DNA of 64,000 nucleotides, taken from positions 62,001-126,000 of the forward strand of contig JACQEP010000010.1 in NCBI GenBank assembly GCA_016200485.1. The letters run 5' to 3'. The first letter of the stretch is position 1, and each line of letters begins with the position of its first letter. The DNA is from Gammaproteobacteria bacterium (GTDB taxonomy: Bacteria; Pseudomonadota; Gammaproteobacteria; Tenderiales; Tenderiaceae). This document shows, in pieces, positions 1-64,000 of this stretch. Below the pieces are notes generated by a model that was not told the origin of the DNA, did no database searches, and worked only from the letters and a program-made list of their open reading frames with translations. A program made the position numbers and the translations under genes.

Positions 1-1686
1 ATAGATCAGCAAGCCGCATCAAATGCTGCCGATGAAATCAGCAGTCTCTACTATTTTCATGCCCGTCCTGAAATCCTTCAGTTGGTGCCCACATCTGCAG
101 TCAGAGTATTGGATGTCGGTTGTGGTGCGGGCGTACTTGGTGCAACAATCAAATCGCGACAGTCGGCGGAAGTGCACGGTGTAGAACTAATGAGCGATGC
201 CGCAAACAAAGCAGCGGGGTCTCTTGATCGGGTCTGGAATCTTCCGATTGAATCAGCCTTGCCAGAGCTTGCCGATGGCTACTACGATTGCATCATTGCG
301 GCGGACGTACTTGAGCATGTGATTGATCCGTGGGCCACATTGACTGCACTGAAAGAAAAACTCTCGCCCGATGGAAAAATGGTCGTAAGCCTGCCCAATG
401 TTCAGAACTGGGAAGTTGTTTCCAGCCTGCTTGAAGGTAAATGGGATTATCGAAGCGAGGGCATTCTCGACCGAACCCACCTGCATTTTTTTACGCGCAA
501 ATCGGTCGAGGAATTATTCTGGAACGCAGGCTTATGTATAGCACACATGGGCACAACTATCAGTGGCCCATCCCTGCCAAATAATTTCGCAAAATTTCTC
601 CAGAAATGCGGCCTAATGGTCGACTCGTTGGAGCGAGATGCCGAAACATTTCAGTTTCTGGTCGTTGCAGAAAAGCCCAAACATGCCCCTTCGCCACGGG
701 TCGCTGTCATCATTCTCAACTGGAACGGCAAGGAGGACACCCTTGAATGTTTGGCGTCTGTCGGCCAACTGGACTACCAAAACCATGAAGTTGTCGTCGT
801 GGACAACGGCTCCGCCGATGACTCGGTCGATGCCATTTCTAAGCAATATCCAGACATAACCCTCCTGCAAACCGGTGCCAATCTGGGTTATGCAGGAGGA
901 AACAATGTGGGCATTCGCTGGGCACTCGATCACGATGCAGATTTTGTTCTTTTGCTAAATAACGACACCATCGTGCCTCCTGATTTACTGAGCGCGTTCG
1001 TAAGTGCAAAGAACTTATTACCACTCAATTCTGCGCTTGGTGCAAAAATATTATTTTACGACAAGCCAGATATACTTTGGTGTGCTGGTGGCCGTTGGAA
1101 CAGCGGAACTAATGACTTCGAACACATTGGATATGGCCAGACGGATATCACCGAATATAAACGCATGGCAGAGGTGGATTACATAGTGGGCTGCGCCCTA
1201 TTTGCTAGCTCTGCTACATTCAAGGAAGTTGGGCTATTGAACGAAAGTTTCTTTCTTACATACGAAGAGACAGACTGGTGTTATCGGGCAAGAGCAAAAG
1301 GACACAAGTGCTTCTTTGCTCCTGATGCCAAACTTTGGCACAAGGTTTCTTCGTCCTTCGGTGGAGCTGACTCTCCATTAGTTAGCTATTTCATGCAACG
1401 GAACAGGTTGCTTTGGGCAAAAAATCACCTTTCACATCAGGCCATGAACCACCTGCACAAGGAAACCCTTTGCACTTTGCGCCGAATTCTATTACCCCCA
1501 TTAAGTTTGACCAAAGCAGATTTACCCTTGACGAAGAAGTTGCTATGGTCTTTTTCAAGTTGGCTAAAGACGGTCAAGCGAAACATCAACAATCCAACCA
1601 ACAGAGCCATATTAATGGGGTTACGTGATTACTACTTGGGCCGTTTCGGCGATTGTCCGAAGGCCGTAAGGTCTCTGAGTAAATGA
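1..1686 (+). CDS. Methyltransferase-GT2 glycosyltransferase fusion (5' partial)
   Basis: The frame is open from base 1, so the true start lies left of the window; a TTG at 82 is not a credible start because in-frame residues before it (SLYYFHARPEI) belong to the methyltransferase family's usual N-terminus. The first part is a class I SAM methyltransferase: motif I VLDVGCGAG near base 110 and DVLEHV near base 303. From about base 690 a GT2 glycosyltransferase of the rhamnosyltransferase (WbbL-like) type follows: VAVIILNWNGKEDT, VDNGSADDS, the NNDT metal-binding motif and EETDWCYRARAKG. It probably adds and methylates, or tailors in linked steps, a sugar on a lipid-linked glycan at the cytoplasmic membrane. 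The stop overlaps the next ATG by 4 bases, which suggests translational coupling. The domain calls are firm; the substrate is unknown. Confidence 0.88.
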   Translation: MDQQAASNAADEISSLYYFHARPEILQLVPTSAVRVLDVGCGAGVLGATIKSRQSAEVHGVELMSDAANKAAGSLDRVWNLPIESALPELADGYYDCIIAADVLEHVIDPWATLTALKEKLSPDGKMVVSLPNVQNWEVVSSLLEGKWDYRSEGILDRTHLHFFTRKSVEELFWNAGLCIAHMGTTISGPSLPNNFAKFLQKCGLMVDSLERDAETFQFLVVAEKPKHAPSPRVAVIILNWNGKEDTLECLASVGQLDYQNHEVVVVDNGSADDSVDAISKQYPDITLLQTGANLGYAGGNNVGIRWALDHDADFVLLLNNDTIVPPDLLSAFVSAKNLLPLNSALGAKILFYDKPDILWCAGGRWNSGTNDFEHIGYGQTDITEYKRMAEVDYIVGCALFASSATFKEVGLLNESFFLTYEETDWCYRARAKGHKCFFAPDAKLWHKVSSSFGGADSPLVSYFMQRNRLLWAKNHLSHQAMNHLHKETLCTLRRILLPPLSLTKADLPLTKKLLWSFSSWLKTVKRNINNPTNRAILMGLRDYYLGRFGDCPKAVRSLSK

Positions 1687-1880
1687 TGATGCACGTTTCC
1701 ACCAAGCAGCCATTCTTAGAAAACTCCTTGCAGAGCGCATTGAGGCTAGGCATGCAAAGCGTGCTTGATGCAAAGCCATTTTATACTTTGGTAGATCGAA
1801 TAATGGCCAGGGGTGATTCGCGTAAGCGGGGATTAGCGGTGGCGCAAAAACGATTCATGGCAATTTATGAGAACGATTAA
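1683..1880 (+). CDS. Small ORF (65 aa), perhaps the displaced N-terminus of the next GT2 gene
   Basis: This 65-codon ORF starts with an ATGA overlap on the upstream stop and ends 14 bases inside the next gene, so it fits the operon perfectly and may be translated. I recognise no family. The product is predicted helical (contains ALRLGMQSVLDAKP and RGLAVAQKRFMAIYEN). The downstream GT2 begins with TPR-like helices, and related glycosyltransferases often have a longer helical N-terminus. A one-base indel near the A-rich run around 1845-1850 would join both frames into one protein of about 490 residues. Either it is a genuine coupled small gene or a frameshifted N-terminus. Confidence 0.4.
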   Translation: MMMHVSTKQPFLENSLQSALRLGMQSVLDAKPFYTLVDRIMARGDSRKRGLAVAQKRFMAIYEND

Positions 1881-3150
1881 CTTCAACGAAGCTTTAATCG
1901 GGGAATGGCTTCGTACACCATTCTTGGCATCTCCTTTGAACGCCATAGGGCTGAGATTATTGAGCCAGAGCAGGTATCGCTTGGCTTTATTGGTCTTTAC
2001 CGAATCACTACGCATCAACCCTTATCAACCCGACACTCGCCAGCAATTAATTCGGTTAAAAGAGTATGCTAAACCCAAGAAGGCTGAGCAGCTCCCCGTG
2101 GAATCGTGCATGGTTTCTGTCATCATGCGTACCCGCAGTCGCACCGAAGAGATAAGAGAGAGCATTCAAAGCGTTCTTGATCAGTCCCTACAAGACCTGG
2201 AGCTTATCGTCGTTAATGATGGCGGCACCGACCTTATTGGCGAAATAGCATCGTCATTCGATTCGCCAAAGATCAGATATTTTAAGCTTAATGAAAACCA
2301 GGGCCCTTCCGGGGCCATGAACGCAGGGCTGGTCAACGCGCGGGGAAGATATATCTCCTATTTGGATGATGACGATATCTTCTATCCGAATCACCTGGAA
2401 ACACTTGTGTCATTTCTGGAGCATCACGAGGAGTTTTCTTGCGTATACTCAAACGCCTGGTGGTGCCATGGAGAAATACGCAACGATAAGTTTGTGGAAA
2501 AATATAGGGAGCCAGGAAAACATCCGAAACAGTTTGAGAAAGAATTATTTTTCAAAAAGAACTGGATTGTTCCGAATACACTCGTATATAGAAGAGATAT
2601 CTTGCTCGACATCGGTCTTTTCAATGAAGACATCTGGTACTCCGAAGATTGGGAGCATTTTATTAGGATCGCCCAACGACACGACTTCCATCAATTACCC
2701 ATATTTACTACAGAGTACCGCTGGAAGCAGGATAATGCCTCTCATAAAAAAGATTTAATGGACTTCCACAGCACGTTGATATTCCGATTTTACTACTACC
2801 GTACATTGGATATTATTGCACTTGAAGACAGCACTCATAAGCTTGATGCCACAGAAACTAAGAAAATGTTTCTTCTGGCTAAGTCGAACTATCATCTTTA
2901 CAGAGATCGACTATCGGCCATTAGGGCAATATTCTATGCCCACCAATTTTTAGCTGAATCCCAAGAGATCAGCGTGGATTTCAACGTTATTTCAGATTAC
3001 TTTAACGCGCATCCTATTGACTGCTTGACGCAGCTAGCTAAAGGATATCAAGTCACATCGCTTTTACGATTGACTCCGCAGATAGTCAGGAAGTCAGTCC
3101 ATAAATTTTTCCATGTGGCACGCACTGTTCCTGGACAACAACGTCCATAA
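1867..3150 (+). CDS. GT2 family glycosyltransferase with helical N-terminus
   Basis: The 427-residue product has a TPR-like helical start (RLALLVFTESLRINPYQPD, about residues 38-56) and then a GT-A glycosyltransferase fold: VSVIMRTRSR at about 80, VNDGG at about 117 and the acidic metal site YLDDDDIFYPNHLE at about 162. The family transfers a sugar from an NDP-sugar to a growing glycan at the cytoplasmic face of the membrane. It lies in the same plus-strand operon as the fusion gene upstream and the WbsX-like gene 20 bases downstream. The N-terminus may be incomplete because of the overlapping 65-codon ORF. Family is certain, sugar specificity unknown. Confidence 0.85.
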   Translation: MRTINFNEALIGEWLRTPFLASPLNAIGLRLLSQSRYRLALLVFTESLRINPYQPDTRQQLIRLKEYAKPKKAEQLPVESCMVSVIMRTRSRTEEIRESIQSVLDQSLQDLELIVVNDGGTDLIGEIASSFDSPKIRYFKLNENQGPSGAMNAGLVNARGRYISYLDDDDIFYPNHLETLVSFLEHHEEFSCVYSNAWWCHGEIRNDKFVEKYREPGKHPKQFEKELFFKKNWIVPNTLVYRRDILLDIGLFNEDIWYSEDWEHFIRIAQRHDFHQLPIFTTEYRWKQDNASHKKDLMDFHSTLIFRFYYYRTLDIIALEDSTHKLDATETKKMFLLAKSNYHLYRDRLSAIRAIFYAHQFLAESQEISVDFNVISDYFNAHPIDCLTQLAKGYQVTSLLRLTPQIVRKSVHKFFHVARTVPGQQRP

Positions 3151-3170
3151 GTTAATCAAATATAAAAGTC

Positions 3171-4310
3171 ATGAAAAACAAAACACGTGTAATTGCTTTC
3201 TATTTACCCCAATTTCACCCCATCCCTGAAAACGATGAGTGGTGGGGAAAAGGTTTTACAGAGTGGACCAACACCGCAAAGGCCAAGCCACTTTTCCGTG
3301 GTCACTACCAACCCCATGTCCCATCGGACCTTGGGTTCTACGATCTTCGTGTTCCGGAGACGCGAACCGCACAAGCCGAAATGGCACGTGCATATGGCGT
3401 TGAGGCTTTTTGTTATTACCATTATTGGTTCGGAGGACAACGCCTGCTCGAACGGCCATTTAATGAAGTTCTTGCATCAGGACACCCCGACTTCCCCTTT
3501 TGTTTGTGCTGGGCAAATGCGACGTGGACGGGCGTCTGGCATGGCAACCCCAAGCGCATCTTGATGGAGCAGACCTACCCAGGTACTGAGGATTTCGAGG
3601 CTCACTTTCGCGAGCTGTTGAAGGCATTCAGAGATGATCGCTACTTGAGAGTGGATGGCAAACCACTGTTCATTATCTATAAACCCAGGGACGTGCCGGA
3701 TGTTCAACATGTAGCCCGGCTATTCCGGCAAATGGCGGAGCGAGCGGGTTTGCCGGGCATTTATTTGGTTGGCGTGGCCCATCATGACGGATGGGATCCT
3801 AAGCCTGACGGCTTCGATGCCGCAGTGGTACAAAATCTGCCGGGCTTGACGGGCAGTGTACCTTGGCAATATCCCCTGCTTAAGCTTAGGACTAAGCTAG
3901 GCAGACATCGTCTCAGCATTTACCAATATAAAGATCTGTTAAACAGCTTTATTCCCGAGAGGACGCGGCAGTTGGAGTACCTGCCGTGCTTGATTCCGAG
4001 CTGGGACAATACACCACGAAGCGGAATGAACGGGTTGATCATACAGGACTCTACACCTGAGCTCTTTCGTCAGAGCCTACGCCAAGCACTCAAAAACGTA
4101 TCGGCCAAACCCCCGGAGCATCAGTTGGTCTTCCTGAAATCTTGGAACGAGTGGGCGGAAGGTAACCATATGGAACCGGATCTACGCTTTGGCCACGGCT
4201 ATTTGGAGGTTCTGCGTAGTGAACTAGTCGTACAGCATCGTGTACACGATGCCGTTACAGAATCCAATATTCACGAAGCACATGCTCGCAACCAAAGTGG
4301 TAGTTTATAG
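3171..4310 (+). CDS. WbsX / GH99-like glycan-processing protein
   Basis: The 379-residue product matches the WbsX/glycoside hydrolase 99-like family typical of O-antigen and capsule clusters: it opens with AFYLPQFHPIPENDEWWG and GFTEWTN, then has FCYYHYWFGG at about residue 84, FCLCWANATWT at about 109 and the C-terminal KSWNEWAEGNHMEPD. These proteins are often annotated as glycosyltransferases, but the fold is that of endo-mannanase-like hydrolases; the actual reaction here is not established. No signal peptide is visible, so it probably acts in the cytoplasm during repeat-unit assembly. Start at the ATG 20 bases after the upstream stop. Confidence 0.85.
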   Translation: MKNKTRVIAFYLPQFHPIPENDEWWGKGFTEWTNTAKAKPLFRGHYQPHVPSDLGFYDLRVPETRTAQAEMARAYGVEAFCYYHYWFGGQRLLERPFNEVLASGHPDFPFCLCWANATWTGVWHGNPKRILMEQTYPGTEDFEAHFRELLKAFRDDRYLRVDGKPLFIIYKPRDVPDVQHVARLFRQMAERAGLPGIYLVGVAHHDGWDPKPDGFDAAVVQNLPGLTGSVPWQYPLLKLRTKLGRHRLSIYQYKDLLNSFIPERTRQLEYLPCLIPSWDNTPRSGMNGLIIQDSTPELFRQSLRQALKNVSAKPPEHQLVFLKSWNEWAEGNHMEPDLRFGHGYLEVLRSELVVQHRVHDAVTESNIHEAHARNQSGSL

Positions 4311-4386
4311 AACTTATGGCGAGCCACTTATACTGGCACAAGGATGCAAGTAAAATGTCCTACTCGGCAAACAATGGGCTAAAGAC

Positions 4387-6390
4387 ATGACCTCAAAGGC
4401 ATTGCGCTATTTTTTCGTGATTGCAACACTGATCGCGCTTGTCGTCGGCGTGATTTTGCTTCGCCACACCGAAATCAACGCCGACATGTTTGAAGATGCT
4501 ACGGCCACTTCTGGAATCGCCTATGTTGGCAAAACTCACGGCGCCGCCTGGGCTGACTTCGACAATGACGGCCTGCCTGATGTCTATGTGACCAACCATT
4601 TAAATGACGCAAAGCTGTTTCGAAACCTGGGGAAGGGGCAATTCGAGGATGCAACCGGCAAACTCTTTGCTGCTAAGGATTTGGGCGGTGACAAACACGG
4701 CGCTGTGTGGGCTGATTTCAATAACGATGGCCGGCAGGACCTGGTCCAACTTACCGGGGCGGGACGGGGCATCGGTTCGGAACCGAAACGGCTTTTCCTG
4801 AATCTGGGGACAAAGTTTGAAGATATTGCCGAGGCCGCGGGCACAGCCAATCCCCTTGGTCGCACAAGGATGCCATTATGGTTTGACTTTGATGGCGACG
4901 GTCGACTCGACCTATTCGAGGGGGCTGAGAAGCGGTTCGACAAACTTGAACCACCGTTTGTTTTTCTTCAGCAGGAAGACGGCAAATTCACGGCTTCATC
5001 CGATGTCTTAAAGTTTGCCTCGAGCGCACCTATGTTCTGCATAATCACCGCGCTCAACAAAGACAATCATTCCAACGTGGTCTGCAGAGTCACAGGCGCA
5101 AAAAATCGAACTGCACAAATATTCGACACTGCCACGCTGCCGGCGCGTGAACTGGGTCTTCTTCCGGCCACGGCCTTCGAGGATATTGCCGCCGCTGATT
5201 TCGATAATGACGGGCTCATTGACCTTTTCCTCGCGCGAAGGAATCCCCCTGGAGCAGTCGCCTTCGGCCAACCAGGGGACAAGGAAATCATCGCGGACCT
5301 GCATATCGATAACGCCAGCGTCGACAAGCCAGCGGGGTTTACCTTTCACTCATCCGGCCAACTAACGGTGCAGGTCGCCTCCGCCTGGCCGTCGGATGCG
5401 CTAACGGCTGATCGAATCCACCTCGGCAAGCAAGGCGCGCACCCTGGTAACTTCACGTTTTCTTTGTCGCCCAAATCGGCGGACAACTCAGGCCTCGCGC
5501 CTAATGAGCCAGGCAAACAGGCGGGTGTTTATATTGGAATGACAGCGCCAGATCAATGGGAGGTGCGAGTCACTGCGCCGCACGACATGGCCATGGGCGG
5601 CAAGTCGCCATATCAGGAAATCCAGATCAGAGTCACGTCTTCCGAGGCTGTTACCGGTTTGGAGGCTATTGGCACCCCTGCAAGTGATGAGAAAGCGCCT
5701 GCTCGCCTGTTCATGAATCGAGGTGGAAAACTGGTCGAAGAAAGTGAAAAACGTGGCGTCAACAGGCATCTCGTTGCCGGCGTAAACGTCATTGCTGGCG
5801 ACTTCGATAATGACATGGATGTGGATCTTTTCGTACTGGCTTCCGGTGAAATCGGCAAACAGGAAAATTTGCTTCTGCTCAATCGAGGAGACGGGCATTT
5901 CGATGTCGTTCGCTCGGCAGGAGGGGCGGCCGGGAACCGAACCGGGATCGGTGATTCAGTGACGACCGTGGATTACGACCGCGATGGATTTCTGGATCTT
6001 TTCATTGCGACCGGCGGAAGCATGGGCCGCAGCCTGGGGTTGCCCTCCGACAATGGTTCCTATCACCTTTATCACAACGTTGGGAATGGCAATCACTGGC
6101 TGGAAGTTGATCTCGAAGGCGCAAAGTCCAACCGTGACGGTATTGGCGCGTTGGTCTATGTGACTGCGGGCGGCTCGACCCAGGTGCGAGTTCAAGACAA
6201 TGGCACGCATGAGAAAGGGCAAAATTTCCAGCGACTGCACTTTGGTCTGGCCAAGAATCTGGAGATTGACAAGATAGAGGTTCATTGGCCGAGCGGCACA
6301 GTACAAGAATTGAGCAAGGTTGCTGCCGATCAGGTGCTGCGGATTAAGGAACCGTCGAAATCCGCAACGGCGGCAAACATTGCCAAATAA
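4387..6390 (+). CDS. CRTAC1-like FG-GAP/VCBS repeat protein with ASPIC/UnbV domain
   Basis: The 667-residue product starts with a membrane segment or uncleaved signal (FFVIATLIALVVGVILL, residues 9-25), so it is exported or anchored with its bulk in the periplasm. Several calcium-binding FG-GAP loops are visible: DFDNDGLPDVYV, DFNNDGRQDLV, DFDGDGRLDLFE, DFDNDGLIDLFL, DFDNDMDVDLFV and DYDRDGFLDLFI, forming a beta-propeller split by a less conserved central region. The C-terminus is an ASPIC/UnbV domain (NGNHWLEVDLEG, VHWPSG). Such proteins bind glycans or partner proteins extracellularly; no enzymatic role is established. It is followed by a hairpin and T run. Confidence 0.85.
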   Translation: MTSKALRYFFVIATLIALVVGVILLRHTEINADMFEDATATSGIAYVGKTHGAAWADFDNDGLPDVYVTNHLNDAKLFRNLGKGQFEDATGKLFAAKDLGGDKHGAVWADFNNDGRQDLVQLTGAGRGIGSEPKRLFLNLGTKFEDIAEAAGTANPLGRTRMPLWFDFDGDGRLDLFEGAEKRFDKLEPPFVFLQQEDGKFTASSDVLKFASSAPMFCIITALNKDNHSNVVCRVTGAKNRTAQIFDTATLPARELGLLPATAFEDIAAADFDNDGLIDLFLARRNPPGAVAFGQPGDKEIIADLHIDNASVDKPAGFTFHSSGQLTVQVASAWPSDALTADRIHLGKQGAHPGNFTFSLSPKSADNSGLAPNEPGKQAGVYIGMTAPDQWEVRVTAPHDMAMGGKSPYQEIQIRVTSSEAVTGLEAIGTPASDEKAPARLFMNRGGKLVEESEKRGVNRHLVAGVNVIAGDFDNDMDVDLFVLASGEIGKQENLLLLNRGDGHFDVVRSAGGAAGNRTGIGDSVTTVDYDRDGFLDLFIATGGSMGRSLGLPSDNGSYHLYHNVGNGNHWLEVDLEGAKSNRDGIGALVYVTAGGSTQVRVQDNGTHEKGQNFQRLHFGLAKNLEIDKIEVHWPSGTVQELSKVAADQVLRIKEPSKSATAANIAK

Positions 6391-6392
6391 GC

Positions 6393-6417
6393 GGCGACCT
6401 AGATCGCCCCGTTTTTT
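6393..6417 (+). terminator. Probable intrinsic terminator or attenuator
   Basis: Three bases after the FG-GAP gene stop, GGCGA (6393-6397) pairs with TCGCC (6404-6408) around a 6-base loop, followed by CCG and six T at 6412-6417. The stem is short, so termination is probably partial, and the next gene lies only about 50 bases on in the same direction. Confidence 0.45.
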
Positions 6418-6466
6418 GGCGTGAATCACAGAGCAAGAATATTATAAGAATACGAGGAGTTGTAAG

Positions 6467-7387
6467 ATGCTTTTTTGGCGTAAACCAAAGCCCAGCTATG
6501 AAAAGGCCATGGACTGGTTCAAGCACAACATGGTGGAGGATAAAGGAATAATCGTCCACACCAGGCAACCAGTGCCGTACCCGGAGGTCACCGGCTACTT
6601 CATCCCGACCCTGTATCAATGGGGTGAACCGGACCTCGCCAGGACATGCACCCGCTGGCTGCTTTCCATCCAACTTCCGAACGGCGCGTTTCCCGCGCCC
6701 GATGGCGTCCCTTACACATTTGATACCGGACAGATCATGCGCGGGCTGTGTGTCGCGCTAAATGACATGGACGGCATTGAACAGCCGCTGCGCCGGGCCT
6801 GCGATTGGGTAGTAACGCAGGTGGAACCAAACGGCCGATTAACTACGCCATCAACCGAACTCTGGACCGATCTCGCCAATGATTTGATCCATACGTACGT
6901 ACTTCCCCCGCTTGTCCAGGCAGGCAAGCTGTTGGGCATTCCGAAGTACATTGAGACTGCGAACCATGTGTTGTCCTATTACAAACAGCAGGAGTCGCTG
7001 GTACCGTTCAATCGGCTTGCGCATTTCCACGCCTATGCCATGGAGGCGCTGTGGGAACTCGGAGAGATCGACCTGGCCAGCCAAGGCATGGCCGACGTGG
7101 AAAAATGCCAGCGGCCTGACGGCGGCATTCCAGCCTATCCCGACGTTGAATGGACTTGTTCCACGGCCATCGCACAATATGCGGTTGTCTGGTACAGATT
7201 GGGGAAAAAAGAACGGGCCGACCGTGCCATTCGCTACCTGGAGAAAATTCAGAACAAATCCGGCGGATTCTACGGCAGCTATGGTAAAGGGGCGAAATAT
7301 ATTCCCTCAGCCGAGATCAGCTGGGCGGTGAAGTATTTCCTCGATGCCTACGCACTAAAGCAGGCGGGGGAACAAAAACGTGCTTAA
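6467..7387 (+). CDS. Prenyltransferase/squalene-cyclase-fold (alpha-alpha barrel) protein
   Basis: The 306-residue protein shows repeated helical hairpins of the terpenoid cyclase/prenyltransferase alpha6-barrel type, with repeat-like strings CTRWLLSIQLPNGAFPAPDG, EKCQRPDGGIPAYPD and EKIQNKSGGFYGSYG. The acidic motif of true triterpene cyclases (DXDDTA) is not present, so cyclase activity is doubtful. Similar proteins occur in polysaccharide clusters, where they may bind or modify a glycan or polyprenyl substrate; that is inference. No signal peptide is seen. A good ribosome site (GAGGAG) precedes the ATG, and the stop overlaps the epimerase start by 8 bases, indicating coupled translation. 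Confidence 0.72.
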   Translation: MLFWRKPKPSYEKAMDWFKHNMVEDKGIIVHTRQPVPYPEVTGYFIPTLYQWGEPDLARTCTRWLLSIQLPNGAFPAPDGVPYTFDTGQIMRGLCVALNDMDGIEQPLRRACDWVVTQVEPNGRLTTPSTELWTDLANDLIHTYVLPPLVQAGKLLGIPKYIETANHVLSYYKQQESLVPFNRLAHFHAYAMEALWELGEIDLASQGMADVEKCQRPDGGIPAYPDVEWTCSTAIAQYAVVWYRLGKKERADRAIRYLEKIQNKSGGFYGSYGKGAKYIPSAEISWAVKYFLDAYALKQAGEQKRA

Positions 7388-8510
7388 GGTCCTCACTGTA
7401 TTCGGCACCCGCCCTGAAGCCATCAAGATGGCACCCGTGATAGCTGAGCTGGAGAAATTTCCCGGATTGATCGAGAACAGGAATTGCCTTACCGGCCAAC
7501 ACAAAGACATGGTGGCGCCACTGATCGAGCTTTTCAATATCAGGGTCGATTATGACTTAAACCTGATGCGAGAGAATCAGACGTTAGAGCACATAACCGT
7601 GAACGTGTTACAGGAAGTATCAAAAATTCTGCGCGCCGAAAAATTCGATATGCTGTTGGTACAGGGTGACACAACGACGTCCATGGCCGCCGCCCTGGCG
7701 GCCTTCTACAATGGCACAAAAATCGGTCATGTCGAGGCCGGGCTCAGAACCTTTAACAAGAATCACCCGTATCCCGAAGAGTCCAACAGAAAAATCATTG
7801 ATGCCGTTGCCGATTTATTCTTTGCCCATACCGAAATGGCAAAACAACACTTGTTGAACGAGGGCATTCCGGCGGACAGTATCGCCGTCACCGGCAATAC
7901 TGTCATTGATGCACTGTTGGACGTATCCAATCGTTCCTTCACCTTCGGTGGCACACCGCTAGCGTCCATCCCGTTCGATACCAGAAAAGTGATACTGGTC
8001 ACCGCTCACCGGCGGGAGAGCTTTGGCACCGCATTCGAATCGATCTGCCATGGTTTGAAGGAACTGGCGCTCAAGTACAAGGACGAAGTCGTCCTGGTAT
8101 ATCCGGTCCATCGTAATCCGAATGTTCGCCAAGTGGTCAACAGTGTCCTTTCCGGCATCGAGAATATACTCTTGATCGACCCGCTGGACTACATGCCTAT
8201 GGTCCACCTGATGAAACGATCCTATATGGTGCTAACCGATTCCGGCGGCTTGCAGGAAGAAGCGCCAAGCCTGGGCAAACCGGTCCTTGTCATGAGAAAG
8301 GTCACCGAGCGGCAGGAAGGCGTTGAAGCGGGCACGGTCAAGATTGTAGGAATGGATAGTCGTGATATCGTGGCAGAAGCCTCAAAGCTTCTTGACGACA
8401 CAAATGCGTACCATGCGATGGCAAACAGGGTAAATCCCTACGGCGACGGCACAGCCAGCGCTCAGATCGTGCGACGCATCCTCGAAGACGCTGGCGCCCA
8501 ATTGGAATAG
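7380..8510 (+). CDS. wecB: UDP-N-acetylglucosamine 2-epimerase (non-hydrolysing)
   Basis: The 376-residue protein is a full-length non-hydrolysing 2-epimerase, which interconverts UDP-GlcNAc and UDP-ManNAc in the cytoplasm to supply ManNAc-type sugars. Diagnostic strings are VFGTRPEAIKMAPVI at the N-terminus, LVQGDTTTSMA, HVEAGLRTFN, PEESNRKIID, VTAHRRESFG and the UDP-binding SGGLQEEAPSLGKPVLVMR. Translation begins at a GTG (7380) overlapping the previous stop. A second, divergent copy of this enzyme lies at 47132-48265 in the exosortase operon. The call is firm; the final sugar product depends on downstream enzymes not seen here. Confidence 0.93.
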   Translation: MLKVLTVFGTRPEAIKMAPVIAELEKFPGLIENRNCLTGQHKDMVAPLIELFNIRVDYDLNLMRENQTLEHITVNVLQEVSKILRAEKFDMLLVQGDTTTSMAAALAAFYNGTKIGHVEAGLRTFNKNHPYPEESNRKIIDAVADLFFAHTEMAKQHLLNEGIPADSIAVTGNTVIDALLDVSNRSFTFGGTPLASIPFDTRKVILVTAHRRESFGTAFESICHGLKELALKYKDEVVLVYPVHRNPNVRQVVNSVLSGIENILLIDPLDYMPMVHLMKRSYMVLTDSGGLQEEAPSLGKPVLVMRKVTERQEGVEAGTVKIVGMDSRDIVAEASKLLDDTNAYHAMANRVNPYGDGTASAQIVRRILEDAGAQLE

Positions 8511-8518
8511 GATGCCAC

Positions 8519-9541
8519 ATGAGCGACATCACAGCGGACAAACCACTTATCAGTATAGTACTGCCCACTTATAATCGGGCATACGTGCTTCCGCACGCGA
8601 TTCGGAGTGTCCTCTCTCAAACTTACAGCAATCTTGAGCTGATTGTCGTCGATGACAATTCGTCCGACAATACCCGTGCAATCGTCGAATCATTTAGTGA
8701 CCCGCGCATCCACTATGTGCGAAACGAGCCTAATCTCAAACTTCCAAGAGCACTCAATCGCGGCTTTTCGCTTGCCCGCGGCGACTACCTGACCTGGACC
8801 TCGGACGACAACATGTACGCACCCACTGCGATCGAAAAGATGGTCAACGCATTACAGAACACTGATTGCGAATTCGTCTACGCAGACTACTACCTCTTTG
8901 CCGACGCCGACACCACTGGCAAGCCGCTTGACATGCGTCATGAGAGACTCCCAAGCCAATTGCACCTTGAAAGGACAAATCATATTGGCGCCTGCTTTCT
9001 CTACACACGCAAAGCCTATCAAGAGATAGGCGAATATGACCCCGAGTTGTTTCTTGTTGAAGATTATGACTATTTCATACGCATCGCGAAGCAATTCAAG
9101 TGCTGCCATATCCCTGAACCGCTCTACTATTTCAGACGCGACGACAACACCCTTTTTTGCTCAAGGTTCTGCGAGGTGAAAGCCGCGGATGTGTTAGTCC
9201 GTTACAAGAACGATCTCCTTAACGAAAAACAAGCATTGGACGCCGTTGTGTCATTGTTCCTCCGGGATCTTGACGGCCTCAAGAATCCACTCCTGCGATG
9301 GAGTCGCCTCGCAGTTCGAAAAGTCTCGTTTCGCCTCACTAATATTCATAATCAAATATGCAGTAAATACCTGCATTGGCGTTTAGGAGAGAACGTAGCG
9401 TCTATTCTCGGCAGTTATCGCGCGAAGGCAAAGACGTTTGCTGAAGCCAAGACAGCACTCAGCAGCTTGATGCAACGGGTGGGAAGAATTGAATATTTAC
9501 CGCCAAAGCTCGGGAATTCTTCTTCCGCAGGCAAAGAGTAA
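8519..9541 (+). CDS. GT2 family glycosyltransferase
   Basis: The 340-residue GT-A type glycosyltransferase contains ISIVLPTYNRAYVLPHAI, VVDDNSSDNT and the nucleotide/metal site TWTSDDNMY at about residue 95, then EYDPELFLVEDYDYF in the acceptor region. It transfers a sugar to a glycan intermediate. It starts 8 bases after the epimerase, so the two are co-transcribed. Residues after about 250 are not recognisable and may form a membrane-associating tail. Donor and acceptor are unknown. Confidence 0.88.
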   Translation: MSDITADKPLISIVLPTYNRAYVLPHAIRSVLSQTYSNLELIVVDDNSSDNTRAIVESFSDPRIHYVRNEPNLKLPRALNRGFSLARGDYLTWTSDDNMYAPTAIEKMVNALQNTDCEFVYADYYLFADADTTGKPLDMRHERLPSQLHLERTNHIGACFLYTRKAYQEIGEYDPELFLVEDYDYFIRIAKQFKCCHIPEPLYYFRRDDNTLFCSRFCEVKAADVLVRYKNDLLNEKQALDAVVSLFLRDLDGLKNPLLRWSRLAVRKVSFRLTNIHNQICSKYLHWRLGENVASILGSYRAKAKTFAEAKTALSSLMQRVGRIEYLPPKLGNSSSAGKE

Positions 9542-9562
9542 AGCGTGGAAGTGATGCCTCGC

Positions 9563-9592
9563 GGCAAAGATGGTTGGTAACCGCTCTTTGCC
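9563..9592 (+). repeat. Strong intergenic hairpin without T tract
   Basis: GGCAAAGA (9563-9570) pairs perfectly with TCTTTGCC (9585-9592), and inside the loop GGTT (9572-9575) pairs with AACC (9579-9582). It lies between the GT2 stop and the sulfotransferase start. Lacking a T run, it is more likely an RNA stability or processing element than a terminator. Confidence 0.5.
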
Positions 9593-9632
9593 AGGTTGGC
9601 GATATCATTGAATTAGCCAAGAGAATATAGAT

Positions 9633-10556
9633 ATGCTGAAATATTTTACAACCGCACTTAGAGGCACTGCGCAGGCACGCTCAGCGCATGAACTCGCGTT
9701 GCGGCAACATCCGAATATAGTAACGGGCACTGCAATACTTCAAACGCTCTGTCCAGCCGATAGCACCAATGACCATGAGGCGCCAATATTTCTCTTGTCC
9801 GCGGGTTGGCGCTCCGGGTCAACCTTGCTTCAGCGGCTCATCATGTCTGACTCGAATGTGCTCATATGGGGAGAGCCATACGACGAATGCGGAATGATCC
9901 AGGCCCTGGCGGATACCACCAAGGCATTCAGATCAGATTGGCCTCCCGCCGATTACTATTACGGTGGGGCGTCGCCAGATAAACTTTCGGGAGAATGGAT
10001 CGCCAATTTATTCCCCTCACTGGAGGATTTACGGAAAGGTCATCGTGCCTTTCTTGACACGATGTTTGCCCAACCAGCCAAACGCGCCGGCACCGCAAGA
10101 TGGGGTATTAAGGAGGTACGACTCGGCGTTGAACATGGGTTTTATCTGCGCTGGCTTTATCCTAATGCCAGGTTCCTTTTCCTCTATCGTAACCCTCTTG
10201 ATGCTTACCAATCCTATTGCCGCTATGGCCGCAACTGGTACAACACATATCCCGGCGAACCGGTATTCACACCCACAGCGTTCGGGAACCATTGGCGCGA
10301 GCTTATGGAAGGATTCCTAAGGGATGCAAAGAAGCTGGATGCGCTCATGATCCGTTATGAGGATCTTGTTGACGGCCGGCTACCACTTGAAGAGATAGAG
10401 CAATATCTTGCCATTCAGGTGAACAGTTCTGTTCTTAACACCAAAGTAGGTAGCTCGGAACGAAGCGGCGGAAAAACCTGGGTCAGCCGACTTGAAAAGT
10501 GGCTACTCAAGCGCGCGGTATCCCCGATCGCGGCGGACTTGGGCTATGAGTGGTGA
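9633..10556 (+). CDS. Sulfotransferase family protein
   Basis: The 307-residue protein has the sulfotransferase P-loop-like 5'-phosphosulfate binding motif PIFLLSAGWRSGSTLLQRLI at residues 51-70 and a 3'-phosphate binding segment FLFLYRNPLDAYQSYCRYG at about 184. The family moves sulfate from PAPS onto hydroxyl groups of glycans or lipids. No signal peptide is visible, so it would act in the cytoplasm. It is one of four sulfotransferase-fold proteins in the window, while no PAPS synthesis genes are seen. The start ATG lies about 90 bases after the GT2 gene, beyond a hairpin. Confidence 0.82.
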   Translation: MLKYFTTALRGTAQARSAHELALRQHPNIVTGTAILQTLCPADSTNDHEAPIFLLSAGWRSGSTLLQRLIMSDSNVLIWGEPYDECGMIQALADTTKAFRSDWPPADYYYGGASPDKLSGEWIANLFPSLEDLRKGHRAFLDTMFAQPAKRAGTARWGIKEVRLGVEHGFYLRWLYPNARFLFLYRNPLDAYQSYCRYGRNWYNTYPGEPVFTPTAFGNHWRELMEGFLRDAKKLDALMIRYEDLVDGRLPLEEIEQYLAIQVNSSVLNTKVGSSERSGGKTWVSRLEKWLLKRAVSPIAADLGYEW

Positions 10557-10657
10557 GGTATGCACTGGACGGCAACCCACGCGCTTATTGTAATTCAGCA
10601 GATGATTGGACCATGTGAAGCTGCATTCCTTGGCCTCACCACAGAAAAGACAACGAC

Positions 10658-11452
10658 ATGAATGCCAAAAAGATAGTGGTCTTGATGTATCACCGGCTGG
10701 GGGAAGCTCACAATGCTTGGGAACAGAAGTATTGTGTTTCCCCCGATCGCTTTGCTGCACAGATGCGCATGTTGACTAACCGCGGCATGAAGGCCGTGGC
10801 AATTGACGACTTCATTGCCTGGCTCGATGGAAAAATTCAGTTGCCAGAAGGGTCCTTCCTGCTTACCTTCGATGATGGTTTTCGCGGAGTACGCGATTAT
10901 GCATTACCAGTTCTGAAACAATTAGGGTGGCCATTCACCGTATTTCTGGTGAGCGATCTCATTGGGGGGCGTGACGAATGGACCCGTTCCTCTAATCCAA
11001 GCGGCAAAACCTTTCCCTTGCTGGACGCCGACGAGATCCGCGACATGCAGAATCACGGAGTAAGCTTTCATTCCCACACGTGCAATCACGCCAGTTTGCC
11101 GTCCCTGGATGATTCGGCATTGACCCATGAGCTGGTCAGATCACGAGAATCTCTTGCCAAACTGCTAACCCACGAGGTGAGCTATCTAGCCTATCCCTTC
11201 GGCCATGTGGATGATCGAGTGGAAGCTGCAGCGAGCAAAGCTGGTTATCGCGCCGCATTCTCCACCCGGCCCGGCTTCAACCGTCTGGATGAAAACCGTT
11301 TTCGTGTCCGCCGAATCGATGTATTCGGCAGCGATACCGCGGCCATGTTATGGCGAAAAATCAAGTTCGGCAGCAACGATGGAAGTCTCACGCACACTCT
11401 AGGTTATTATCTCGATCGAATTAAGAGCCGTTTGTCCGGAGCAAGACAATGA
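10658..11452 (+). CDS. Polysaccharide deacetylase (NodB homology domain)
   Basis: The 264-residue protein carries the NodB/carbohydrate esterase 4 signature: LTFDDGFRG (catalytic and metal aspartates, about residues 69-77), FHSHTCNHASL (metal-binding HxxxH, about 138) and YLAYPFGHVDD (about 178). The family removes N- or O-acetyl groups from glycans in a metal-dependent reaction. There is no clear signal peptide, which fits action on lipid-linked intermediates in the cytoplasm. The stop overlaps the next start by 4 bases (ATGA), implying translational coupling with the following GT2. Confidence 0.88.
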   Translation: MNAKKIVVLMYHRLGEAHNAWEQKYCVSPDRFAAQMRMLTNRGMKAVAIDDFIAWLDGKIQLPEGSFLLTFDDGFRGVRDYALPVLKQLGWPFTVFLVSDLIGGRDEWTRSSNPSGKTFPLLDADEIRDMQNHGVSFHSHTCNHASLPSLDDSALTHELVRSRESLAKLLTHEVSYLAYPFGHVDDRVEAAASKAGYRAAFSTRPGFNRLDENRFRVRRIDVFGSDTAAMLWRKIKFGSNDGSLTHTLGYYLDRIKSRLSGARQ

Positions 11453-12372
11453 CCTGCGCTTACACCGTCGCGCTCTGCACTCACAATCATGCCGATCGAC
11501 TGGTAAGGACCCTTGCTGAGCTGAGCCAAATTCGATCACCCAAGGCGCCATGGGAATTTCTGGTCGTCGACAACGGCAGTCAAGATGACACACCAGAGCT
11601 GCTCGCCCAGCACGTGTGGCCGGTCGGCTGGACGGTACGCGTGGTACGAGAGGAAAAGCTTGGCTTGTCCAACGCCCGCAATCGCGCCATCAGCGAAGCT
11701 CAAGGCGATTACATCATCTTTATGGATGACGACGAAACCGCCGACCCCGATTGGTTGTGCGCCTACGAACGCCTCATTGTCGATAAGCAACCGGACGCCT
11801 TCGGGGGACGCATTCGGGTTTTGTTTGAAGACGAGCGCCCGTCATGGCTCACCGATGAACTCTTGGGTTTCCTCGGCGAACTCAATCGCGCGGAGGAAAT
11901 TATGCCTCTGATTGATTCCGGCACCTCATTTTATGGCGGCAATTTTGGCGCTAGGAAATCAGTACGCGACGTCGTCGGTGGGTTTGATGCCATGCTTGGG
12001 CGCAAAGGCACCGACAATACAGGAGGCGAGGAAGTAGATTTCTACCGCCGCCTACTGGCGGCTGGCCTGAAGGTTTGGTGGACACCCGAGGCCATCATCC
12101 ACCATCGCATACAGGCGACAAAGCTGAATCGTAAGTATTTTCTAGACCTGCATTACAGGCAGGGCCGGATGGAAGCTATCCGTCAACGCGGCAACGGTTC
12201 CCGCATACCTCCGATGTACTTCTTTGGTCAGCTTTTGCGCGCCACATCCGCAACCTTAGCAGTCATTCGCACATCAGGCCGTAATGCATCCCTTCGCAAG
12301 GAGATGAATGTTAGCTATTTCCTTGGACAACTTTCCGGCTGGGCCTTTGGTCCCCGGCCAAGCAACGGCTGA
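11449..12372 (+). CDS. GT2 family glycosyltransferase
   Basis: The 307-residue GT-A fold enzyme shows YTVALCTHNHADRL at the N-terminus, LVVDNGSQDDTPEL at about residue 38 and the acidic site IFMDDDETADPDWL at about 90; GGEEVDFYRRLLAAG lies in the catalytic-base region. It is translationally coupled to the deacetylase upstream. The enzyme would add one sugar of the repeat unit; which one cannot be told from sequence. Confidence 0.87.
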   Translation: MTCAYTVALCTHNHADRLVRTLAELSQIRSPKAPWEFLVVDNGSQDDTPELLAQHVWPVGWTVRVVREEKLGLSNARNRAISEAQGDYIIFMDDDETADPDWLCAYERLIVDKQPDAFGGRIRVLFEDERPSWLTDELLGFLGELNRAEEIMPLIDSGTSFYGGNFGARKSVRDVVGGFDAMLGRKGTDNTGGEEVDFYRRLLAAGLKVWWTPEAIIHHRIQATKLNRKYFLDLHYRQGRMEAIRQRGNGSRIPPMYFFGQLLRATSATLAVIRTSGRNASLRKEMNVSYFLGQLSGWAFGPRPSNG

Positions 12373-12624
12373 AGGCCCTTCTTCCGACCACCTTAATTTA
12401 TATGCATAACTTCATTGAAAAGATACATATTCACTCAATGCGGCCAGACTACCTAACGTGCTGCGCAGCCACTAGTTTCGCCGGTCTGTCACCTGCTACC
12501 GCCATGCTACTCTTTAATAAATTAGGTGGCTTACGCCAAGCAATGAACGCCACCTATGCCTTTAGGTTAATCAAGGGGCTACATCTACACCATCCATTCA
12601 CACGCGATACAAAAACCAACAACC

Positions 12625-13641
12625 ATGACTAAACCCCGATTTTCCATCATTGCAACTGTGCGTAACGAAGCAGGAAGCATTCGCTCGTTCGTTAATAGCT
12701 TGCTGGAACAAAGCCGCAAACCCGACGAAATAATGATCGTTGATGGAGCCAGCACAGATGGGACACGAGAAATCCTGGAAGAGTATGCCGCACGCGGATT
12801 GCTGCGAGTAATTTCCCAACCCTGCAATATTGCCGAAGGCAGAAATCTCGGCATCGCAGCAGCAACAGGTACTCACTTAGCTGTCACGGATGCTGGCTGC
12901 CAGGTCGACCCTGACTGGCTTAAACAAATCGTATACAGCTTTAACTCGGATCCAGCACCTGATGTCGTTGCAGGAAATTTTCTCTTTGAGACACATACGC
13001 GCTTTGAAGAGGCAGTCATTCGCGCCACTTTTAGCAACATTCACGGAGAAACAGTCACTGATCGCCGATTCCCCTCAAGCCGATCCGTTGCCTTCACAAA
13101 AAAAGCATGGGAACGGGTAGGCGGCTACCCAGAGTGGCTATACGCGGCTGAAGATACTCTATTCACCATACGGCTTCGCCAATCGGGGTGTCGATTCGCC
13201 TTTGCCCAAAAGGCATTCGTACGTTGGCGCCCGCGTGAATCCTGGCGAGCATTGGCACGCCAACGTATCAATTTTTCAAGAGGGAATGCCCGAATTGGAT
13301 TCAGAACCAAAGGCTTCCTCTCAAACTTAGGCACTCATGCCCTAATTCTCTTATTACTACTAGTCAGCCCGATATGGCCTATCGTGGCAACGGCCGCTCT
13401 GACTCTCTTCATTCATCACGTATACTCAAAGCTCTGGCCACAAACCAAAAGATCAACACTTAATGATGGCTGGGGAATGCGCCTTTATGTGCTTTGCATT
13501 ATGGAATTCGTTCGACTAGCGAATTTATATGGCTACATACTAGGCAGATGGGATCGACTTACTAATGCCGCATATATTAGCAATTTAAAACGTTATATAA
13601 ACGCAACATCGGTTGATGATCTGCCTGCGGAATATATTTAA
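12625..13641 (+). CDS. GT2 family glycosyltransferase with C-terminal membrane segment
   Basis: The 338-residue protein begins FSIIATVRNEAGSIRSF, then has IVDGASTDGTREIL at about residue 38 and LAVTDAGCQVDPDWL at about 88, typical of GT2 enzymes linked to the membrane. A hydrophobic stretch ALILLLLLVSPIWPIVA at about residue 239 predicts a membrane anchor. The coding sequence is visibly more AT-rich than that before 12.4 kb, and about 250 bases separate it from the previous gene, hinting at a separately acquired block that continues to about 16.9 kb. Confidence 0.86.
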   Translation: MTKPRFSIIATVRNEAGSIRSFVNSLLEQSRKPDEIMIVDGASTDGTREILEEYAARGLLRVISQPCNIAEGRNLGIAAATGTHLAVTDAGCQVDPDWLKQIVYSFNSDPAPDVVAGNFLFETHTRFEEAVIRATFSNIHGETVTDRRFPSSRSVAFTKKAWERVGGYPEWLYAAEDTLFTIRLRQSGCRFAFAQKAFVRWRPRESWRALARQRINFSRGNARIGFRTKGFLSNLGTHALILLLLLVSPIWPIVATAALTLFIHHVYSKLWPQTKRSTLNDGWGMRLYVLCIMEFVRLANLYGYILGRWDRLTNAAYISNLKRYINATSVDDLPAEYI

Positions 13642-13724
13642 GTGACAAAATATATCCAATATAAATCCATCTCCGTGAGCGCTATGCTGAGCCTGAAGAA
13701 CAAGCCCTTATTATCCGGATACAT

Positions 13725-15872
13725 ATGAAAATTCGCGACATTGGTTATATGTTCATAATTATAGTTGCGATCTCAATTGAGGCGCTTTCCGCTTCCATCG
13801 GCCAAACCGGGAAAACATTATATATATTATCAGCCATCACCCTATCCGCAGGAATAGTCACAGCCATAATTGGAATAAAATCGGTCATCAGCTTTTCGCT
13901 TGGCGGCCCGAAAATCGATAGCCGAATCATCAGCCACTACAAATACTACTCAATATTTTCCTTCATTCGCCTACTCTTATTTACCTTCATGGTACTCAGC
14001 ATCATCGCCAGCCCTGGCGCTGTTATATATGCATATATCAGCGGATCAAATGGGAACCAAGCATCATTTATCCATACAATCTCCGCTTGTGGTGCGTCAA
14101 TTATCCTGATTACAGCACTACAATTCAGTCGCACCTTATTAATGAACCCTGCAGCGATAGCAGCCTCTTATACTTACCGGGTAAGCAGATTATATCCTTA
14201 CTGGCGCCTGCTTTCGCCAAGAAGAATCAATACAATAAGCTATATTGCCGCAATATCAACCGTAAGCATTCTAATACTCGGCTTGATAGAAGCCATATCA
14301 CAAAATACTGCCAGCGAATTCTTATTCTATGCAGGCTTCATAATTTTATACGTTTCTATAGCTCTTTGGCTTAGAAAAACAGAACCCGCTCCAAAATCGC
14401 CCAGCACAGAAAATCCTTGCAATCAACCCAATATCATTATGATCGGAGCCGACACACTTCGCCATGACAGAATAAATGGCAATTACCCGCGAAACGTCGC
14501 CCCCAATCTGACCGCATTCTCCAGAAACAATATTTCATTTACAAATTGTTACGTTCCTTGCGCAAGAACAGCACCAAGCCTTATTTCTATTCTTACAGGA
14601 TATTGGCCGCATCGCTTTGGTGTGCGTGATAATTTTGTGGCTGATGAGGTGACAACGCTAGGAATTGAATCCTTCTTAAGCATCTTAAAAAAACATGGCT
14701 ACTACACCGCTGGAATATCGGATTGGTGTGGCGCTGACATGAAAAAATTCACTTTCGATTTTGACCAAATCGACACCCCCGATGACCAGTGGAACATCAA
14801 ACTCTTCTTACGACAAGGACCGAAGGATCTTCGCCTTTTTTTAACGCTATTTTTACGAAACAATGCAGGAAAATATCTCCTTCCGGAGATATTCTTTCTT
14901 GGAGGAATTCCCACAACCGACCAGCTTGGGAAAGATGCTCGACTCATGATTTCTCAGCTTGCGTCGTGCAACCGACCTTTTTTCCTCAACATTTTTTTCT
15001 CCACAACACACGGTCCTTTTGGCTCTGAATATCCATATTATTTAAAATATTGCGCCCCGGATTATCAAGGCCCCTCAAAATTTGTGATGGCAAGATTGAC
15101 TGACCCCTGGGAAATCATTCGCCGGCAACAAGAACCACGTGAGGCTTTTGACCTTGACCAAATCATCGGGCTCTATGATGGCTGTGTATCTCGATTCGAC
15201 GACGAGTTTGGAAAGATTATTGAACATGTAACTCAATGCGGAATCCTCGACAATACCATCATTGCCGTTTATTCCGACCATGGCATGGAGTTTTTCGAGC
15301 ATCACACCTGGGGCCAGGGGAATTCAGTCATTAGCGATATTTCCAGCCGGATTCCATTAATTTTATCTGCCCCAGGATTACCTAACGACAGAGAAATCAC
15401 CCACCCCGTTCGCAGCATCGATATAGCGCCTACTCTTTTGGATATAATTGGCATAAAATCAGGGCCAAACATGGATGGGCTATCTTTACTGCCCTGCATC
15501 TTGGATGCAAAACTTGACCCATGTCTTGAAGTATTCAATGAAACAGGTATTTGGTTAACTGATCTTCCAGGCACGCCGCCCGGTCACCTGCGTTACCCAG
15601 ATCTATTGGAATTGCTAACTATAAGAAATATTTCAACGGGTACAATTTCTATCAAACCAGAATATGAAGAACTTGTTGTTCGCGCCAAAGATCGCATGAT
15701 CCGGCTCGGGAAATGGAAACTGGTTTATCAACCATTACAGAATGAATACTTACTAAAATTATTTGACTTAAACAATGACCCATCATGTTTGAACAATATC
15801 GCAAATGGGAATCCAGAAATAGTCACCGATCTTTGGCGTCGATTGAAGTCGGTGTCGCGCGGGATAAATTAG
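13725..15872 (+). CDS. Membrane alkaline-phosphatase-superfamily enzyme with Thr nucleophile (sulfatase-like)
   Basis: The 715-residue protein has about five hydrophobic segments in its first 215 residues and then a sulfatase/phosphotransferase domain. Asp243 lies in IIMIGADTLRHDR, His429 in STTHGPF, and Asp518-His519 in YSDHGMEFF, all fitting the metal site of the alkaline phosphatase superfamily. At the nucleophile position, sulfatases have C/S-x-P-x-R before LTG; here it reads TAPSLISILTG, so Thr282 replaces Cys/Ser and Leu replaces Arg. A formylglycine sulfatase is therefore unlikely. Thr nucleophiles are known in phosphoethanolamine transferases and lipoteichoic acid synthase, so a periplasmic phosphotransferase or phosphodiesterase is favoured. 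The gene is AT-rich. Confidence 0.75.
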   Translation: MKIRDIGYMFIIIVAISIEALSASIGQTGKTLYILSAITLSAGIVTAIIGIKSVISFSLGGPKIDSRIISHYKYYSIFSFIRLLLFTFMVLSIIASPGAVIYAYISGSNGNQASFIHTISACGASIILITALQFSRTLLMNPAAIAASYTYRVSRLYPYWRLLSPRRINTISYIAAISTVSILILGLIEAISQNTASEFLFYAGFIILYVSIALWLRKTEPAPKSPSTENPCNQPNIIMIGADTLRHDRINGNYPRNVAPNLTAFSRNNISFTNCYVPCARTAPSLISILTGYWPHRFGVRDNFVADEVTTLGIESFLSILKKHGYYTAGISDWCGADMKKFTFDFDQIDTPDDQWNIKLFLRQGPKDLRLFLTLFLRNNAGKYLLPEIFFLGGIPTTDQLGKDARLMISQLASCNRPFFLNIFFSTTHGPFGSEYPYYLKYCAPDYQGPSKFVMARLTDPWEIIRRQQEPREAFDLDQIIGLYDGCVSRFDDEFGKIIEHVTQCGILDNTIIAVYSDHGMEFFEHHTWGQGNSVISDISSRIPLILSAPGLPNDREITHPVRSIDIAPTLLDIIGIKSGPNMDGLSLLPCILDAKLDPCLEVFNETGIWLTDLPGTPPGHLRYPDLLELLTIRNISTGTISIKPEYEELVVRAKDRMIRLGKWKLVYQPLQNEYLLKLFDLNNDPSCLNNIANGNPEIVTDLWRRLKSVSRGIN

Positions 15873-15875
15873 GAT

Positions 15876-16048
15876 ATGCAAACAAGACTTGTATCATTAA
15901 ATACACTGCGAGGCATTGCAGAACTTTCCGTTGTTATTCTCCACTGCACTTCAAATTTTAATAAGGTTTATGGATACCAGAAGAACTAATTTTTAGTTCC
16001 CATACGGGCATTATGTAGTGCAATTATTTTTAATAGGACGCATAATTT
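15876..16048 (+). pseudogene. Remnant of an acyltransferase-3 (OafA-like) gene
   Basis: A 37-codon ORF (15876-15989) encodes the unmistakable N-terminus of the acyltransferase-3 family: SLNTLRGIAELSVVILHC, where R-G and the later H are the family's catalytic hallmark. It then hits a stop. In another frame, near 16015-16045, VQLFLIGR resembles the next conserved segment of the family (GVQLFFVISG). The rest of a gene of about 350 codons is absent, so this is a truncated, frameshifted relic. Intact relatives add O-acetyl groups to surface polysaccharide. Confidence 0.7.
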
Positions 16049-16936
16049 GTGAACATATTGCATAAAATTGGCTTATCAGTGGCCTCGGCATATCTCCGTC
16101 GCTGCCAGCCATCAGTTGGACGGTGGCGGATTATCAATTATTTCTTGCCTATTTTGAGAACTGATGGCGCCCCCCTTGGCGAGCGTACCATTAGAACGCA
16201 ATATAATTTCATTTATAAAGCCGATCTCGGTGACTGGCTAGGTCAATATGTGTATCTCACCGGAACCTATGAACCCCCGACAGCCCGCATAATTTCCAGC
16301 CTTCTTTCCTCTGGAGATACCTTTATAGATGTGGGCGCGAACTCTGGATTCTTTACGCTGCTTGCGTCCTCATGCGTTGGCCCGTCTGGAAAAGTTATTT
16401 CTTTTGAGCCCGTCCCGGCCATGAGTAAAAGACTACTTGAGAATCTTTCTCTCAACTCCATGAGAAATGTTGAGCTTCATAAGATTGCCATTTCCAACTC
16501 AGAAGGCATTATCTCCCTTTTTGAAGGTCCGGAAGGTCATAAAGGCATCTCTAGCCTCCGCCCCATAAACAACTCAGCCACCACTATTAAGGTGAACACC
16601 CGGACCTTGGATTCCTTTTCACCCTCATTTAACTCTGTAAAACTTATAAAGATTGACGTTGAAGGTGCGGAGCAGCTTGCCCTTGAGGGAATGACCGATA
16701 TTATTTCACGTTTTCATCCATATTTAATTATTGAGGTGACGGATGAGTATCTTCGTCCATTTGGACATACTGCCATGTCGCTGGCCAACAAGCTAACTGA
16801 TGTGGGCTATCGAATGTATGCCATTCGCCCAGAAGGCCTGACCCCAATGCATCCATCAATTGCCGCTGATGAACATCAATACAACGCCCTCTTCGCCTAC
16901 GATAATATTCCTGATCATTTGATCGCAACGCATTAG
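16049..16936 (+). CDS. FkbM family SAM-dependent methyltransferase
   Basis: The 295-residue protein contains the class I methyltransferase motif TFIDVGANSGFFTLLAS at about residue 92, VISFEPVPAMSKRL, and KLIKIDVEGAEQLALEGM at about 198, the standard FkbM signature. The family O-methylates sugars or other metabolites, often in capsule and O-antigen clusters. It begins with a GTG just behind the acyltransferase remnant. The acceptor is probably a sugar hydroxyl of the glycan; this is not provable here. Confidence 0.88.
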   Translation: MNILHKIGLSVASAYLRRCQPSVGRWRIINYFLPILRTDGAPLGERTIRTQYNFIYKADLGDWLGQYVYLTGTYEPPTARIISSLLSSGDTFIDVGANSGFFTLLASSCVGPSGKVISFEPVPAMSKRLLENLSLNSMRNVELHKIAISNSEGIISLFEGPEGHKGISSLRPINNSATTIKVNTRTLDSFSPSFNSVKLIKIDVEGAEQLALEGMTDIISRFHPYLIIEVTDEYLRPFGHTAMSLANKLTDVGYRMYAIRPEGLTPMHPSIAADEHQYNALFAYDNIPDHLIATH

Positions 16937-16952
16937 CTTGGTGCATATTTTT

Positions 16953-18077
16953 ATGCCAAATATATTATTCATCAACAACAGCCCCCAACCCGGCCGCAAA
17001 GATCTTGCAAAATTAGGGGGTGGCGGAAAAAGCCTCCTCGGTCTGTTGGCTCACCTGCCGGAACAAGGCTGGCATACTCATGTAGTGGTTCCTGGCGAAG
17101 GACAATTCACTGATGAGCTGGCAAAAATGGGAATCGCCCACACCATCTATCCCTTCCGCCCCGTCGAATGGCGTCGTCCTCTCGACACACTGCGGACCAC
17201 GCTTGCATGGCGGGAGTTATTTCAGCGGGTGAACCCCACACTTATTCACGCCAATGGCTTTGACCTGAGCCGCTCCTTCGCCCTAGGCGCTGCCAGCCTG
17301 CGCATCCCCTATATCACCCACGTGCGCTTTCCGGTACATGCACGGGGTATACGATGGGTGCTGCGCGGTCTACCACGGCCGTCGGCCTTTATTTTTAACA
17401 GTCAGGCGATGATGGATGTGATGTGGCCGCACATCTCTGCAATCTCCCCCAAAAGCAGACCCTACGTCGTTCACAATGCGGTCGACCTCGACAGCTTTAC
17501 ACCCGCTCCCTGGCCCGACGCCCCGCCTTATCGAGTGGGCATCACCGCCAATTTCGCGCCCTTCAAACGCCATGAGGATTTTCTACGCATGGCGGCAGAA
17601 ATGGTCAAAACACGCCAAGATCTGGAATTCTGGATCGTGGGAGACGACACGGAAGGCTCAGGTCGGCGACTGGCATTAGAAAAACTCACCGCCGAGCTCG
17701 GGGTGACATCGTACGTCCACTTCTTGGGCCACCGGTCAGATATTCCGAACATTATGCGTCAACTGCATCTACTGGTTGTTCCTTCCCAATTCGAACCTTT
17801 CGGCCGAGTTGTGATTGAGGCGATGGCCTGCGGTCGGCCGGTGGTCGCTAGTCGTGACGGAGGGATTCCAGAAATTATCGATGATGGCGAAACCGGCCGC
17901 TTAATAGAGGTCGGCAACTACAAAGGATTCGCCCAAGCGGCCTTAGACCTTTTGGCGCGACGAGATCTCTGGGAAGGGATGGGCCGAAGAGCAGTCGAGG
18001 TCGTCCAATCCCGCTTCTCGATCGCCGCTCATGTGGCACGCACAGTAGAAATCTACAGGGAACTTAAAAAAGCTTGA
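16953..18077 (+). CDS. GT4 family glycosyltransferase
   Basis: This GT-B glycosyltransferase has NILFINNSPQPGRKDLAKLGGGGKS at its N-terminus (split over donor and acceptor domains), HVRFPV, VVHNAVDLDSFTPAPW and the GT4 nucleotide-sugar site SQFEPFGRVVIEAMACG with the E-x7-E pair. I chose ATG 16953 over an upstream in-frame TTG at 16938 because the protein aligns from MPNILFIN. It ends the plus-strand block and faces the minus-strand sulfotransferase-like gene only 34 bases away, with no obvious terminator between. Confidence 0.87.
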   Translation: MPNILFINNSPQPGRKDLAKLGGGGKSLLGLLAHLPEQGWHTHVVVPGEGQFTDELAKMGIAHTIYPFRPVEWRRPLDTLRTTLAWRELFQRVNPTLIHANGFDLSRSFALGAASLRIPYITHVRFPVHARGIRWVLRGLPRPSAFIFNSQAMMDVMWPHISAISPKSRPYVVHNAVDLDSFTPAPWPDAPPYRVGITANFAPFKRHEDFLRMAAEMVKTRQDLEFWIVGDDTEGSGRRLALEKLTAELGVTSYVHFLGHRSDIPNIMRQLHLLVVPSQFEPFGRVVIEAMACGRPVVASRDGGIPEIIDDGETGRLIEVGNYKGFAQAALDLLARRDLWEGMGRRAVEVVQSRFSIAAHVARTVEIYRELKKA

Positions 18078-18111
18078 TATGTTGAAAAGCTTCGTTAAGC
18101 ACACCTTTCAT

Positions 18112-19464
18112 TTACGGAGAGCTCATGTAATAGTCAATAAAAAGTTGCGGAGGAACTTGTCTGCTCAATAGTTGCTTTTGCTGTGCAGTCATTTCCCGCA
18201 ATCTACAATTCATTCCATTTCCCCTAAGCTGGCGAAACAAAACGATAGTCGCTGGAACAGATCGAACTAATAATAATATTTTTCCGATCACTCCCCTAAC
18301 GATTTTTCTGACAGGATATCCACGTTCAAAACGGGAGAATATCAGCAAAGGATCGCCAGCAATATATAGAAAACAATGCATCACAAGCAATGATCCACTC
18401 GCATATTTAACACGACAAAGAAGCGTTTCAAACGGCACATTGCTGTTATCAATGTCGACGCCATAATGGAGGTAGCCAAGTGAACCCACCAATAAGCTAT
18501 TTATGAGATCTATCTCGTCGGGCTCCAATTCGTTACGCCATGAGGCTAGTTTTATTTCTGGATTAAACGAACTTGCTTTTCGGAGCGCCGCTGAATTACC
18601 GAACCACTCGCGGCCGTTAAAGGTCGAGTGCATTAATGTTTCATCAAACTCCAGGCCAAGCCAACTGCATAGATGTAACATCGCGGACCGATTCATTACG
18701 TGAAATTTTTCCAGATCAATAATCCGGACATGGTCTGTTTCCAATCTTTCGATTAAACCGCTAAGGTAATAACAATTTTTTGAGTACTTATATTCACTCA
18801 GGAACAGGCATATCGGAGGAATTCTCGATGGATCTCTTCTCATTCGCAGCGCATGGATTTTCTTCCATGACACCCAATCTTGCCTCGGGTCTCGTGTCAT
18901 GGCTATAAAATAGAGCCCCGGAAAATCACTTAGCAATATCTCCCACTCTTCATTAGAGTGCGGATGGTAAAAAATATACTTTATGTCAGATATATCAAGG
19001 TCTCTTAGGCACAACCCATACGCAACATGAACCAGTATGAAAAACTCTCGCCTCGAAACATGCCCTTGGGCCCCGGCCACCGCGCTTGCGATACTGGCTA
19101 TTTTCTCTTTAAAAAGACTCGGATTAACGACCAAGTCCTCATCACCATTAACACCAAATTTTCCAGAAACGCTAACACCGACATCACCAAAATATCCCTT
19201 AGATGTATCAAAAATCGCCTGATGGCGACTAACAAAAATATCGCTCTGACGTTGGATGTCGGTGATAAGCTCGGGTAAAGAAGAATACAGAACACCGAAA
19301 TGAGGCAGCGTCAATACATTGGGATGACTATCAAATAAACTCTGCAGAAACAATGAGCCTGCTCTACCGTAAGCATGCGTAACCAATAGGTTTATGTTTC
19401 CAAGTGCGTTGGAGTGATCGGTCACGCTATCAGCCAACTCTGCATTGGGCCTAGAAATAGGCAT
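18112..19464 (-). CDS. Sulfotransferase-like protein, candidate phosphoramidate transferase
   Basis: The 450-residue protein has a sulfotransferase-type nucleotide-binding loop, LLVTHAYGRAGSLFLQSLF at residues 26-44, and a later segment LYFIAMTRDPRQDWVSWKK resembling the 3'-phosphate binding region. It is longer than usual sulfotransferases (about 300), with extra C-terminal sequence. It lies 30 bases downstream of the cytidylyltransferase and is the last gene of the phosphoramidate-type operon. In that pathway the final activated donor carries a 3'-phosphate on a cytidine diphosphoramidate, chemically similar to PAPS, so a sulfotransferase fold would suit the transfer step. That role is inference; an ordinary sulfotransferase is the alternative. 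Confidence 0.62.
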   Translation of the reverse strand: MPISRPNAELADSVTDHSNALGNINLLVTHAYGRAGSLFLQSLFDSHPNVLTLPHFGVLYSSLPELITDIQRQSDIFVSRHQAIFDTSKGYFGDVGVSVSGKFGVNGDEDLVVNPSLFKEKIASIASAVAGAQGHVSRREFFILVHVAYGLCLRDLDISDIKYIFYHPHSNEEWEILLSDFPGLYFIAMTRDPRQDWVSWKKIHALRMRRDPSRIPPICLFLSEYKYSKNCYYLSGLIERLETDHVRIIDLEKFHVMNRSAMLHLCSWLGLEFDETLMHSTFNGREWFGNSAALRKASSFNPEIKLASWRNELEPDEIDLINSLLVGSLGYLHYGVDIDNSNVPFETLLCRVKYASGSLLVMHCFLYIAGDPLLIFSRFERGYPVRKIVRGVIGKILLLVRSVPATIVLFRQLRGNGMNCRLREMTAQQKQLLSRQVPPQLFIDYYMSSP

Positions 19465-19494
19465 CGTATAGGAGCGCGCACCATTCTAATTCGA

Positions 19495-20217
19495 TCATGG
19501 ATCAGAATGGTACGCTGCCAAGTCCTCGGCCGAATCCACTTCACCCCACTCACCTTCATAGGGCACAGCGGATACTGCCACCCTGGCGCCTTCAATCACT
19601 TTTTGCAGCGTGCCAGTCATATGCATTCGGTCGCATTCCGTCGCAGACAGCTCGGAACGAATTCGTGTCACCTCATCCCAACCCTCTGGGGTAAAACGCA
19701 GCAAACCCATATACTGCCCCTGTATCTCGCCGATTGATTGTGGCGGGTTGCCAATCTCAGCCAATGTGCCATCTGGGTTCAAGCGGAATGTCTCGGCATC
19801 CTCCAGAGGATCCCCGAAGCGCCTTTTCCAAAGCACCAGCCAGTTCGGATCATAAGTCACTGCCAAAGATGCATTACAAGAAATCAAAGCTTTCACCGCT
19901 TCCGGTTGATAGAAAATGTCCGAGTAACTAACAATACACGAATCTGATTTCAGCCACTCTTTCGCGCAGGCCAGCGAAGACACCATATTGGTCACGGCCC
20001 AACGTGGATTGTAAAATTCAATCATCCCCCGGTCAGCCAACATTTCTCTCTTGTAGCCGGTCACGATTCCAGTTTCTTCAACCCCCGCAGCGCGCAATGA
20101 ATCAAGCTGCCAATCCAGCAGTGGTCTACCTCGAAGTTCGACCAGACACTTTGGCCGTTCGTCGGTCAAGTATTTCATGCGACTACCGCGTCCCGCGGCA
20201 AGAATAATAGCTTTCAT
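19495..20217 (-). CDS. CTP:phosphoglutamine cytidylyltransferase-like enzyme (Cj1416 type)
   Basis: The 240-residue protein is a nucleotidyltransferase of the LicC/NTP-transferase family: MKAIILAAGRGSRMKYLTDERPKCLVEL gives the nucleotide-binding G-x-G-x-R and the catalytic lysine region in the first 28 residues; ADRGM and YSDIFY follow. By sequence alone it could be called phosphocholine cytidylyltransferase. Its neighbours, however, are a glutamine-kinase-like PEP-synthase homologue, a class I amidohydrolase and a CysC-like kinase, the set known from Campylobacter jejuni Cj1415-Cj1418. In that pathway Cj1416 joins CTP and L-glutamine phosphate to CDP-L-glutamine. Family certain, substrate inferred from context. 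Confidence 0.75.
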   Translation of the reverse strand: MKAIILAAGRGSRMKYLTDERPKCLVELRGRPLLDWQLDSLRAAGVEETGIVTGYKREMLADRGMIEFYNPRWAVTNMVSSLACAKEWLKSDSCIVSYSDIFYQPEAVKALISCNASLAVTYDPNWLVLWKRRFGDPLEDAETFRLNPDGTLAEIGNPPQSIGEIQGQYMGLLRFTPEGWDEVTRIRSELSATECDRMHMTGTLQKVIEGARVAVSAVPYEGEWGEVDSAEDLAAYHSDP

Positions 20218-20319
20218 AAAGTGTCCGGTTCGAAATCAGTTAACTGTCAAATGGATCGGCGCGAAAAGACAATGATTGGCACGCTCGTTGTCAATACCAA
20301 CAGCGCAAGTTTGCATGCG

Positions 20320-20940
20320 TTATTCACCCAGGAGCGCTTTTAGTCTTTCCAAGTCTCGGCGTTCCAAATTGGCCTCGCGTTCGGGATGCCACATCCATCC
20401 TTCCCACGGCAAAACAGAATGACGAATCGCTTCCAAGTCACCGTCTTCCGTGGTCGCCAAAACCTCGAAATCCTTTGGACAGCCAGTAAGCCCAAACTTG
20501 TGAAAGCTATTAACTTCACCGGTAATCTTTCCAATCAGCCTATGGCGGGTGTTGACATGACGATCTATGGGCTTCAACTGTACACCGGACCAGACTGCCA
20601 TCATCTGCATTCCCCTGCAAATACCCAAGACAGGATTTAGCCCGTCTCTGGCCCACGCAAGCAAACATTCCTCGGTCGAATCCCGATCCGGGCATTCACC
20701 AAGATCATTTCCTCCAGATAAAACCACGGCCTGTGGGCGCACAGTTTTCAACCATGATTGAAGTCGTGCCCAATGATTATCGCGATCCGTTATCAAAGAG
20801 ATACTCAAGATATTCGGTACCGGCACGGGCAGATAACCGGCAATAGAAAGCCAAGTACACAGCCGCTGGTCCAGGACATCACACCGCTCACCCCGCCCAG
20901 GCGACACTTCGACGCGCTGGCTGACGGCCACTACTTTCAC
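20320..20940 (-). CDS. Class I glutamine amidotransferase-like hydrolase (gamma-glutamyl-CDP-amidate hydrolase, Cj1417 type)
   Basis: The 206-residue product is a peptidase C26/PuuD-like hydrolase. The catalytic triad is visible: Cys108 in VLGICRGMQMM and His185/Glu187 in MWHPER; AVVLSGGNDLGE precedes. I place the start at GTG 20940, whose GTGA overlaps the stop of the upstream glutamine-kinase-like gene, rather than at 21000. In Campylobacter jejuni, Cj1417 hydrolyses CDP-L-glutamine to cytidine diphosphoramidate and glutamate. The position between the kinase and cytidylyltransferase genes supports that role over a gamma-glutamyl-GABA hydrolase. Confidence 0.76.
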   Translation of the reverse strand: MKVVAVSQRVEVSPGRGERCDVLDQRLCTWLSIAGYLPVPVPNILSISLITDRDNHWARLQSWLKTVRPQAVVLSGGNDLGECPDRDSTEECLLAWARDGLNPVLGICRGMQMMAVWSGVQLKPIDRHVNTRHRLIGKITGEVNSFHKFGLTGCPKDFEVLATTEDGDLEAIRHSVLPWEGWMWHPEREANLERRDLERLKALLGE

Positions 20941-23261
20941 GCCAATACCTCTACCCGGCGTACGGCGCAGTCGATGTGAAGAAGTTGCGACTGGCACCAT
21001 TGCGCAAACAATGATTCTCCCGCACCAATCACTGCCGGCAACCCTAATTCATTGGCACGAATTGCCATGTGACTGTTTACGCCACCATAGGCTGTGACTA
21101 ATCCTGCGATTGGGTGAGAAAATAACCAGTCGTAACCAGGGTCGGCGCTTGGGATAAAAACGATACCGCCCTTGAGCCGATTCCGTTCCGTCGGACGAAC
21201 CACGGGGCCGGTCACGCTGGACTGTGTCACGAAGTTGGGCTCGCATTCTGGCACATGAAAAGCCCACACATCGTCGGGATGGGTGATGAGCGGTGGCAAC
21301 CAAAGCGAGCAGGTCTCCTTATAGCGGATCTTACCTTCTTCAATGACTCTCTCCAGCATCGTTCTGGGATCATCGGCACCCGCGTGCAGCTCCCGAATAC
21401 AATTGATACTGGCATATGACAGGTCTTCCTTTGAAAAACCGTAGCCTCCGCCCCATTCCTGGAACAACGACAGCGCATCGGAAAGGTTATGCGTAAAGAC
21501 GAACTTGGCGTACTCGCGCAGCTCTATTCCCGCCTGCAAGAAGTCAAACAAGCTAACCACATCCGATGACAAGCCATGCTCTTCCAACAATCGCGCGATG
21601 GCACGCATTTGATCTAAACTTAAGGTAAATTGCGTGCGCTTGCTATCTGCCTCTTCCAAACTACACGATTGTCCCAGGTAATCGTCGGGCGTCTCATCAT
21701 ATCGTGGCGAGAGGATATCGTAGGTGCCGGGGCGCAAATGTCCGTACCGGGCAAGGAATGTTTTCCGCTCAAGACTACGGAGATCACGCGCCAACTGGCT
21801 GCTAACGGTGCTGAGTCCGCCCATAAAACGATCGTAATCATCCACTGAAAGCACCCCAACGGCCACCAGTGATTTGAGCATCTGTACGGCGATGAAACCG
21901 GCCCGTGCCAATCCGGCAAAAGGCAGTGTGCCGTAGCGCTTGCAATCTTCCAGCAACCAGTAAATGCGCCCAATCGGATCCAGGTCCGATGCCAAAATTC
22001 CTTCACGACGCTGGGAGAGCACTGCGAGCTTCGCCTCGTCGGATCGCCACAAACCATTCTGCTGATCGATAACCCTATTGGTCAAGGTACGCAGGCTTTC
22101 GGCCAGTTGGTTTCGGTCTTCCGCACTAAATCCAGCTTCCGCGAGCACATTAAGGCGCTCGGGCAAATCCAAGGTGTAACACGAAAAAACAATCTCAAAC
22201 TCCACCTTATCGTGCAGATTGGGAGCCGCAGTCAGCCGACCAATATAGTAATCCACTAGACGGTCGGCCAAACTGCCTTCCACATCCTTCGGAATGAAGG
22301 AATTGAAGCTAAGTCGGACATCGATGTAGGGTTGCCCGGCAAAATGCACCAACAGTGGAAAACTTCGCAGGTTACGGTAACCGTAGTTGTCACGCTGATA
22401 AGCCCAGATAGCATCTGTGACCAATTCACGGTACAGCGACAACGCAAGCGGGCGGGGCCGAATACCGATGATTTCCGCAGGATTCCAGTCCGGCATCACA
22501 CCAAAGACTGTAGAACACCCCTGCAAGAAAGGATGGGGTCGCTGGGCGGCACGCACCTTGTCGGCGACCCGCGAGAGCAAAGCATTGTGCGACTCGGATG
22601 ATGCGACTGCCCGTTGCATCACCAACGGTCGCACTTGCAGCAGATACAATCTGTCACCAGGTGCCGCAATAGCAAATTCAACATCCAAAGGCTTGGCGGG
22701 AAATAGGGCTTCCAGTTCTTCAATCAGCGCGACCACCCGACTCATATCCGGAGGCAAATTTTTTACCCCAGTCGCGGCCACAAAGGTTTTAGTTTGAGCT
22801 GCACCGCCGGTTACTGCAGTGGAATCTGTCCCCAGTGAATAATTAACGACTCGATAAGGTGAACCGGTAGCCGGATCACAAGAAAACACTACCCCAGATA
22901 GCCGCACGCTGGAGAGCATCGGTTGAACTAACACTTCATCCCCCGGTCCCGGGCTCAGACCATAGGAAGCGATTACTCTCTCCACTACCTCCCGCAATTC
23001 CTCTAGGCATCGCACATCCAATACCGACGTGTAGTGTCCCGCCATCGACGCCGTGGCTGCATCCTCATTAAGAGCGCTGGAACGCACAACCCATGGCCCG
23101 GCCCCGAGGCTTTCTTGCACCCGAACCAACATTCGATCACTTTCGGCCTGCCAATCAGCGACGTTAAAAAAAACCACTGGCAAAACTTCAGCACAGGTCA
23201 GCCTATCTAAGAGCGATGCCAGCGTTCGCGCCTTAGTGGAAAATTGCGGCAGTGTATCCAT
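20937..23261 (-). CDS. PEP-synthase-like L-glutamine kinase (Cj1418 type)
   Basis: The 774-residue protein combines an N-terminal ATP-grasp domain of the pyruvate phosphate dikinase family (WVVRSSALNEDAATASMAGH at about residue 78) with a C-terminal swivelling phosphohistidine domain (GGVNSHMAIRANELGLPAVI, His at about 731). The PEP/pyruvate-binding TIM barrel of true PEP synthase is not recognisable; a divergent helical middle takes its place. This is the architecture of Cj1418 of Campylobacter jejuni, shown biochemically to phosphorylate the amide nitrogen of L-glutamine using ATP, starting phosphoramidate synthesis. The stop overlaps the hydrolase gene by 4 bases and the methyltransferase gene ends 3 bases upstream. 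Strong contextual support; a general PEP synthase is unlikely. Confidence 0.8.
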   Translation of the reverse strand: MDTLPQFSTKARTLASLLDRLTCAEVLPVVFFNVADWQAESDRMLVRVQESLGAGPWVVRSSALNEDAATASMAGHYTSVLDVRCLEELREVVERVIASYGLSPGPGDEVLVQPMLSSVRLSGVVFSCDPATGSPYRVVNYSLGTDSTAVTGGAAQTKTFVAATGVKNLPPDMSRVVALIEELEALFPAKPLDVEFAIAAPGDRLYLLQVRPLVMQRAVASSESHNALLSRVADKVRAAQRPHPFLQGCSTVFGVMPDWNPAEIIGIRPRPLALSLYRELVTDAIWAYQRDNYGYRNLRSFPLLVHFAGQPYIDVRLSFNSFIPKDVEGSLADRLVDYYIGRLTAAPNLHDKVEFEIVFSCYTLDLPERLNVLAEAGFSAEDRNQLAESLRTLTNRVIDQQNGLWRSDEAKLAVLSQRREGILASDLDPIGRIYWLLEDCKRYGTLPFAGLARAGFIAVQMLKSLVAVGVLSVDDYDRFMGGLSTVSSQLARDLRSLERKTFLARYGHLRPGTYDILSPRYDETPDDYLGQSCSLEEADSKRTQFTLSLDQMRAIARLLEEHGLSSDVVSLFDFLQAGIELREYAKFVFTHNLSDALSLFQEWGGGYGFSKEDLSYASINCIRELHAGADDPRTMLERVIEEGKIRYKETCSLWLPPLITHPDDVWAFHVPECEPNFVTQSSVTGPVVRPTERNRLKGGIVFIPSADPGYDWLFSHPIAGLVTAYGGVNSHMAIRANELGLPAVIGAGESLFAQWCQSQLLHIDCAVRRVEVLA

Positions 23262-23264
23262 AGT

Positions 23265-24038
23265 CTATACCGGCTTCATTGCTACCCAAGCACGCGTCAG
23301 ATAAGTGGCCTCGATAATCTCTAGCCCCTTGATGCGATCTTCAACGTAGGCCAAGAATGCCATAAAGCCATCGGGGCCGAGCTGAACCCTGAGATCGTTC
23401 ACCGACCGCCAGGCACCGACATAGCGTTCTGGGACAATAGGAATTACATGCTTTGATTCCAGGTAAATCACATCAGTAAATCTGCCGCAGACTTCGAGTC
23501 GCTCGGTAAGCGTATTCGTGAACTCAGACCTGCCAGATGATACTCGCTTGATCTCACTGCCCTTGAGTGTCGCTAGGTGAGCCTCGATTTCGACCAGCAA
23601 GGGATTCACTTCGATGAATCGGGGATTCCACAGTGCCACAAAGCATCCCCCCGGGCGCAGCACCCGATCAAATTCGGCAATACCCCGATCAAAATCGACC
23701 CAATGGAACGAGGAAGCCATCGATACAAGGTCCGCACATGCGCTGGCCAGTCCCGTTTCCTCACCGGAGCCTTTCTTCCAAACAATACCGTGATTATCGG
23801 GGTGCATCGTGCCCTGACTTCGCATATCGTCGTTAGGCTCTACTGCCGTAACCGAATGCACACCGGCGCCGGCCAGCATCCGTGTCCAGATACCTGTACC
23901 CGCTCCCACATCCACCACGTCCATGTTATCAACCGATTTTCCGACAATACCCAGAATGCCTCGAAGGATCGCCCGCGAATAATCAGGACGATAACGTGAA
24001 TAGTCCTGCGCTAATCCAGTGAAATCACCGTGCTTCAT
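23265..24038 (-). CDS. Class I SAM methyltransferase (possible phosphoramidate O-methyltransferase)
   Basis: The 257-residue protein is a small-molecule methyltransferase (Methyltransf_11 type): VVDVGAGTGIWTRMLAGAG at about residue 40, AVEPNDDMR, and FDRVLRPGGCFVALWNP at about 123. It opens FTGLAQDYSRYRPDYS, the usual start of this subfamily. It sits between the CysC-like and glutamine-kinase-like genes. Campylobacter MeOPN clusters carry methyltransferase genes (Cj1419, Cj1420) needed for the O-methyl group, so methylation of the phosphoramidate is the likely role, by context only. Confidence 0.8.
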   Translation of the reverse strand: MKHGDFTGLAQDYSRYRPDYSRAILRGILGIVGKSVDNMDVVDVGAGTGIWTRMLAGAGVHSVTAVEPNDDMRSQGTMHPDNHGIVWKKGSGEETGLASACADLVSMASSFHWVDFDRGIAEFDRVLRPGGCFVALWNPRFIEVNPLLVEIEAHLATLKGSEIKRVSSGRSEFTNTLTERLEVCGRFTDVIYLESKHVIPIVPERYVGAWRSVNDLRVQLGPDGFMAFLAYVEDRIKGLEIIEATYLTRAWVAMKPV

Positions 24039-24075
24039 CTTACCTTCCTTTGTTTATTCCGTGACGCCAATTTAA

Positions 24076-24609
24076 TTATGCAACGCCGAGCGCTGCTAAT
24101 TTATTCAACAACTCATTGAAAGCACTTTCTTCTGTGAGATTTTCGTGCCAGGCCAACAGCACATCCGGTGCCTCGGGATATTCCACCACAAAATCTACTC
24201 CAGCCACGCTTTGTAACTCGCCTTTTGCGGCCCGCTCATAGATCTTTTTTGGATCGCGCCGAGATAACTCATCCATGGACACATCCAGAAAAATCTCCAC
24301 ATACCCTGGAAGATTGACCCGGTTCCATTCGTGCACTTCCCTAAACAGGGAAATCGTGGCAATCGCTACATCAAAGCCCTGTACCGCAATCAAGTGACAA
24401 AGATGGGCATAGCGCTTGGCCAGCGCCAGCAGCTCGTTCCGGGTATAAGCCGCCCCGGCGCCCAGTGCCTCACGTAATTCATCGCCATCCAGCATTACCA
24501 CCGGGCGGTCTTGTTCGCGCAAATGCGCAACCAGTTTACGGCAAAGTGTGGATTTGCCCGCGCCAGAGAGGCCTGTAATCCAGTACACAAAGGTTTTCTT
24601 TACCACCAC
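24076..24609 (-). CDS. CysC-like kinase (cytidine diphosphoramidate kinase, Cj1415 type)
   Basis: The product is an adenylylsulfate-kinase homologue: P-loop WITGLSGAGKSTL near the N-terminus, MLDGDELREALG, FREVHEWNR and VEIFLDVSMDELSRRDPKKI. I place the start at GTG 24609 because the next residues align with CysC; the frame is open to a TTG at 24663. It leads a six-gene minus operon. No ATP sulfurylase gene (cysD/cysN or sat) is near. In Campylobacter jejuni the CysC homologue Cj1415 phosphorylates the 3'-hydroxyl of cytidine diphosphoramidate. Context favours that role over PAPS synthesis, though four sulfotransferase-fold genes in the window keep the PAPS option open. Confidence 0.72.
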   Translation of the reverse strand: MVVKKTFVYWITGLSGAGKSTLCRKLVAHLREQDRPVVMLDGDELREALGAGAAYTRNELLALAKRYAHLCHLIAVQGFDVAIATISLFREVHEWNRVNLPGYVEIFLDVSMDELSRRDPKKIYERAAKGELQSVAGVDFVVEYPEAPDVLLAWHENLTEESAFNELLNKLAALGVA

Positions 24610-24940
24610 AGAAGTTTCATCATTTTTAGAATATGGATAACCCCAAAAAGCCACACACGCCAATCACTGCAAGCAATAATTCATAGGCATCGAAACGATG
24701 CGGCCTGCACAGCCTAACACCTCCACAGCCTAACATAGATCAATTAGCCCATTCTTTATGCAGTTCCCGCCATTAAAAATGAGGGGGCAACCGCTTTATT
24801 TAAGATCTACGCCGTCGCGGAAACAACCACAGGGCATCATGAATAAATAAAATATGGATGAGCCGCGACTGGAATGCAAGACCTGGGAGTGATGGGCACG
24901 CCACAATCGCGGCCACGACAGGCCCGATCAACTACGACGA
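24610..24940 (-). other. Intergenic region, probable promoter area of the phosphoramidate operon
   Basis: About 330 bases without a recognisable gene lie between the secreted TPR gene's 3' end and the CysC-like start. A 12-base direct repeat CACAGCCTAACA occurs at 24708-24719 and 24724-24735 (16-base period). I see no convincing terminator or promoter hexamers. Confidence 0.4.
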
Positions 24941-25756
24941 TTACTCCGCTGGACAGAACCGGCACCATGGGTTGGATGGGCTGCCAATCTTGGGAGAGGT
25001 CGGTGATTCTGAGGAACTATCCGGCATCTCGGAAACCGCACTTACAGCCGGCGGAGGAACGGCGTCTTCCGCCGCTGAAGGTTGTTGCTCCGTTGGAGTA
25101 TCCTCGATCACGTCTGGTGAGCCCGACGCCCCGGTAACAACATTTGGAGTTGGCGGGACCGTGCCCCCCAGCGCTTTGAAACGACGGAGAAGCCCCTTCG
25201 ACTTGGGCGAATACCTGAGGCCATCCTCCACCACACTGAGCGCCTTCTTTTGGTCTCCCATATCTGAATAAAAGTCGCCAAGCGCATAATAGGCGGGAAC
25301 ATAATCGGGTTTCAGCTCGAGGGCTTTCATCAAATTCGTAACCGCTTCACCAGATGATCCCCCCGTCCGCCTACTTTGAAGCAACTGAGCCTTCCCTATG
25401 TTCACATATGCCTCGGGTCTTAACGGGCAGCTCGCCCACCAGTCTCCCTGGAGCACTGATTGAAATGCTCGCACAGATGCCTCCAGCCAAAATCCACTTT
25501 CGGTCCTATTTCTATCAACACGAATCATGGCCTTGAGGCCATCGCAGTAGTGGTGAAGAGAAGGGCATCCAGCGGGAATAGTACTGTTCAAAGGTGCGGT
25601 CACCGATTCAGGAAGGCCTACCTCTTTCCCATAAAATGCAGTGCAATACGGCGGCATCATCGCCAACTCTTCCCGAGTGACAGTAAACGCCTGCGCACCA
25701 AAAGCGGACATATGAACCAATAACAAAACAGATAATGCAAAAATGCGGTGTGACAT
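24941..25756 (-). CDS. Secreted TPR protein with disordered tail
   Basis: The 271-residue protein begins with a signal peptide (IFALSVLLLVHMSAFGAQA, cleavage after AQA), so it is periplasmic. The start at ATG 25756 places that signal at the N-terminus; an upstream in-frame start at 25780 is less apt. TPR-like repeats lie in the middle: EAYVNIGKAQLL, AVTNLMKALELKPDYVPAYY and GDQKKALSVVEDGLRYSP. The C-terminal 70 residues are rich in Pro, Ser, Glu and Thr with little predicted order. Four Cys in the mature part before the tail (PYC, CPSLHHYC, SCPL) could form disulfides. It stands alone between two operons. It may scaffold export or assembly partners; function unknown. Confidence 0.68.
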   Translation of the reverse strand: MSHRIFALSVLLLVHMSAFGAQAFTVTREELAMMPPYCTAFYGKEVGLPESVTAPLNSTIPAGCPSLHHYCDGLKAMIRVDRNRTESGFWLEASVRAFQSVLQGDWWASCPLRPEAYVNIGKAQLLQSRRTGGSSGEAVTNLMKALELKPDYVPAYYALGDFYSDMGDQKKALSVVEDGLRYSPKSKGLLRRFKALGGTVPPTPNVVTGASGSPDVIEDTPTEQQPSAAEDAVPPPAVSAVSEMPDSSSESPTSPKIGSPSNPWCRFCPAE

Positions 25757-25900
25757 AAGCTGGCCTCCCTGTTTCAGCACCAGAACGCCTTAAATTCAGT
25801 GTCTTCAAGCTGAGCACTATGATAACCCTGTGTTGCGTTTAAATGTTGTCACCTAACAACAACAGGCTGAGGACTCATGTATAATCGCGCAACACTAATC

Positions 25901-27055
25901 CTATATATTTCCAATCAAAGCCTTGGTCTTTGTGGCGATAGCTTCCCAGGAAAATTGTTGGTGCGCGCGCTCATACCCATTCTGCCCCAACTTCATTGCA
26001 TACTCATCATCGCCAAGTATTTTGGCCAGGCCTTCGGCCACATCATCCGTCGAATTTCCTTCTATCCTTAATCCTGTTACACCGTGTTCAACCGCTGCGC
26101 CAGTACCACCGGAAATCCCGGCCAGGACCGGCTTTCTACACGCTGCTGCCTCCAAAAATACCATACCGAATCCCTCGATATCACCGTCGATTTCACGATT
26201 CGGCATCGCGAAAATATCAGCAGCATTATACCAGCGAGGAAGGTCTTCCATGGGAACATGCCCCAGTAAATGTACCCGCTCCGCCACACCGTTCTCCGCA
26301 GCAAGCTTCTGCAAATAGGCATGATCTTCACCAATACCGACAATCGCGTAATGAATATCTACACCGCGAGCCAGAAGCTTAGGCAACGCTTTGATCACTT
26401 GATCAAAACCCTTGCGACGATTCAGACGCCCCACGGACAGGATCAATTTCTGACCCTCTTTTAGATTTAAACTCGCGCGAAGATCGTCGCACGGCAGACG
26501 AGGGCGAAAACGATCCGTGTCTGCACCGGGTGAAATGAGCACGATGCGTGCGGGGTCTACGCCCAGCTTCACCAACTCGTTACGGGTAAAATCACTATTC
26601 GCAACCACATGGTCGGCGTGACGATAGGTAAAACACATCGCCCTGAACTTACGAGGCTGCCGCCAACGGGTGATTTCCTCGCCATGGGCATAAATCACCA
26701 CGGGGATGCGCGCAATGCGTGCGACTAACCAGGCGACAAATCCTTCAGGCAACACTCGCCCCGCGTGTACACCCTTGAAGCGGTTTTGTAGCGTCAACCG
26801 CAGCGCTCGGGCAAAAAGCCGCCAGTACATCACCAACGATTCCGGTTTAAGCCAGGGAACGCGATTTAGGTTCAATCGATGAATGGTATTCGGGTGTACA
26901 GCATCAACCTCCGCCGCCCCTGGCACATCGGCAGTCACGATGTGAATTTCTTTACCTCCCAGCCTGCGATATACCTCGGCGAACCAGACCGCCGTCCCTC
27001 CCTTGGTCGGCAGAAATAACTCGGTAATGACCAATAAAGGCGTTTTCTTATTCAT
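25901..27055 (-). CDS. GT4 family glycosyltransferase
   Basis: The 384-residue GT-B enzyme shows LLVITELFLPTKGGTAVWFAE at the N-terminus, VIYAHGEEITRW, ILSVGRLNRRKGFDQVI at about residue 210 and the GT4 donor site DIEGFGMVFLEAAACRKPVLA with the E-x7-E pair at about 300. It transfers a sugar to a lipid-linked glycan at the inner membrane. It overlaps the upstream GT2 gene by 4 bases, so both are translated from one message. Confidence 0.88.
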   Translation of the reverse strand: MNKKTPLLVITELFLPTKGGTAVWFAEVYRRLGGKEIHIVTADVPGAAEVDAVHPNTIHRLNLNRVPWLKPESLVMYWRLFARALRLTLQNRFKGVHAGRVLPEGFVAWLVARIARIPVVIYAHGEEITRWRQPRKFRAMCFTYRHADHVVANSDFTRNELVKLGVDPARIVLISPGADTDRFRPRLPCDDLRASLNLKEGQKLILSVGRLNRRKGFDQVIKALPKLLARGVDIHYAIVGIGEDHAYLQKLAAENGVAERVHLLGHVPMEDLPRWYNAADIFAMPNREIDGDIEGFGMVFLEAAACRKPVLAGISGGTGAAVEHGVTGLRIEGNSTDDVAEGLAKILGDDEYAMKLGQNGYERAHQQFSWEAIATKTKALIGNI

Positions 27056-27978
27056 CCTCTGACCATCGAAATAACGTCACGTAAACCAGCCATCACTGAA
27101 TTCTCCCACAATGTCGGCATGACTGCTTTTATCGCTGACCAACGGTGCCCTGCCCGCGAAAGCGCTGCCCCCAAATCTTGGCGGGCATTCCTGAGTCGCG
27201 CATAGACACCGTGACGAATTGCCGGGGGATAATCCGCTGCGGCCGTGATAAGCGCTACCAAGGTACGCACATTATCGAGTTGGGCTTGCACCGGATCGCG
27301 GCGTGTCGCGCTACTGCCATGAATAAGATAGGCGGCCAATGGCCGGCAAATCACACCAACTCGTTTGCTCACTGCACACACCTTGGTCAAGAAAAACACA
27401 TCCTCACACACGCGATAGCCGGTTGGATAACCTCCAAGAGATAAGAATCGCTGTCGTGGCACTGATAACGTATGAGTATCACCAAAGTGTTCTTCAATAA
27501 AGATGCCAAGCTCTTCCTCAACCATCACCACGTTGTCACTTCCGGCGGCCTTTATAAGCATTGCTCGGCCCGACGCATGCTTTTCCATCGAACCTGAAAT
27601 CCGACTACCGTCCGGCCGGACATAATCATAGTCCCCAGTGAGAAAATCCAGATCAGGATCACTCATAATCCACTCCGCGTGCAACCGCAGTCGATCAGGA
27701 TAATACCAATCATCTGAATCTAAAAATGCCAGCCAATCTCCGGTCGCTTGCTGTGAACCGCAATTCCTGGCCGCCGACACCCCCGCGTTATCCTGACGGA
27801 AATAACGTATGCCTCTTCCGAAGGCAGTGACGATACTGGGGGTTGAATCGGTAGAACCATCATCCACGACGATGATCTCATGGGCAGGCCAGGTTTGCGC
27901 GAGAACAGACTCGACAGCCCGCTTAATTGTGCTCTCGCCGTTATAAACCGGAATTATCACCGAGAACTTAGGCGCCAT
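27052..27978 (-). CDS. GT2 family glycosyltransferase
   Basis: The 308-residue GT-A enzyme has FSVIIPVYNGESTIKRAVE, IVVDDGSTDSTPSIV and the metal site LAFLDSDDWYYPDRL at about residue 87. It overlaps the deacetylase-like gene upstream by 22 bases and the GT4 downstream by 4, a tightly packed operon. Donor sugar unknown. Confidence 0.88.
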   Translation of the reverse strand: MAPKFSVIIPVYNGESTIKRAVESVLAQTWPAHEIIVVDDGSTDSTPSIVTAFGRGIRYFRQDNAGVSAARNCGSQQATGDWLAFLDSDDWYYPDRLRLHAEWIMSDPDLDFLTGDYDYVRPDGSRISGSMEKHASGRAMLIKAAGSDNVVMVEEELGIFIEEHFGDTHTLSVPRQRFLSLGGYPTGYRVCEDVFFLTKVCAVSKRVGVICRPLAAYLIHGSSATRRDPVQAQLDNVRTLVALITAAADYPPAIRHGVYARLRNARQDLGAALSRAGHRWSAIKAVMPTLWENSVMAGLRDVISMVRG

Positions 27979-29183
27979 TCATCACCCAGCAATTTCATCA
28001 TCACCCAGAATACGAGCATCAATCCAGTCCACTTGGCATAGCCGTAAAACTCGTTAATCTCACTGACCCTTCTTAGCCAAACCCGAAATCTAATGATAAA
28101 ACAATGCTCGACGACGTCTTCTCGTCCTGAGGCTAGCGCCTTAGCCAGGTCATAGGTCGTCATAAAACGGATCGTTGGAAAGTTTTTCAGTATCGCTTCC
28201 AGCCCGTCATCGATCGCTTTTAAGCTCGAAATCGCTATCTGACTGTCACGAATAAAATTGATTCGGTGTATTTCAACAAGACTCGCCCTACCTAAAATCG
28301 AATTTTTCTTCACATCCTCCACTAACCTGCCGGGTGAATGGCCCCTCATTGGCTCAAAGTAAATATCTCGCACCAGATATGTCTGACCAGCATCGCTTTT
28401 ATCGGCATTACAAATCCACTTATCCACACCGCTTGGCTGCCCTCGCTCATCGCGCAAAGTATATCGTACCCCCGGCGTTACAATTACCTCAACACCATGC
28501 CTGGCCCATGCCTGTTCTACATCCCGATTCCAAACAAAGGTCGTTGCTACTGCAACTTTTGGCAATGCAGAAAAACATTCCTTAAATAATTCAGCTTCTT
28601 CATTCACAGCTAATTCGGTCTCGGCTGGAGAATGAAAACGAGAAGGTAAAAATGCGGCGTCTGTCCAGCGTGTTTGTAACGGTGACGGTAAATCCTCAGT
28701 ATATGGCAAATCATCGCTCATCAACCACGACCGTACTGACGGCGTCGACTCAGCGGCCCGCATCAAAGTTGATGGCCAATAGTGCTCGCGTCCGTGAAGC
28801 TGAATATCAAAAACACCTTCCTCGACTCCAAGACGGATTTGTTCGTGAACTGTCGAGAACTTTGGATGCGTCAATAGCATCGCATGGTAGTCATTACAAT
28901 TTTCCGAGCGGATCCTCTCTGTATCGGCAATCGCAAGCACCACCCCCAAAGTCATGATCGGATGCTCACCCTGTTGGTCCTTATATTTGACTAACACGGA
29001 TCGCAAGTTAGCCAGTGCTTCTGCTTGTTCCAATGGGCCAGCGCCCCAATCATCGCTTTCGAAAATAAGAACCGGATTATGCACAACGGGCTCTCGCCAG
29101 CAACGATATAACCGCGAACAGTAGGCCAACATCAGAACCAACCAGATACCCACAACAGCGATCAATGCGGCCGTCATTGACAT
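27957..29183 (-). CDS. Membrane-anchored polysaccharide-deacetylase-fold protein
   Basis: The 408-residue protein has an N-terminal membrane helix (ALIAVVGIWLVLMLAYC, residues 5-21) followed by a domain with the metal ligands of the deacetylase fold: FESDDWG at about residue 43 and IQLHGREHYWP (HxxxH) at about 146, plus VEIHRINF at about 325. It is longer and more divergent than standard NodB proteins. A second hydrophobic stretch near the C-terminus (WTGLMLVFWVMMKLL) may be another membrane segment. It likely acts on a glycan at or outside the inner membrane; whether it deacetylates or hydrolyses is not determined. Confidence 0.68.
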   Translation of the reverse strand: MSMTAALIAVVGIWLVLMLAYCSRLYRCWREPVVHNPVLIFESDDWGAGPLEQAEALANLRSVLVKYKDQQGEHPIMTLGVVLAIADTERIRSENCNDYHAMLLTHPKFSTVHEQIRLGVEEGVFDIQLHGREHYWPSTLMRAAESTPSVRSWLMSDDLPYTEDLPSPLQTRWTDAAFLPSRFHSPAETELAVNEEAELFKECFSALPKVAVATTFVWNRDVEQAWARHGVEVIVTPGVRYTLRDERGQPSGVDKWICNADKSDAGQTYLVRDIYFEPMRGHSPGRLVEDVKKNSILGRASLVEIHRINFIRDSQIAISSLKAIDDGLEAILKNFPTIRFMTTYDLAKALASGREDVVEHCFIIRFRVWLRRVSEINEFYGYAKWTGLMLVFWVMMKLLGDEWRLSSR

Positions 29184-30137
29184 TTACACCACTGGATATC
29201 CCATTGCCGTCGCCGTATTGGCCACGAGAGGCAGTACATGTTTTATTCGATCACTGTTTCTCCCCTCCCGCCATTTATCGAGTTTTATCTCACCAAAAGC
29301 GTCATAGGGGGTATCAAGCACATTACGGCAATGAGTTTCTATCTCAGCATCAAATGACAAACCACAAGACTCAAAAATATTACGAAACCCCGCAACCGGG
29401 TCACGCACCAAATCCTCATAGAAGATTTCCACCCACTGATTCGGCGGCACTTCTGCTTTCGCTGCCAGAATGGCGTGATTCACTGCACGATACTGAAAAG
29501 CCGCCACTTCCTCTATGGACGCCTGTACGTACTGTTGCCATCCCTCAGACAGGAAAAAACACCAGCGAGTATATTGTCCGTTCTCGATAGCCACTTTCAC
29601 TGGCAGAGCAGCCGACCATGTCGAAAACTTGCCTTCCTTTCCCCAACCCTCGATCAGGGAATTGATATTGTCACCCGGACCGCGCTTCACATACACAAAA
29701 TAGGCATCCGGAAACAAGGCATGGAGATAGGGTACACACAATCCATTTTGATTGTTCTTGTCGACCCAGCGCCGCTTACCGGTCCAAGCATAAAAATAAC
29801 GAGTCGCCTGGTCCCGATCCTTCGGAGCCGCATCGCTGACACCCAATGCGTGCGTCAGCCACCCCCTTTGCGCTAGAGGATGCATGCCTATCCAGAAATC
29901 ATGGGTCTCTCGGTTGAGCGTACCTAATTCCCGAGATGCGGAAAATGTTTTGTAGACCAGGGTGGTCCCTGCTCGGCTACATCCCACAACGAATATTGGT
30001 CGATCCGCGCGTGCGGGATACAGCTGCCACATACCAGCACGAAGTTCGCGCATTAGCCGCTGCTGATGATAACGTAAGGTCTTGTTAACCTTTATTAATG
30101 ACTCACTCAAATTCATCACTTCATAGGCTGCTGCCAT
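29184..30137 (-). CDS. Sulfotransferase family protein
   Basis: The 317-residue protein contains the phosphosulfate-binding loop PIFVVGCSRAGTTLVYKTF at residues 47-65 and the segment AYFVYVKRGPGDNINSLI corresponding to the 3'-phosphate site at about 146. EIFYEDLVRDPVAGFRNIF near residue 243 is another typical sulfotransferase motif. It is the first gene of the minus operon that continues with the membrane deacetylase-like, GT2 and GT4 genes; the next stop and start nearly abut. A role in sulfating the glycan is likely if PAPS is available. Confidence 0.8.
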   Translation of the reverse strand: MAAAYEVMNLSESLIKVNKTLRYHQQRLMRELRAGMWQLYPARADRPIFVVGCSRAGTTLVYKTFSASRELGTLNRETHDFWIGMHPLAQRGWLTHALGVSDAAPKDRDQATRYFYAWTGKRRWVDKNNQNGLCVPYLHALFPDAYFVYVKRGPGDNINSLIEGWGKEGKFSTWSAALPVKVAIENGQYTRWCFFLSEGWQQYVQASIEEVAAFQYRAVNHAILAAKAEVPPNQWVEIFYEDLVRDPVAGFRNIFESCGLSFDAEIETHCRNVLDTPYDAFGEIKLDKWREGRNSDRIKHVLPLVANTATAMGYPVV

Positions 30138-30184
30138 CGGATAGCCAGCAACTGTTTTCCTCTGAAACCCTATAATTGTGGCCT

Positions 30185-30215
30185 ATCGATTCAATGACGT
30201 CGGAATCGATTTTTT
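30185..30215 (+). promoter_or_regulatory. Hairpin followed by T run in the divergent intergenic region
   Basis: ATCGATTC (30185-30192) pairs with GAATCGAT (30203-30210) and runs into six T (30210-30215), like an intrinsic terminator or attenuator on the plus strand. A TATAAT hexamer sits just upstream at 30171-30176, and a further inverted repeat CGTTGT/ACAACG lies at 30237-30242 and 30253-30258. Together they suggest regulation of the asparagine-synthase-like gene at 30317, but none is proven. Confidence 0.35.
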
Positions 30216-30316
30216 AGCATAATATGGGCTGATACGCGTTGTGCATGCTTCTACAACGTGCAACAAACCCGCCATTAGTGCATAATGTTTTGATTATACT
30301 AAATTTTTTATAGGTT

Positions 30317-32173
30317 ATGTCTACTATATCAGGATATATCGACGCCTCGCTCTGGGAGCGGGGGAACACCGTCTTGCGAGCCATGTTAGCGGCCCAGGGT
30401 TCGACGCCCACACCTGATCCCTCGTATATCTCTACTCCACTCGCTGGCGTCGCCTCCGCTATTCAGACTCAATTTCATGCCGGCGGAGCCTTCCAGTTGA
30501 ACGGTACACTCGTCGCCTATGAAGGTCGGCCACGCTGGAGTCGTGACGCGCCCAGCGAGCTAAAGGGGAATCCGAATATCGCCGCGGGGCTGGCCCAAGC
30601 CTACACTACCGCAGGATATGAGATTTTGAAGTACTTGCGGGGCAGCTACGCCCTCGCGATCCTGATACCGGAACACCGGCACGCCTTCCTCGCGATCGAT
30701 AGGATGGGTATCCGGCCACTCGCTTACGGATTGACAAAGACAGGTTTCGCCTTCGGCAGCAACGCGCTTGCCGTTACTGCCTTCCCGGGGATAGACCGTT
30801 CTCTCTCTGCTCAGGCAATTCATGACTATCTTTATTTTCATATGGTCCCCAGTCCGGAAACCATTTTTCAGGGAGTATCCAAGCTCCCTCCTGCCCATTG
30901 TGCGATTTACGAGACCGGGCGGCTTACTATCAAACGATACTGGACCCCTACGTTCCAATTATCATCGACACCGGCTGAAAAACTATCTTCCGAGTTAATG
31001 TCACATCTTGAGGAGGCAATTGACCAACAATTTGACTCCACTCATTCTGCGACGACAGGCGCTTTTCTAAGTGGTGGGCTTGATAGCAGCACAGTGGTGG
31101 GGCTGCTCGCCAAGCGCTCTAATTCACCAGTTAATGCATATACCATTGGTTTTAAGGCCGAGGGTTACGACGAAATCCCATTCGCACGCCTCAGCGCCAA
31201 ACATTACAACAGTCCCTTGTGCGAATACTATGTCACCCCAAAAGACGTTGCCGATGCGATCGGGATTATTGCCAAAGGATATGATGAGCCTTTTGGTAAT
31301 GCCTCTGCAGTCCCCTCTTATTTCTGCGCCCGACTAGCGCGTGACAATGGCAGTACAATCTTAATGGCTGGCGATGGCGGCGATGAAATCTTCGCTGGCA
31401 ATGAGCGTTATGTAACTCAGCAGGTTTTTTCCTATTATGAGAAAGCTCCTCGCCCCATACAGGCACTGCTACGAAATACCTTGCTTTCCAACACTCTCGG
31501 TGAATCTTTCTCGCTGATCCACAAAGCACGCAGTTATGTACGCCAAGCAGCGATCCCTTTGCCTGACAGGTTAAATAGCTACAACTTTCTGCGTCGCACT
31601 CCAAGCTCCGACATTTTCGATCCGGAGTTTATCGCCCGAGTGAACACTGTCCTGCCTGATGACACCCAACGCGCTGAATTCCGTTTGCCGAATCATGCCG
31701 ACACCTTACAACGTATGCTTTTCTTGGATTGGAAATTTACACTTGCCGATAATGACTTGAGAAAAGTAAGCCGCGCCTGCAACCTTGCCGGTATCGAAGT
31801 ACGCTACCCTATGCTCGACGACGATCTTATTGCCTTCTCGACCACCATCCCCTCTACGCTTTTGATCAGAAACCACTCGCTACGCGATTTCTATAAGCGA
31901 TCACTCGCCGGCTTCCTTCCGCCTCACACGATTGGCAAGAAGAAACACGGTTTTGGGCTCCCCTTCGGAATTTGGATGGCAAATGACACACACCTTAATC
32001 AATTAGCCCGCGATTCTCTCGATCGCATGAAACAGCGCCGCATCCTGCAACGCAGGTATATCGATCATCTTGTCAGCGCTCAACAATCCGAGCATGCTGC
32101 CTACTATGGTGTGATGATTTGGGTCATTGTTATGTTGGAACAGTGGCTGGAACAACACTCCTTAACTCAGTGA
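30317..32173 (+). CDS. Asparagine-synthase-like amidotransferase lacking the glutaminase Cys
   Basis: The 618-residue protein has the AsnB two-domain layout: an N-terminal glutaminase-like domain (YLRGSYALAILIPEHRHAFLAIDRMG at about residues 110-135) and a C-terminal ATP-pyrophosphatase domain with the PP-loop FLSGGLDSSTVVGLLA at about 251 and LMAGDGGDEIFAGNERY at about 350. Active AsnB proteins start Met-Cys because Cys2 is the glutamine-hydrolysing nucleophile; here the start reads MSTISGYID, with Ser at position 2 and no Cys nearby. It may use free ammonia or make an amide or ester by another route. It stands alone on the plus strand between two minus operons. Confidence 0.82.
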   Translation: MSTISGYIDASLWERGNTVLRAMLAAQGSTPTPDPSYISTPLAGVASAIQTQFHAGGAFQLNGTLVAYEGRPRWSRDAPSELKGNPNIAAGLAQAYTTAGYEILKYLRGSYALAILIPEHRHAFLAIDRMGIRPLAYGLTKTGFAFGSNALAVTAFPGIDRSLSAQAIHDYLYFHMVPSPETIFQGVSKLPPAHCAIYETGRLTIKRYWTPTFQLSSTPAEKLSSELMSHLEEAIDQQFDSTHSATTGAFLSGGLDSSTVVGLLAKRSNSPVNAYTIGFKAEGYDEIPFARLSAKHYNSPLCEYYVTPKDVADAIGIIAKGYDEPFGNASAVPSYFCARLARDNGSTILMAGDGGDEIFAGNERYVTQQVFSYYEKAPRPIQALLRNTLLSNTLGESFSLIHKARSYVRQAAIPLPDRLNSYNFLRRTPSSDIFDPEFIARVNTVLPDDTQRAEFRLPNHADTLQRMLFLDWKFTLADNDLRKVSRACNLAGIEVRYPMLDDDLIAFSTTIPSTLLIRNHSLRDFYKRSLAGFLPPHTIGKKKHGFGLPFGIWMANDTHLNQLARDSLDRMKQRRILQRRYIDHLVSAQQSEHAAYYGVMIWVIVMLEQWLEQHSLTQ

Positions 32174-32196
32174 ATATTCATGACATTTGTTACCTG

Positions 32197-33477
32197 CTAT
32201 TTGGCAGCTAATCTTCCAGCACGTTTTAGCGGCGAATTGTCGTCGGCTTGCCCCAAGACAATTACTTTCAGGAGCACCATAATGGCCACAATATGATACA
32301 CGTAGTCGAAATAAGCTAACCCGAGAAAAGCGCCACAAACCATATACCCAGCAAGACTTACCTGAAGCATCCGCGCCAAATTCTCAGCCCACAACAAGTC
32401 TTCCTTCCCTCTGCAGGTTCGAATTATTTTGCGTCCGGAAAACCACGTCGTCAGCAACAGCGCTAGAAACAGTGCCAGCCCCACAAATCCATGCTCCCCT
32501 AATACCTCAAAGTAAATACTGTGTGCATCATGAACCACGTCCGGGTCCGGAGCATACATACTAAACCATGGTTGCTTGAACACCTCATACCCGCCACCTA
32601 ACGGCCTAGCTGAAGCAAGATTCATGGCAAAATTCCAGGCGTTAATCCGCCCCAACGCCGATTCATCCTGCTCATAAGCCTTGATTGTATGCATACGATC
32701 CCACCAGGATTGAGGCATAAAGGTCAGGATTATCGGAATCACTGCCGCAAGTACAATCAAAAATGTGAATTTGCGTTTGCTTTTCAAGACCAAATACGCG
32801 CCCATCATTACAATACCAACCAGCGCTCCCCGTGACTGAGTTCCCAATATCGCCACTGCGGTCAGGAACATTAACGCCATCATGCCAAGTTTTATAATCT
32901 TTTTAGATTGCTGCTGCAGCAAGTAGTACATGAGCGGCAAGGTCATCACCAAAGCAAGCCCTATTTCATTGTTGCCACCAATAAAAGTGCCCAATGGTCC
33001 CATTACATGAAATCCACCGCCTGAGGTAATTGTAAAAATACCTCCCTTGAAGCCATAAAATCCAAGCGACATAACAATCACCCAGATTAAAAGGAGTACA
33101 CGCTTTTTGTCAGTAATCAGCAACATCGTAAGAATGGTAATAACCTGAATCTTAATGACCTTCTCATATTGAGGCTTCGCTAGTGACGGCTCAAGTGCGA
33201 AGATGGTTGTTATTCCCATCCATGCCAGAAATAAAAACAATAATATTGTCTCAGCTTTAATAGGTAGCTTTCCTATCTTCTCCTTTGAGAAGACCATTCC
33301 TATCATAGTAACAATAGCCATAATAAATACAAATGGCATATCAGTAGCGAATCCCCAGCTAAGCCGATGAGGATTCATATAACCAAGCCAAGCCATCATC
33401 AAAATGCCGACATATGGCCGCATCAAGATATAGGGTATGGAACCGATTACAATCAGTGTGACAGCCAAATCACGCAT
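32197..33477 (-). CDS. O-antigen-ligase-like protein, exosortase A system-associated
   Basis: The 426-residue protein is mostly hydrophobic with about ten membrane segments and a large periplasmic loop containing HDAHSIYFEVLGEHGFVGLALF, the usual O-antigen ligase/Wzy_C signature region. It starts RDLAVTLIVIGSIPYILMRPYVGILM and MNPHRLSWGFA, as in the 'putative O-glycosylation ligase' family of XrtA loci. Such ligases move a lipid-linked glycan onto an acceptor (lipid A core or protein) or polymerise repeats in the periplasm. Last gene of the exosortase operon. Confidence 0.85.
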   Translation of the reverse strand: MRDLAVTLIVIGSIPYILMRPYVGILMMAWLGYMNPHRLSWGFATDMPFVFIMAIVTMIGMVFSKEKIGKLPIKAETILLFLFLAWMGITTIFALEPSLAKPQYEKVIKIQVITILTMLLITDKKRVLLLIWVIVMSLGFYGFKGGIFTITSGGGFHVMGPLGTFIGGNNEIGLALVMTLPLMYYLLQQQSKKIIKLGMMALMFLTAVAILGTQSRGALVGIVMMGAYLVLKSKRKFTFLIVLAAVIPIILTFMPQSWWDRMHTIKAYEQDESALGRINAWNFAMNLASARPLGGGYEVFKQPWFSMYAPDPDVVHDAHSIYFEVLGEHGFVGLALFLALLLTTWFSGRKIIRTCRGKEDLLWAENLARMLQVSLAGYMVCGAFLGLAYFDYVYHIVAIMVLLKVIVLGQADDNSPLKRAGRLAAK

Positions 33478-33491
33478 GTCCGCCGAACTCT

Positions 33492-34844
33492 TTAAACGAC
33501 AAGTTTGCTAACCACATAACGAAACTTTCCTGAAGCTTCCTTTGGAATTGAATCAACAATATCAATATCTACCCGCACTCCATCACCGAGGCGTGCCGCG
33601 AAGCCGCGACGAATATCTTCTAATCTTCCCTGCAGAAACTCTCCATTGACCGTCACGTAGACATGGCAATACTCCAGGCTCTCCTGAACAATTTTAAACG
33701 TCTCAATACCGGGAATATCTCTTACCACATAAATCAGCGCCAACCCATGCATTACAGTTCCATCACGGGCCATGATAAAATCGGTAGTACGCCCCTGAAT
33801 TTCCTTGAGCATGGGAAGCCCGCGGCCACAGGCACATTGCCTGTCATCCAACTCTGCAATATCGCCCGTGCGGTATCGGATAAACGGGAAATCTCCCGTA
33901 GCCAGATGCGTTATTACAACCTCCCCGGCCTGGCCTGGTGGTAATACGCGACCTTGCATATCTACTATCTCGACAATGATATCTTCCGCCGTGATATGCA
34001 TTCCCCCATGAGAGCATTGATGAGCGATAAATCCGGCATCTCGCCCGCCATAACCGTTGGCCGCCGGGCAACCGAATACTTGTTCAATGATTTGGCGCTG
34101 ATCATCGTATAGCCGTTCGGACGTGACAAAGGCGACCTTGATACCCAGGTCATTTAACTGGACGCGACGCCTCTTGGCATGACGGGCAATATGGGCAAGA
34201 GAAGACGGATATCCAAACAGCATTCTAGGACGCCGCTCGCGGATGATTGCAATAAACTCGTCCAGCCTGGACTCCGACATCTCAAACGCCGGCAACAAAC
34301 GAGTTCGCATGATTTTGTCGCGCCACACTCGTACACGATCCTGTGCACCAAGCTCGATTGGCGAACCCCAGACAACAATCTCCGGATCGCCGATATCGAC
34401 ACCCCACCATCGGGTCGCCCGCCACTTGGCTGCGACGTCATGACTTACCCGTTGGTTACCGATAAAAAAGATCAACGGCTGACCGCTTGATCCGCCGGTA
34501 TTGAATCTGGCTAGTCCAATTGCATGATCTGCCTTTAAGCGCTCCAGATTCGCGCGGATGATTTCCTTGGTCAAAAAAGGCAAGCCCCCCAAATCGGACA
34601 CGGAAGCGATCTTATCGGGGTTAAACCCAATATCTCGAAACAAATTCCTGTAGTAAGACACATGCCGGCCGGCCTCACGCAGCAATTCCTGCAACCTCTG
34701 AACCTGGTAGGATTCCAATTGTTGACGCGACCACCACTGGCTCTGCTCCATCTCACGCATGACCCGCATGGTCGAATGCCCCTTGAGATGCTCTTGCAAA
34801 GGAAAGATGAACCGCGAAACCAAGTGTGTGTAATAATCCGCCAT
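33492..34844 (-). CDS. CapK-like / phenylacetate-CoA ligase family adenylate-forming enzyme
   Basis: The 450-residue protein belongs to the AMP-forming ligase superfamily in its CapK/PaaK-like branch: RFNTGGSSGQPLIFFIG at about residue 113 is the P-loop-like ATP site, GYGGRDAGFIAHQC at about 258 the adenine site and RYRTGDIAELDDRQCACGRGLP at about 320 carries a Cys-x-Cys typical of CapK proteins. These enzymes occur in capsule and EPS clusters; they probably activate a carboxylic acid for decoration of the glycan, but no substrate is established. It sits between a GT4 gene and the ligase gene with gaps of 9 and 14 bases. Confidence 0.8.
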   Translation of the reverse strand: MADYYTHLVSRFIFPLQEHLKGHSTMRVMREMEQSQWWSRQQLESYQVQRLQELLREAGRHVSYYRNLFRDIGFNPDKIASVSDLGGLPFLTKEIIRANLERLKADHAIGLARFNTGGSSGQPLIFFIGNQRVSHDVAAKWRATRWWGVDIGDPEIVVWGSPIELGAQDRVRVWRDKIMRTRLLPAFEMSESRLDEFIAIIRERRPRMLFGYPSSLAHIARHAKRRRVQLNDLGIKVAFVTSERLYDDQRQIIEQVFGCPAANGYGGRDAGFIAHQCSHGGMHITAEDIIVEIVDMQGRVLPPGQAGEVVITHLATGDFPFIRYRTGDIAELDDRQCACGRGLPMLKEIQGRTTDFIMARDGTVMHGLALIYVVRDIPGIETFKIVQESLEYCHVYVTVNGEFLQGRLEDIRRGFAARLGDGVRVDIDIVDSIPKEASGKFRYVVSKLVV

Positions 34845-34853
34845 AGTTATTGA

Positions 34854-36071
34854 TCAACTCGCTTCCACACTCAATTCCATGAAGTTTTGACACAAGACTT
34901 CGACACGCTGCTCCCAATTATTGGCTTCAGCATAGGCAATAATGCCTTGGCGATTCCAAGCCTTTACCAAAGCCTCCCCGATGGCCTGGGTCAATGCTTG
35001 CTGATCACCAAACGGAACAATTACTCCGAACTCGCTATTACACACAACCTCTGCGTTCCCTCCAACATCTGTGGTCACAACCGGCAAACCGCATGCCATA
35101 GCCTCTAATAACACGTTCGCCCATCCCTCATTGCGAGTTGCCAATACAAAGACATCGGCCGCTGAGAGGGGTAGTTTAAGTTTCTCGGGCGCCATCGTGC
35201 CAAGAAAACATACTCGATCGGTCAATCCAATGGTTTGAACCTGCGCTTTAAGACGTTCAGTAAAGTCACCTTCCGCGCTCGCTCCACCGACAATCAGATA
35301 ATAAAGATTCTGATGCGTCTTCATGAGTTCAGGCAAACATTCAATCACCCGATGAAATCCTTTACGCTCACACAAACCTCCCACCGTGATCAGGACCTTT
35401 GCATCAATGGGAATATTAAAACGGCTACGCGCCTCATCTCTTGGAAAAGGCCGGAATTTTTCCGTGTCCACACCATTGCCAACTACTCTGGTCTTGTCCT
35501 GATCCACCCCCAAAGTCATTGCTAACTGGCACAGGGAATCTGAAACAGAAAATACCCGCGCCGCCCGTTGTAGTGCTTTGGCGAGCTTTGGCCGCAATAT
35601 GCGGTCTTGTACGTGTCTAGGTTCTGTGCCGCGCAAAGTAATAGTCACAGGTACATTTAACCAACGCCCCAGCAGTGTCGCGGCGTAACCGTCCGGGTAA
35701 CCAAAGTGGGCGTCGATCACATCGAACCTGAAACGATGTTTTAAGCGTCGTATTGTCCAAAATGTCGACAGCGCCAAAAAGATACCGTCAAGAGATTTAG
35801 CATAGCCTGGCACGGATAAAAATCGGGGATGCAGTACTTCAAATCCCTGCTGTTCTTCCCGGGCGGGTGCCGACGGGCGAAAGTGCGGACGCCACATACG
35901 TATTAAACCTTGCAAAGGAAACCATGGCACCGGAGCCACAACAACCAAAGGCAATTTCTTTCCAACACGGAACATGCGCTCGCGGATAAATATCCCTGCC
36001 TGCGGCTGCCCTGGGTGCGGAAATAATGTTGTAAATACGACTAACCTGGGGAGATCGGATTGTGTCTTCAC
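34854..36071 (-). CDS. GT4 family glycosyltransferase (exosortase locus)
   Basis: A GT-B enzyme: PRLVVFTTLFPHPGQPQAGIF at the N-terminus, VTITLRGTEPRHV, ITVGGLCERKGFHRVIE and ATRNEGWANVLLEAMACGLPVV with the E-x7-E motif. I chose GTG 36071, giving a GTGA 4-base overlap with the upstream gene stop, instead of ATG 36092, because the extra residues MCSTRWV merely read through the neighbour. The short N-terminal lead matches family members in XrtA loci. Specific sugar unknown. Confidence 0.86.
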   Translation of the reverse strand: MKTQSDLPRLVVFTTLFPHPGQPQAGIFIRERMFRVGKKLPLVVVAPVPWFPLQGLIRMWRPHFRPSAPAREEQQGFEVLHPRFLSVPGYAKSLDGIFLALSTFWTIRRLKHRFRFDVIDAHFGYPDGYAATLLGRWLNVPVTITLRGTEPRHVQDRILRPKLAKALQRAARVFSVSDSLCQLAMTLGVDQDKTRVVGNGVDTEKFRPFPRDEARSRFNIPIDAKVLITVGGLCERKGFHRVIECLPELMKTHQNLYYLIVGGASAEGDFTERLKAQVQTIGLTDRVCFLGTMAPEKLKLPLSAADVFVLATRNEGWANVLLEAMACGLPVVTTDVGGNAEVVCNSEFGVIVPFGDQQALTQAIGEALVKAWNRQGIIAYAEANNWEQRVEVLCQNFMELSVEAS

Positions 36072-37285
36072 GACCCACCTCGTAGAGCACATAGTTGCTC
36101 ATACACCGGCGCATATCGGCTGACACTTACTGACCAATTACGCTCAGCCTCCACATAACGCCGTCCTGCCTGGCGATAAGCAGCCCAGCTTGCTGAATCA
36201 TTAAGGAATGCAATGACCGTCTGCGCCAATGATTCTTTGTCCCCCGCCTTAAATAATCTACCTGTGATCCCATCTTGGATCAGTTCCTTGTGCCCACCGA
36301 CGTCCGATGCAACGATCAAACTCCCCTGTGCCATTGCCTCCAGTGGTTTTAAGGGGGTCACGAGATTAGTCAAACGCATCGGCAGGCGAGGATAAACAAA
36401 AATATCTACCAAATTGTAATAGGCCTGAACTTGATCATGTGGAATGCGCCCAACAAATAACACCTTATCCTGTAGCCCCAACTGCAGAACCTGTTGTTTT
36501 AGGTTTTCATCCTGCGGCCCACCACCAACGAGCATCAAACAAGTGTCCGGCAATACCTGACAGATGTCTGGCATTGCCTCCAGCAACAAAGACAAGCCTT
36601 CATAGGCGTAAAACGATCCGATGAATCCCAGGACATGCTTATCCGTCAGCCCTAAGTGATCAGCAAGAGTAGTGTCGCGCGCTCCACCGAATTGAAATTT
36701 CCCTGCGTCAACAGCGTTGGGAATTACAGTAATCTTGCTTTGAGGTACGCCTCGATCAATAAGATCGCCCCGCAACCCTTCACAAATCGTGGTCACGGCA
36801 TCCGCGCGGCGAACCACGTGCGTTTCCAGAGCACGCGTCAAGCGATAACGAAAACCCCATTCTTTCGCCGTGCCATGATCAACAGCGGCATCCTCCCAAA
36901 AGGCACGAATCTCATATACCACCGGGATGTTGAAGCGCTGTCCAACACGTACGGCCGCCAATCCATTTAACGCCGGCGAATGAGCATGAATGACATCAGG
37001 CTTTATCCTGGGGATAATGTCTGCCAGACGTCGTTCTAGTGAGGTCACAACACTCCATTGGCCCAATAGCGGCAGGTGCACCATCAACCCCCGCGGTTGT
37101 GGAGTACGGTAAAAATGTAAGCCATCAACCGTTTCCTCCAGCGCCTTGGGTTTTTTATGCTTGATACTGGTAATGTGAAAGGTCTCCCAGCCAAGCGCCC
37201 GCTGCCGTTCAAGAATGGCGCGGCTACGGAAAGTATAACCACTATGCAGAGGGATGGAGTGGTCCAAGATATGGAGGATACGCAT
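36068..37285 (-). CDS. XrtA-associated GT4 glycosyltransferase (Daro_2409 family)
   Basis: The 405-residue protein begins MRILHILDHSIPLHSGYTFRS, the characteristic start of the 'PEP-CTERM/exosortase A-associated glycosyltransferase, Daro_2409 family'. HAHSPALNGLAA, VYEIRAFWEDAAVD and the donor-site stretch LTPLKPLEAMAQGSLIVASD (with one residue changed, VTPLKP here) follow the GT4 pattern. It transfers a sugar during exopolysaccharide repeat assembly at the cytoplasmic membrane. Coupled to the next GT4 by a 4-base overlap. Confidence 0.87.
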   Translation of the reverse strand: MRILHILDHSIPLHSGYTFRSRAILERQRALGWETFHITSIKHKKPKALEETVDGLHFYRTPQPRGLMVHLPLLGQWSVVTSLERRLADIIPRIKPDVIHAHSPALNGLAAVRVGQRFNIPVVYEIRAFWEDAAVDHGTAKEWGFRYRLTRALETHVVRRADAVTTICEGLRGDLIDRGVPQSKITVIPNAVDAGKFQFGGARDTTLADHLGLTDKHVLGFIGSFYAYEGLSLLLEAMPDICQVLPDTCLMLVGGGPQDENLKQQVLQLGLQDKVLFVGRIPHDQVQAYYNLVDIFVYPRLPMRLTNLVTPLKPLEAMAQGSLIVASDVGGHKELIQDGITGRLFKAGDKESLAQTVIAFLNDSASWAAYRQAGRRYVEAERNWSVSVSRYAPVYEQLCALRGGS

Positions 37286-37312
37286 GATTATTCTTGCCTT
37301 CGGGTTTCTGGG

Positions 37313-38272
37313 CTACCGCAATCGCATGGCGAATTGCTCGCCATAGCGCCAAGCCGTACGCCATGGATTCGAGGTCAAAGGCTGACTTTCATCTGTCAGC
37401 ACAATTTCGCTGGACTGCAAGGTAGAGAAGCCCGCAGTTTCAAATTTGTCACGATGCTCGGTCAGGAATCGGCACAACCCTTCAAACCGCCGCACCACGA
37501 TTGGATCATATTCCGTTCTGGCTCCATTCAGGAGTTCATGCCCATGCGATACAATAGTCACCGCATGCCAACCCTTACGCCAGGCCTGAAGTAGCAAGTG
37601 TATCAGCTCACTTAATGAACATGCACCCAATTGCATATGCCGCAATCGCCTGGGAAACTCCTCAAAGCAGTTTACCGGGAATTCCCATACCCCCTCCATC
37701 TGCCGAGGCTGCACTAATAGCGTGTCAGAAGACAGGCCACAGGTAGTTGCCAGATAAGGTGCACTATAGCTAGTGTCGTAACGAATTCCATGTTTAGCTA
37801 GCGCCCGCAACGTCGCACGATCCGCACCGTAACTGCCCGCCCGGAAGGCGCATATTTCGTTGGCACCAGCCTCGCGCATATACCCAAGCCCAAGCGAGAG
37901 CAGATAATCTTGCTCATCCTCACTATAATCTCGCATGTTCATTCCGTGTCGTCCCGGCAGAATGGGGTTCCTGGATTTATGTACCCATTCTGGATGCAAG
38001 TGCAACTGCACTTCCTGTCCCGCATTTTGTATCATGCCGACAATATCTCGCAGCGGCCCTACGCCATACTGCCAGGCGAACAGACCCTCTACCAAAAAGA
38101 CCGCCTGTAGCTGATGCTGGCGGAGAACTTCCAATTGGAAGGGGACGCCATAGTCACCACGCCGCGTTGCGCCCTGGATATATCGGCGCCAGGCCTCCTG
38201 AAATGCATCGGCGCCCAGATCCCAATTCCTTGGCCACAGCTCGACATCTATGGTGAGAAAAACCTTAAGCAT
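37313..38272 (-). CDS. Polysaccharide deacetylase family protein
   Basis: The 319-residue protein shows VFLTIDVELWPRNWD (metal/catalytic Asp, about residue 8), EVQLHLHPEWVHKS (His metal ligands, about 88), CAFRAGSYGADRATLRAL (about 141) and SHGHEL (about 241), typical of a divergent deacetylase branch found in EPS clusters. There is no signal peptide, so it would act on cytoplasmic or lipid-linked glycan. It lies between a sulfotransferase gene and the Daro_2409-type GT4. Confidence 0.82.
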   Translation of the reverse strand: MLKVFLTIDVELWPRNWDLGADAFQEAWRRYIQGATRRGDYGVPFQLEVLRQHQLQAVFLVEGLFAWQYGVGPLRDIVGMIQNAGQEVQLHLHPEWVHKSRNPILPGRHGMNMRDYSEDEQDYLLSLGLGYMREAGANEICAFRAGSYGADRATLRALAKHGIRYDTSYSAPYLATTCGLSSDTLLVQPRQMEGVWEFPVNCFEEFPRRLRHMQLGACSLSELIHLLLQAWRKGWHAVTIVSHGHELLNGARTEYDPIVVRRFEGLCRFLTEHRDKFETAGFSTLQSSEIVLTDESQPLTSNPWRTAWRYGEQFAMRLR

Positions 38273-38345
38273 ACGACTATATTGTTTCGACCTTCTGATA
38301 AAACTGTGGACTGCTCATGTCATATCGATCCAATAAGAAATAAAT

Positions 38346-39329
38346 TTACTTGCATCCATAAAGCAATCCACTCCTGCTTCCAGAGACCACTTTAACAATT
38401 AACTCAATTTCCTCCTGAGTCAAATCTTTTGTCCATTTGTTCATGGCGGCCTTGGGATCACGAAATACTCCGTAGTACTGATCTTTACCCCCGGCGGAGC
38501 TATGATGGATAAAATCGTTGACTTGTGTTGACCACTCAAGTTTCGCAAAATCGAATAATTTTCTCACCGTCTCAACAGGTGAAACACATATATCTTCATA
38601 ACGTACAACCATGCAGTTACTTGCATTGTCGACGTAGTGAAGAATAAAATCATTGATCAGACACCACTGCCAGGCAATACGCTCTAGCTCAGAAACGGAT
38701 TTCAGAAACTCCTCGGTAACGCCGCGCTGTAAGGCCAATGGAGACGCGAGAAGCAACCGAAACAAATCATAATCTTCCGCAGGATTGAACCCTCTTGCAA
38801 AACGCCCTTGACGTATACCTCGAACTATTGATGAGATATAACCACAAGGGTGTCGCACTTCATATATCACTCGCATTTCCGGAAATGCAGCTACAATCAC
38901 CGGCAAACGCCCGGCTGCCTCAACAGATTTCCATACATAGCGAACATTTTCGGCATCTGATTCTGGCACCGGCGTATACACTGGCACCCGTAGACCATAA
39001 CGCGCAAACATAGTGGCTGCGATCACGCTCAAACGATAACATCCACTCCCCATGTGCGAGAGATAGGATTTTGGAAACAATGGTCGCTTACCCCTAACCT
39101 TGGGTACATTCATTGACAGATACTGCGAAAAATAATCGGTAAGTCGCGAACGGTATTCCGCATTGCTTCGTGGCGCGACAACTCTAGGGATGTCGCGCAT
39201 GGCTACTACGCTATCTGGTTCGTGCAGGTAGTATGTCCAAGGATGACTATCAAATATCTTCCCCAACCATGTTGTCCCGGAACGAGGCAGACCGCATATT
39301 AATGTTACATTTTTCACGTTAATCTCCAC
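38346..39329 (-). CDS. Sulfotransferase family protein
   Basis: The 327-residue protein has the classic sulfotransferase start VTLICGLPRSGTTWLGKIFD (about residues 8-27), with VIYEVRHPCGYISSIV at about 153 for the 3'-phosphate site and MVVRYEDICVSPVETVRKL at about 239. It sits 12 bases downstream of the XrtA-type amidotransferase gene, inside the exosortase operon, which makes sulfation of the exopolysaccharide a reasonable inference. Confidence 0.83.
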   Translation of the reverse strand: MEINVKNVTLICGLPRSGTTWLGKIFDSHPWTYYLHEPDSVVAMRDIPRVVAPRSNAEYRSRLTDYFSQYLSMNVPKVRGKRPLFPKSYLSHMGSGCYRLSVIAATMFARYGLRVPVYTPVPESDAENVRYVWKSVEAAGRLPVIVAAFPEMRVIYEVRHPCGYISSIVRGIRQGRFARGFNPAEDYDLFRLLLASPLALQRGVTEEFLKSVSELERIAWQWCLINDFILHYVDNASNCMVVRYEDICVSPVETVRKLFDFAKLEWSTQVNDFIHHSSAGGKDQYYGVFRDPKAAMNKWTKDLTQEEIELIVKVVSGSRSGLLYGCK

Positions 39330-39340
39330 GCCAGTACGTA

Positions 39341-41233
39341 TTAGGCAACATTCCCATACATTCGCATATATGACTCAAACATCAACACTGTCCACAACGT
39401 CGCACTATAATCGCGCCGTCCTGACTGATGGTTATCCACCAATTCCTGGAGATAATTTCGATTAAAATATCCTATATCCGACAGTGTTGATCCTAGCACT
39501 GCATCCCGAATCTGATGTTTCAGCGGCCCGCGAAACCAGGCAGCCAAGGGTACTGAGAATCCCATCTTGGGCCGATACATAATATCGTGCGGCAAATGTG
39601 GTTCCAGCGCTTTCTTGAAGATGTATTTACCTTCACGCCCTTTAAGCTTATATTCCGGCGGCAAGCTGGAAATCCATTCCATCAATTTGTAATCCAGCAA
39701 GGGTTCACGCACCTCCAGGGCATGGGCCATGCTGGCTCGATCGACCTTGGTGAGAATATCGCCAACCAGATAAGTCTTCATATCCAGATACTGGACACGA
39801 GACAACGGATGTTCGGGTGCATTATGCGAATGCGCATACATCACTTCAATGGCTTGGTAACCCTGAAGTTCGCTTCTAAATTTCTGGCTGAATAAACGTT
39901 GACGCATAGCATCACTCATCACTGACACGCCGTGAAAATATCCTTCGACATCATCGCGGGCCAGCGCCTCAAAGGTGGTCTTGGCACGAAAAACTTTGGG
40001 TGCCCAATCCGCCTTGGGGTAGATGCTGCCAAGCATTCCAAACAAGGGTTTACGCAAGCCTAGCGGCATAAAAGAGCGCAGCTGGGACTCATAGAGATGC
40101 CAGCGATAACGGCGATAGCCTGCCAGATTTTCATCGCCACCATCACCGGATAGGGCAACTGTTACTCGTTTTCGCGCCAGCTCACAGACACGATAGGTGG
40201 GCAACGCAGAACTATCTGCGTATGGCTCATCATAGAGCGCCGCCAGTTTATCAATCAGACTAAAATCATCAGGATCGACATAATCGACGGAGTGATTGGT
40301 GTGATAACGTTGTGCCACCTGCGCGGCGAATTCCGCTTCATTAAATTTTGGATCTTTAAAAGCAATCGTGCAGGTATTAACCGGCTCTTTTGACAAACCA
40401 GCCATCATTGCTACTACCGCGCTGGAGTCGACCCCTCCGGACAAAAAAGCACCGAGCGGCACTTCTGAAACAAGCCGGATACGCACTGCTTCTCGAATAC
40501 GATCAATCAATTCGACTTCTGCGTCTTGCTGACTGATACTGATTTGCGAAAAAGAAATGTCCAAATATTGTTTCGGCGCGGGCAATGGCTTACCACGTTT
40601 TACCGTTAATGTATGCCCCGGAGACATCTTGAACGCATGCTGTAAAATGGTTTTTGGTTCGGGCACATAACCGTAGGCGAAATATTCTTCGACTGCACGC
40701 AGATCGGTGACCCGTGGCAAACCGGGATCAGCGAGCAAGGATTTCAATTCTGAACCAAAGATGAGTCGATTATTACGTGTGACTGCGTAATATAAGGGTT
40801 TGACGCCAAGACGATCACGCGCCAGAAACAATGTCTGCTGGTTGCGATCCCAAATGGCGAACGCAAACATGCCATTGAAGCGTTGAACACAGGCCTCTCC
40901 CCACTCTTCCCAACCGTGGACGATAACTTCGGTATCGGAGTGGGTACGAAAACGATGTCCGCACTGCTCCAGTTCTTTGGCAACTTCCTGAAAGTTGTAT
41001 ATTTCACCGTTGAATACAACTACGACGGAGTTATCTTCGTTGAATAACGGCTGCTGACCGGTGGAAAGATCGATGATCGATAAGCGACGATGACCAAGCC
41101 CAACACCAGGCTCAGTATGTAAACCACCCTCATCAGGGCCGCGATGAAACTGGGTTTCATTCATCCGTGACAACAAATCACGGTCGACAACCCCAGGTCC
41201 ATTTAAATCAAAAATCCCTACCAAACCACACAT
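39341..41233 (-). CDS. XrtA/PEP-CTERM system amidotransferase (asparagine synthase family)
   Basis: The 630-residue protein is a complete glutamine-dependent asparagine synthase homologue. ATG 41233 is the start because it puts Cys at position 2 (MCGLVGIFDLNGPG), the glutaminase nucleophile after Met removal; ATG 41239 adds two residues and would block it. GHRRLSIIDLSTGQQPL, FNGEIYNFQE and the synthase PP-loop FLSGGVDSSAVVAMM (about residue 262) are clear, as are SGDGGDENLAGYRRYRW and RPKMGFSVPL. Members next to exosortase A form the 'exosortase A system-associated amidotransferase' family and probably amidate a sugar acid or other component of the exopolysaccharide. Confidence 0.9.
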   Translation of the reverse strand: MCGLVGIFDLNGPGVVDRDLLSRMNETQFHRGPDEGGLHTEPGVGLGHRRLSIIDLSTGQQPLFNEDNSVVVVFNGEIYNFQEVAKELEQCGHRFRTHSDTEVIVHGWEEWGEACVQRFNGMFAFAIWDRNQQTLFLARDRLGVKPLYYAVTRNNRLIFGSELKSLLADPGLPRVTDLRAVEEYFAYGYVPEPKTILQHAFKMSPGHTLTVKRGKPLPAPKQYLDISFSQISISQQDAEVELIDRIREAVRIRLVSEVPLGAFLSGGVDSSAVVAMMAGLSKEPVNTCTIAFKDPKFNEAEFAAQVAQRYHTNHSVDYVDPDDFSLIDKLAALYDEPYADSSALPTYRVCELARKRVTVALSGDGGDENLAGYRRYRWHLYESQLRSFMPLGLRKPLFGMLGSIYPKADWAPKVFRAKTTFEALARDDVEGYFHGVSVMSDAMRQRLFSQKFRSELQGYQAIEVMYAHSHNAPEHPLSRVQYLDMKTYLVGDILTKVDRASMAHALEVREPLLDYKLMEWISSLPPEYKLKGREGKYIFKKALEPHLPHDIMYRPKMGFSVPLAAWFRGPLKHQIRDAVLGSTLSDIGYFNRNYLQELVDNHQSGRRDYSATLWTVLMFESYMRMYGNVA

Positions 41234-41261
41234 TGCCATCTCTACCTTTTCAGTTCACAGC

Positions 41262-41282
41262 AGGGTGCGCACAGCGCACCCT
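41262..41282. repeat. Short perfect palindrome
   Basis: AGGGTGCGC (41262-41270), a 3-base spacer ACA and GCGCACCCT (41274-41282) form a perfect inverted repeat between two genes of the exosortase operon. Its style (GTAGGGTGCGC) matches short interspersed palindromes common in proteobacterial intergenic regions. No T run follows. Confidence 0.5.
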
Positions 41283-41289
41283 ACATGCT

Positions 41290-42447
41290 TTAAGCCACTC
41301 GTGCCACGGGGCTGCGCACCATTAATTCGTCATAGACCGCGAGATAGCGTGTCACCATTGCGGCCATACTAAATTCTTCCACGACTCGTCTCCGGCCCGC
41401 CTGACCATGTTTGATTCGCAATACAGGGGACTCGATATACGCTTGCAAGGCAGTAGCCATTGCTACTGGATCATCCGCCGAAATAAGACATCCAGTGTTT
41501 CCGTCGCTAACCAGCTCGGGATTTCCGCCTACGCGTGTTGCTACTACCGGCAGTCCAGTGGCCATTGCTTCCAGAATGGTATTCGAAATCCCTTCCGCCA
41601 AGGACGGTAACACAAAGATATCCATGCCACGCATCAGCTCAGGCACATCATCCCGCGCACCTGTAATCCAGAGCCTGTCATTGACGGCCAACTCGGCTGC
41701 TAATTGTTCCAGCTTGATGCGACTCGATCCATCCCCCACCAACACCAAGCGCAAGCCAGGTGCCAATTGTGGACAGCGCTGAGATATCTCCGCGAATGCG
41801 CGTACCAATGTTAGCTGATCCTTGACCTGCTCCAGACGACCAACCGTCCCTATTACGATGCAATCTTCACTGGCAAATCGGTGACGAGCCAGCGGCTCCC
41901 GCCCATTTGCGGGATGGAATCGTTCTATATCCACCCCATTATATATTTGCCTGATTTTGGCGTCCGGGACACCCACCAGTTCCCGCAGCCAGCGTTCAAG
42001 ATCTTGGGATAAAGGAATATAGCGTTGCACAAAAAACTGACAGCATCGTCTCAATGCCAGATATTTCCGATTACGGCCATCGATATCATGAATATCCCGA
42101 CCATGCTCGCCATGCACCCGCGCTGGCACACCGGCGAGCGCTGCCACTACCACACCTTCCAAAGCAGAAAGATTTCGGGTGTGGACAATGGCCGGCCGCA
42201 GTTGGCGTAATAAACGCCATAAACGGACATAAGCGCCGAAATCCTTACCATCCCGTTTATTGATTGCATACACCGCTACAGCAGGATTGGTCAGTCGCTT
42301 TTTAAATTCGGAATAGTCCGTCATACAGATGATTGCATGCCGATACCGCTCGGGAGGAATGCGATTGAGCAGATTAACCAGCCCATTTTCCAGACCGCCC
42401 ACATCGAAACGATGAATAATATGCGCGATCAATGGCGTATCAGCCAT
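41290..42447 (-). CDS. XrtA-associated GT4 glycosyltransferase (TIGR03088 type)
   Basis: The 385-residue protein starts LIAHIIHRFDVGGLENGLVN and has FKKRL, VHTRNLSALEG, ARVHGEHGRDIHDIDG and PSLAEGISNTILEAMATGLP, the pattern of 'sugar transferase, PEP-CTERM/EpsH1 system associated' next to exosortase A. It overlaps the exosortase gene by 8 bases. It transfers a sugar during exopolysaccharide assembly. Confidence 0.9.
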   Translation of the reverse strand: MADTPLIAHIIHRFDVGGLENGLVNLLNRIPPERYRHAIICMTDYSEFKKRLTNPAVAVYAINKRDGKDFGAYVRLWRLLRQLRPAIVHTRNLSALEGVVVAALAGVPARVHGEHGRDIHDIDGRNRKYLALRRCCQFFVQRYIPLSQDLERWLRELVGVPDAKIRQIYNGVDIERFHPANGREPLARHRFASEDCIVIGTVGRLEQVKDQLTLVRAFAEISQRCPQLAPGLRLVLVGDGSSRIKLEQLAAELAVNDRLWITGARDDVPELMRGMDIFVLPSLAEGISNTILEAMATGLPVVATRVGGNPELVSDGNTGCLISADDPVAMATALQAYIESPVLRIKHGQAGRRRVVEEFSMAAMVTRYLAVYDELMVRSPVARVA

Positions 42448-43981
42448 GCGCCGCCTCCTGCAGTGAGCGTTCTATCGCCGGGAGAGCATCGCGAATAAAG
42501 GACTCAAGCAAAGGAGCAGCCTCTTCGGGACGATCGGCATAGGGTACAGCAATAACAATAACCGCTCCGCGGCGAGGTCTTCCTGCAAGACGAGCCAAGG
42601 CCTCATGCAATTTTATTTCCAAGTCATTCGAACTATGGATACCTTCAAACCAGTTCCAATGATAAACCAGGAGATGTTGCTGGGCAGAATCCAGCACCAC
42701 CCGCTGCACGCCGATCGTCTTATCCGTTGCTTGCACATCAAGGAAACTTCTGCCAATTTGGCGCCATACCGGATGCTTTTGACGAACCATCACATTTTGG
42801 GAATTGACCAGCTCCGCCCCTGGCCGCTGATCGCTATAATAGGCAATATCCAACATTACCGATCCCGTCCGTCCCTGGTAAAAACCAATCAGACTCTGAT
42901 CCATTCCAACAATTTCTGGTCGCCAATCGGTAAAATCAGCAGCCTCCACCCAATCAGGATGTCGCACAGCTTGTAAATTAACCGTCTCGTTCGATATGTT
43001 TCTTTCCGACATCCACGCCCAGGCTGGCCACAGCGCAATTGCTAACAAAGCGGCAACCAAAACCTTCTTCTCGCCACTTACGCTAGCAGTCTCTTGCGAA
43101 GTGAATGATATGTTCGTGGGGGCTGCTACCTGATCATCTTCCCGCCAAATCTGGCCTATCCAGAACAGCAGCATAATAACAACGCCAAAAAATACCCAGC
43201 CGTAAATAAGATGATCAACCCCCAATGCCAGGCGCATGTCGCTCAGATGCGCAATCATGACGATCATATAGGCGCGCAAACCATTGGCGATCACCGGCAC
43301 CACCACTGATACTGCAACAAATATCAAGCGTCGATGTAGACTCCGATACATGAGATAGGCATACAGCACACCCAGGGTAATCGAGGCGATCAGATAACGA
43401 ACGCCGCTGCATCCTTCTACCACGGACCAGCGTCCGCTTGGAATTTCAAAAAATGTTCCTTCGCGGAACACAGGGATCCCCGTCAGCTTTAGCATCGCCA
43501 CCGTAAAATCAGCTGTGAAATTCATCATTGGCGGAATTAGATCCTCTCCCATCGGGACCGCCAAAAACAGGAACCCCAGCGGAAACACAATGGCCTTGGT
43601 CACCTGCCAACCCAGAATTGCAAACATAAGCACAATAAACAGAGCCACGGTCGTTAATTGCTCCCCCACCGCAATATCGGTAAATCGGGCTATAATCCAA
43701 GCAAATCCAACTGTGGCTATCAGCGGCACAGCCAATAATGTCGGTTGCGGAGAAAGGCGCACCAACTGATGTTTTAATCGCCAAATCAACCAGGCGCTGA
43801 TCGGAAGGATAAGAAAACCATGGGCAAAGGTATCGGAACGCCACCAGATGCTCACCATGGAGGCCAAAGAATCCCAAAACAGGGCGCCAAACACGAGGGT
43901 AGCGATCAACAACCTGGGTAAAGTTTCACGCCATTGTTGATTTAATGGTTGAATATCTGAAGCACCACCCACATTACTCAT
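42440..43981 (-). CDS. xrtA: Exosortase A with fused EpsI domain
   Basis: The 513-residue protein has about eight membrane helices and the exosortase catalytic residues: Cys191 in VVEGCSGVRYL, Arg236 in IANGLRAYMIV and His257 in GVDHLIYGWVFFG. FAHGFLILPISAWLIWR is the family's first loop. After residue about 290 a periplasmic EpsI-type domain follows, a usual fusion in XrtA. I place the start at ATG 43981, which overlaps the upstream stop by 4 bases. Exosortase A cleaves PEP-CTERM tails of exported proteins in the inner membrane and is tied to exopolysaccharide loci; it is thought to pass the proteins to a glycan or lipid acceptor. Confidence 0.95.
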   Translation of the reverse strand: MSNVGGASDIQPLNQQWRETLPRLLIATLVFGALFWDSLASMVSIWWRSDTFAHGFLILPISAWLIWRLKHQLVRLSPQPTLLAVPLIATVGFAWIIARFTDIAVGEQLTTVALFIVLMFAILGWQVTKAIVFPLGFLFLAVPMGEDLIPPMMNFTADFTVAMLKLTGIPVFREGTFFEIPSGRWSVVEGCSGVRYLIASITLGVLYAYLMYRSLHRRLIFVAVSVVVPVIANGLRAYMIVMIAHLSDMRLALGVDHLIYGWVFFGVVIMLLFWIGQIWREDDQVAAPTNISFTSQETASVSGEKKVLVAALLAIALWPAWAWMSERNISNETVNLQAVRHPDWVEAADFTDWRPEIVGMDQSLIGFYQGRTGSVMLDIAYYSDQRPGAELVNSQNVMVRQKHPVWRQIGRSFLDVQATDKTIGVQRVVLDSAQQHLLVYHWNWFEGIHSSNDLEIKLHEALARLAGRPRRGAVIVIAVPYADRPEEAAPLLESFIRDALPAIERSLQEAAHG

Positions 43982-45222
43982 AATCCGACTCCCACCACAC
44001 GCTCCGTGTCGGGCGCAATCTCCAACGCCGCGTCCAGGCGCTGCAAGGTATGCCCCCACTCATAATCCGTTTCAATACGTTTACGACCAGCAAGACGCAC
44101 CAATTCACGACGCGCGCCGGAAAACAATTCCAGAACCCCTTTGGCAAATTCCTCTGGCAAAGTAGCGACCATCAATTCCACCCCTTGAATTGCTTCTATA
44201 CCTTCATATCCTGCGGGCGTAGTCACTACCGGCACTGCCATTGCCATCGCTTCGAGCACCTTGTTTTGCACCCCTCTGGCGATCCTCATCGGCGCTACAG
44301 CAACCCGCGCATGCGCAAGATAGGGTCTGACATCGTCAACCGATCCGGTCACGACCACCCCGGGTATTTGAACCAGCGACTTAACGTTCTCCGTTGGCTT
44401 ACTGCCCACGATGCAGAATTGGGCCTTAGGGCGCGACTTATGCACCTGCGGCCATATCTCCTTCGCAAACCAGACAACCGCATCAACATTCGCCCAATAA
44501 TCCATGGCCCCCGTAAAGACCACAACTTCGGCACCCTCGGCATACGGATTCTGGAAGCTTAATTTCAAATCATAATGACCAAGGTCAACGCCATTATTTA
44601 CGGCAAAAATCTTATCTGCGCTTTCTGGAGCTAATGTGGCGAACATCTCTCGCTCATGTTCGGAAACAAACACACTGGCATCAAACTCGGAGGCCACTTT
44701 ACGCTCAAATTCCAGCATTTTTTTCGCTTCCCGATGATAGATAAGGCGCATGATGCCACGTTTACTTTCCGCATACTGGTGCCACTTATCCGAGTCCACA
44801 TCAACAAAATCAATCACTCTCGGCAATGTCTTCCAGGAATCATCCATGACGTATTGCGCCATGGCTCCTGAGAAAACAAGCACTGCATCAAACTCAAATT
44901 CTCGCCGCCGCTGCTCAACCCAATGCGCCAGCTCATCACTATAATAATAGGGGATAGTTAATGCCCGCCCCGAAAACAAGGCACCAATCGCCCCTATCTT
45001 TGCTTTCAATGAATTTAATGACACCAACTGGACATCGGCACAATACTTGCCCAATTCCTCTGCATAACGCCAATCATTCGGATCATCCACAAATGTGCCA
45101 AGATGGATATTCCAACGTTTAGACAGATGTTCTAAAAAATGAAACGAGCGAATCTTGTCCCCCTTATTTGGTGGATACGGAATTCGATGCACAAGATAAA
45201 GTAATTCGCCCACTTTTTTCAC
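43978..45222 (-). CDS. XrtA-associated GT4 glycosyltransferase (TIGR03087 type)
   Basis: The N-terminal LLYLVHRIPYPPNKGDKIR and later FVDVDSDKW, RVAVAPMRIARGVQNKVLEAM identify the 'sugar transferase, PEP-CTERM/EpsH1 system associated' family that precedes exosortase A. I chose GTG 45222, just after the FemAB gene stop; GTG 45213 is also possible, and the longer ATG-less extension to 45255 is not. The 4-base overlap with xrtA supports co-translation. Confidence 0.9.
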   Translation of the reverse strand: MKKVGELLYLVHRIPYPPNKGDKIRSFHFLEHLSKRWNIHLGTFVDDPNDWRYAEELGKYCADVQLVSLNSLKAKIGAIGALFSGRALTIPYYYSDELAHWVEQRRREFEFDAVLVFSGAMAQYVMDDSWKTLPRVIDFVDVDSDKWHQYAESKRGIMRLIYHREAKKMLEFERKVASEFDASVFVSEHEREMFATLAPESADKIFAVNNGVDLGHYDLKLSFQNPYAEGAEVVVFTGAMDYWANVDAVVWFAKEIWPQVHKSRPKAQFCIVGSKPTENVKSLVQIPGVVVTGSVDDVRPYLAHARVAVAPMRIARGVQNKVLEAMAMAVPVVTTPAGYEGIEAIQGVELMVATLPEEFAKGVLELFSGARRELVRLAGRKRIETDYEWGHTLQRLDAALEIAPDTERVVGVGL

Positions 45223-45223
45223 T

Positions 45224-46261
45224 CTACCCCAGATTACGCACAAGCATTGGCCCAAGCAAACGGGTCAACCCTAGCGGCAATTTTTTCCAGGTCTCAATGA
45301 AAAGCCGGTATTTAGGATTGAGTGGATTGATATCGGGCATTGTCTTGGCTCGCACCAAATGATATTCATGATACAAAGGCGCGGGCTCAAAACCCCAGTT
45401 CTTCTTGAAGCTATAGGAACCAGTCCCCACTTTACTCCGCCCATAGTCAAAAACTTTAATCCCTTGCTCGCAGGAACGACGCATCAGTTCCCAATACATA
45501 AAATCGTTCGCCTTATACTGACGCGCATCATCACCACCGCCGCCATAATAAGGGAGCACTTCATCCCGAAAATAAAAGTTCATGACGCTACTCACCGGAC
45601 GGCCATCTTTGGTAATCGTCAACACCGAGCAGTCTTTGCCAAACTGATCGCGCAAGACTTGAAAATAGCGCCGTGAAAACACCGGGGTACCTAGGGCATG
45701 AACACTACGGGAATACATATCGAACAATTGATCGACATCATCATCCCATTGTCCCTGCAAACCCGCCTCAATTCCTTTACGCACTACAGCCCGTTGTTTG
45801 CGCGGAATCGCAAGCATATTTTTTTCTGGATCTGGATCCAATTCTTTGCGGAATGTGACATACATATCCGCCTTTACTGGCCAATCAGTATGCCGGGGGT
45901 GCCGTTGCCTTAGCTCAAGCTGGTCAACACCCATCTTATCCGCCAGCTTGACCGCTTCCGCCTCAACGGCTATCGCCGCTGCTTCGGAAATTGCCGCTGC
46001 ACCACCATAAACACAGAATGGCAGCGATATCAGCGAATGACCAAACAGCTTACTCTTGATTCTGGCCAGAGGCAGCACCGCTTCAATTGCGCCATTACGC
46101 TCGGCATAAAGAAAATGTGTTTCATGTCCAAATGCGGATTCAATTACATCCGCCCACGCAGCACGATGGAAAAAGGTTGCCTCCGAGCAATTCTGGACAA
46201 AATCATCCCAGCGAGATTTGTCGGCCGCCGTCAATTTTTTTATTTGAAACCCTGTTGACAT
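45224..46261 (-). CDS. FemAB-related protein, PEP-CTERM system-associated
   Basis: The 345-residue protein is a GNAT-fold FemAB-like acyl/aminoacyltransferase: FQIKKLTAADKSRWDDFV, ATFFHRAAWADVIESAFGHE, SRRYFQVLRDQFGKDCSV, NDFMYWELMRRSCEQGIKVFDYGRSK are diagnostic of the TIGR03019 family in exosortase loci. FemAB proteins transfer amino acids from aminoacyl-tRNA, but the XrtA-linked members have no proven substrate. ATG 46261 has a good ribosome site (GAGG) nine bases upstream, preferred over TTG 46276. Confidence 0.88.
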   Translation of the reverse strand: MSTGFQIKKLTAADKSRWDDFVQNCSEATFFHRAAWADVIESAFGHETHFLYAERNGAIEAVLPLARIKSKLFGHSLISLPFCVYGGAAAISEAAAIAVEAEAVKLADKMGVDQLELRQRHPRHTDWPVKADMYVTFRKELDPDPEKNMLAIPRKQRAVVRKGIEAGLQGQWDDDVDQLFDMYSRSVHALGTPVFSRRYFQVLRDQFGKDCSVLTITKDGRPVSSVMNFYFRDEVLPYYGGGGDDARQYKANDFMYWELMRRSCEQGIKVFDYGRSKVGTGSYSFKKNWGFEPAPLYHEYHLVRAKTMPDINPLNPKYRLFIETWKKLPLGLTRLLGPMLVRNLG

Positions 46262-46272
46262 TGTCGTTGGCC

Positions 46273-47115
46273 TCAATTGCTCTTCGTGGGCAGAAAAATG
46301 TCGTCCATGCGCCCCCAGTGAAAATCTTTTAGCAAAGACTGCAATCTTGACTCCATCTTGCCAAGATTAAGATAATGACGAAACCGAGTTTTAAGATTGA
46401 GCCCTTTCGGTCGCGGCTGGTCAACATCAATCTCCCAGGGATGAAAATAAAACATCCCCGATTGACCTTCACCATGATTCACTCGACGCAATGCCCAACG
46501 ATAAACCGGATACGGCACCAATCTAAAATAGCCACCGCCGCCACAAGGCATGCGTCTTCCCCCGACAACCAGCGTAGTAACCGGAATTTCTATTAAGCCA
46601 CCTTCACCATTGGGATAAAACTGGAATCGTGGCGCCTGCGGCATACCATAAAGGTCGTGCTTAATTGGGTAGATGCTGGAGCTATATTCGTGCCCGGCCT
46701 CTTGTAGCGCTTCCAGCGCCCAGAGATTTTTTTCACCGATCGAATAACTTGCCGCCCGATAACCGCGAACTGAACAACCACCCATATCCTCTAACAGCTT
46801 CTTGGTGCGCGCCACATCATCACCAAATTCAGACCGGGTTTGTTCTGTCACCCGCACATGCGAGTAACCATGGCTCGCAAGCTCATGCCCTTCATCAACA
46901 ATGCGGCGGATCAGTTGTGGATAACGCTCCGCCACCCAACCCAGCACAAAAAAGGTCGCTTGTACCTTGTTTTCACCGAAAATATCCAGAATTCGATTCG
47001 TATTACAATCCACACGACAGGAGAGACTTCCCCACTCATCGCGCTTGATATAAGGTTCGAATGCCGAGACCTGAAAATAATCCTCGACATCCACCGTCAT
47101 TGCGTTTCGAATCAT
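46273..47115 (-). CDS. XrtA system polysaccharide deacetylase
   Basis: The 280-residue protein starts IRNAMTVDVEDYFQVSAFE (metal Asp in the deacetylase motif), has HELASHGYSHVRVTEQT with the HxxxH metal site at about residue 77, and FRAASYSIGEKNLWAL, matching the 'polysaccharide deacetylase, PEP-CTERM locus subfamily'. ATG 47115 fits the family's short N-terminus; the frame's upstream extension overlaps the epimerase gene and is not family-like. It removes acetyl groups from amino sugars of the exopolysaccharide. Confidence 0.9.
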   Translation of the reverse strand: MIRNAMTVDVEDYFQVSAFEPYIKRDEWGSLSCRVDCNTNRILDIFGENKVQATFFVLGWVAERYPQLIRRIVDEGHELASHGYSHVRVTEQTRSEFGDDVARTKKLLEDMGGCSVRGYRAASYSIGEKNLWALEALQEAGHEYSSSIYPIKHDLYGMPQAPRFQFYPNGEGGLIEIPVTTLVVGGRRMPCGGGGYFRLVPYPVYRWALRRVNHGEGQSGMFYFHPWEIDVDQPRPKGLNLKTRFRHYLNLGKMESRLQSLLKDFHWGRMDDIFLPTKSN

Positions 47116-47131
47116 GAGTTGGCCAGCTTCA

Positions 47132-48265
47132 TTACAAGTGGGAGCTAAATTCGCGCTCAAGAATGGCGACAATGCGTTCGGCTGCCCGCCCATCCCAATA
47201 TTCCGGGATACGTCCTGTTTTACCGCCACTCTGCAAAACATCCGCCACAGCCACTTCGATTTTTTGCGTATTAATTCCTACAATCGTATTGGTACCATCC
47301 GTCACCGTAATAGGACGTTCTGTATTTTCACGCATCGTAATACAAGGCACGCCCAGTGCCGTCGTTTCTTCCTGAATTCCACCTGAATCCGTTAACACGA
47401 TTCTGGCCTGCTGCATCAAGCCCAGCAATTCGAGATAACCTAACGGAGCTGTACGCACGATGCGTGGCGTATTCAGCAACCCATCAAATCCTCCTGCCGT
47501 AATTCTACTCGCTGTGCGAGGATGCACAGGAAATACCAATGGAATTGAATCACTGACACGTCGCAGAGACGTCAACAAGGTGCCAAGCACTTCAGGATTA
47601 TCAACGTTGGAAGGGCGATGCAGGGTGACAATGGCAAAACCTACCGCGCCACCCAAGACCCTGTCGGCGTCCTTGCCCAGAGTTTTGGCCGCTGGTATTG
47701 CACGCGTTAAATTGGTGCGTAGCGTATCAATCATGACATTACCGACAAAATGAATCGCATCCGCCGGTATGCCTTCACGCGCAAGATTTTCCTGCGCCGA
47801 CCGCTCCGTGGTAAAAAGGTAATCCGAAATCTGATCTGTCAGCACCCGGTTCACTTCTTCAGGCATGGCGCGATCATAGCTGCGCAGCCCAGCCTCGACA
47901 TGAAGCACTTTGATGCCTTTCTTGGATGCCACCAAGGCACAGGCAATTGTGGAATTAACATCGCCTACAACTAATATCGCCGCCGGATGATGCTCATCCA
48001 ACACCGGCTCAAAGCGGCGCATGATTTCAGCCGTCTGCTGGGCATGACTACCTGAGCCCACACCAAGATCGACATCCGGCTCCGGGATTCCAAGCTGATC
48101 AAAAAACTGATGCTTCATTTCGGCATCATAATGTTGACCCGTATGCACCAAAAAAGCCGCCAGCCCGGAATCCGGTCGCCTCAATTGCGCCATGATGGGC
48201 GCAATCTTCATGAAATTGGGTCGCGCCCCGACGACGCACATGATTAAAGGCTTTTTTTTCATCAC
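47132..48265 (-). CDS. wecB: UDP-N-acetylglucosamine 2-epimerase (non-hydrolysing), exosortase locus copy
   Basis: The 377-residue enzyme contains VGARPNFMKIAPIMAQL, LVVGDVNSTIACALVA, HVEAGLRSYDRAMPEEVNR, VTLHRPSNVD and LTDSGGIQEETTALGVPCITMR, all diagnostic of the non-hydrolysing 2-epimerase. It makes UDP-ManNAc for the exopolysaccharide. It differs clearly from the other copy at 7380-8510 (GDVNST versus GDTTTS; TLHRPSN versus TAHRRES), so they are not a recent duplication. It precedes the deacetylase gene by 16 bases. Confidence 0.93.
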   Translation of the reverse strand: MMKKKPLIMCVVGARPNFMKIAPIMAQLRRPDSGLAAFLVHTGQHYDAEMKHQFFDQLGIPEPDVDLGVGSGSHAQQTAEIMRRFEPVLDEHHPAAILVVGDVNSTIACALVASKKGIKVLHVEAGLRSYDRAMPEEVNRVLTDQISDYLFTTERSAQENLAREGIPADAIHFVGNVMIDTLRTNLTRAIPAAKTLGKDADRVLGGAVGFAIVTLHRPSNVDNPEVLGTLLTSLRRVSDSIPLVFPVHPRTASRITAGGFDGLLNTPRIVRTAPLGYLELLGLMQQARIVLTDSGGIQEETTALGVPCITMRENTERPITVTDGTNTIVGINTQKIEVAVADVLQSGGKTGRIPEYWDGRAAERIVAILEREFSSHL

Positions 48266-48360
48266 TCAGCAACTCTCAATTCATCAATCAACTATTATTA
48301 ACCTGACGGCTAGGTTAAATCCATGATAGCAACTGCCAACCGGCTCCATATTCAATGTAG

Positions 48361-48470
48361 GGTGGGTTAGCGTTTTTTGCGTAACCCACCAAGCGTTGCG
48401 TAGCAACACAACCTGTTTTTTAAGGAGTGCCTAGCGGCACAGTTGGCGGGTTACGGCGCAAAAAGCGCGC
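48361..48470. repeat. Intergenic palindromic repeat element
   Basis: GGTGGGTTA (48361-48369) and TAACCCACC (48382-48390) form a 9-base inverted repeat, and a partner-like piece GGGTTACGGCGC lies at 48448-48459. This wording (GTAGGGTGGGTTAGC...GCGTAACCCACC) is common in intergenic repeats of proteobacteria. It separates the epimerase gene from the ATPase gene and could modulate message stability inside the operon. Confidence 0.55.
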
Positions 48471-48485
48471 ATCCAGCCCATCCAT

Positions 48486-49385
48486 TTATCCCGCCTCAGG
48501 CGCAACATCAACTCCGACATGTCTGGAGGCTACTGCCTGACGCTCTATTTCATCCTTGCGCTCAACGGCATCAGGCGCTTCATGCTGCAACTCATTGGCA
48601 ACCTGGGACACATGCTCCTTGCCAATCTCGTGCAATTCTTCCAAATATCCAAATAACAACAAACGATCACAAAAATTGTTAATCTTGCGCGGAACACCAC
48701 CCGTGAATTGATAAATAGACTCAAAAGCTTCATCGCTAAATTGCGGATCACCCGCCCAGCCCACACGCTGCAGTCGATGCTCGATATACGCCTTGGTTTC
48801 ATCCAGATTCAACGGCTCCAGATGATAGGCCGCGATGATGCGCTGCCTGACCTGCTCCAACTCTGACGCCTGTAGCGTGTTGCGAAACTGCTGCTGCCCG
48901 AGCAAGAAACATTGCAGCATTGCGCGTCCACCGACCTGATAATTGGACAACATCCGCAACTCTTCCAATGACCGCGCCGGAAGATTTTGCGCCTCATCAA
49001 CCACCAAAAGAATTCGCTTACCTTCACGGGTTTTGGCTTGAAAAAAGGTCTCGAGGTTCTTGAGAATAATGGCCTTACTCGCCCCCTCATGCGCCAACCC
49101 AAACGAGGCTGCCACCATACGCAAGGTATCATCCACCTCCAGTTGCGTCGTCACCAGCTGCGCGGCAACTACATTCTCCTTGGCGAGATCTTCAAAGAGC
49201 GCGCGCACCAGCGTCGTCTTACCGGTTCCGATACCGCCCGTAATCACGATGAAGCCTTCGCCCTGGCTCAAGCCATAACGCAAATAGGACATCGCCCGCT
49301 TATGGCCACGACTGCCAAAGAAGAAACGCGGATCAGGACTTAACTGAAAGGGCTTGGCATTAAGTTTATAGAATGATTCGTACAT
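48486..49385 (-). CDS. XrtA-associated ATPase (ExeA-like AAA)
   Basis: The 299-residue protein opens YESFYKLNAKPFQLSPDPRF and has Walker A VITGGIGTGKTTLVR (about residue 46), Walker B ILLVVDEAQNLP and the sensor region RRIIAAYHLEPLNLDETKAYIEHRL, matching the 'secretion ATPase, PEP-CTERM locus subfamily' related to ExeA/GspA. It is probably a cytoplasmic or membrane-peripheral ATPase that powers or regulates exopolysaccharide or protein export. It lies 11 bases downstream of the barrel gene. It is somewhat shorter than many relatives, ending soon after the AAA module. Confidence 0.9.
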   Translation of the reverse strand: MYESFYKLNAKPFQLSPDPRFFFGSRGHKRAMSYLRYGLSQGEGFIVITGGIGTGKTTLVRALFEDLAKENVVAAQLVTTQLEVDDTLRMVAASFGLAHEGASKAIILKNLETFFQAKTREGKRILLVVDEAQNLPARSLEELRMLSNYQVGGRAMLQCFLLGQQQFRNTLQASELEQVRQRIIAAYHLEPLNLDETKAYIEHRLQRVGWAGDPQFSDEAFESIYQFTGGVPRKINNFCDRLLLFGYLEELHEIGKEHVSQVANELQHEAPDAVERKDEIERQAVASRHVGVDVAPEAG

Positions 49386-49396
49386 GGCATTTATCT

Positions 49397-50962
49397 CTAA
49401 AATGTGACAGCCAAATGTAGCGCAACCCGGTTTTCCTGATATTCATTCGTATTATTTGCAGCATCTTCCTTGGCGTGACGAAAATCAAGCCAGGTGCTGG
49501 CGCGCGGTGAAATTGTTCTATGCAAGGCAATATCTGAAATGCGAGTTTCACGAACGCCGGTCAGCTCATTATTACGCATAGTTACACTATGACTTAGGTT
49601 AAGACTGGATCGCGGGGCAAATTTCCAATTCACCCCAAGTACCCCGCCATTAGCCGACTCACTCCTGGGCGTTAGTTGATATTTGCGATTTTCATGAAAC
49701 CCGGACACGGAGAATTGAGTTTTTCCGGTATTTATGGTTGTCTTCAATTGTGTATAGGCACGATCAAACTCTTCATTTGTTAATAAGAACGGACGTCCAT
49801 TAACCACAAACTTTGAACTTTGATTAAACAGATTAACAAAATCATCGGGCGACATGGATGATGCCATGGACAGTATCTGCTCCCGTGATGCCAAAGTAAT
49901 ATCGCTCGTAATTTCCTCGCTATGACTCAACACCCATTGGCTACGGCGAGTACGGTGATTGAATGATGCATCCCACTTCTCGCCCGGATATATCCCCACC
50001 TCACGCTTCAGATAATTCGCCTTTAGCGTGGTGCGTTCCGTGGGCGTCCATTCAACCCTGCCTCGCCCCTCCTTATCACCGGAGGTTGCCTCAAACAACC
50101 AACGCGGTGTCGGCTCCCAGATAACACCCGCGCTCCAATAACTTCCCTCTGCGAACTTCCGCTGACTGGCGATTGTCCCGGCTTCTCTGCCCGCATACCC
50201 CACGAGGCTAATCCAACGCCGAGGGCGATACTGCAAATGTCCTGCTGAACTTTTACGCTCAGAATCAGCGCCCACTTCACGATCATCTCGCGTTTGGTTG
50301 TAACTCATCCCCCAAAAGAAATGAGTCGCATGCCGGCCATTGTTAAGCCTGGCACTGGCTTCATCAGTGACCGCATCACTGGCGCCACCGCCACCATAAT
50401 AAACACTCCTGTGCGAATATTTCAGCTCGGCCTCAGCCACTGTGCCAATTGCATGCCGCAGGATTGGAGTTACCTCAGTGGTTACCACATCAGTACGATT
50501 GTTGGTGATATTGAGATTATCCGTCGTCAATCCTTGATTTGAATCAATGACAGTTTGTGATATCGAAGCGCCACCCTCAAGGAAAAACCAATCCCTAACA
50601 AGCTCTGCATCAGCTTTACCCAGTAATTGCTGATACGTTTTATTGCGACTACTTTCGCGGGCGTAATACAAATTTTCCAGATTATAGGCAAGATCAAGCC
50701 TTGCCCTCCCACCCCGGGCATGTATATCGACACCAGGATTCAACGAAGTAATATATTCATCCTGCTTATTATCCGCCGACAGACTGACATTGTTGGTATA
50801 GGTTTCCGAAAGACTCAGCCGGGGTGTCACGTGCCAATCCGCCATTGACGGCGTTACAACAAAAGAAATCACGCACCCCCACAAAACAAGAAGCGCCGTT
50901 GCCGGGCGCTTGCTGCTTCGCTCATACCCTCCCCTCAAAGGGGATCGGCCATCACTCACCAT
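49397..50962 (-). CDS. Outer-membrane beta-barrel protein, PEP-CTERM system-associated (TIGR03016 type)
   Basis: The 521-residue protein has a signal segment TALLVLWGCVISFVVTPSMA followed by DWHVTPRLSLSETYTNNVSL, the family's mature start. Alternating polar/hydrophobic strands continue to the C-terminus, which ends VALHLAVTF, an outer-membrane barrel signature with terminal Phe. It is likely the outer-membrane export or assembly component for the exopolysaccharide. ATG 50962 overlaps the kinase stop; an in-frame ATG at 50980 is an alternative. The long basic lead before the signal is unusual. Confidence 0.86.
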   Translation of the reverse strand: MVSDGRSPLRGGYERSSKRPATALLVLWGCVISFVVTPSMADWHVTPRLSLSETYTNNVSLSADNKQDEYITSLNPGVDIHARGGRARLDLAYNLENLYYARESSRNKTYQQLLGKADAELVRDWFFLEGGASISQTVIDSNQGLTTDNLNITNNRTDVVTTEVTPILRHAIGTVAEAELKYSHRSVYYGGGGASDAVTDEASARLNNGRHATHFFWGMSYNQTRDDREVGADSERKSSAGHLQYRPRRWISLVGYAGREAGTIASQRKFAEGSYWSAGVIWEPTPRWLFEATSGDKEGRGRVEWTPTERTTLKANYLKREVGIYPGEKWDASFNHRTRRSQWVLSHSEEITSDITLASREQILSMASSMSPDDFVNLFNQSSKFVVNGRPFLLTNEEFDRAYTQLKTTINTGKTQFSVSGFHENRKYQLTPRSESANGGVLGVNWKFAPRSSLNLSHSVTMRNNELTGVRETRISDIALHRTISPRASTWLDFRHAKEDAANNTNEYQENRVALHLAVTF

Positions 50963-51824
50963 ATGAACCGTAATATCCATAATAATCGGTCCCGAGTGAC
51001 GCGCGGCTCTTATTCAATACCAGCCCAACCACTTTTTCATCGTCACCCAGCAATGACAAGGATTCATTCAATTCCTGCTTGGTTGTCTTTTCGGATTCCA
51101 CCACCATGACAACTTGCCCCACCCATTGTGCCAACACACTCGCTTCAGTTGTCGCCAGCAGTGGCGGTGAATCAAAAATCACCACGCGGTCGGGATAGCG
51201 CTGCGACAATTCTTCCGTCAAGCGCTGCATCGCTTCACTGGCCAACAGTTCCGTCGAATGGATGTGACGGCGCCCGGCAGGCAGCAATCGCAGATTGGGC
51301 ACATTGGTCCGCAACATCACCTCCGGCAGATCCATCGATTCGTCGAGCAAGTAATCCACCAATCCTGCGCCGGTCTCGATGCCCAATATCCGGCTGATCG
51401 ACGGCTTGGCGACATCGGAATCCACCAACAGCACCGTTTTGTCGCGCTCTTTAGCGATGCTCATCGCGAGATTGAGCGATGTAAACGATTTACCCTCGCC
51501 AGGCCGTGAGCTGGTCACCATAATCAAATTGCCATTTTTGATTTGCGCCGCACCGCGTGCAAAGGCATTGAGCAACAATGGGCGCTTGATATGACGCATC
51601 TCTTCGGCCAATTGAGTTCGGCCTGTTTCCGGCGTCAAATAACCCGAACGCTCCATGCGCCCAAGATTGAGCATGACCCGCCCCGATTGAGATGCCGATG
51701 ATTGAGCACTTTCTACTACCCCTGCGGCGACATTGGCAGCGGATAGCGGTACGTCATTTGGGCGACTCACGGGGGATGCCGCACCCTGATTCAGTTTCTC
51801 AATTGCCTTTTCAATTGTACTCAT
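50952..51824 (-). CDS. XrtA-associated tyrosine autokinase (Wzc-type kinase domain)
   Basis: The 290-residue protein is a cytoplasmic BY-kinase: STIEKAIEKLNQGA start, Walker A MVTSSRPGEGKSFTSLNLA at about residue 106, Walker A' TVLLVDSDVAKPS and Walker B VVIFDSPPLL. A Tyr-rich C-terminal tail (DYYGYYGSYGE) is the usual autophosphorylation cluster. It works with the separate Wzz-like chain-length protein encoded just upstream to control polymer length and export. ATG 51824 matches the family start; the frame extension to 51857 is not family-like. Confidence 0.92.
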   Translation of the reverse strand: MSTIEKAIEKLNQGAASPVSRPNDVPLSAANVAAGVVESAQSSASQSGRVMLNLGRMERSGYLTPETGRTQLAEEMRHIKRPLLLNAFARGAAQIKNGNLIMVTSSRPGEGKSFTSLNLAMSIAKERDKTVLLVDSDVAKPSISRILGIETGAGLVDYLLDESMDLPEVMLRTNVPNLRLLPAGRRHIHSTELLASEAMQRLTEELSQRYPDRVVIFDSPPLLATTEASVLAQWVGQVVMVVESEKTTKQELNESLSLLGDDEKVVGLVLNKSRASLGTDYYGYYGSYGE

Positions 51825-51863
51825 CGTCTTACCCAGTTGTGTTGCTACGCAACTCAATCGTAG

Positions 51864-53408
51864 TCACAGGATTTTCACCATCAGTGACGAAACCGGCCCT
51901 TGCAACACCAGCGCCAGCAAATAAGACAGCACCAGGGCAGCACTTGCCCCCATGAAAAGCATCGTCTCCATTCGCAATTTCATTCGTTGAGCGGGCGTCC
52001 ACTCCATGGAGATACTTCCCAATACTGGCAGGCCCGTAGCTTCCCGTAATGCTGCTCGCGTATCAAAAGTGGCATGAATTTGAGACAGCAAAAAGCCTAA
52101 CGCCACCCCCATCACCACCCCTGCCAGAGTCACCACGCTCAGGAATAAGATACGATTCGGACCAGCAGGCTCCAGTGGTACGCGCGGTGGATCAATGACG
52201 CGAAATTTCACATCGCCACCGGTTTGCTCCGCCCCTTCCGCCATGTGCGCGGATTCACGCCGTTGCAATAGTTCGTCGTAGGACTGCTTCACTACCTCAT
52301 AGTCACGGTTCAAGCGAGCCATCTCGGCCTCGACCTGAGGCACCGTATTCACCATACCTTTAAGCTGTCCGACACGACTCCGATATTCGCCGACACGCGC
52401 CTTTAAAGACGCCACATTGGCCTCAGCCTCACCTAAGGATATCTTGAGCTGCTGATACACTGGGTTAACGGACAACCCACTGCGCACTGCGGCACCGGCC
52501 TGCCCTTCTTTCTGTTTCTTTAGATCGGCAATCGTAGATTTGATAGAAAGCACATCCGGGTGCCTGTCGGTATATTGCAACAGCAACTCGTCGAGCTTGG
52601 CTTGCAATCCCTGGATACGTGCATCCACCGGACTTGCCTGCGGCATTACGTTGTTCTGCAAATCACCTGCAACAGCCTCCTGCTCGTCCGCTAACTGTTC
52701 CTTGAGTCGATCACGCCGATTTGTGGCTTCCCGCAACTCTAATTCGGCCTGTTGTGCAGATGTCATTTCACTCTGCAAGCGACTGTAATAACCGGCGTTA
52801 TCAGTAGGCATCTTACCGACATTGGCTTGCTTGAATTGCTTGAGTTTATCTTCGGCCTCCGTTAGACGTTTCTCATATTCCTCAATTTGCTGATCAATAA
52901 ACTTCTGCGCCACATCAGTATCGCTGCGCGTCGTCCCAAGAGATCCTTCTACAAAAATCGTCAACAGTGACTGCACCACCCGCTTGGCGAGTTCAGGGTT
53001 GCTGTCCCTAAAGGTAATGATATAAAGATTGTCGCGGCCACCGGCATCAAATTTCATTCGACCGGCAAGCGAATCCAGTAAAGTTTCCGTTTCCTCCGGG
53101 GTCTTGGCCGTAATATCCAGATCCGTCATCCGCGCCACTTTTTCGAGATTGGGGCGACTAAGCAGCGTCTTGGTGATCATGTTCACCTGCTGCTCGACAT
53201 TGCCCTGCACCACCAACCCCCGCAATAACGGGCGCAGGACAGACTGGGTATCCAGATACACGCGGGCGGAGGCCTCATATTGATCCGGCAGGCGCAAGAC
53301 CACGAGCCAGCCGATGATACAAACAAACCATGCCGCGGCCAGCATCGGCCAGCGCCGGCGCCAAATACCCCGCAGATAGCCATAGAGTTGATTTAGAATT
53401 TCTTGCAT
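51864..53408 (-). CDS. XrtA-associated chain-length determinant protein (Wzz family)
   Basis: The 514-residue protein has an N-terminal transmembrane helix (WPMLAAAWFVCIIGWLVVL), a long coiled-coil periplasmic region rich in Glu/Lys/Gln (about residues 170-400, for example QQIEEYEKRLTEAEDKLKQF), PPRVPLEPAGPNR before the second helix (LFLSVVTLAGVVMGVALGF) and another hydrophobic stretch near the C-terminus. This is the Wzz/PCP architecture of the exosortase-linked family. It sets exopolysaccharide chain length together with the tyrosine kinase downstream (gap 39 bases). Confidence 0.92.
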   Translation of the reverse strand: MQEILNQLYGYLRGIWRRRWPMLAAAWFVCIIGWLVVLRLPDQYEASARVYLDTQSVLRPLLRGLVVQGNVEQQVNMITKTLLSRPNLEKVARMTDLDITAKTPEETETLLDSLAGRMKFDAGGRDNLYIITFRDSNPELAKRVVQSLLTIFVEGSLGTTRSDTDVAQKFIDQQIEEYEKRLTEAEDKLKQFKQANVGKMPTDNAGYYSRLQSEMTSAQQAELELREATNRRDRLKEQLADEQEAVAGDLQNNVMPQASPVDARIQGLQAKLDELLLQYTDRHPDVLSIKSTIADLKKQKEGQAGAAVRSGLSVNPVYQQLKISLGEAEANVASLKARVGEYRSRVGQLKGMVNTVPQVEAEMARLNRDYEVVKQSYDELLQRRESAHMAEGAEQTGGDVKFRVIDPPRVPLEPAGPNRILFLSVVTLAGVVMGVALGFLLSQIHATFDTRAALREATGLPVLGSISMEWTPAQRMKLRMETMLFMGASAALVLSYLLALVLQGPVSSLMVKIL

Positions 53409-53436
53409 CGTTATCGCCTAGAAGCAAACCCTGATC

Positions 53437-54075
53437 TTAGAACCAGGATTCAGGAATAATCAGAATATCCCCTGGTAGCATATGGACATTGGCGCTGATG
53501 TCACCGTCCTTGATCAAATCGTCGATACGGACTCGATATTCCATCTCTTCACCATTCGCACGACGCACCAAGGTCGTAGCATTGCCGTTGGCGAATTCGG
53601 TAATCCCGCCGACCGCAATCATGACATCAAGCAGGGTCATCTTTTCCCGATAGGGCAAGGCTTGCGGTTTGGCCGCCTGACCGATCACGCGAATCTGCTG
53701 ATCATAGGGGCCGACAAAGCCGGTCACGATCACTGTGACCAGGGGTTCTTTAATGTATTTGGAAAGCGATTTTTCAAGGTCCCGCGCCAGTTGCGAAGGC
53801 TGCTTACCGCTAGCCTGTAAGTCTTCAACCAGGGCCGTCGTGATCTTGCCGTCCGGCCTTACGGGGACCGAATTCGAGACATCGGGATTACGCCAGACAA
53901 AAATGTTAACGTTGTCGCCCGGACCAATCACATAATTATAATCCGGTGTATTTCTTAGCGTTTCTTCATCCAGTTCGCGCTCGGAAAATGAGGCGCACCC
54001 CCCCAGTGAAAGCATGAGTAGTACAGGCAATGCCCCCCGGAAGATCCCTCTATACGCCATTTGACATGCCTTCAT
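53437..54075 (-). CDS. XrtA-associated exopolysaccharide export lipoprotein (Wza family)
   Basis: The 212-residue protein has a lipoprotein signal with lipobox LSLGGC (Cys27), then a polysaccharide export domain: YNYVIGPGDNVNIFVWRNPDVS, VRPDGKITTALVEDLQASGK, VTVIVTGFVGPYDQQIRVIGQA and VHMLPGDILIIPESWF at the C-terminus. It forms the outer-membrane/periplasmic export channel component. ATG 54075 has GGAG eight bases upstream and gives a normal-length signal, so I prefer it to ATG 54102. It is the first gene of the long minus operon down to 32197. Confidence 0.92.
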   Translation of the reverse strand: MKACQMAYRGIFRGALPVLLMLSLGGCASFSERELDEETLRNTPDYNYVIGPGDNVNIFVWRNPDVSNSVPVRPDGKITTALVEDLQASGKQPSQLARDLEKSLSKYIKEPLVTVIVTGFVGPYDQQIRVIGQAAKPQALPYREKMTLLDVMIAVGGITEFANGNATTLVRRANGEEMEYRVRIDDLIKDGDISANVHMLPGDILIIPESWF

Positions 54076-54202
54076 CGTCGTCGCTCCCATCCTGCGGTTC
54101 ATTGCTGTTATCGTCTGACCGAGTTATTTTCTTAACCATTATTCGGGTTTATCTCTGTAAGCTGCGGATTATAACAAAAAATTCCCACTTTATATGTCCA
54201 TG

Positions 54203-54219
54203 ATCTCATGCCATGAGAT
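54203..54219. promoter_or_regulatory. Perfect 17-base palindrome, candidate operator
   Basis: ATCTCATG (54203-54210), a central C and CATGAGAT (54212-54219) make a perfect dyad of the size bound by dimeric repressors or activators. It lies about 130 bases upstream of the Wza-like gene. The cognate regulator is not in the window. Confidence 0.4.
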
Positions 54220-54241
54220 TCATAATTTAGCACGAATATTA

Positions 54242-54258
54242 GGTAATCCTTATGCCAA
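54242..54258 (-). promoter_or_regulatory. Sigma-54-like promoter (weak match)
   Basis: Read on the minus strand the segment is TTGGCATAAGGATTACC: the -24 element TTGGCA is good, and ten bases after GG the -12 element reads TTAC instead of TTGC. PEP-CTERM/exosortase gene expression is often tied to the PrsK-PrsR system, in which PrsR is a sigma-54 type activator, so the position is plausible, but the imperfect -12 box keeps confidence low. Confidence 0.25.
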
Positions 54259-54454
54259 ACAGCTTCACCATTTTCGGCAAACCTTACCCCCAAGGCGATA
54301 TTAGATAATACTAATATTTACCGAATATGATTATTTTTGAAATCATCCGCCCGCCTCTACAGCAAAGGCCCCGCCATCCGATCAAACACTACAGTGAGAT
54401 AACGCGCGAAAGTAATTACTGATTTCTAAAAAACTTGGCCTATCATACCCCGAC

Positions 54455-56767
54455 ATGCAGACAAATCTAATATACAAAAAAATGATAGATCAATATCTAA
54501 ACCTGCTAAAACAGTGGAAGTGGTCAATCCTCATCGTCTCATTGTTACTGGTAGGCATCGCCAGCAGCGGGCTCCGATACCTAACTTTCACCAGCGACTT
54601 CAAGGCTTATTTCTCGGCTAACGATCCACAACTGCTCGCCTACGAAACTCTTCAAAACGTCTATGCTGATACCCAGAACGCATTGATTGTTGTTGAGCCT
54701 CGAAGCGGCACTGTATTTACTCGGGAAGTACTCGCAACCATCTCAGAAATTACATCAAAAGCCTGGAAACTGCCCTTTGCAACCCGCGTTGATTCAATCA
54801 CCAACTTTCAACACAGTCGGGCCGATGGAGATAATCTAATTATTGAAGACTTGCTTCCGATGAACATCCCCATCACGGATGAACAATTAGCGCAAACAAG
54901 AAAAATCGCGCTGGGAGAAACCCTGCTACGCAACCGCCTGATCTCCGCTGATAGCCTCACCACCGCAGTTAATGTTGCATTCAAAATTGAAAAGAATCAT
55001 CCCGAGCAAATTGGTGAAGCTGTAAATGCCGTACGCCGCCTAAGTTTGCAAATGGAAACCTCACATCCGGAGATACAGATCCACCTTACAGGCTCCCTCA
55101 TCCTCGACTATGCCTTCACTGAAGCCTCGGAACGTGACTTGGCAATACTGATGCCGATCATGCTAGTCGTAGTGATTATATTGCTATGGATCATGTCCGG
55201 CTCATTAACAGCAACGATCGCAACTACAGCGATTATTGCCATTGCAATTATCGCTACCATGGGCGTCATAAGTTGGTTTGGAATTGAAATCACCGGAGCT
55301 TCAGCAGCGGCCCCACCTATCATTCTAACTATTGCCGTAGCCAACAGCATACATTTACTCACCCACACTCTTCATACGCTAGGCCATGGTAAAACCCGAT
55401 CGGAAGCAATTGATGAGAGCTTACGTAACAATCTCTCCCCCATCGCACTGACCAATCTTACTACCTGCATTAGCTTCTTGACGATGAACTTCAGCGATTC
55501 CCCACCCTTTCAAGATTTGGGCAATATCGTAGCAATCGGTGTCAATATCACATTTATAGCCACAATCGCTGTTTTACCGATTCTACTCACCCTTCTCCCC
55601 ATGAAAGCCCATAAAGAATCACTCTGGGGATCGAACGCTATTTATCAAATCACAGAATTCTCGATGCAACGCAAGCATATTCTATTACCCCTAATAGGCA
55701 TTATTACCACGATACTCATTTCTTTTATATCCCGTAATGAAATTAACGATGAGTATTTAAAGTATTTCGCTGAAGATGCACCCTTTCGCCAAGCTACTGA
55801 ATTCACCGCCGCAAGGCTCACGGGAGTAACTAGCGTCGAATACTCGCTGGACTCCAAGGTTGCTGATGGCCTTAACGATCCAGGTTTCTTACATAGGATC
55901 GGTGGCTTTGCAGACTGGCTACGAGACCAACCAGAGATCGTACATGTATTTTCATTGACCGATATATTGAAGCAACTTAATAAGAATATGCATCAGGATG
56001 ACCCAAGCTATTATAAGCTACCTGAACAAAGGGATTTGACTGCTCAATATTTACTACTTTACGAGATGTCGCTGCCGAACGGCCTGGATTTAAATAACAT
56101 CATTAATGTCACCAAATCTGCAACCCGCATTACTGTTTCGCTCAAAGGTCTTTCAACTCGCCAATTGTTCGCGTTTGAACAACGCGCAGCGCAATGGCTG
56201 GACAGCCATGATTTGCCGGCGGCCAACACCCCCGCCACCGGCCCCGACATTATGTTCGCACACATCGGCGATCGTAATATGCGCGATATGTTGGAAGGAA
56301 CGATCTGGGAAATTATTGCGATTACAACAATCCTGATTCTGGCGTTACGCTCTCTGAGCTTAGGGCTACTATCGGTGATTCCCAACCTGATACCGGCCGC
56401 CTGTGCATTCGGCATCTGGGGATTACTGGTCGGACAGGTGAATCTGGCCGTTTCCGTCGTCACAGGTATGACACTCGGCATCATCATAGATGACACTGTC
56501 CACTTCCTCAGTGCTTACCGCCAGGCGCGCTATGGCCTTGGACTTGCCCCACACGATGCCGTACGCACTACTATGAGCACCGTCGGCAACGCTCTATTAA
56601 TCACAACGGTCATCCTTGCCTGTGGCTTTGGCGTGCTTTTGTTTTCCAACTATAAGGCCACAGCATGGATGGGAATGTTGACGAGCCTAACCATCCTCTT
56701 GGCATTGGTCACAGAAGTGTTGCTCATGCCAGCGCTCCTTGTGATCCGCCCCGGCAATCCCAAATAA
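54455..56767 (+). CDS. RND/MMPL superfamily transporter
   Basis: The 770-residue protein has twelve predicted membrane helices in the two-times-six RND plan: a first helix ILIVSLLLVGIASSGLRYL, periplasmic loops after helices 1 and 7, and a helix block near residues 230-380 with AAPPIILTIAVANSIHLLTH typical of the MMPL/sterol-sensing type. The second block repeats it with MTLGIIIDDTVHFLSAYRQA. Such proteins export lipids or acylated small molecules. It precedes the two acyltransferase genes, so export of their product is a reasonable inference. ATG 54455. Confidence 0.85.
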   Translation: MQTNLIYKKMIDQYLNLLKQWKWSILIVSLLLVGIASSGLRYLTFTSDFKAYFSANDPQLLAYETLQNVYADTQNALIVVEPRSGTVFTREVLATISEITSKAWKLPFATRVDSITNFQHSRADGDNLIIEDLLPMNIPITDEQLAQTRKIALGETLLRNRLISADSLTTAVNVAFKIEKNHPEQIGEAVNAVRRLSLQMETSHPEIQIHLTGSLILDYAFTEASERDLAILMPIMLVVVIILLWIMSGSLTATIATTAIIAIAIIATMGVISWFGIEITGASAAAPPIILTIAVANSIHLLTHTLHTLGHGKTRSEAIDESLRNNLSPIALTNLTTCISFLTMNFSDSPPFQDLGNIVAIGVNITFIATIAVLPILLTLLPMKAHKESLWGSNAIYQITEFSMQRKHILLPLIGIITTILISFISRNEINDEYLKYFAEDAPFRQATEFTAARLTGVTSVEYSLDSKVADGLNDPGFLHRIGGFADWLRDQPEIVHVFSLTDILKQLNKNMHQDDPSYYKLPEQRDLTAQYLLLYEMSLPNGLDLNNIINVTKSATRITVSLKGLSTRQLFAFEQRAAQWLDSHDLPAANTPATGPDIMFAHIGDRNMRDMLEGTIWEIIAITTILILALRSLSLGLLSVIPNLIPAACAFGIWGLLVGQVNLAVSVVTGMTLGIIIDDTVHFLSAYRQARYGLGLAPHDAVRTTMSTVGNALLITTVILACGFGVLLFSNYKATAWMGMLTSLTILLALVTEVLLMPALLVIRPGNPK

Positions 56768-57235
56768 CCCTCTTGGTACAGGGCTGAAGTGGTATTAACC
56801 AGCCCATCGAACGATGCGCCGCCACTGCCCTAAATTGGATCACAACGATGAGGCTTATGGGGCCGTTAGTATGAGAACGATACCATTGCACGAACAATGT
56901 CGCCTTTCAACGACACGCAAAATTGGTGCTGTTTTCTGATATCAGGCGACCCACTCACACGCAAAAAACAACGCAACATTATGTTTATATTTGTATTTTT
57001 TCTTCGGTGATCAAAAATCTGAGAAGATATACAGACATCGGTTGGCCAAATTGGTTGATTTGATTTTTAACCCCTGACGTTATAGGCTGATTCTCGAACC
57101 CAGACCTACCAGGGACGGCCCCCGAGGTACAGAGTTTCGACCCACACACAGGTCAAACGAGATGGTTGTTGAATATATACATTGAGACCACGGGGGCGAG
57201 GTCAGAGGGGATTTTTTGGGTAGAGGTGATTGCCC
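56768..57235 (+). other. Long intergenic region before the first acyltransferase
   Basis: About 470 bases without a recognisable gene. It is AT-rich in the middle (a T-rich stretch around 56983-57002) and GC-richer close to the next start. I see no clear terminator, riboswitch or promoter hexamers, but its length suggests that the acyltransferase genes have their own promoter. Confidence 0.4.
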
Positions 57236-58090
57236 GTGCCAAACTCCAAACCTGTTTCAGAATTGAATAACCTGTACGAGAGGGAGAGTCGTCTTTCTGT
57301 ACTCGTAACCCAAGAGGGTAAACAACGTTCAACGTCGTCCTCCATCACGATCCGACTCGCGGATACTTTTGAGTATCTGCAAGCCGCCTATACACTAGTC
57401 CATGACAAATACGTCAAACAGGGATATCAGGCACCTAGCCCAAGTGGGGTACGCTTTCTACCCCACTTCGGACTTCCGACTAGCCATACTGTTGTTGCTG
57501 AAATCGGCGGTAAGATAGTCGGAACCCTGACTATTGTTACCGATGGGCTGCTTGGCCTCCCCTTGGAAAAGGAATATCCGGCGGCGATCAAGGCGTTACG
57601 GTCGCGAAAAGGGCATCTCGCTGAAATTTGCTGCTTGGCTACGCGCGGTGGAGGCCCGTTAGAGCTTCCTGTCCTGTTGCAGCTAATGTATGCAAGCTAC
57701 GATCTGTGCCTTCGCCAGTTGGGAGTAACGGATCTGTGTGTCGCCGTGACGACCGGGCATCAGTCGTTTTATCGCAAAATCCTACAGTTTGAGAGCATTG
57801 GCGAAACAACCCAATATAGCTCATGTAACAATGTTGCCGCCGTGGCCATGCAACTGAATCTCCAACAGGCCTGGGACAGATTCCACGGCGCCCATAACAT
57901 TAATCGCATGGTCGGGCGCTTCTTCCTTGAAAAGGCCCCTCTCGAAGATACCGGCCTGATTCTCCCTCAGGAAGCAAACGTCATGGTACGACGCCAATTC
58001 GCCGTAGAACATATCGATTGGGCCCAGCTCAATGAGATAGAACGGAAAAGGATCGAAATAGCCTTGGCCCATCACTCGGTCTTTCACTAG
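57236..58090 (+). CDS. PEP-CTERM/exosortase-associated acyltransferase (N-acyl amino acid synthase type), copy 1
   Basis: The product (about 284 residues) belongs to the exosortase-linked acyltransferase family (TIGR03694) with the GNAT/LuxI-like fold: SITIRLADTFEYLQAAYTLV, RFLPHFGLPTSHTVVAEI, IVGTLTIVTDGLLGLPLEKE, AEICCLATR and a cysteine-poor C-terminal half. Long-chain N-acyl amino acid synthases have been reported to belong to this family and to be linked to exosortase systems, so it probably joins a fatty acyl group from acyl-ACP to an amino acid. GTG 57236 has AGAGG nine bases upstream; TTG 57230 is less well spaced. A paralogue follows at 58520. Confidence 0.85.
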   Translation: MPNSKPVSELNNLYERESRLSVLVTQEGKQRSTSSSITIRLADTFEYLQAAYTLVHDKYVKQGYQAPSPSGVRFLPHFGLPTSHTVVAEIGGKIVGTLTIVTDGLLGLPLEKEYPAAIKALRSRKGHLAEICCLATRGGGPLELPVLLQLMYASYDLCLRQLGVTDLCVAVTTGHQSFYRKILQFESIGETTQYSSCNNVAAVAMQLNLQQAWDRFHGAHNINRMVGRFFLEKAPLEDTGLILPQEANVMVRRQFAVEHIDWAQLNEIERKRIEIALAHHSVFH

Positions 58091-58519
58091 AAGCGGACAG
58101 ATTCGAGCCATATTTATCGTCGTGTGGAGGCATCAGCCACAATACGTCAAAGTCAACTCTGCCACTTTTATGGGTAAATTGACCAACTGACTAGAAACTC
58201 GTTTTTATTATATTCGCATATCACAAAGAACCTATTTTATTCTAAAGTATTCTAATTAGGACTTAGTTGGCTTTATTGATACACCATGGCATGAACTCCG
58301 ACAGCCTCCCCCCTCGTGAGAGGGAGAGCTCCTAAGAGGGTGAAATTCCCCCTCTCCCCGTCGCTCCCGCATTGGCGGAGAGGGGAGGGGTAACAGCTAC
58401 TATCGAACCTGTATCCCAATTGTTTTTTGATCAGCGTCACAATTTTGAGATAGGTTCTAATAATTCCTCAGTCAGAAGCCGCTAACCGTCATACGACGAA
58501 ATAATACGGAGCCGAAGTT
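58091..58519 (+). other. Intergenic region with palindromic GA/TC-rich repeat
   Basis: The gap between the two acyltransferase genes has an AT-rich left part and, at 58309-58392, a repeat element with two hairpins described separately. No further gene was found. A ribosome site (GGAG, 58509-58512) precedes the downstream ATG. Confidence 0.45.
58309..58392. repeat. CT/AG-rich intergenic palindromic element
   Basis: CCCTC (58311-58315), a GTGA loop and GAGGG (58320-58324) form a small hairpin; CCCCTCTCC (58349-58357) and GGAGAGGGG (58377-58385) form a perfect 9-base stem with a 19-base loop. Such CCCTC...GAGGG elements are widespread interspersed repeats in proteobacterial genomes. Its position between the acyltransferase copies may reflect the duplication history or insulate transcription. 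Confidence 0.55.
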
Positions 58520-59383
58520 ATGTCGAATCCCCCTTCTCATCCGTCTAATGTTCCTGGTGACAACGTGGCAAAGGCAAACGCCGTTGTTCCACCAGGCACA
58601 CAAAACAACAAAGAACGACGCGCCAAGTCACTGCCTATTTCGATACGCCTTGCCCAGAACTACGATGAATTAAAAAGCGCCTATGCCCTTGTCTATACCC
58701 AATATCTCAAGCAGGGCTATCAAAAACCCAGTTCAAAAGGTGTGCGCTTTCTACCCCACTTTGGCCTACCAACAAGTTATACGTTGATTGCCGAAATTAA
58801 TGGCAACATTGTCGGAACCCTTACCATTGTGAGCGACGGTTTGCTCGGATTACCCATGGAAAAGGAATATCCCGAAGCTGTCACTGCCCTGCGGGTACAA
58901 GAACGGCGGATGGCGGAAATCTCCTGCCTGGCCACGCGGCGCGGTAGGGACCTGCCGGTGATTCTGCAGCTTATGTACGCGATTTACGAATTCAGTTTTG
59001 TTCAACTCGGGATGACTGATCTCTGCGTTGCCGTGACCACTGAACATCAACCTTTTTACCGCAAAGTATTGCGCTTCGAAGCGATCAGTGACCCAACACC
59101 ATACAGCTCCTGTAACGACATTCCTGCAATCGCAATGAAACTGGATCTGACACGCGCGCGGGAAAAATTCAACCTTGCCCATAATATCAGCCGCATGGTC
59201 GGACGTTTCTTCCTGTATAAAGCGCAATCCCTGAAACCCAACCTCGCCCTACCTGCCCCTGAGCACCTCGCCGCGCGGCACAGATTCGCTGAGGACTATG
59301 TCGAGTGGCCAGAACTGGACACTGATGTGCGAAAAAAAGTCGAGTCGGCCTACCGTCAGGTCTACACGAACAAAGCGACATGA
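58520..59383 (+). CDS. PEP-CTERM/exosortase-associated acyltransferase (N-acyl amino acid synthase type), copy 2
   Basis: The 287-residue protein is a close paralogue of the gene at 57236: it shares RFLPHFGLPTS, IVGTLTIVSDGLLGLP, MEKEYPEA, AEISCLATR, LPVILQLMYA, TDLCVAVTTEHQPFYRK and HNISRMVGRFFL. Both copies keep the core motifs, so both are probably active, perhaps with different acyl or amine preference. The start ATG follows a GGAG ribosome site. The N-terminal 35 residues are low-complexity and differ between copies. Confidence 0.86.
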   Translation: MSNPPSHPSNVPGDNVAKANAVVPPGTQNNKERRAKSLPISIRLAQNYDELKSAYALVYTQYLKQGYQKPSSKGVRFLPHFGLPTSYTLIAEINGNIVGTLTIVSDGLLGLPMEKEYPEAVTALRVQERRMAEISCLATRRGRDLPVILQLMYAIYEFSFVQLGMTDLCVAVTTEHQPFYRKVLRFEAISDPTPYSSCNDIPAIAMKLDLTRAREKFNLAHNISRMVGRFFLYKAQSLKPNLALPAPEHLAARHRFAEDYVEWPELDTDVRKKVESAYRQVYTNKAT

Positions 59384-59641
59384 ATACCTATTGAGACGAG
59401 ACGCCGGCGCACCATTAGCTGCTCTAGTGGATAAAGCCTTGTTTGGTTGCAACATGGTAGCGCTGATGATACTTCTTCAGCCATGGGCATCACACTGCGC
59501 CGATACCATAGGGGTTGCACGTCTTCATGGGAATACTCGCGTTGCTCTTGCGATCTGATTCCCGTAGGCGAATAACAACCGATATCAAACTCCGCACAAT
59601 GTACCGCTTGACATAACAGGTAAGACAAACAGAAACATAGT

Positions 59642-60766
59642 TCAAAACGGCAATTTGTTCTCGTCTCGATGTTTCAGATAATAGCCGATCAGTGTCGGGA
59701 GATATTGGCTGATACGTGGCCAATTGACTCCCAGAGTTCTGAGGGTGTTTCGGGTCTTCTGGTTATCGACACTCCAGGATAACCCCGCGAACTTGATAAA
59801 AATAAGCTGCACACGGAAAAAGCGCCTCAAGCGCCCCCATGTGACCTTGCTGAGGACGCCAAGCAATAACCGGTGAAATATTGGAGTGACATAGAGCGGG
59901 CGCCGAATTTTTCGGTGTAGCTGGGCTTCAAGTATGGATTGTAATTCAGCGATAAATTCAGGGAATGTAATTGGGTCATCAAGGCCTTGTGCGAAATGGT
60001 AAACCTGGTTGCGCGCGTCGGGATATTCCATCAACTTGACGATTCCCTGAGCGAGAATATCAACGGGAATCGTATCCACCGGCGGGCCTATGGGCAGGAT
60101 CGGGTAGTCGGGATCCAGCAGCATTTTCTCGACCATCATGTAAAAGGACTGGAATCCGAGTGCTTTACCGGTGGCCGCCTCACCCACAACCATAGTGGGC
60201 CGGTAAATGCTGATTGACGCGCCGGATTCAATCTGTTGCCTGAGAAATTCTTCGGCCTCGAACTTGGCCATCTCATAAGTGTTGATGAAGTCCAGCTTGT
60301 AATTAGTCAGGAATTCTTCTTTAACCAGTCCTTCATAGCGCCCTATCACCTCCATAGTGCTGATGAATCCGAAGCGTTCGAGGTGTGGAAAGTTACGACT
60401 GAGACGATAGGCATTTTGAGTACCACCCAAAATCATGCGGCGCGCATCCTCGACTGTCAGATCCAGGCGAATATTCGATGCAGCGTGTATAAACAAGTGC
60501 ACCTGGTCGCTAATTGCCGCGATCTGGTCTGTTGTGAGACCCAAATCGGGCTGGGTAATATCGCCGCAAAGAGCCTCAATTCGATCCCGGTATTGCTCGA
60601 AAGGAACTTCCCAAAATGCGAGGACTTTTTTCAAGCGATCAGTTGCATGTTGCTGCGATTTGCCGCGGACGAGAAGGAATAACTTGTAATTCGAGCAGGT
60701 CAGGTATTCCTTGGCGAGTCTCGAACCAACATTGCCGCTTGCGCCCGTGATGAAAACACCTTTCAT
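59642..60766 (-). CDS. Thioester-reductase-like SDR (NAD_binding_4 / fatty acyl reductase type)
   Basis: The 374-residue protein is an extended short-chain dehydrogenase: NAD(P) motif GVFITGASGNVGSRLAKEYL at residues 3-22, LCGDITQPDLGL, HAASNIRLDLTVEDA, and YEMAKFEAEEFL with the catalytic Tyr-x3-Lys at about residue 163. This branch reduces carrier-bound or CoA-bound acyl thioesters to aldehydes or alcohols, as in fatty acyl-CoA reductases and NRPS terminal reductases. It overlaps the acyl-CoA ligase gene by 4 bases, so the two probably act in sequence: activation of an acid and its reduction. Confidence 0.82.
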   Translation of the reverse strand: MKGVFITGASGNVGSRLAKEYLTCSNYKLFLLVRGKSQQHATDRLKKVLAFWEVPFEQYRDRIEALCGDITQPDLGLTTDQIAAISDQVHLFIHAASNIRLDLTVEDARRMILGGTQNAYRLSRNFPHLERFGFISTMEVIGRYEGLVKEEFLTNYKLDFINTYEMAKFEAEEFLRQQIESGASISIYRPTMVVGEAATGKALGFQSFYMMVEKMLLDPDYPILPIGPPVDTIPVDILAQGIVKLMEYPDARNQVYHFAQGLDDPITFPEFIAELQSILEAQLHRKIRRPLYVTPIFHRLLLGVLSKVTWGRLRRFFRVQLIFIKFAGLSWSVDNQKTRNTLRTLGVNWPRISQYLPTLIGYYLKHRDENKLPF

Positions 60767-62466
60767 AGATACTCCTCCGCAGGGTACATAGTGCTGATGA
60801 GCTGCTGGTAACGTTTCTCGATCTCCGCCCGGCGAACCTTGAGTGTCGTTGTCAATTCCCCTGCCTCGATGGATAGTGGCCCGGGGAGGAAGGCGAATTT
60901 CTTCACCTGCCGGTTGCCAGGAAGGTTGACATTGCGTTTCTCTATTTCGTGCTGAACGTAAGCCGTCGGATCCTGGTTCGCGATGAGCAGTTGTGATGTG
61001 AAGGACTCGTCCATGGCGACGAGGGCAGTCAGGTACTTCCTTCCGTTGCCGATCACCACAAATTGTTCGATGCCTAAGATGTCTTTAAAGTTGCTCTCGA
61101 TCTCGCTCGGGGAAATCCGCTGGCCAGTGGAAGTCTTGATGATCTCCTTCTTCCTTCCCGTGATATAGACATAGCCGTCTTCTATCCGTCCCAGATCACC
61201 AGTTTTAAGGTATCCCTCCTCATCGAAGAGACCGCTGTCGGTTTCGCCCCAGTAGTTCTTCAGCGCGGCGGGCGTCTTGACCAGTATCTCCCCATCTGCG
61301 GCCAGGCGCAGGTTCATAATAGACGTAGGCTGACCCACCGACCCATAACGGACCGCGCCGGGGCGGTTCATTGTCATCAGCATTGCGGCTTCGCTCGCCC
61401 CATACACTTCATAGGTGGGCACCCCAAGGGCATCAAAGAACCGGAGTATCCTGGGATCGACAGGGGCGGAGCCGGAAATCAGGAAACGCATCTCTGCGCC
61501 CCATACGGCACGCCGTAGTTTACCTAGCAACAAATGATCGGTGATCGTCAATAAAATTGGAAGCGGAAATCGAGCTCGGAGGGCAAGAAGACTGTTCACC
61601 ACGAAGGCTGCGAACGGCTTCTCTCGCAGTTTTTTGCAGATTTCCGCATAAACCTTTTCGAGAAGCCTGGGGACAACTACCAAAAAAGTTGGATTGACTT
61701 CCTTGATCTTGCCGAATAGGGTAAGCGGATCCTTGACGAAATACTGAGCGACATCGAGTTGGTAGTTGAGAGAGGAAATCAGCCTGCCAGTACCATTGCT
61801 GAGCGGCACCCATATCAAAGTCTTATGATGCCCCCTTCGAAATTCTGTTGCAAATGCCTCCCCCATGACGGGGAATCCCATGGTGAGCTGGCAGTGACAC
61901 AGTGGAATACCTTTGGGTCTGCCGGTAGTGCCAGAGGTGAATATGATGGCGGCCAAGCCTTCGGGATGTGCCCGGCATGAAAGAGCAGGGGCCGGGGCGG
62001 TTCTCATCAGGCTATCGAAATTGTGCGAACAATTGTCTGTAGTGACACTATTATCGAACAAACAGACAAACACGAACCGATCTCGCGATTGCGGTGAAAG
62101 CATCTCCAACAACTCATGATTCTCGACAAAGAGACCGCAGACGTCGGCGTTTTCGATGATGTAATCCAGATCGTGGCCAGTACTTTTGGGGTCAAGACCG
62201 ACCGTGATGTCGCCGACGTACATTATTGCCTTGTCTGCGACCTCCCATTGGTAACAAGGCCGGGCCAATATTGCGATACAGCTGCCTTTTTCGATGCCTT
62301 GCTCGCTCAGGGCTGTGGCAACACCGAGGATATCTCTGTAATACTCATGATGTGTTCGCGATATCCAGCCATTCGGGGTTTCTAAAAAGAAGGCGATGGC
62401 ATCCGGTTTTTCATCAACCTTGCGTTCGATGGATTCAATCAGCGTCAGCGGGTGAGAGTTGGCCAT
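60763..62466 (-). CDS. AMP-forming acyl-CoA/fatty acid ligase
   Basis: The 567-residue protein is an ANL-superfamily ligase of the long-chain type: AAIIFTSGTTGRPKGIPLCH at about residue 174 is the P-loop, TYEVYGASEAAMLMTMNRPG at about 349 the adenine motif, YLKTGDLGRIEDGYVYITGRKKEIIKTSTG at about 420 (A7/A8 region). It activates a fatty or other carboxylic acid to an acyl-adenylate and then a thioester. It lies 7 bases downstream of the PP-loop gene and overlaps the reductase gene. Confidence 0.86.
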   Translation of the reverse strand: MANSHPLTLIESIERKVDEKPDAIAFFLETPNGWISRTHHEYYRDILGVATALSEQGIEKGSCIAILARPCYQWEVADKAIMYVGDITVGLDPKSTGHDLDYIIENADVCGLFVENHELLEMLSPQSRDRFVFVCLFDNSVTTDNCSHNFDSLMRTAPAPALSCRAHPEGLAAIIFTSGTTGRPKGIPLCHCQLTMGFPVMGEAFATEFRRGHHKTLIWVPLSNGTGRLISSLNYQLDVAQYFVKDPLTLFGKIKEVNPTFLVVVPRLLEKVYAEICKKLREKPFAAFVVNSLLALRARFPLPILLTITDHLLLGKLRRAVWGAEMRFLISGSAPVDPRILRFFDALGVPTYEVYGASEAAMLMTMNRPGAVRYGSVGQPTSIMNLRLAADGEILVKTPAALKNYWGETDSGLFDEEGYLKTGDLGRIEDGYVYITGRKKEIIKTSTGQRISPSEIESNFKDILGIEQFVVIGNGRKYLTALVAMDESFTSQLLIANQDPTAYVQHEIEKRNVNLPGNRQVKKFAFLPGPLSIEAGELTTTLKVRRAEIEKRYQQLISTMYPAEEYL

Positions 62467-62473
62467 TTTGTCC

Positions 62474-63628
62474 TTAACCGACGCCGATATCTTTTTTTGT
62501 CAATCCGAGTTGCGCGAGGGTATCTATTACCGTTTTATTGATGAAGCGGCCGGTTTTGGTCGAGTATTCCAACATCTCGAAGAGATTCAGCCAGTAACCC
62601 CGCTCGGATTTACCCTCGCGAACCATGCGTGCGAACTCCACCTCGAAGCTACTGTAGCCAAATCGTGCTACTTCAGCCATGCCGATTACGGGAATGACTG
62701 CGTTATTGGTGAGCAGCGGGCTGCTACGTTTACTATCGATCAACCCGAGCCTGGATACTTCGCGGAGTATGAACGCCTCGTCGAGATCCCATACATAATA
62801 GGGGAAGATAAAACGCGGTATCCGTTCTTTAGGGAAAAGTGAGCCGTCGAACCAGTGCTGCATTTCTTCCTCGGTAAACACCTCGCGTAACAGAATACCC
62901 GCATGGGTCGTCAGCTTCGCCTGCTCCTGTTCGGGAGGAAACTCGAAACCAATGGGCCCGAAGACATTCTCGATTTGCACGCGGGAGAGACCGCATATCA
63001 CGAGCGGAATATCCATACGGGCGGCAAAATTCTTGGCGGTATCAAAAGTGATGTGCCCGTCGAACTGGTCGACGATGCTATAGCCAGTTTGCTTGTCCAG
63101 GTTGGTTAATGCGTAGCGAAAGGCTTTTTTTACAAACGACGGTTGGGGCCGCACCGTGATGTGGTCTACGTCGAATCGCCTGAGAATACGATTTGCGTTC
63201 TCCACTGCGTATGGGCTTAGGAAACCATTGTCTACCAGCATCGTTAGGATTCGCAGGCCCGGGTAATCGGTAACGAGGCGATGCAAAAGATAGGCACTGT
63301 CCTTGCCACCGCTGAACAGCAGAATGGCATCGTATGAACCCTTGGCCTGTCCTTGGTAGGTCTTGAGAATATCATTGATGGGATCCTCGCCGTAGTGCAC
63401 GGCTTCGGACGTTGTGGCAGGAGGAGCTGCCTGGTAATTACGACATTCCTGGCATAAACCGGTGTCATCCAGGGTACTTGCCATTTCAGGCAAAATACAG
63501 TTGCGACAGCGCCGTGACAGGTGTTGCCCTAACAACGGCTGGATAAAGCGCCACAGATAACGGGCAGTAAACTCTACAGTCCGCACTTCCCGAGCGAAAG
63601 TCGTCTTGTTATCCACGTCCATGGACAC
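62474..63628 (-). CDS. N-acetyl sugar amidotransferase-like PP-loop protein
   Basis: The 384-residue protein has an N-terminal four-Cys zinc-ribbon-like motif (CRNCILPE and CQECRNY, about residues 41-64) and the ATP PP-loop DAILLFSGGKDSAYLLHRL at about residue 99. This arrangement matches the WbpG/PseA-type N-acetyl sugar amidotransferases, which make acetamidino sugars with ammonia from a partner HisH-type glutaminase; no such partner is present here. FPPEQEQAKLTTHAGILLREV and FPYYVWDLDEAFILREV fit the family. It heads the operon with the acyl ligase and reductase, so its substrate may be a non-sugar carboxylate instead. Confidence 0.78.
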   Translation of the reverse strand: MSMDVDNKTTFAREVRTVEFTARYLWRFIQPLLGQHLSRRCRNCILPEMASTLDDTGLCQECRNYQAAPPATTSEAVHYGEDPINDILKTYQGQAKGSYDAILLFSGGKDSAYLLHRLVTDYPGLRILTMLVDNGFLSPYAVENANRILRRFDVDHITVRPQPSFVKKAFRYALTNLDKQTGYSIVDQFDGHITFDTAKNFAARMDIPLVICGLSRVQIENVFGPIGFEFPPEQEQAKLTTHAGILLREVFTEEEMQHWFDGSLFPKERIPRFIFPYYVWDLDEAFILREVSRLGLIDSKRSSPLLTNNAVIPVIGMAEVARFGYSSFEVEFARMVREGKSERGYWLNLFEMLEYSTKTGRFINKTVIDTLAQLGLTKKDIGVG

Positions 63629-63847
63629 CCGCTGTCGAATTTATCGTCCCGTGTCACCTTTCATAGCTCATTGTATCTCATCATCCTTGCTGTGAGAGCG
63701 TTCCGTTTATATATCAAACGAAAAATGTCGGTGGTCTCCTTAAAGGGAACCATCTAATCCAGGCTTACAGGGGCCAGAAAACACTACAGCAAGAATCCTC
63801 AGCCTAAAATTTTCGCCTGCGAAGAGTGCACACTGTCTGCCGAACAA

Positions 63848-63880
63848 TAAAAAAGCCCGGAAGCTTGGCTCCCGGGCCCA
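63848..63880 (-). terminator. Intrinsic terminator of the PEP-CTERM gene
   Basis: On the minus strand GCCCGG (63878-63873) pairs with CCGGGC (63861-63856), with an inner AGC/GCT stem (63871-63869, 63865-63863), followed by a run of T complementary to the A run 63850-63855. It lies about 45 bases after the PEP-CTERM gene's stop at 63922 and fits as its terminator. Confidence 0.8.
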
Positions 63881-63921
63881 TGATTATTATTTCTATCTTT
63901 TTTTAAATACTATTAAGAATA

Positions 63922-64000
63922 TTAAGATGCCTTGCGGCGACGGGCAACTGCGCCCAGCCCGGTCAACCCTGCACCCAACAGCAACAGGCTGCCCGGCTCA
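63922..64000 (-). CDS. PEP-CTERM protein, C-terminal sorting tail (partial; rest beyond window)
   Basis: Only the last 25 codons are in the window. The minus-strand frame ends EPGSLLLLGAGLTGLG, then AVARRRKAS and TAA at 63922: a near-consensus PEP-CTERM signal with a membrane stretch and an Arg-rich end. The base before GAG is T, so the preceding codon can be the first Pro of Pro-Glu-Pro (CCT). Exosortase A cleaves such tails, so this is very probably a substrate of the XrtA at 42440. The exported part and its function are outside the window. Confidence 0.88.
   Translation of the reverse strand, partial: EPGSLLLLGAGLTGLGAVARRRKAS

Follow-up and report, generated by a model that had tools for sequence, protein, structure and literature searches.

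In Campylobacter jejuni, the enzymes encoded by Cj1415-Cj1418 make CDP-phosphoramidate 3′-phosphate, which has been described as the likely donor (PMC11800397). Cj1421 and Cj1422 were genetically assigned as MeOPN transferases (PMC3907429, PMC11800397), and the MeOPN transferases of this species had first been annotated as glycosyltransferases (PMC9561416); Cj1419 and Cj1420 have no assigned function (PMC11800397). The modification influences phage recognition, cell invasion, and serum resistance (PMC3907429, PMC9561416), and capsule phosphoramidate is found both methylated and unmethylated (PMC9561416). The HS44/HS1 cluster comprises mpnD (170 aa), mpnC (253 aa), mpnB (200 aa), and mpnA (779 aa), as well as two methyltransferases (253 and 257 aa) and a MeOPN transferase of 609-637 aa (PMC7901785), while the HS:19 cluster contains cysDNC and a sulphotransferase (PMC8743553). 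In the literature examined, no report was found of the fold or the in vitro donor of Cj1421/Cj1422, or of a reconstituted phosphoramidate transfer step, and no paper in our limited literature collection tied a sulfotransferase fold to phosphoramidate transfer.

The locus studied here lies in a window of 64,000 nucleotides, the whole stretch of gammaproteobacterial DNA that was analysed, and consists of a run of six genes on the minus strand. An APS-kinase-like protein (24076..24663; NF004041, 178.7 bits against a cut-off of 127), the candidate MpnD-like CDP-amidate 3′-kinase, is followed after 37 bases by a class I SAM methyltransferase (23265..24038; Pfam Methyltransf_11), which may be the phosphoramidate O-methyltransferase, and after 3 further bases by an MpnA-like glutamine kinase (20937..23261). 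The latter scored 956 bits, with a cut-off of 501, against NF004508, which we take to be the model covering Cj1418. With an overlap of 64 bases follows a class I amidotransferase (20320..21000), the candidate MpnB-like gamma-glutamyl-CDP-amidate hydrolase, whose top NCBIfam match was NF045546 (E=1.7e-24), yet with 87 bits against a cut-off of 250. The nucleotidyltransferase located 102 bases downstream (19495..20217; Pfam NTP_transf_3) is a candidate MpnC-like CTP:phosphoglutamine cytidylyltransferase, and its closest solved structure by sequence was a CTP:phosphocholine cytidylyltransferase (E 8.6e-12). The run closes with a sulfotransferase-fold protein of 450 aa with an ATG start, hereafter ST, the proposed phosphoramidate transferase (18112..19464), which was assigned on the basis of its open reading frame, family profile, structure model, and neighbourhood. 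The initial annotation had described a sulfotransferase-like last gene of the operon, 30 bases past the cytidylyltransferase, among phosphoramidate-pathway genes; the coordinates of the reading frames agreed with the position, and the Pfam and NCBIfam matches with the reading of the neighbours.

Judged by homology, the operon appears to mirror Cj1415-Cj1418 as a complete phosphoramidate-donor set, and ST, like Cj1421/Cj1422, HS1.07, and HS44.07, is encoded alongside the donor genes. The HS44/HS1 gene list also closely resembles the Bacillota loci described below, in which the ST protein often has 560-670 aa, and Cj1421/Cj1422 are similar to the Bacillota members in both size and position. We therefore predict from gene sizes and position that Cj1421/Cj1422 are homologous to the ST family. 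In the surface-glycan locus of HS:19, genes for an APS kinase and a sulfotransferase likewise lie side by side, but this cluster carries its own ATP sulfurylase (cysDN), as expected of a real sulfation module, whereas no ATP sulfurylase gene was found in the window operon. From the sequences, the genomic linkage, and the structure model, we consider it likely that the ST family forms its own clade within the sulfotransferase superfamily and moves (methyl)phosphoramidate from 3′-phospho-CDP-amidate to a surface glycan, and many unrelated bacteria probably use it to put phosphoramidate on surface sugars.

By itself, the ST sequence matched Pfam Sulfotransfer_3 only weakly (E=0.0033, 18.2 bits, cut-off 27), and a single-sequence search of the PDB returned nothing beyond weak or unrelated matches. 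A profile built from an alignment of 45 ST relatives matched the PDB sulfotransferases of the olefin synthase/CurM type with E=2e-18 and TPST with about 1e-16, with both nucleotide motifs included in the matches, so that membership of the superfamily, weak for the single sequence, is firm at the family level. The predicted model of ST (pLDDT 81.6, pTM 0.81) matched the CurM sulfotransferase (Z 16.3), the OLS sulfotransferase (15.7), and TPST2 (14.3) over residues of about 21-337, and the designation as sulfotransferase-like thus held for both profile and model. Equally borne out was the unusually long C-terminal part noted in the initial annotation, since residues 338-450 (113 residues; 18115..18453, minus strand) lie outside the fold and are helical in the model. 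Within this extension, which distinguishes the window protein from the PAPS sulfotransferases, the helix spanning about 384-413 is amphipathic and cationic and could possibly associate with the membrane. The model of L068, a remote family member of 563 aa from Bacillota, showed the same fold at residues of about 160-490 (Z 13.5), preceded by an N-terminal Rossmann-type domain. The phylogenetic tree separated 44 pathway-linked proteins from 37 mostly generic sulfotransferases with an SH-aLRT support of 97; one protein (L121, from G351) was operon-linked, yet grouped with the generic sulfotransferases.

The nucleotide-binding and catalytic positions were compared between 44 family members and 33 generic sulfotransferases (43 and 32, respectively, scored at position 38). 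The predicted 5′-phosphate-binding loop, placed by alignment at residues 31-48 (AYGRAGSLFLQSLFDSHP; 19321..19374, minus strand), is P-loop-like as in the PAPS enzymes and retains Gly36 and His47. However, it reads GRAGSL in place of the usual [RK]SG[TS]T motif, with Leu38 substituting for the second Thr of RSGTT; this Thr was found in 2 of 43 family members versus 23 of 32 generic enzymes. The predicted 3′-phosphate-binding motif, aligned at residues 186-199 (FIAMTRDPRQDWVS; 18868..18909, minus strand), contains the Arg and Ser of the PAPS sulfotransferases. Both anchors are present in the window protein, and across the family Arg191 was invariant (44/44) and Ser199 was retained in 32 of 44; Glu252 (43/44) and Tyr334 are likewise conserved as in PAPS enzymes.

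TPST1 has four named catalytic residues, R79, E100, K159, and S286 (PMC5562738). Position 166, located before the 3′-phosphate strand, was Lys in 26 of 33 generic enzymes and in none of the 44 family members, 32 of which have Trp, Tyr, or Phe there; by alignment, this Lys would correspond to TPST1 Lys159. The position that we align with TPST1 Glu100 (position 55) is also not conserved in the family. The window protein carries Tyr-His-Pro-His at residues 166-169 (18958..18969, minus strand, by alignment), and the His at position 169 was present in 40 of 44 family members versus 2 of 33 generic enzymes. Gly284 (40/44) and Lys or His at position 255 (41/44) were near-invariant as well. This pattern fits an enzyme that grips a 3′-phosphonucleotide but moves a different group. 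Three other sulfotransferase-type genes are present in the window (9633-10556, plus strand; 29184-30137 and 38346-39329, minus strand), all of which retain the Lys motif at position 166; single-sequence PDB searches with two of them gave weak or unrelated matches.

The APS-kinase-like enzymes of the clusters were altered as well. Comparison of 68 cluster-type with 17 canonical APS kinases indicated that the P-loop was retained, while Phe77 was replaced by Tyr or His, Asn85 by Cys or Ser, Arg87 by Met, Pro110 by Met or Leu, and Phe159 by Val. Two of the altered phenylalanines sandwich the APS adenine in fungal APS kinase. The alignment thus indicates that the canonical APS-binding residues are lost and that the cluster kinase is distinct from APS kinase. 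At 15 loci, mostly from Acidobacteriota (L043, L045, L046, L048, L051, L053, L055, L057-L061, L063, L064, and L070), the APS-kinase-like and glutamine-kinase domains were fused into one protein, which ties the 3′-kinase to the phosphoramidate pathway.

The linkage of ST to the pathway was analysed at 88 glutamine-kinase loci, 80 from a scan of GTDB genome contigs for the kinase and eight from the class to which the window belongs. A six-frame profile search detected ST at 43 of the 88 loci, distributed over several phyla, and an APS-kinase-like gene at 73. When the neighbouring genes were clustered, the kinase family occurred at 85 loci, followed by the cytidylyltransferase (74), amidotransferase (71), methyltransferase (59), APS-kinase-like (50), and ST (41) families, so that ST was the sixth commonest family, and the seventh dropped to 15 loci. 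The conserved SAM methyltransferase, present at 59 of 85 loci and in two copies in several Bacillota, is a candidate for O-methylation of the phosphoramidate. The 3′-kinase gene accompanied ST at 39 of the 43 positive loci, and three of the remaining four had short flanks. The association between ST and APS-kinase presence among the kinase loci was not significant (p=0.05 to 0.4), because the APS-kinase gene is nearly universal in loci with enough flanking sequence. Tandem ST copies occurred at L048, L056, L057, and L086, which would suit several acceptor-specific transferases and recalls the two C. jejuni transferases for two sugars.

Since the 88 loci had been picked by the kinase, searches unseeded by it carry more weight. 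Among 369 genomes of the class, five had strong ST matches, four of which belonged to the nine kinase-positive genomes (Fisher test, p=8e-7; p=3e-5 leaving out the genome of the window). The match in the kinase-negative genome G265 was considered as a counterexample and rejected, as the tree placed this protein among the generic sulfotransferases. Among 250 genomes of one Bacillota family, the sole strong match was in the kinase-positive G380, which was the search centre and had been chosen for having the gene, so this result counts as absence elsewhere and not as an independent positive. In G314, ST and the kinase sit on separate contigs. The initial annotation had named occurrence of the family mostly without the phosphoramidate genes as an outcome that would speak against it; when co-occurrence with the glutamine kinase was checked, the opposite was seen, and the family was almost confined to genomes with phosphoramidate genes.

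The converse does not hold, as 45 of the 88 kinase loci had no nearby ST of the clade; L037, L105, and L106 have other sulfotransferase-type proteins, and some loci have none. Of seven sampled Bacillota genomes that have the kinase, six (G415, G438, G468, G492, G502, and G527) were without the ST family, and therefore another type of transferase probably exists. LicD-family proteins of about 765 aa adjoin ST-negative kinase clusters at L078 (8992-11286) and L108 (7500-9797) and may be such alternative transferases. At L105, a protein near the kinase cluster (13723-16383) combines an N-terminal Sulfotransfer_1 domain with a CDP-glycerol glycerophosphotransferase-like domain, and a second long protein (18374-21133) resembles it with a weak profile match.

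The supply of PAPS was surveyed in 34 cluster-bearing genomes. Sat was detected in five genomes and CysD above the cut-off in eleven, with partial matches in three more. Neither was found above the cut-off in 15 of the 34 (G321, G372, G378-G381, G385, G386, G388, G389, G391-G393, G396, and G397), including the isolates G380 and G381; two of these 15 had marginal CysD-type matches of about 2e-4, below the cut-off, and several are draft or metagenome-assembled. Consequently, these 15 genomes should lack PAPS. Their APS-kinase matches were of the weak cluster type only, with about 92-117 bits versus 183-239 bits for canonical enzymes, and G385 had none. In ten Bacillota among the 15, excluding G385, no other Sulfotransfer_3 proteins were found within the E-value limit. 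G321 encodes two ordinary-looking sulfotransferases though no ATP sulfurylase was detected, which makes the argument from missing PAPS strong but not absolute. Away from the cluster, the window genome (G000) encodes both Sat and an APS kinase of the canonical type, the cluster kinase being a second, divergent copy, and PAPS should therefore be available in this organism. Because it has ATP sulfurylase, the canonical APS kinase, and three sulfotransferases with the Lys motif, true sulfation probably coexists with phosphoramidation in the window genome.

These observations bear on three other explanations. ST could be an ordinary PAPS-dependent sulfotransferase that sulfates the same glycan and merely lies beside the operon, with PAPS supplied by the APS-kinase-like enzyme. 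The shared fold, the retained 3′-phosphate motif, the Sat and canonical APS kinase of G000, and the three ordinary sulfotransferase-like genes within the window would all agree with this, but in 15 cluster-bearing genomes, two isolates among them, no known ATP sulfurylase passed the cut-off, the partner kinase of the clade has lost the canonical APS-binding residues, the putative catalytic Lys is absent from all 44 members, and the unseeded searches limited the clade to kinase-positive genomes. We consider this explanation unlikely. A local sulfation module of APS kinase and sulfotransferase was likewise rejected as the main reading, since no ATP sulfurylase was found in the operon, nor above the cut-off in many hosts, and the kinase is without the canonical APS residues.

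ST might instead take phosphoramidate from another donor, either CDP-amidate without the 3′-phosphate or an O-methylated CDP-amidate, with the 3′-phosphate serving some other purpose. The frequency of the methyltransferase, which might act before or after the transfer given that capsule phosphoramidate occurs in both forms (PMC9561416), and the four ST-positive loci at which the APS-kinase gene was not found (three with short flanks) leave room for this, but the invariant Arg191 and the mostly retained Ser199 are what binding of a 3′-phosphate would predict, and nearly all ST-positive loci have the 3′-kinase gene, which makes another donor quite improbable. Least credible is a different role in the pathway, whether as a scaffold, as a binding protein, or in moving another group from a 3′-phosphonucleotide: some of the conserved catalytic residues of sulfotransferases are indeed gone, but the near-invariant new residues at positions 169, 255, and 284 point to an active site whose chemistry has changed, and the tandem copies fit acceptor-specific transferases. 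The suggestion in the initial annotation that ST may be the missing transferase was thus supported by linkage, residues, hosts in which no known PAPS supply was found, and altered APS kinases, whereas the word "missing" was not, since Cj1421/Cj1422 have been genetically assigned.

If ST is the phosphoramidate transferase, glutamine would be phosphorylated on its amide nitrogen by the glutamine kinase and then coupled to CMP, the glutamyl part would be removed by hydrolysis, and the APS-kinase-like enzyme would add the 3′-phosphate to yield 3′-phospho-CDP-amidate. For the C. jejuni enzymes, these donor-making steps have been established by enzymology; for the window operon, they are transferred by homology. 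ST would then hold the donor via its 3′-phosphate (Arg191 and Ser199) and the 5′-phosphate loop, a glycan hydroxyl would attack the phosphoramidate phosphorus, and 3′,5′-bisphosphocytidine would depart as PAP does in sulfation. In this scheme, the transfer itself, the recognition of cytosine, the acceptor, and the role of His169 as candidate catalytic residue are put forward by inference, and the C-terminal helix may keep ST at the membrane. A surface glycan as acceptor suits the window, which by inspection is rich in glycosyltransferase-type genes.

Such an activity would explain the 3′-phosphate of the donor as the same "handle" that is found in the cell's sulfate donor, name a fold for the phosphoramidate transferase step, and extend the sulfotransferase superfamily by a reaction that does not involve sulfate. 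Many phyla would then encode a phosphoramidate surface chemistry that is known chiefly from Campylobacter, and caution would be needed with the many "sulfotransferase" genes beside "adenylylsulfate kinase" genes, which may be unrelated to sulfate. We also lean, with less assurance, toward a broader view in which the sulfation pair was reused, the APS kinase as CDP-amidate 3′-kinase and the PAPS sulfotransferase as phosphoramidate transferase, for P-N modification of glycans across several phyla, Cj1421/Cj1422 included.

Elsewhere in the window, a protein of 715 aa (13725-15872, plus strand) appeared by eye to be a membrane-anchored enzyme of the sulfatase or alkaline-phosphatase type, which could remove or add glycan substituents. 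A scan of viral contigs with the glutamine kinase gave no match. Glutamine-kinase homologues were found on plasmids in 14 records, from Azospirillum, Vibrio alfacsensis, Cupriavidus, Agrobacterium/Allorhizobium, and Roseovarius, which suggests horizontal spread.
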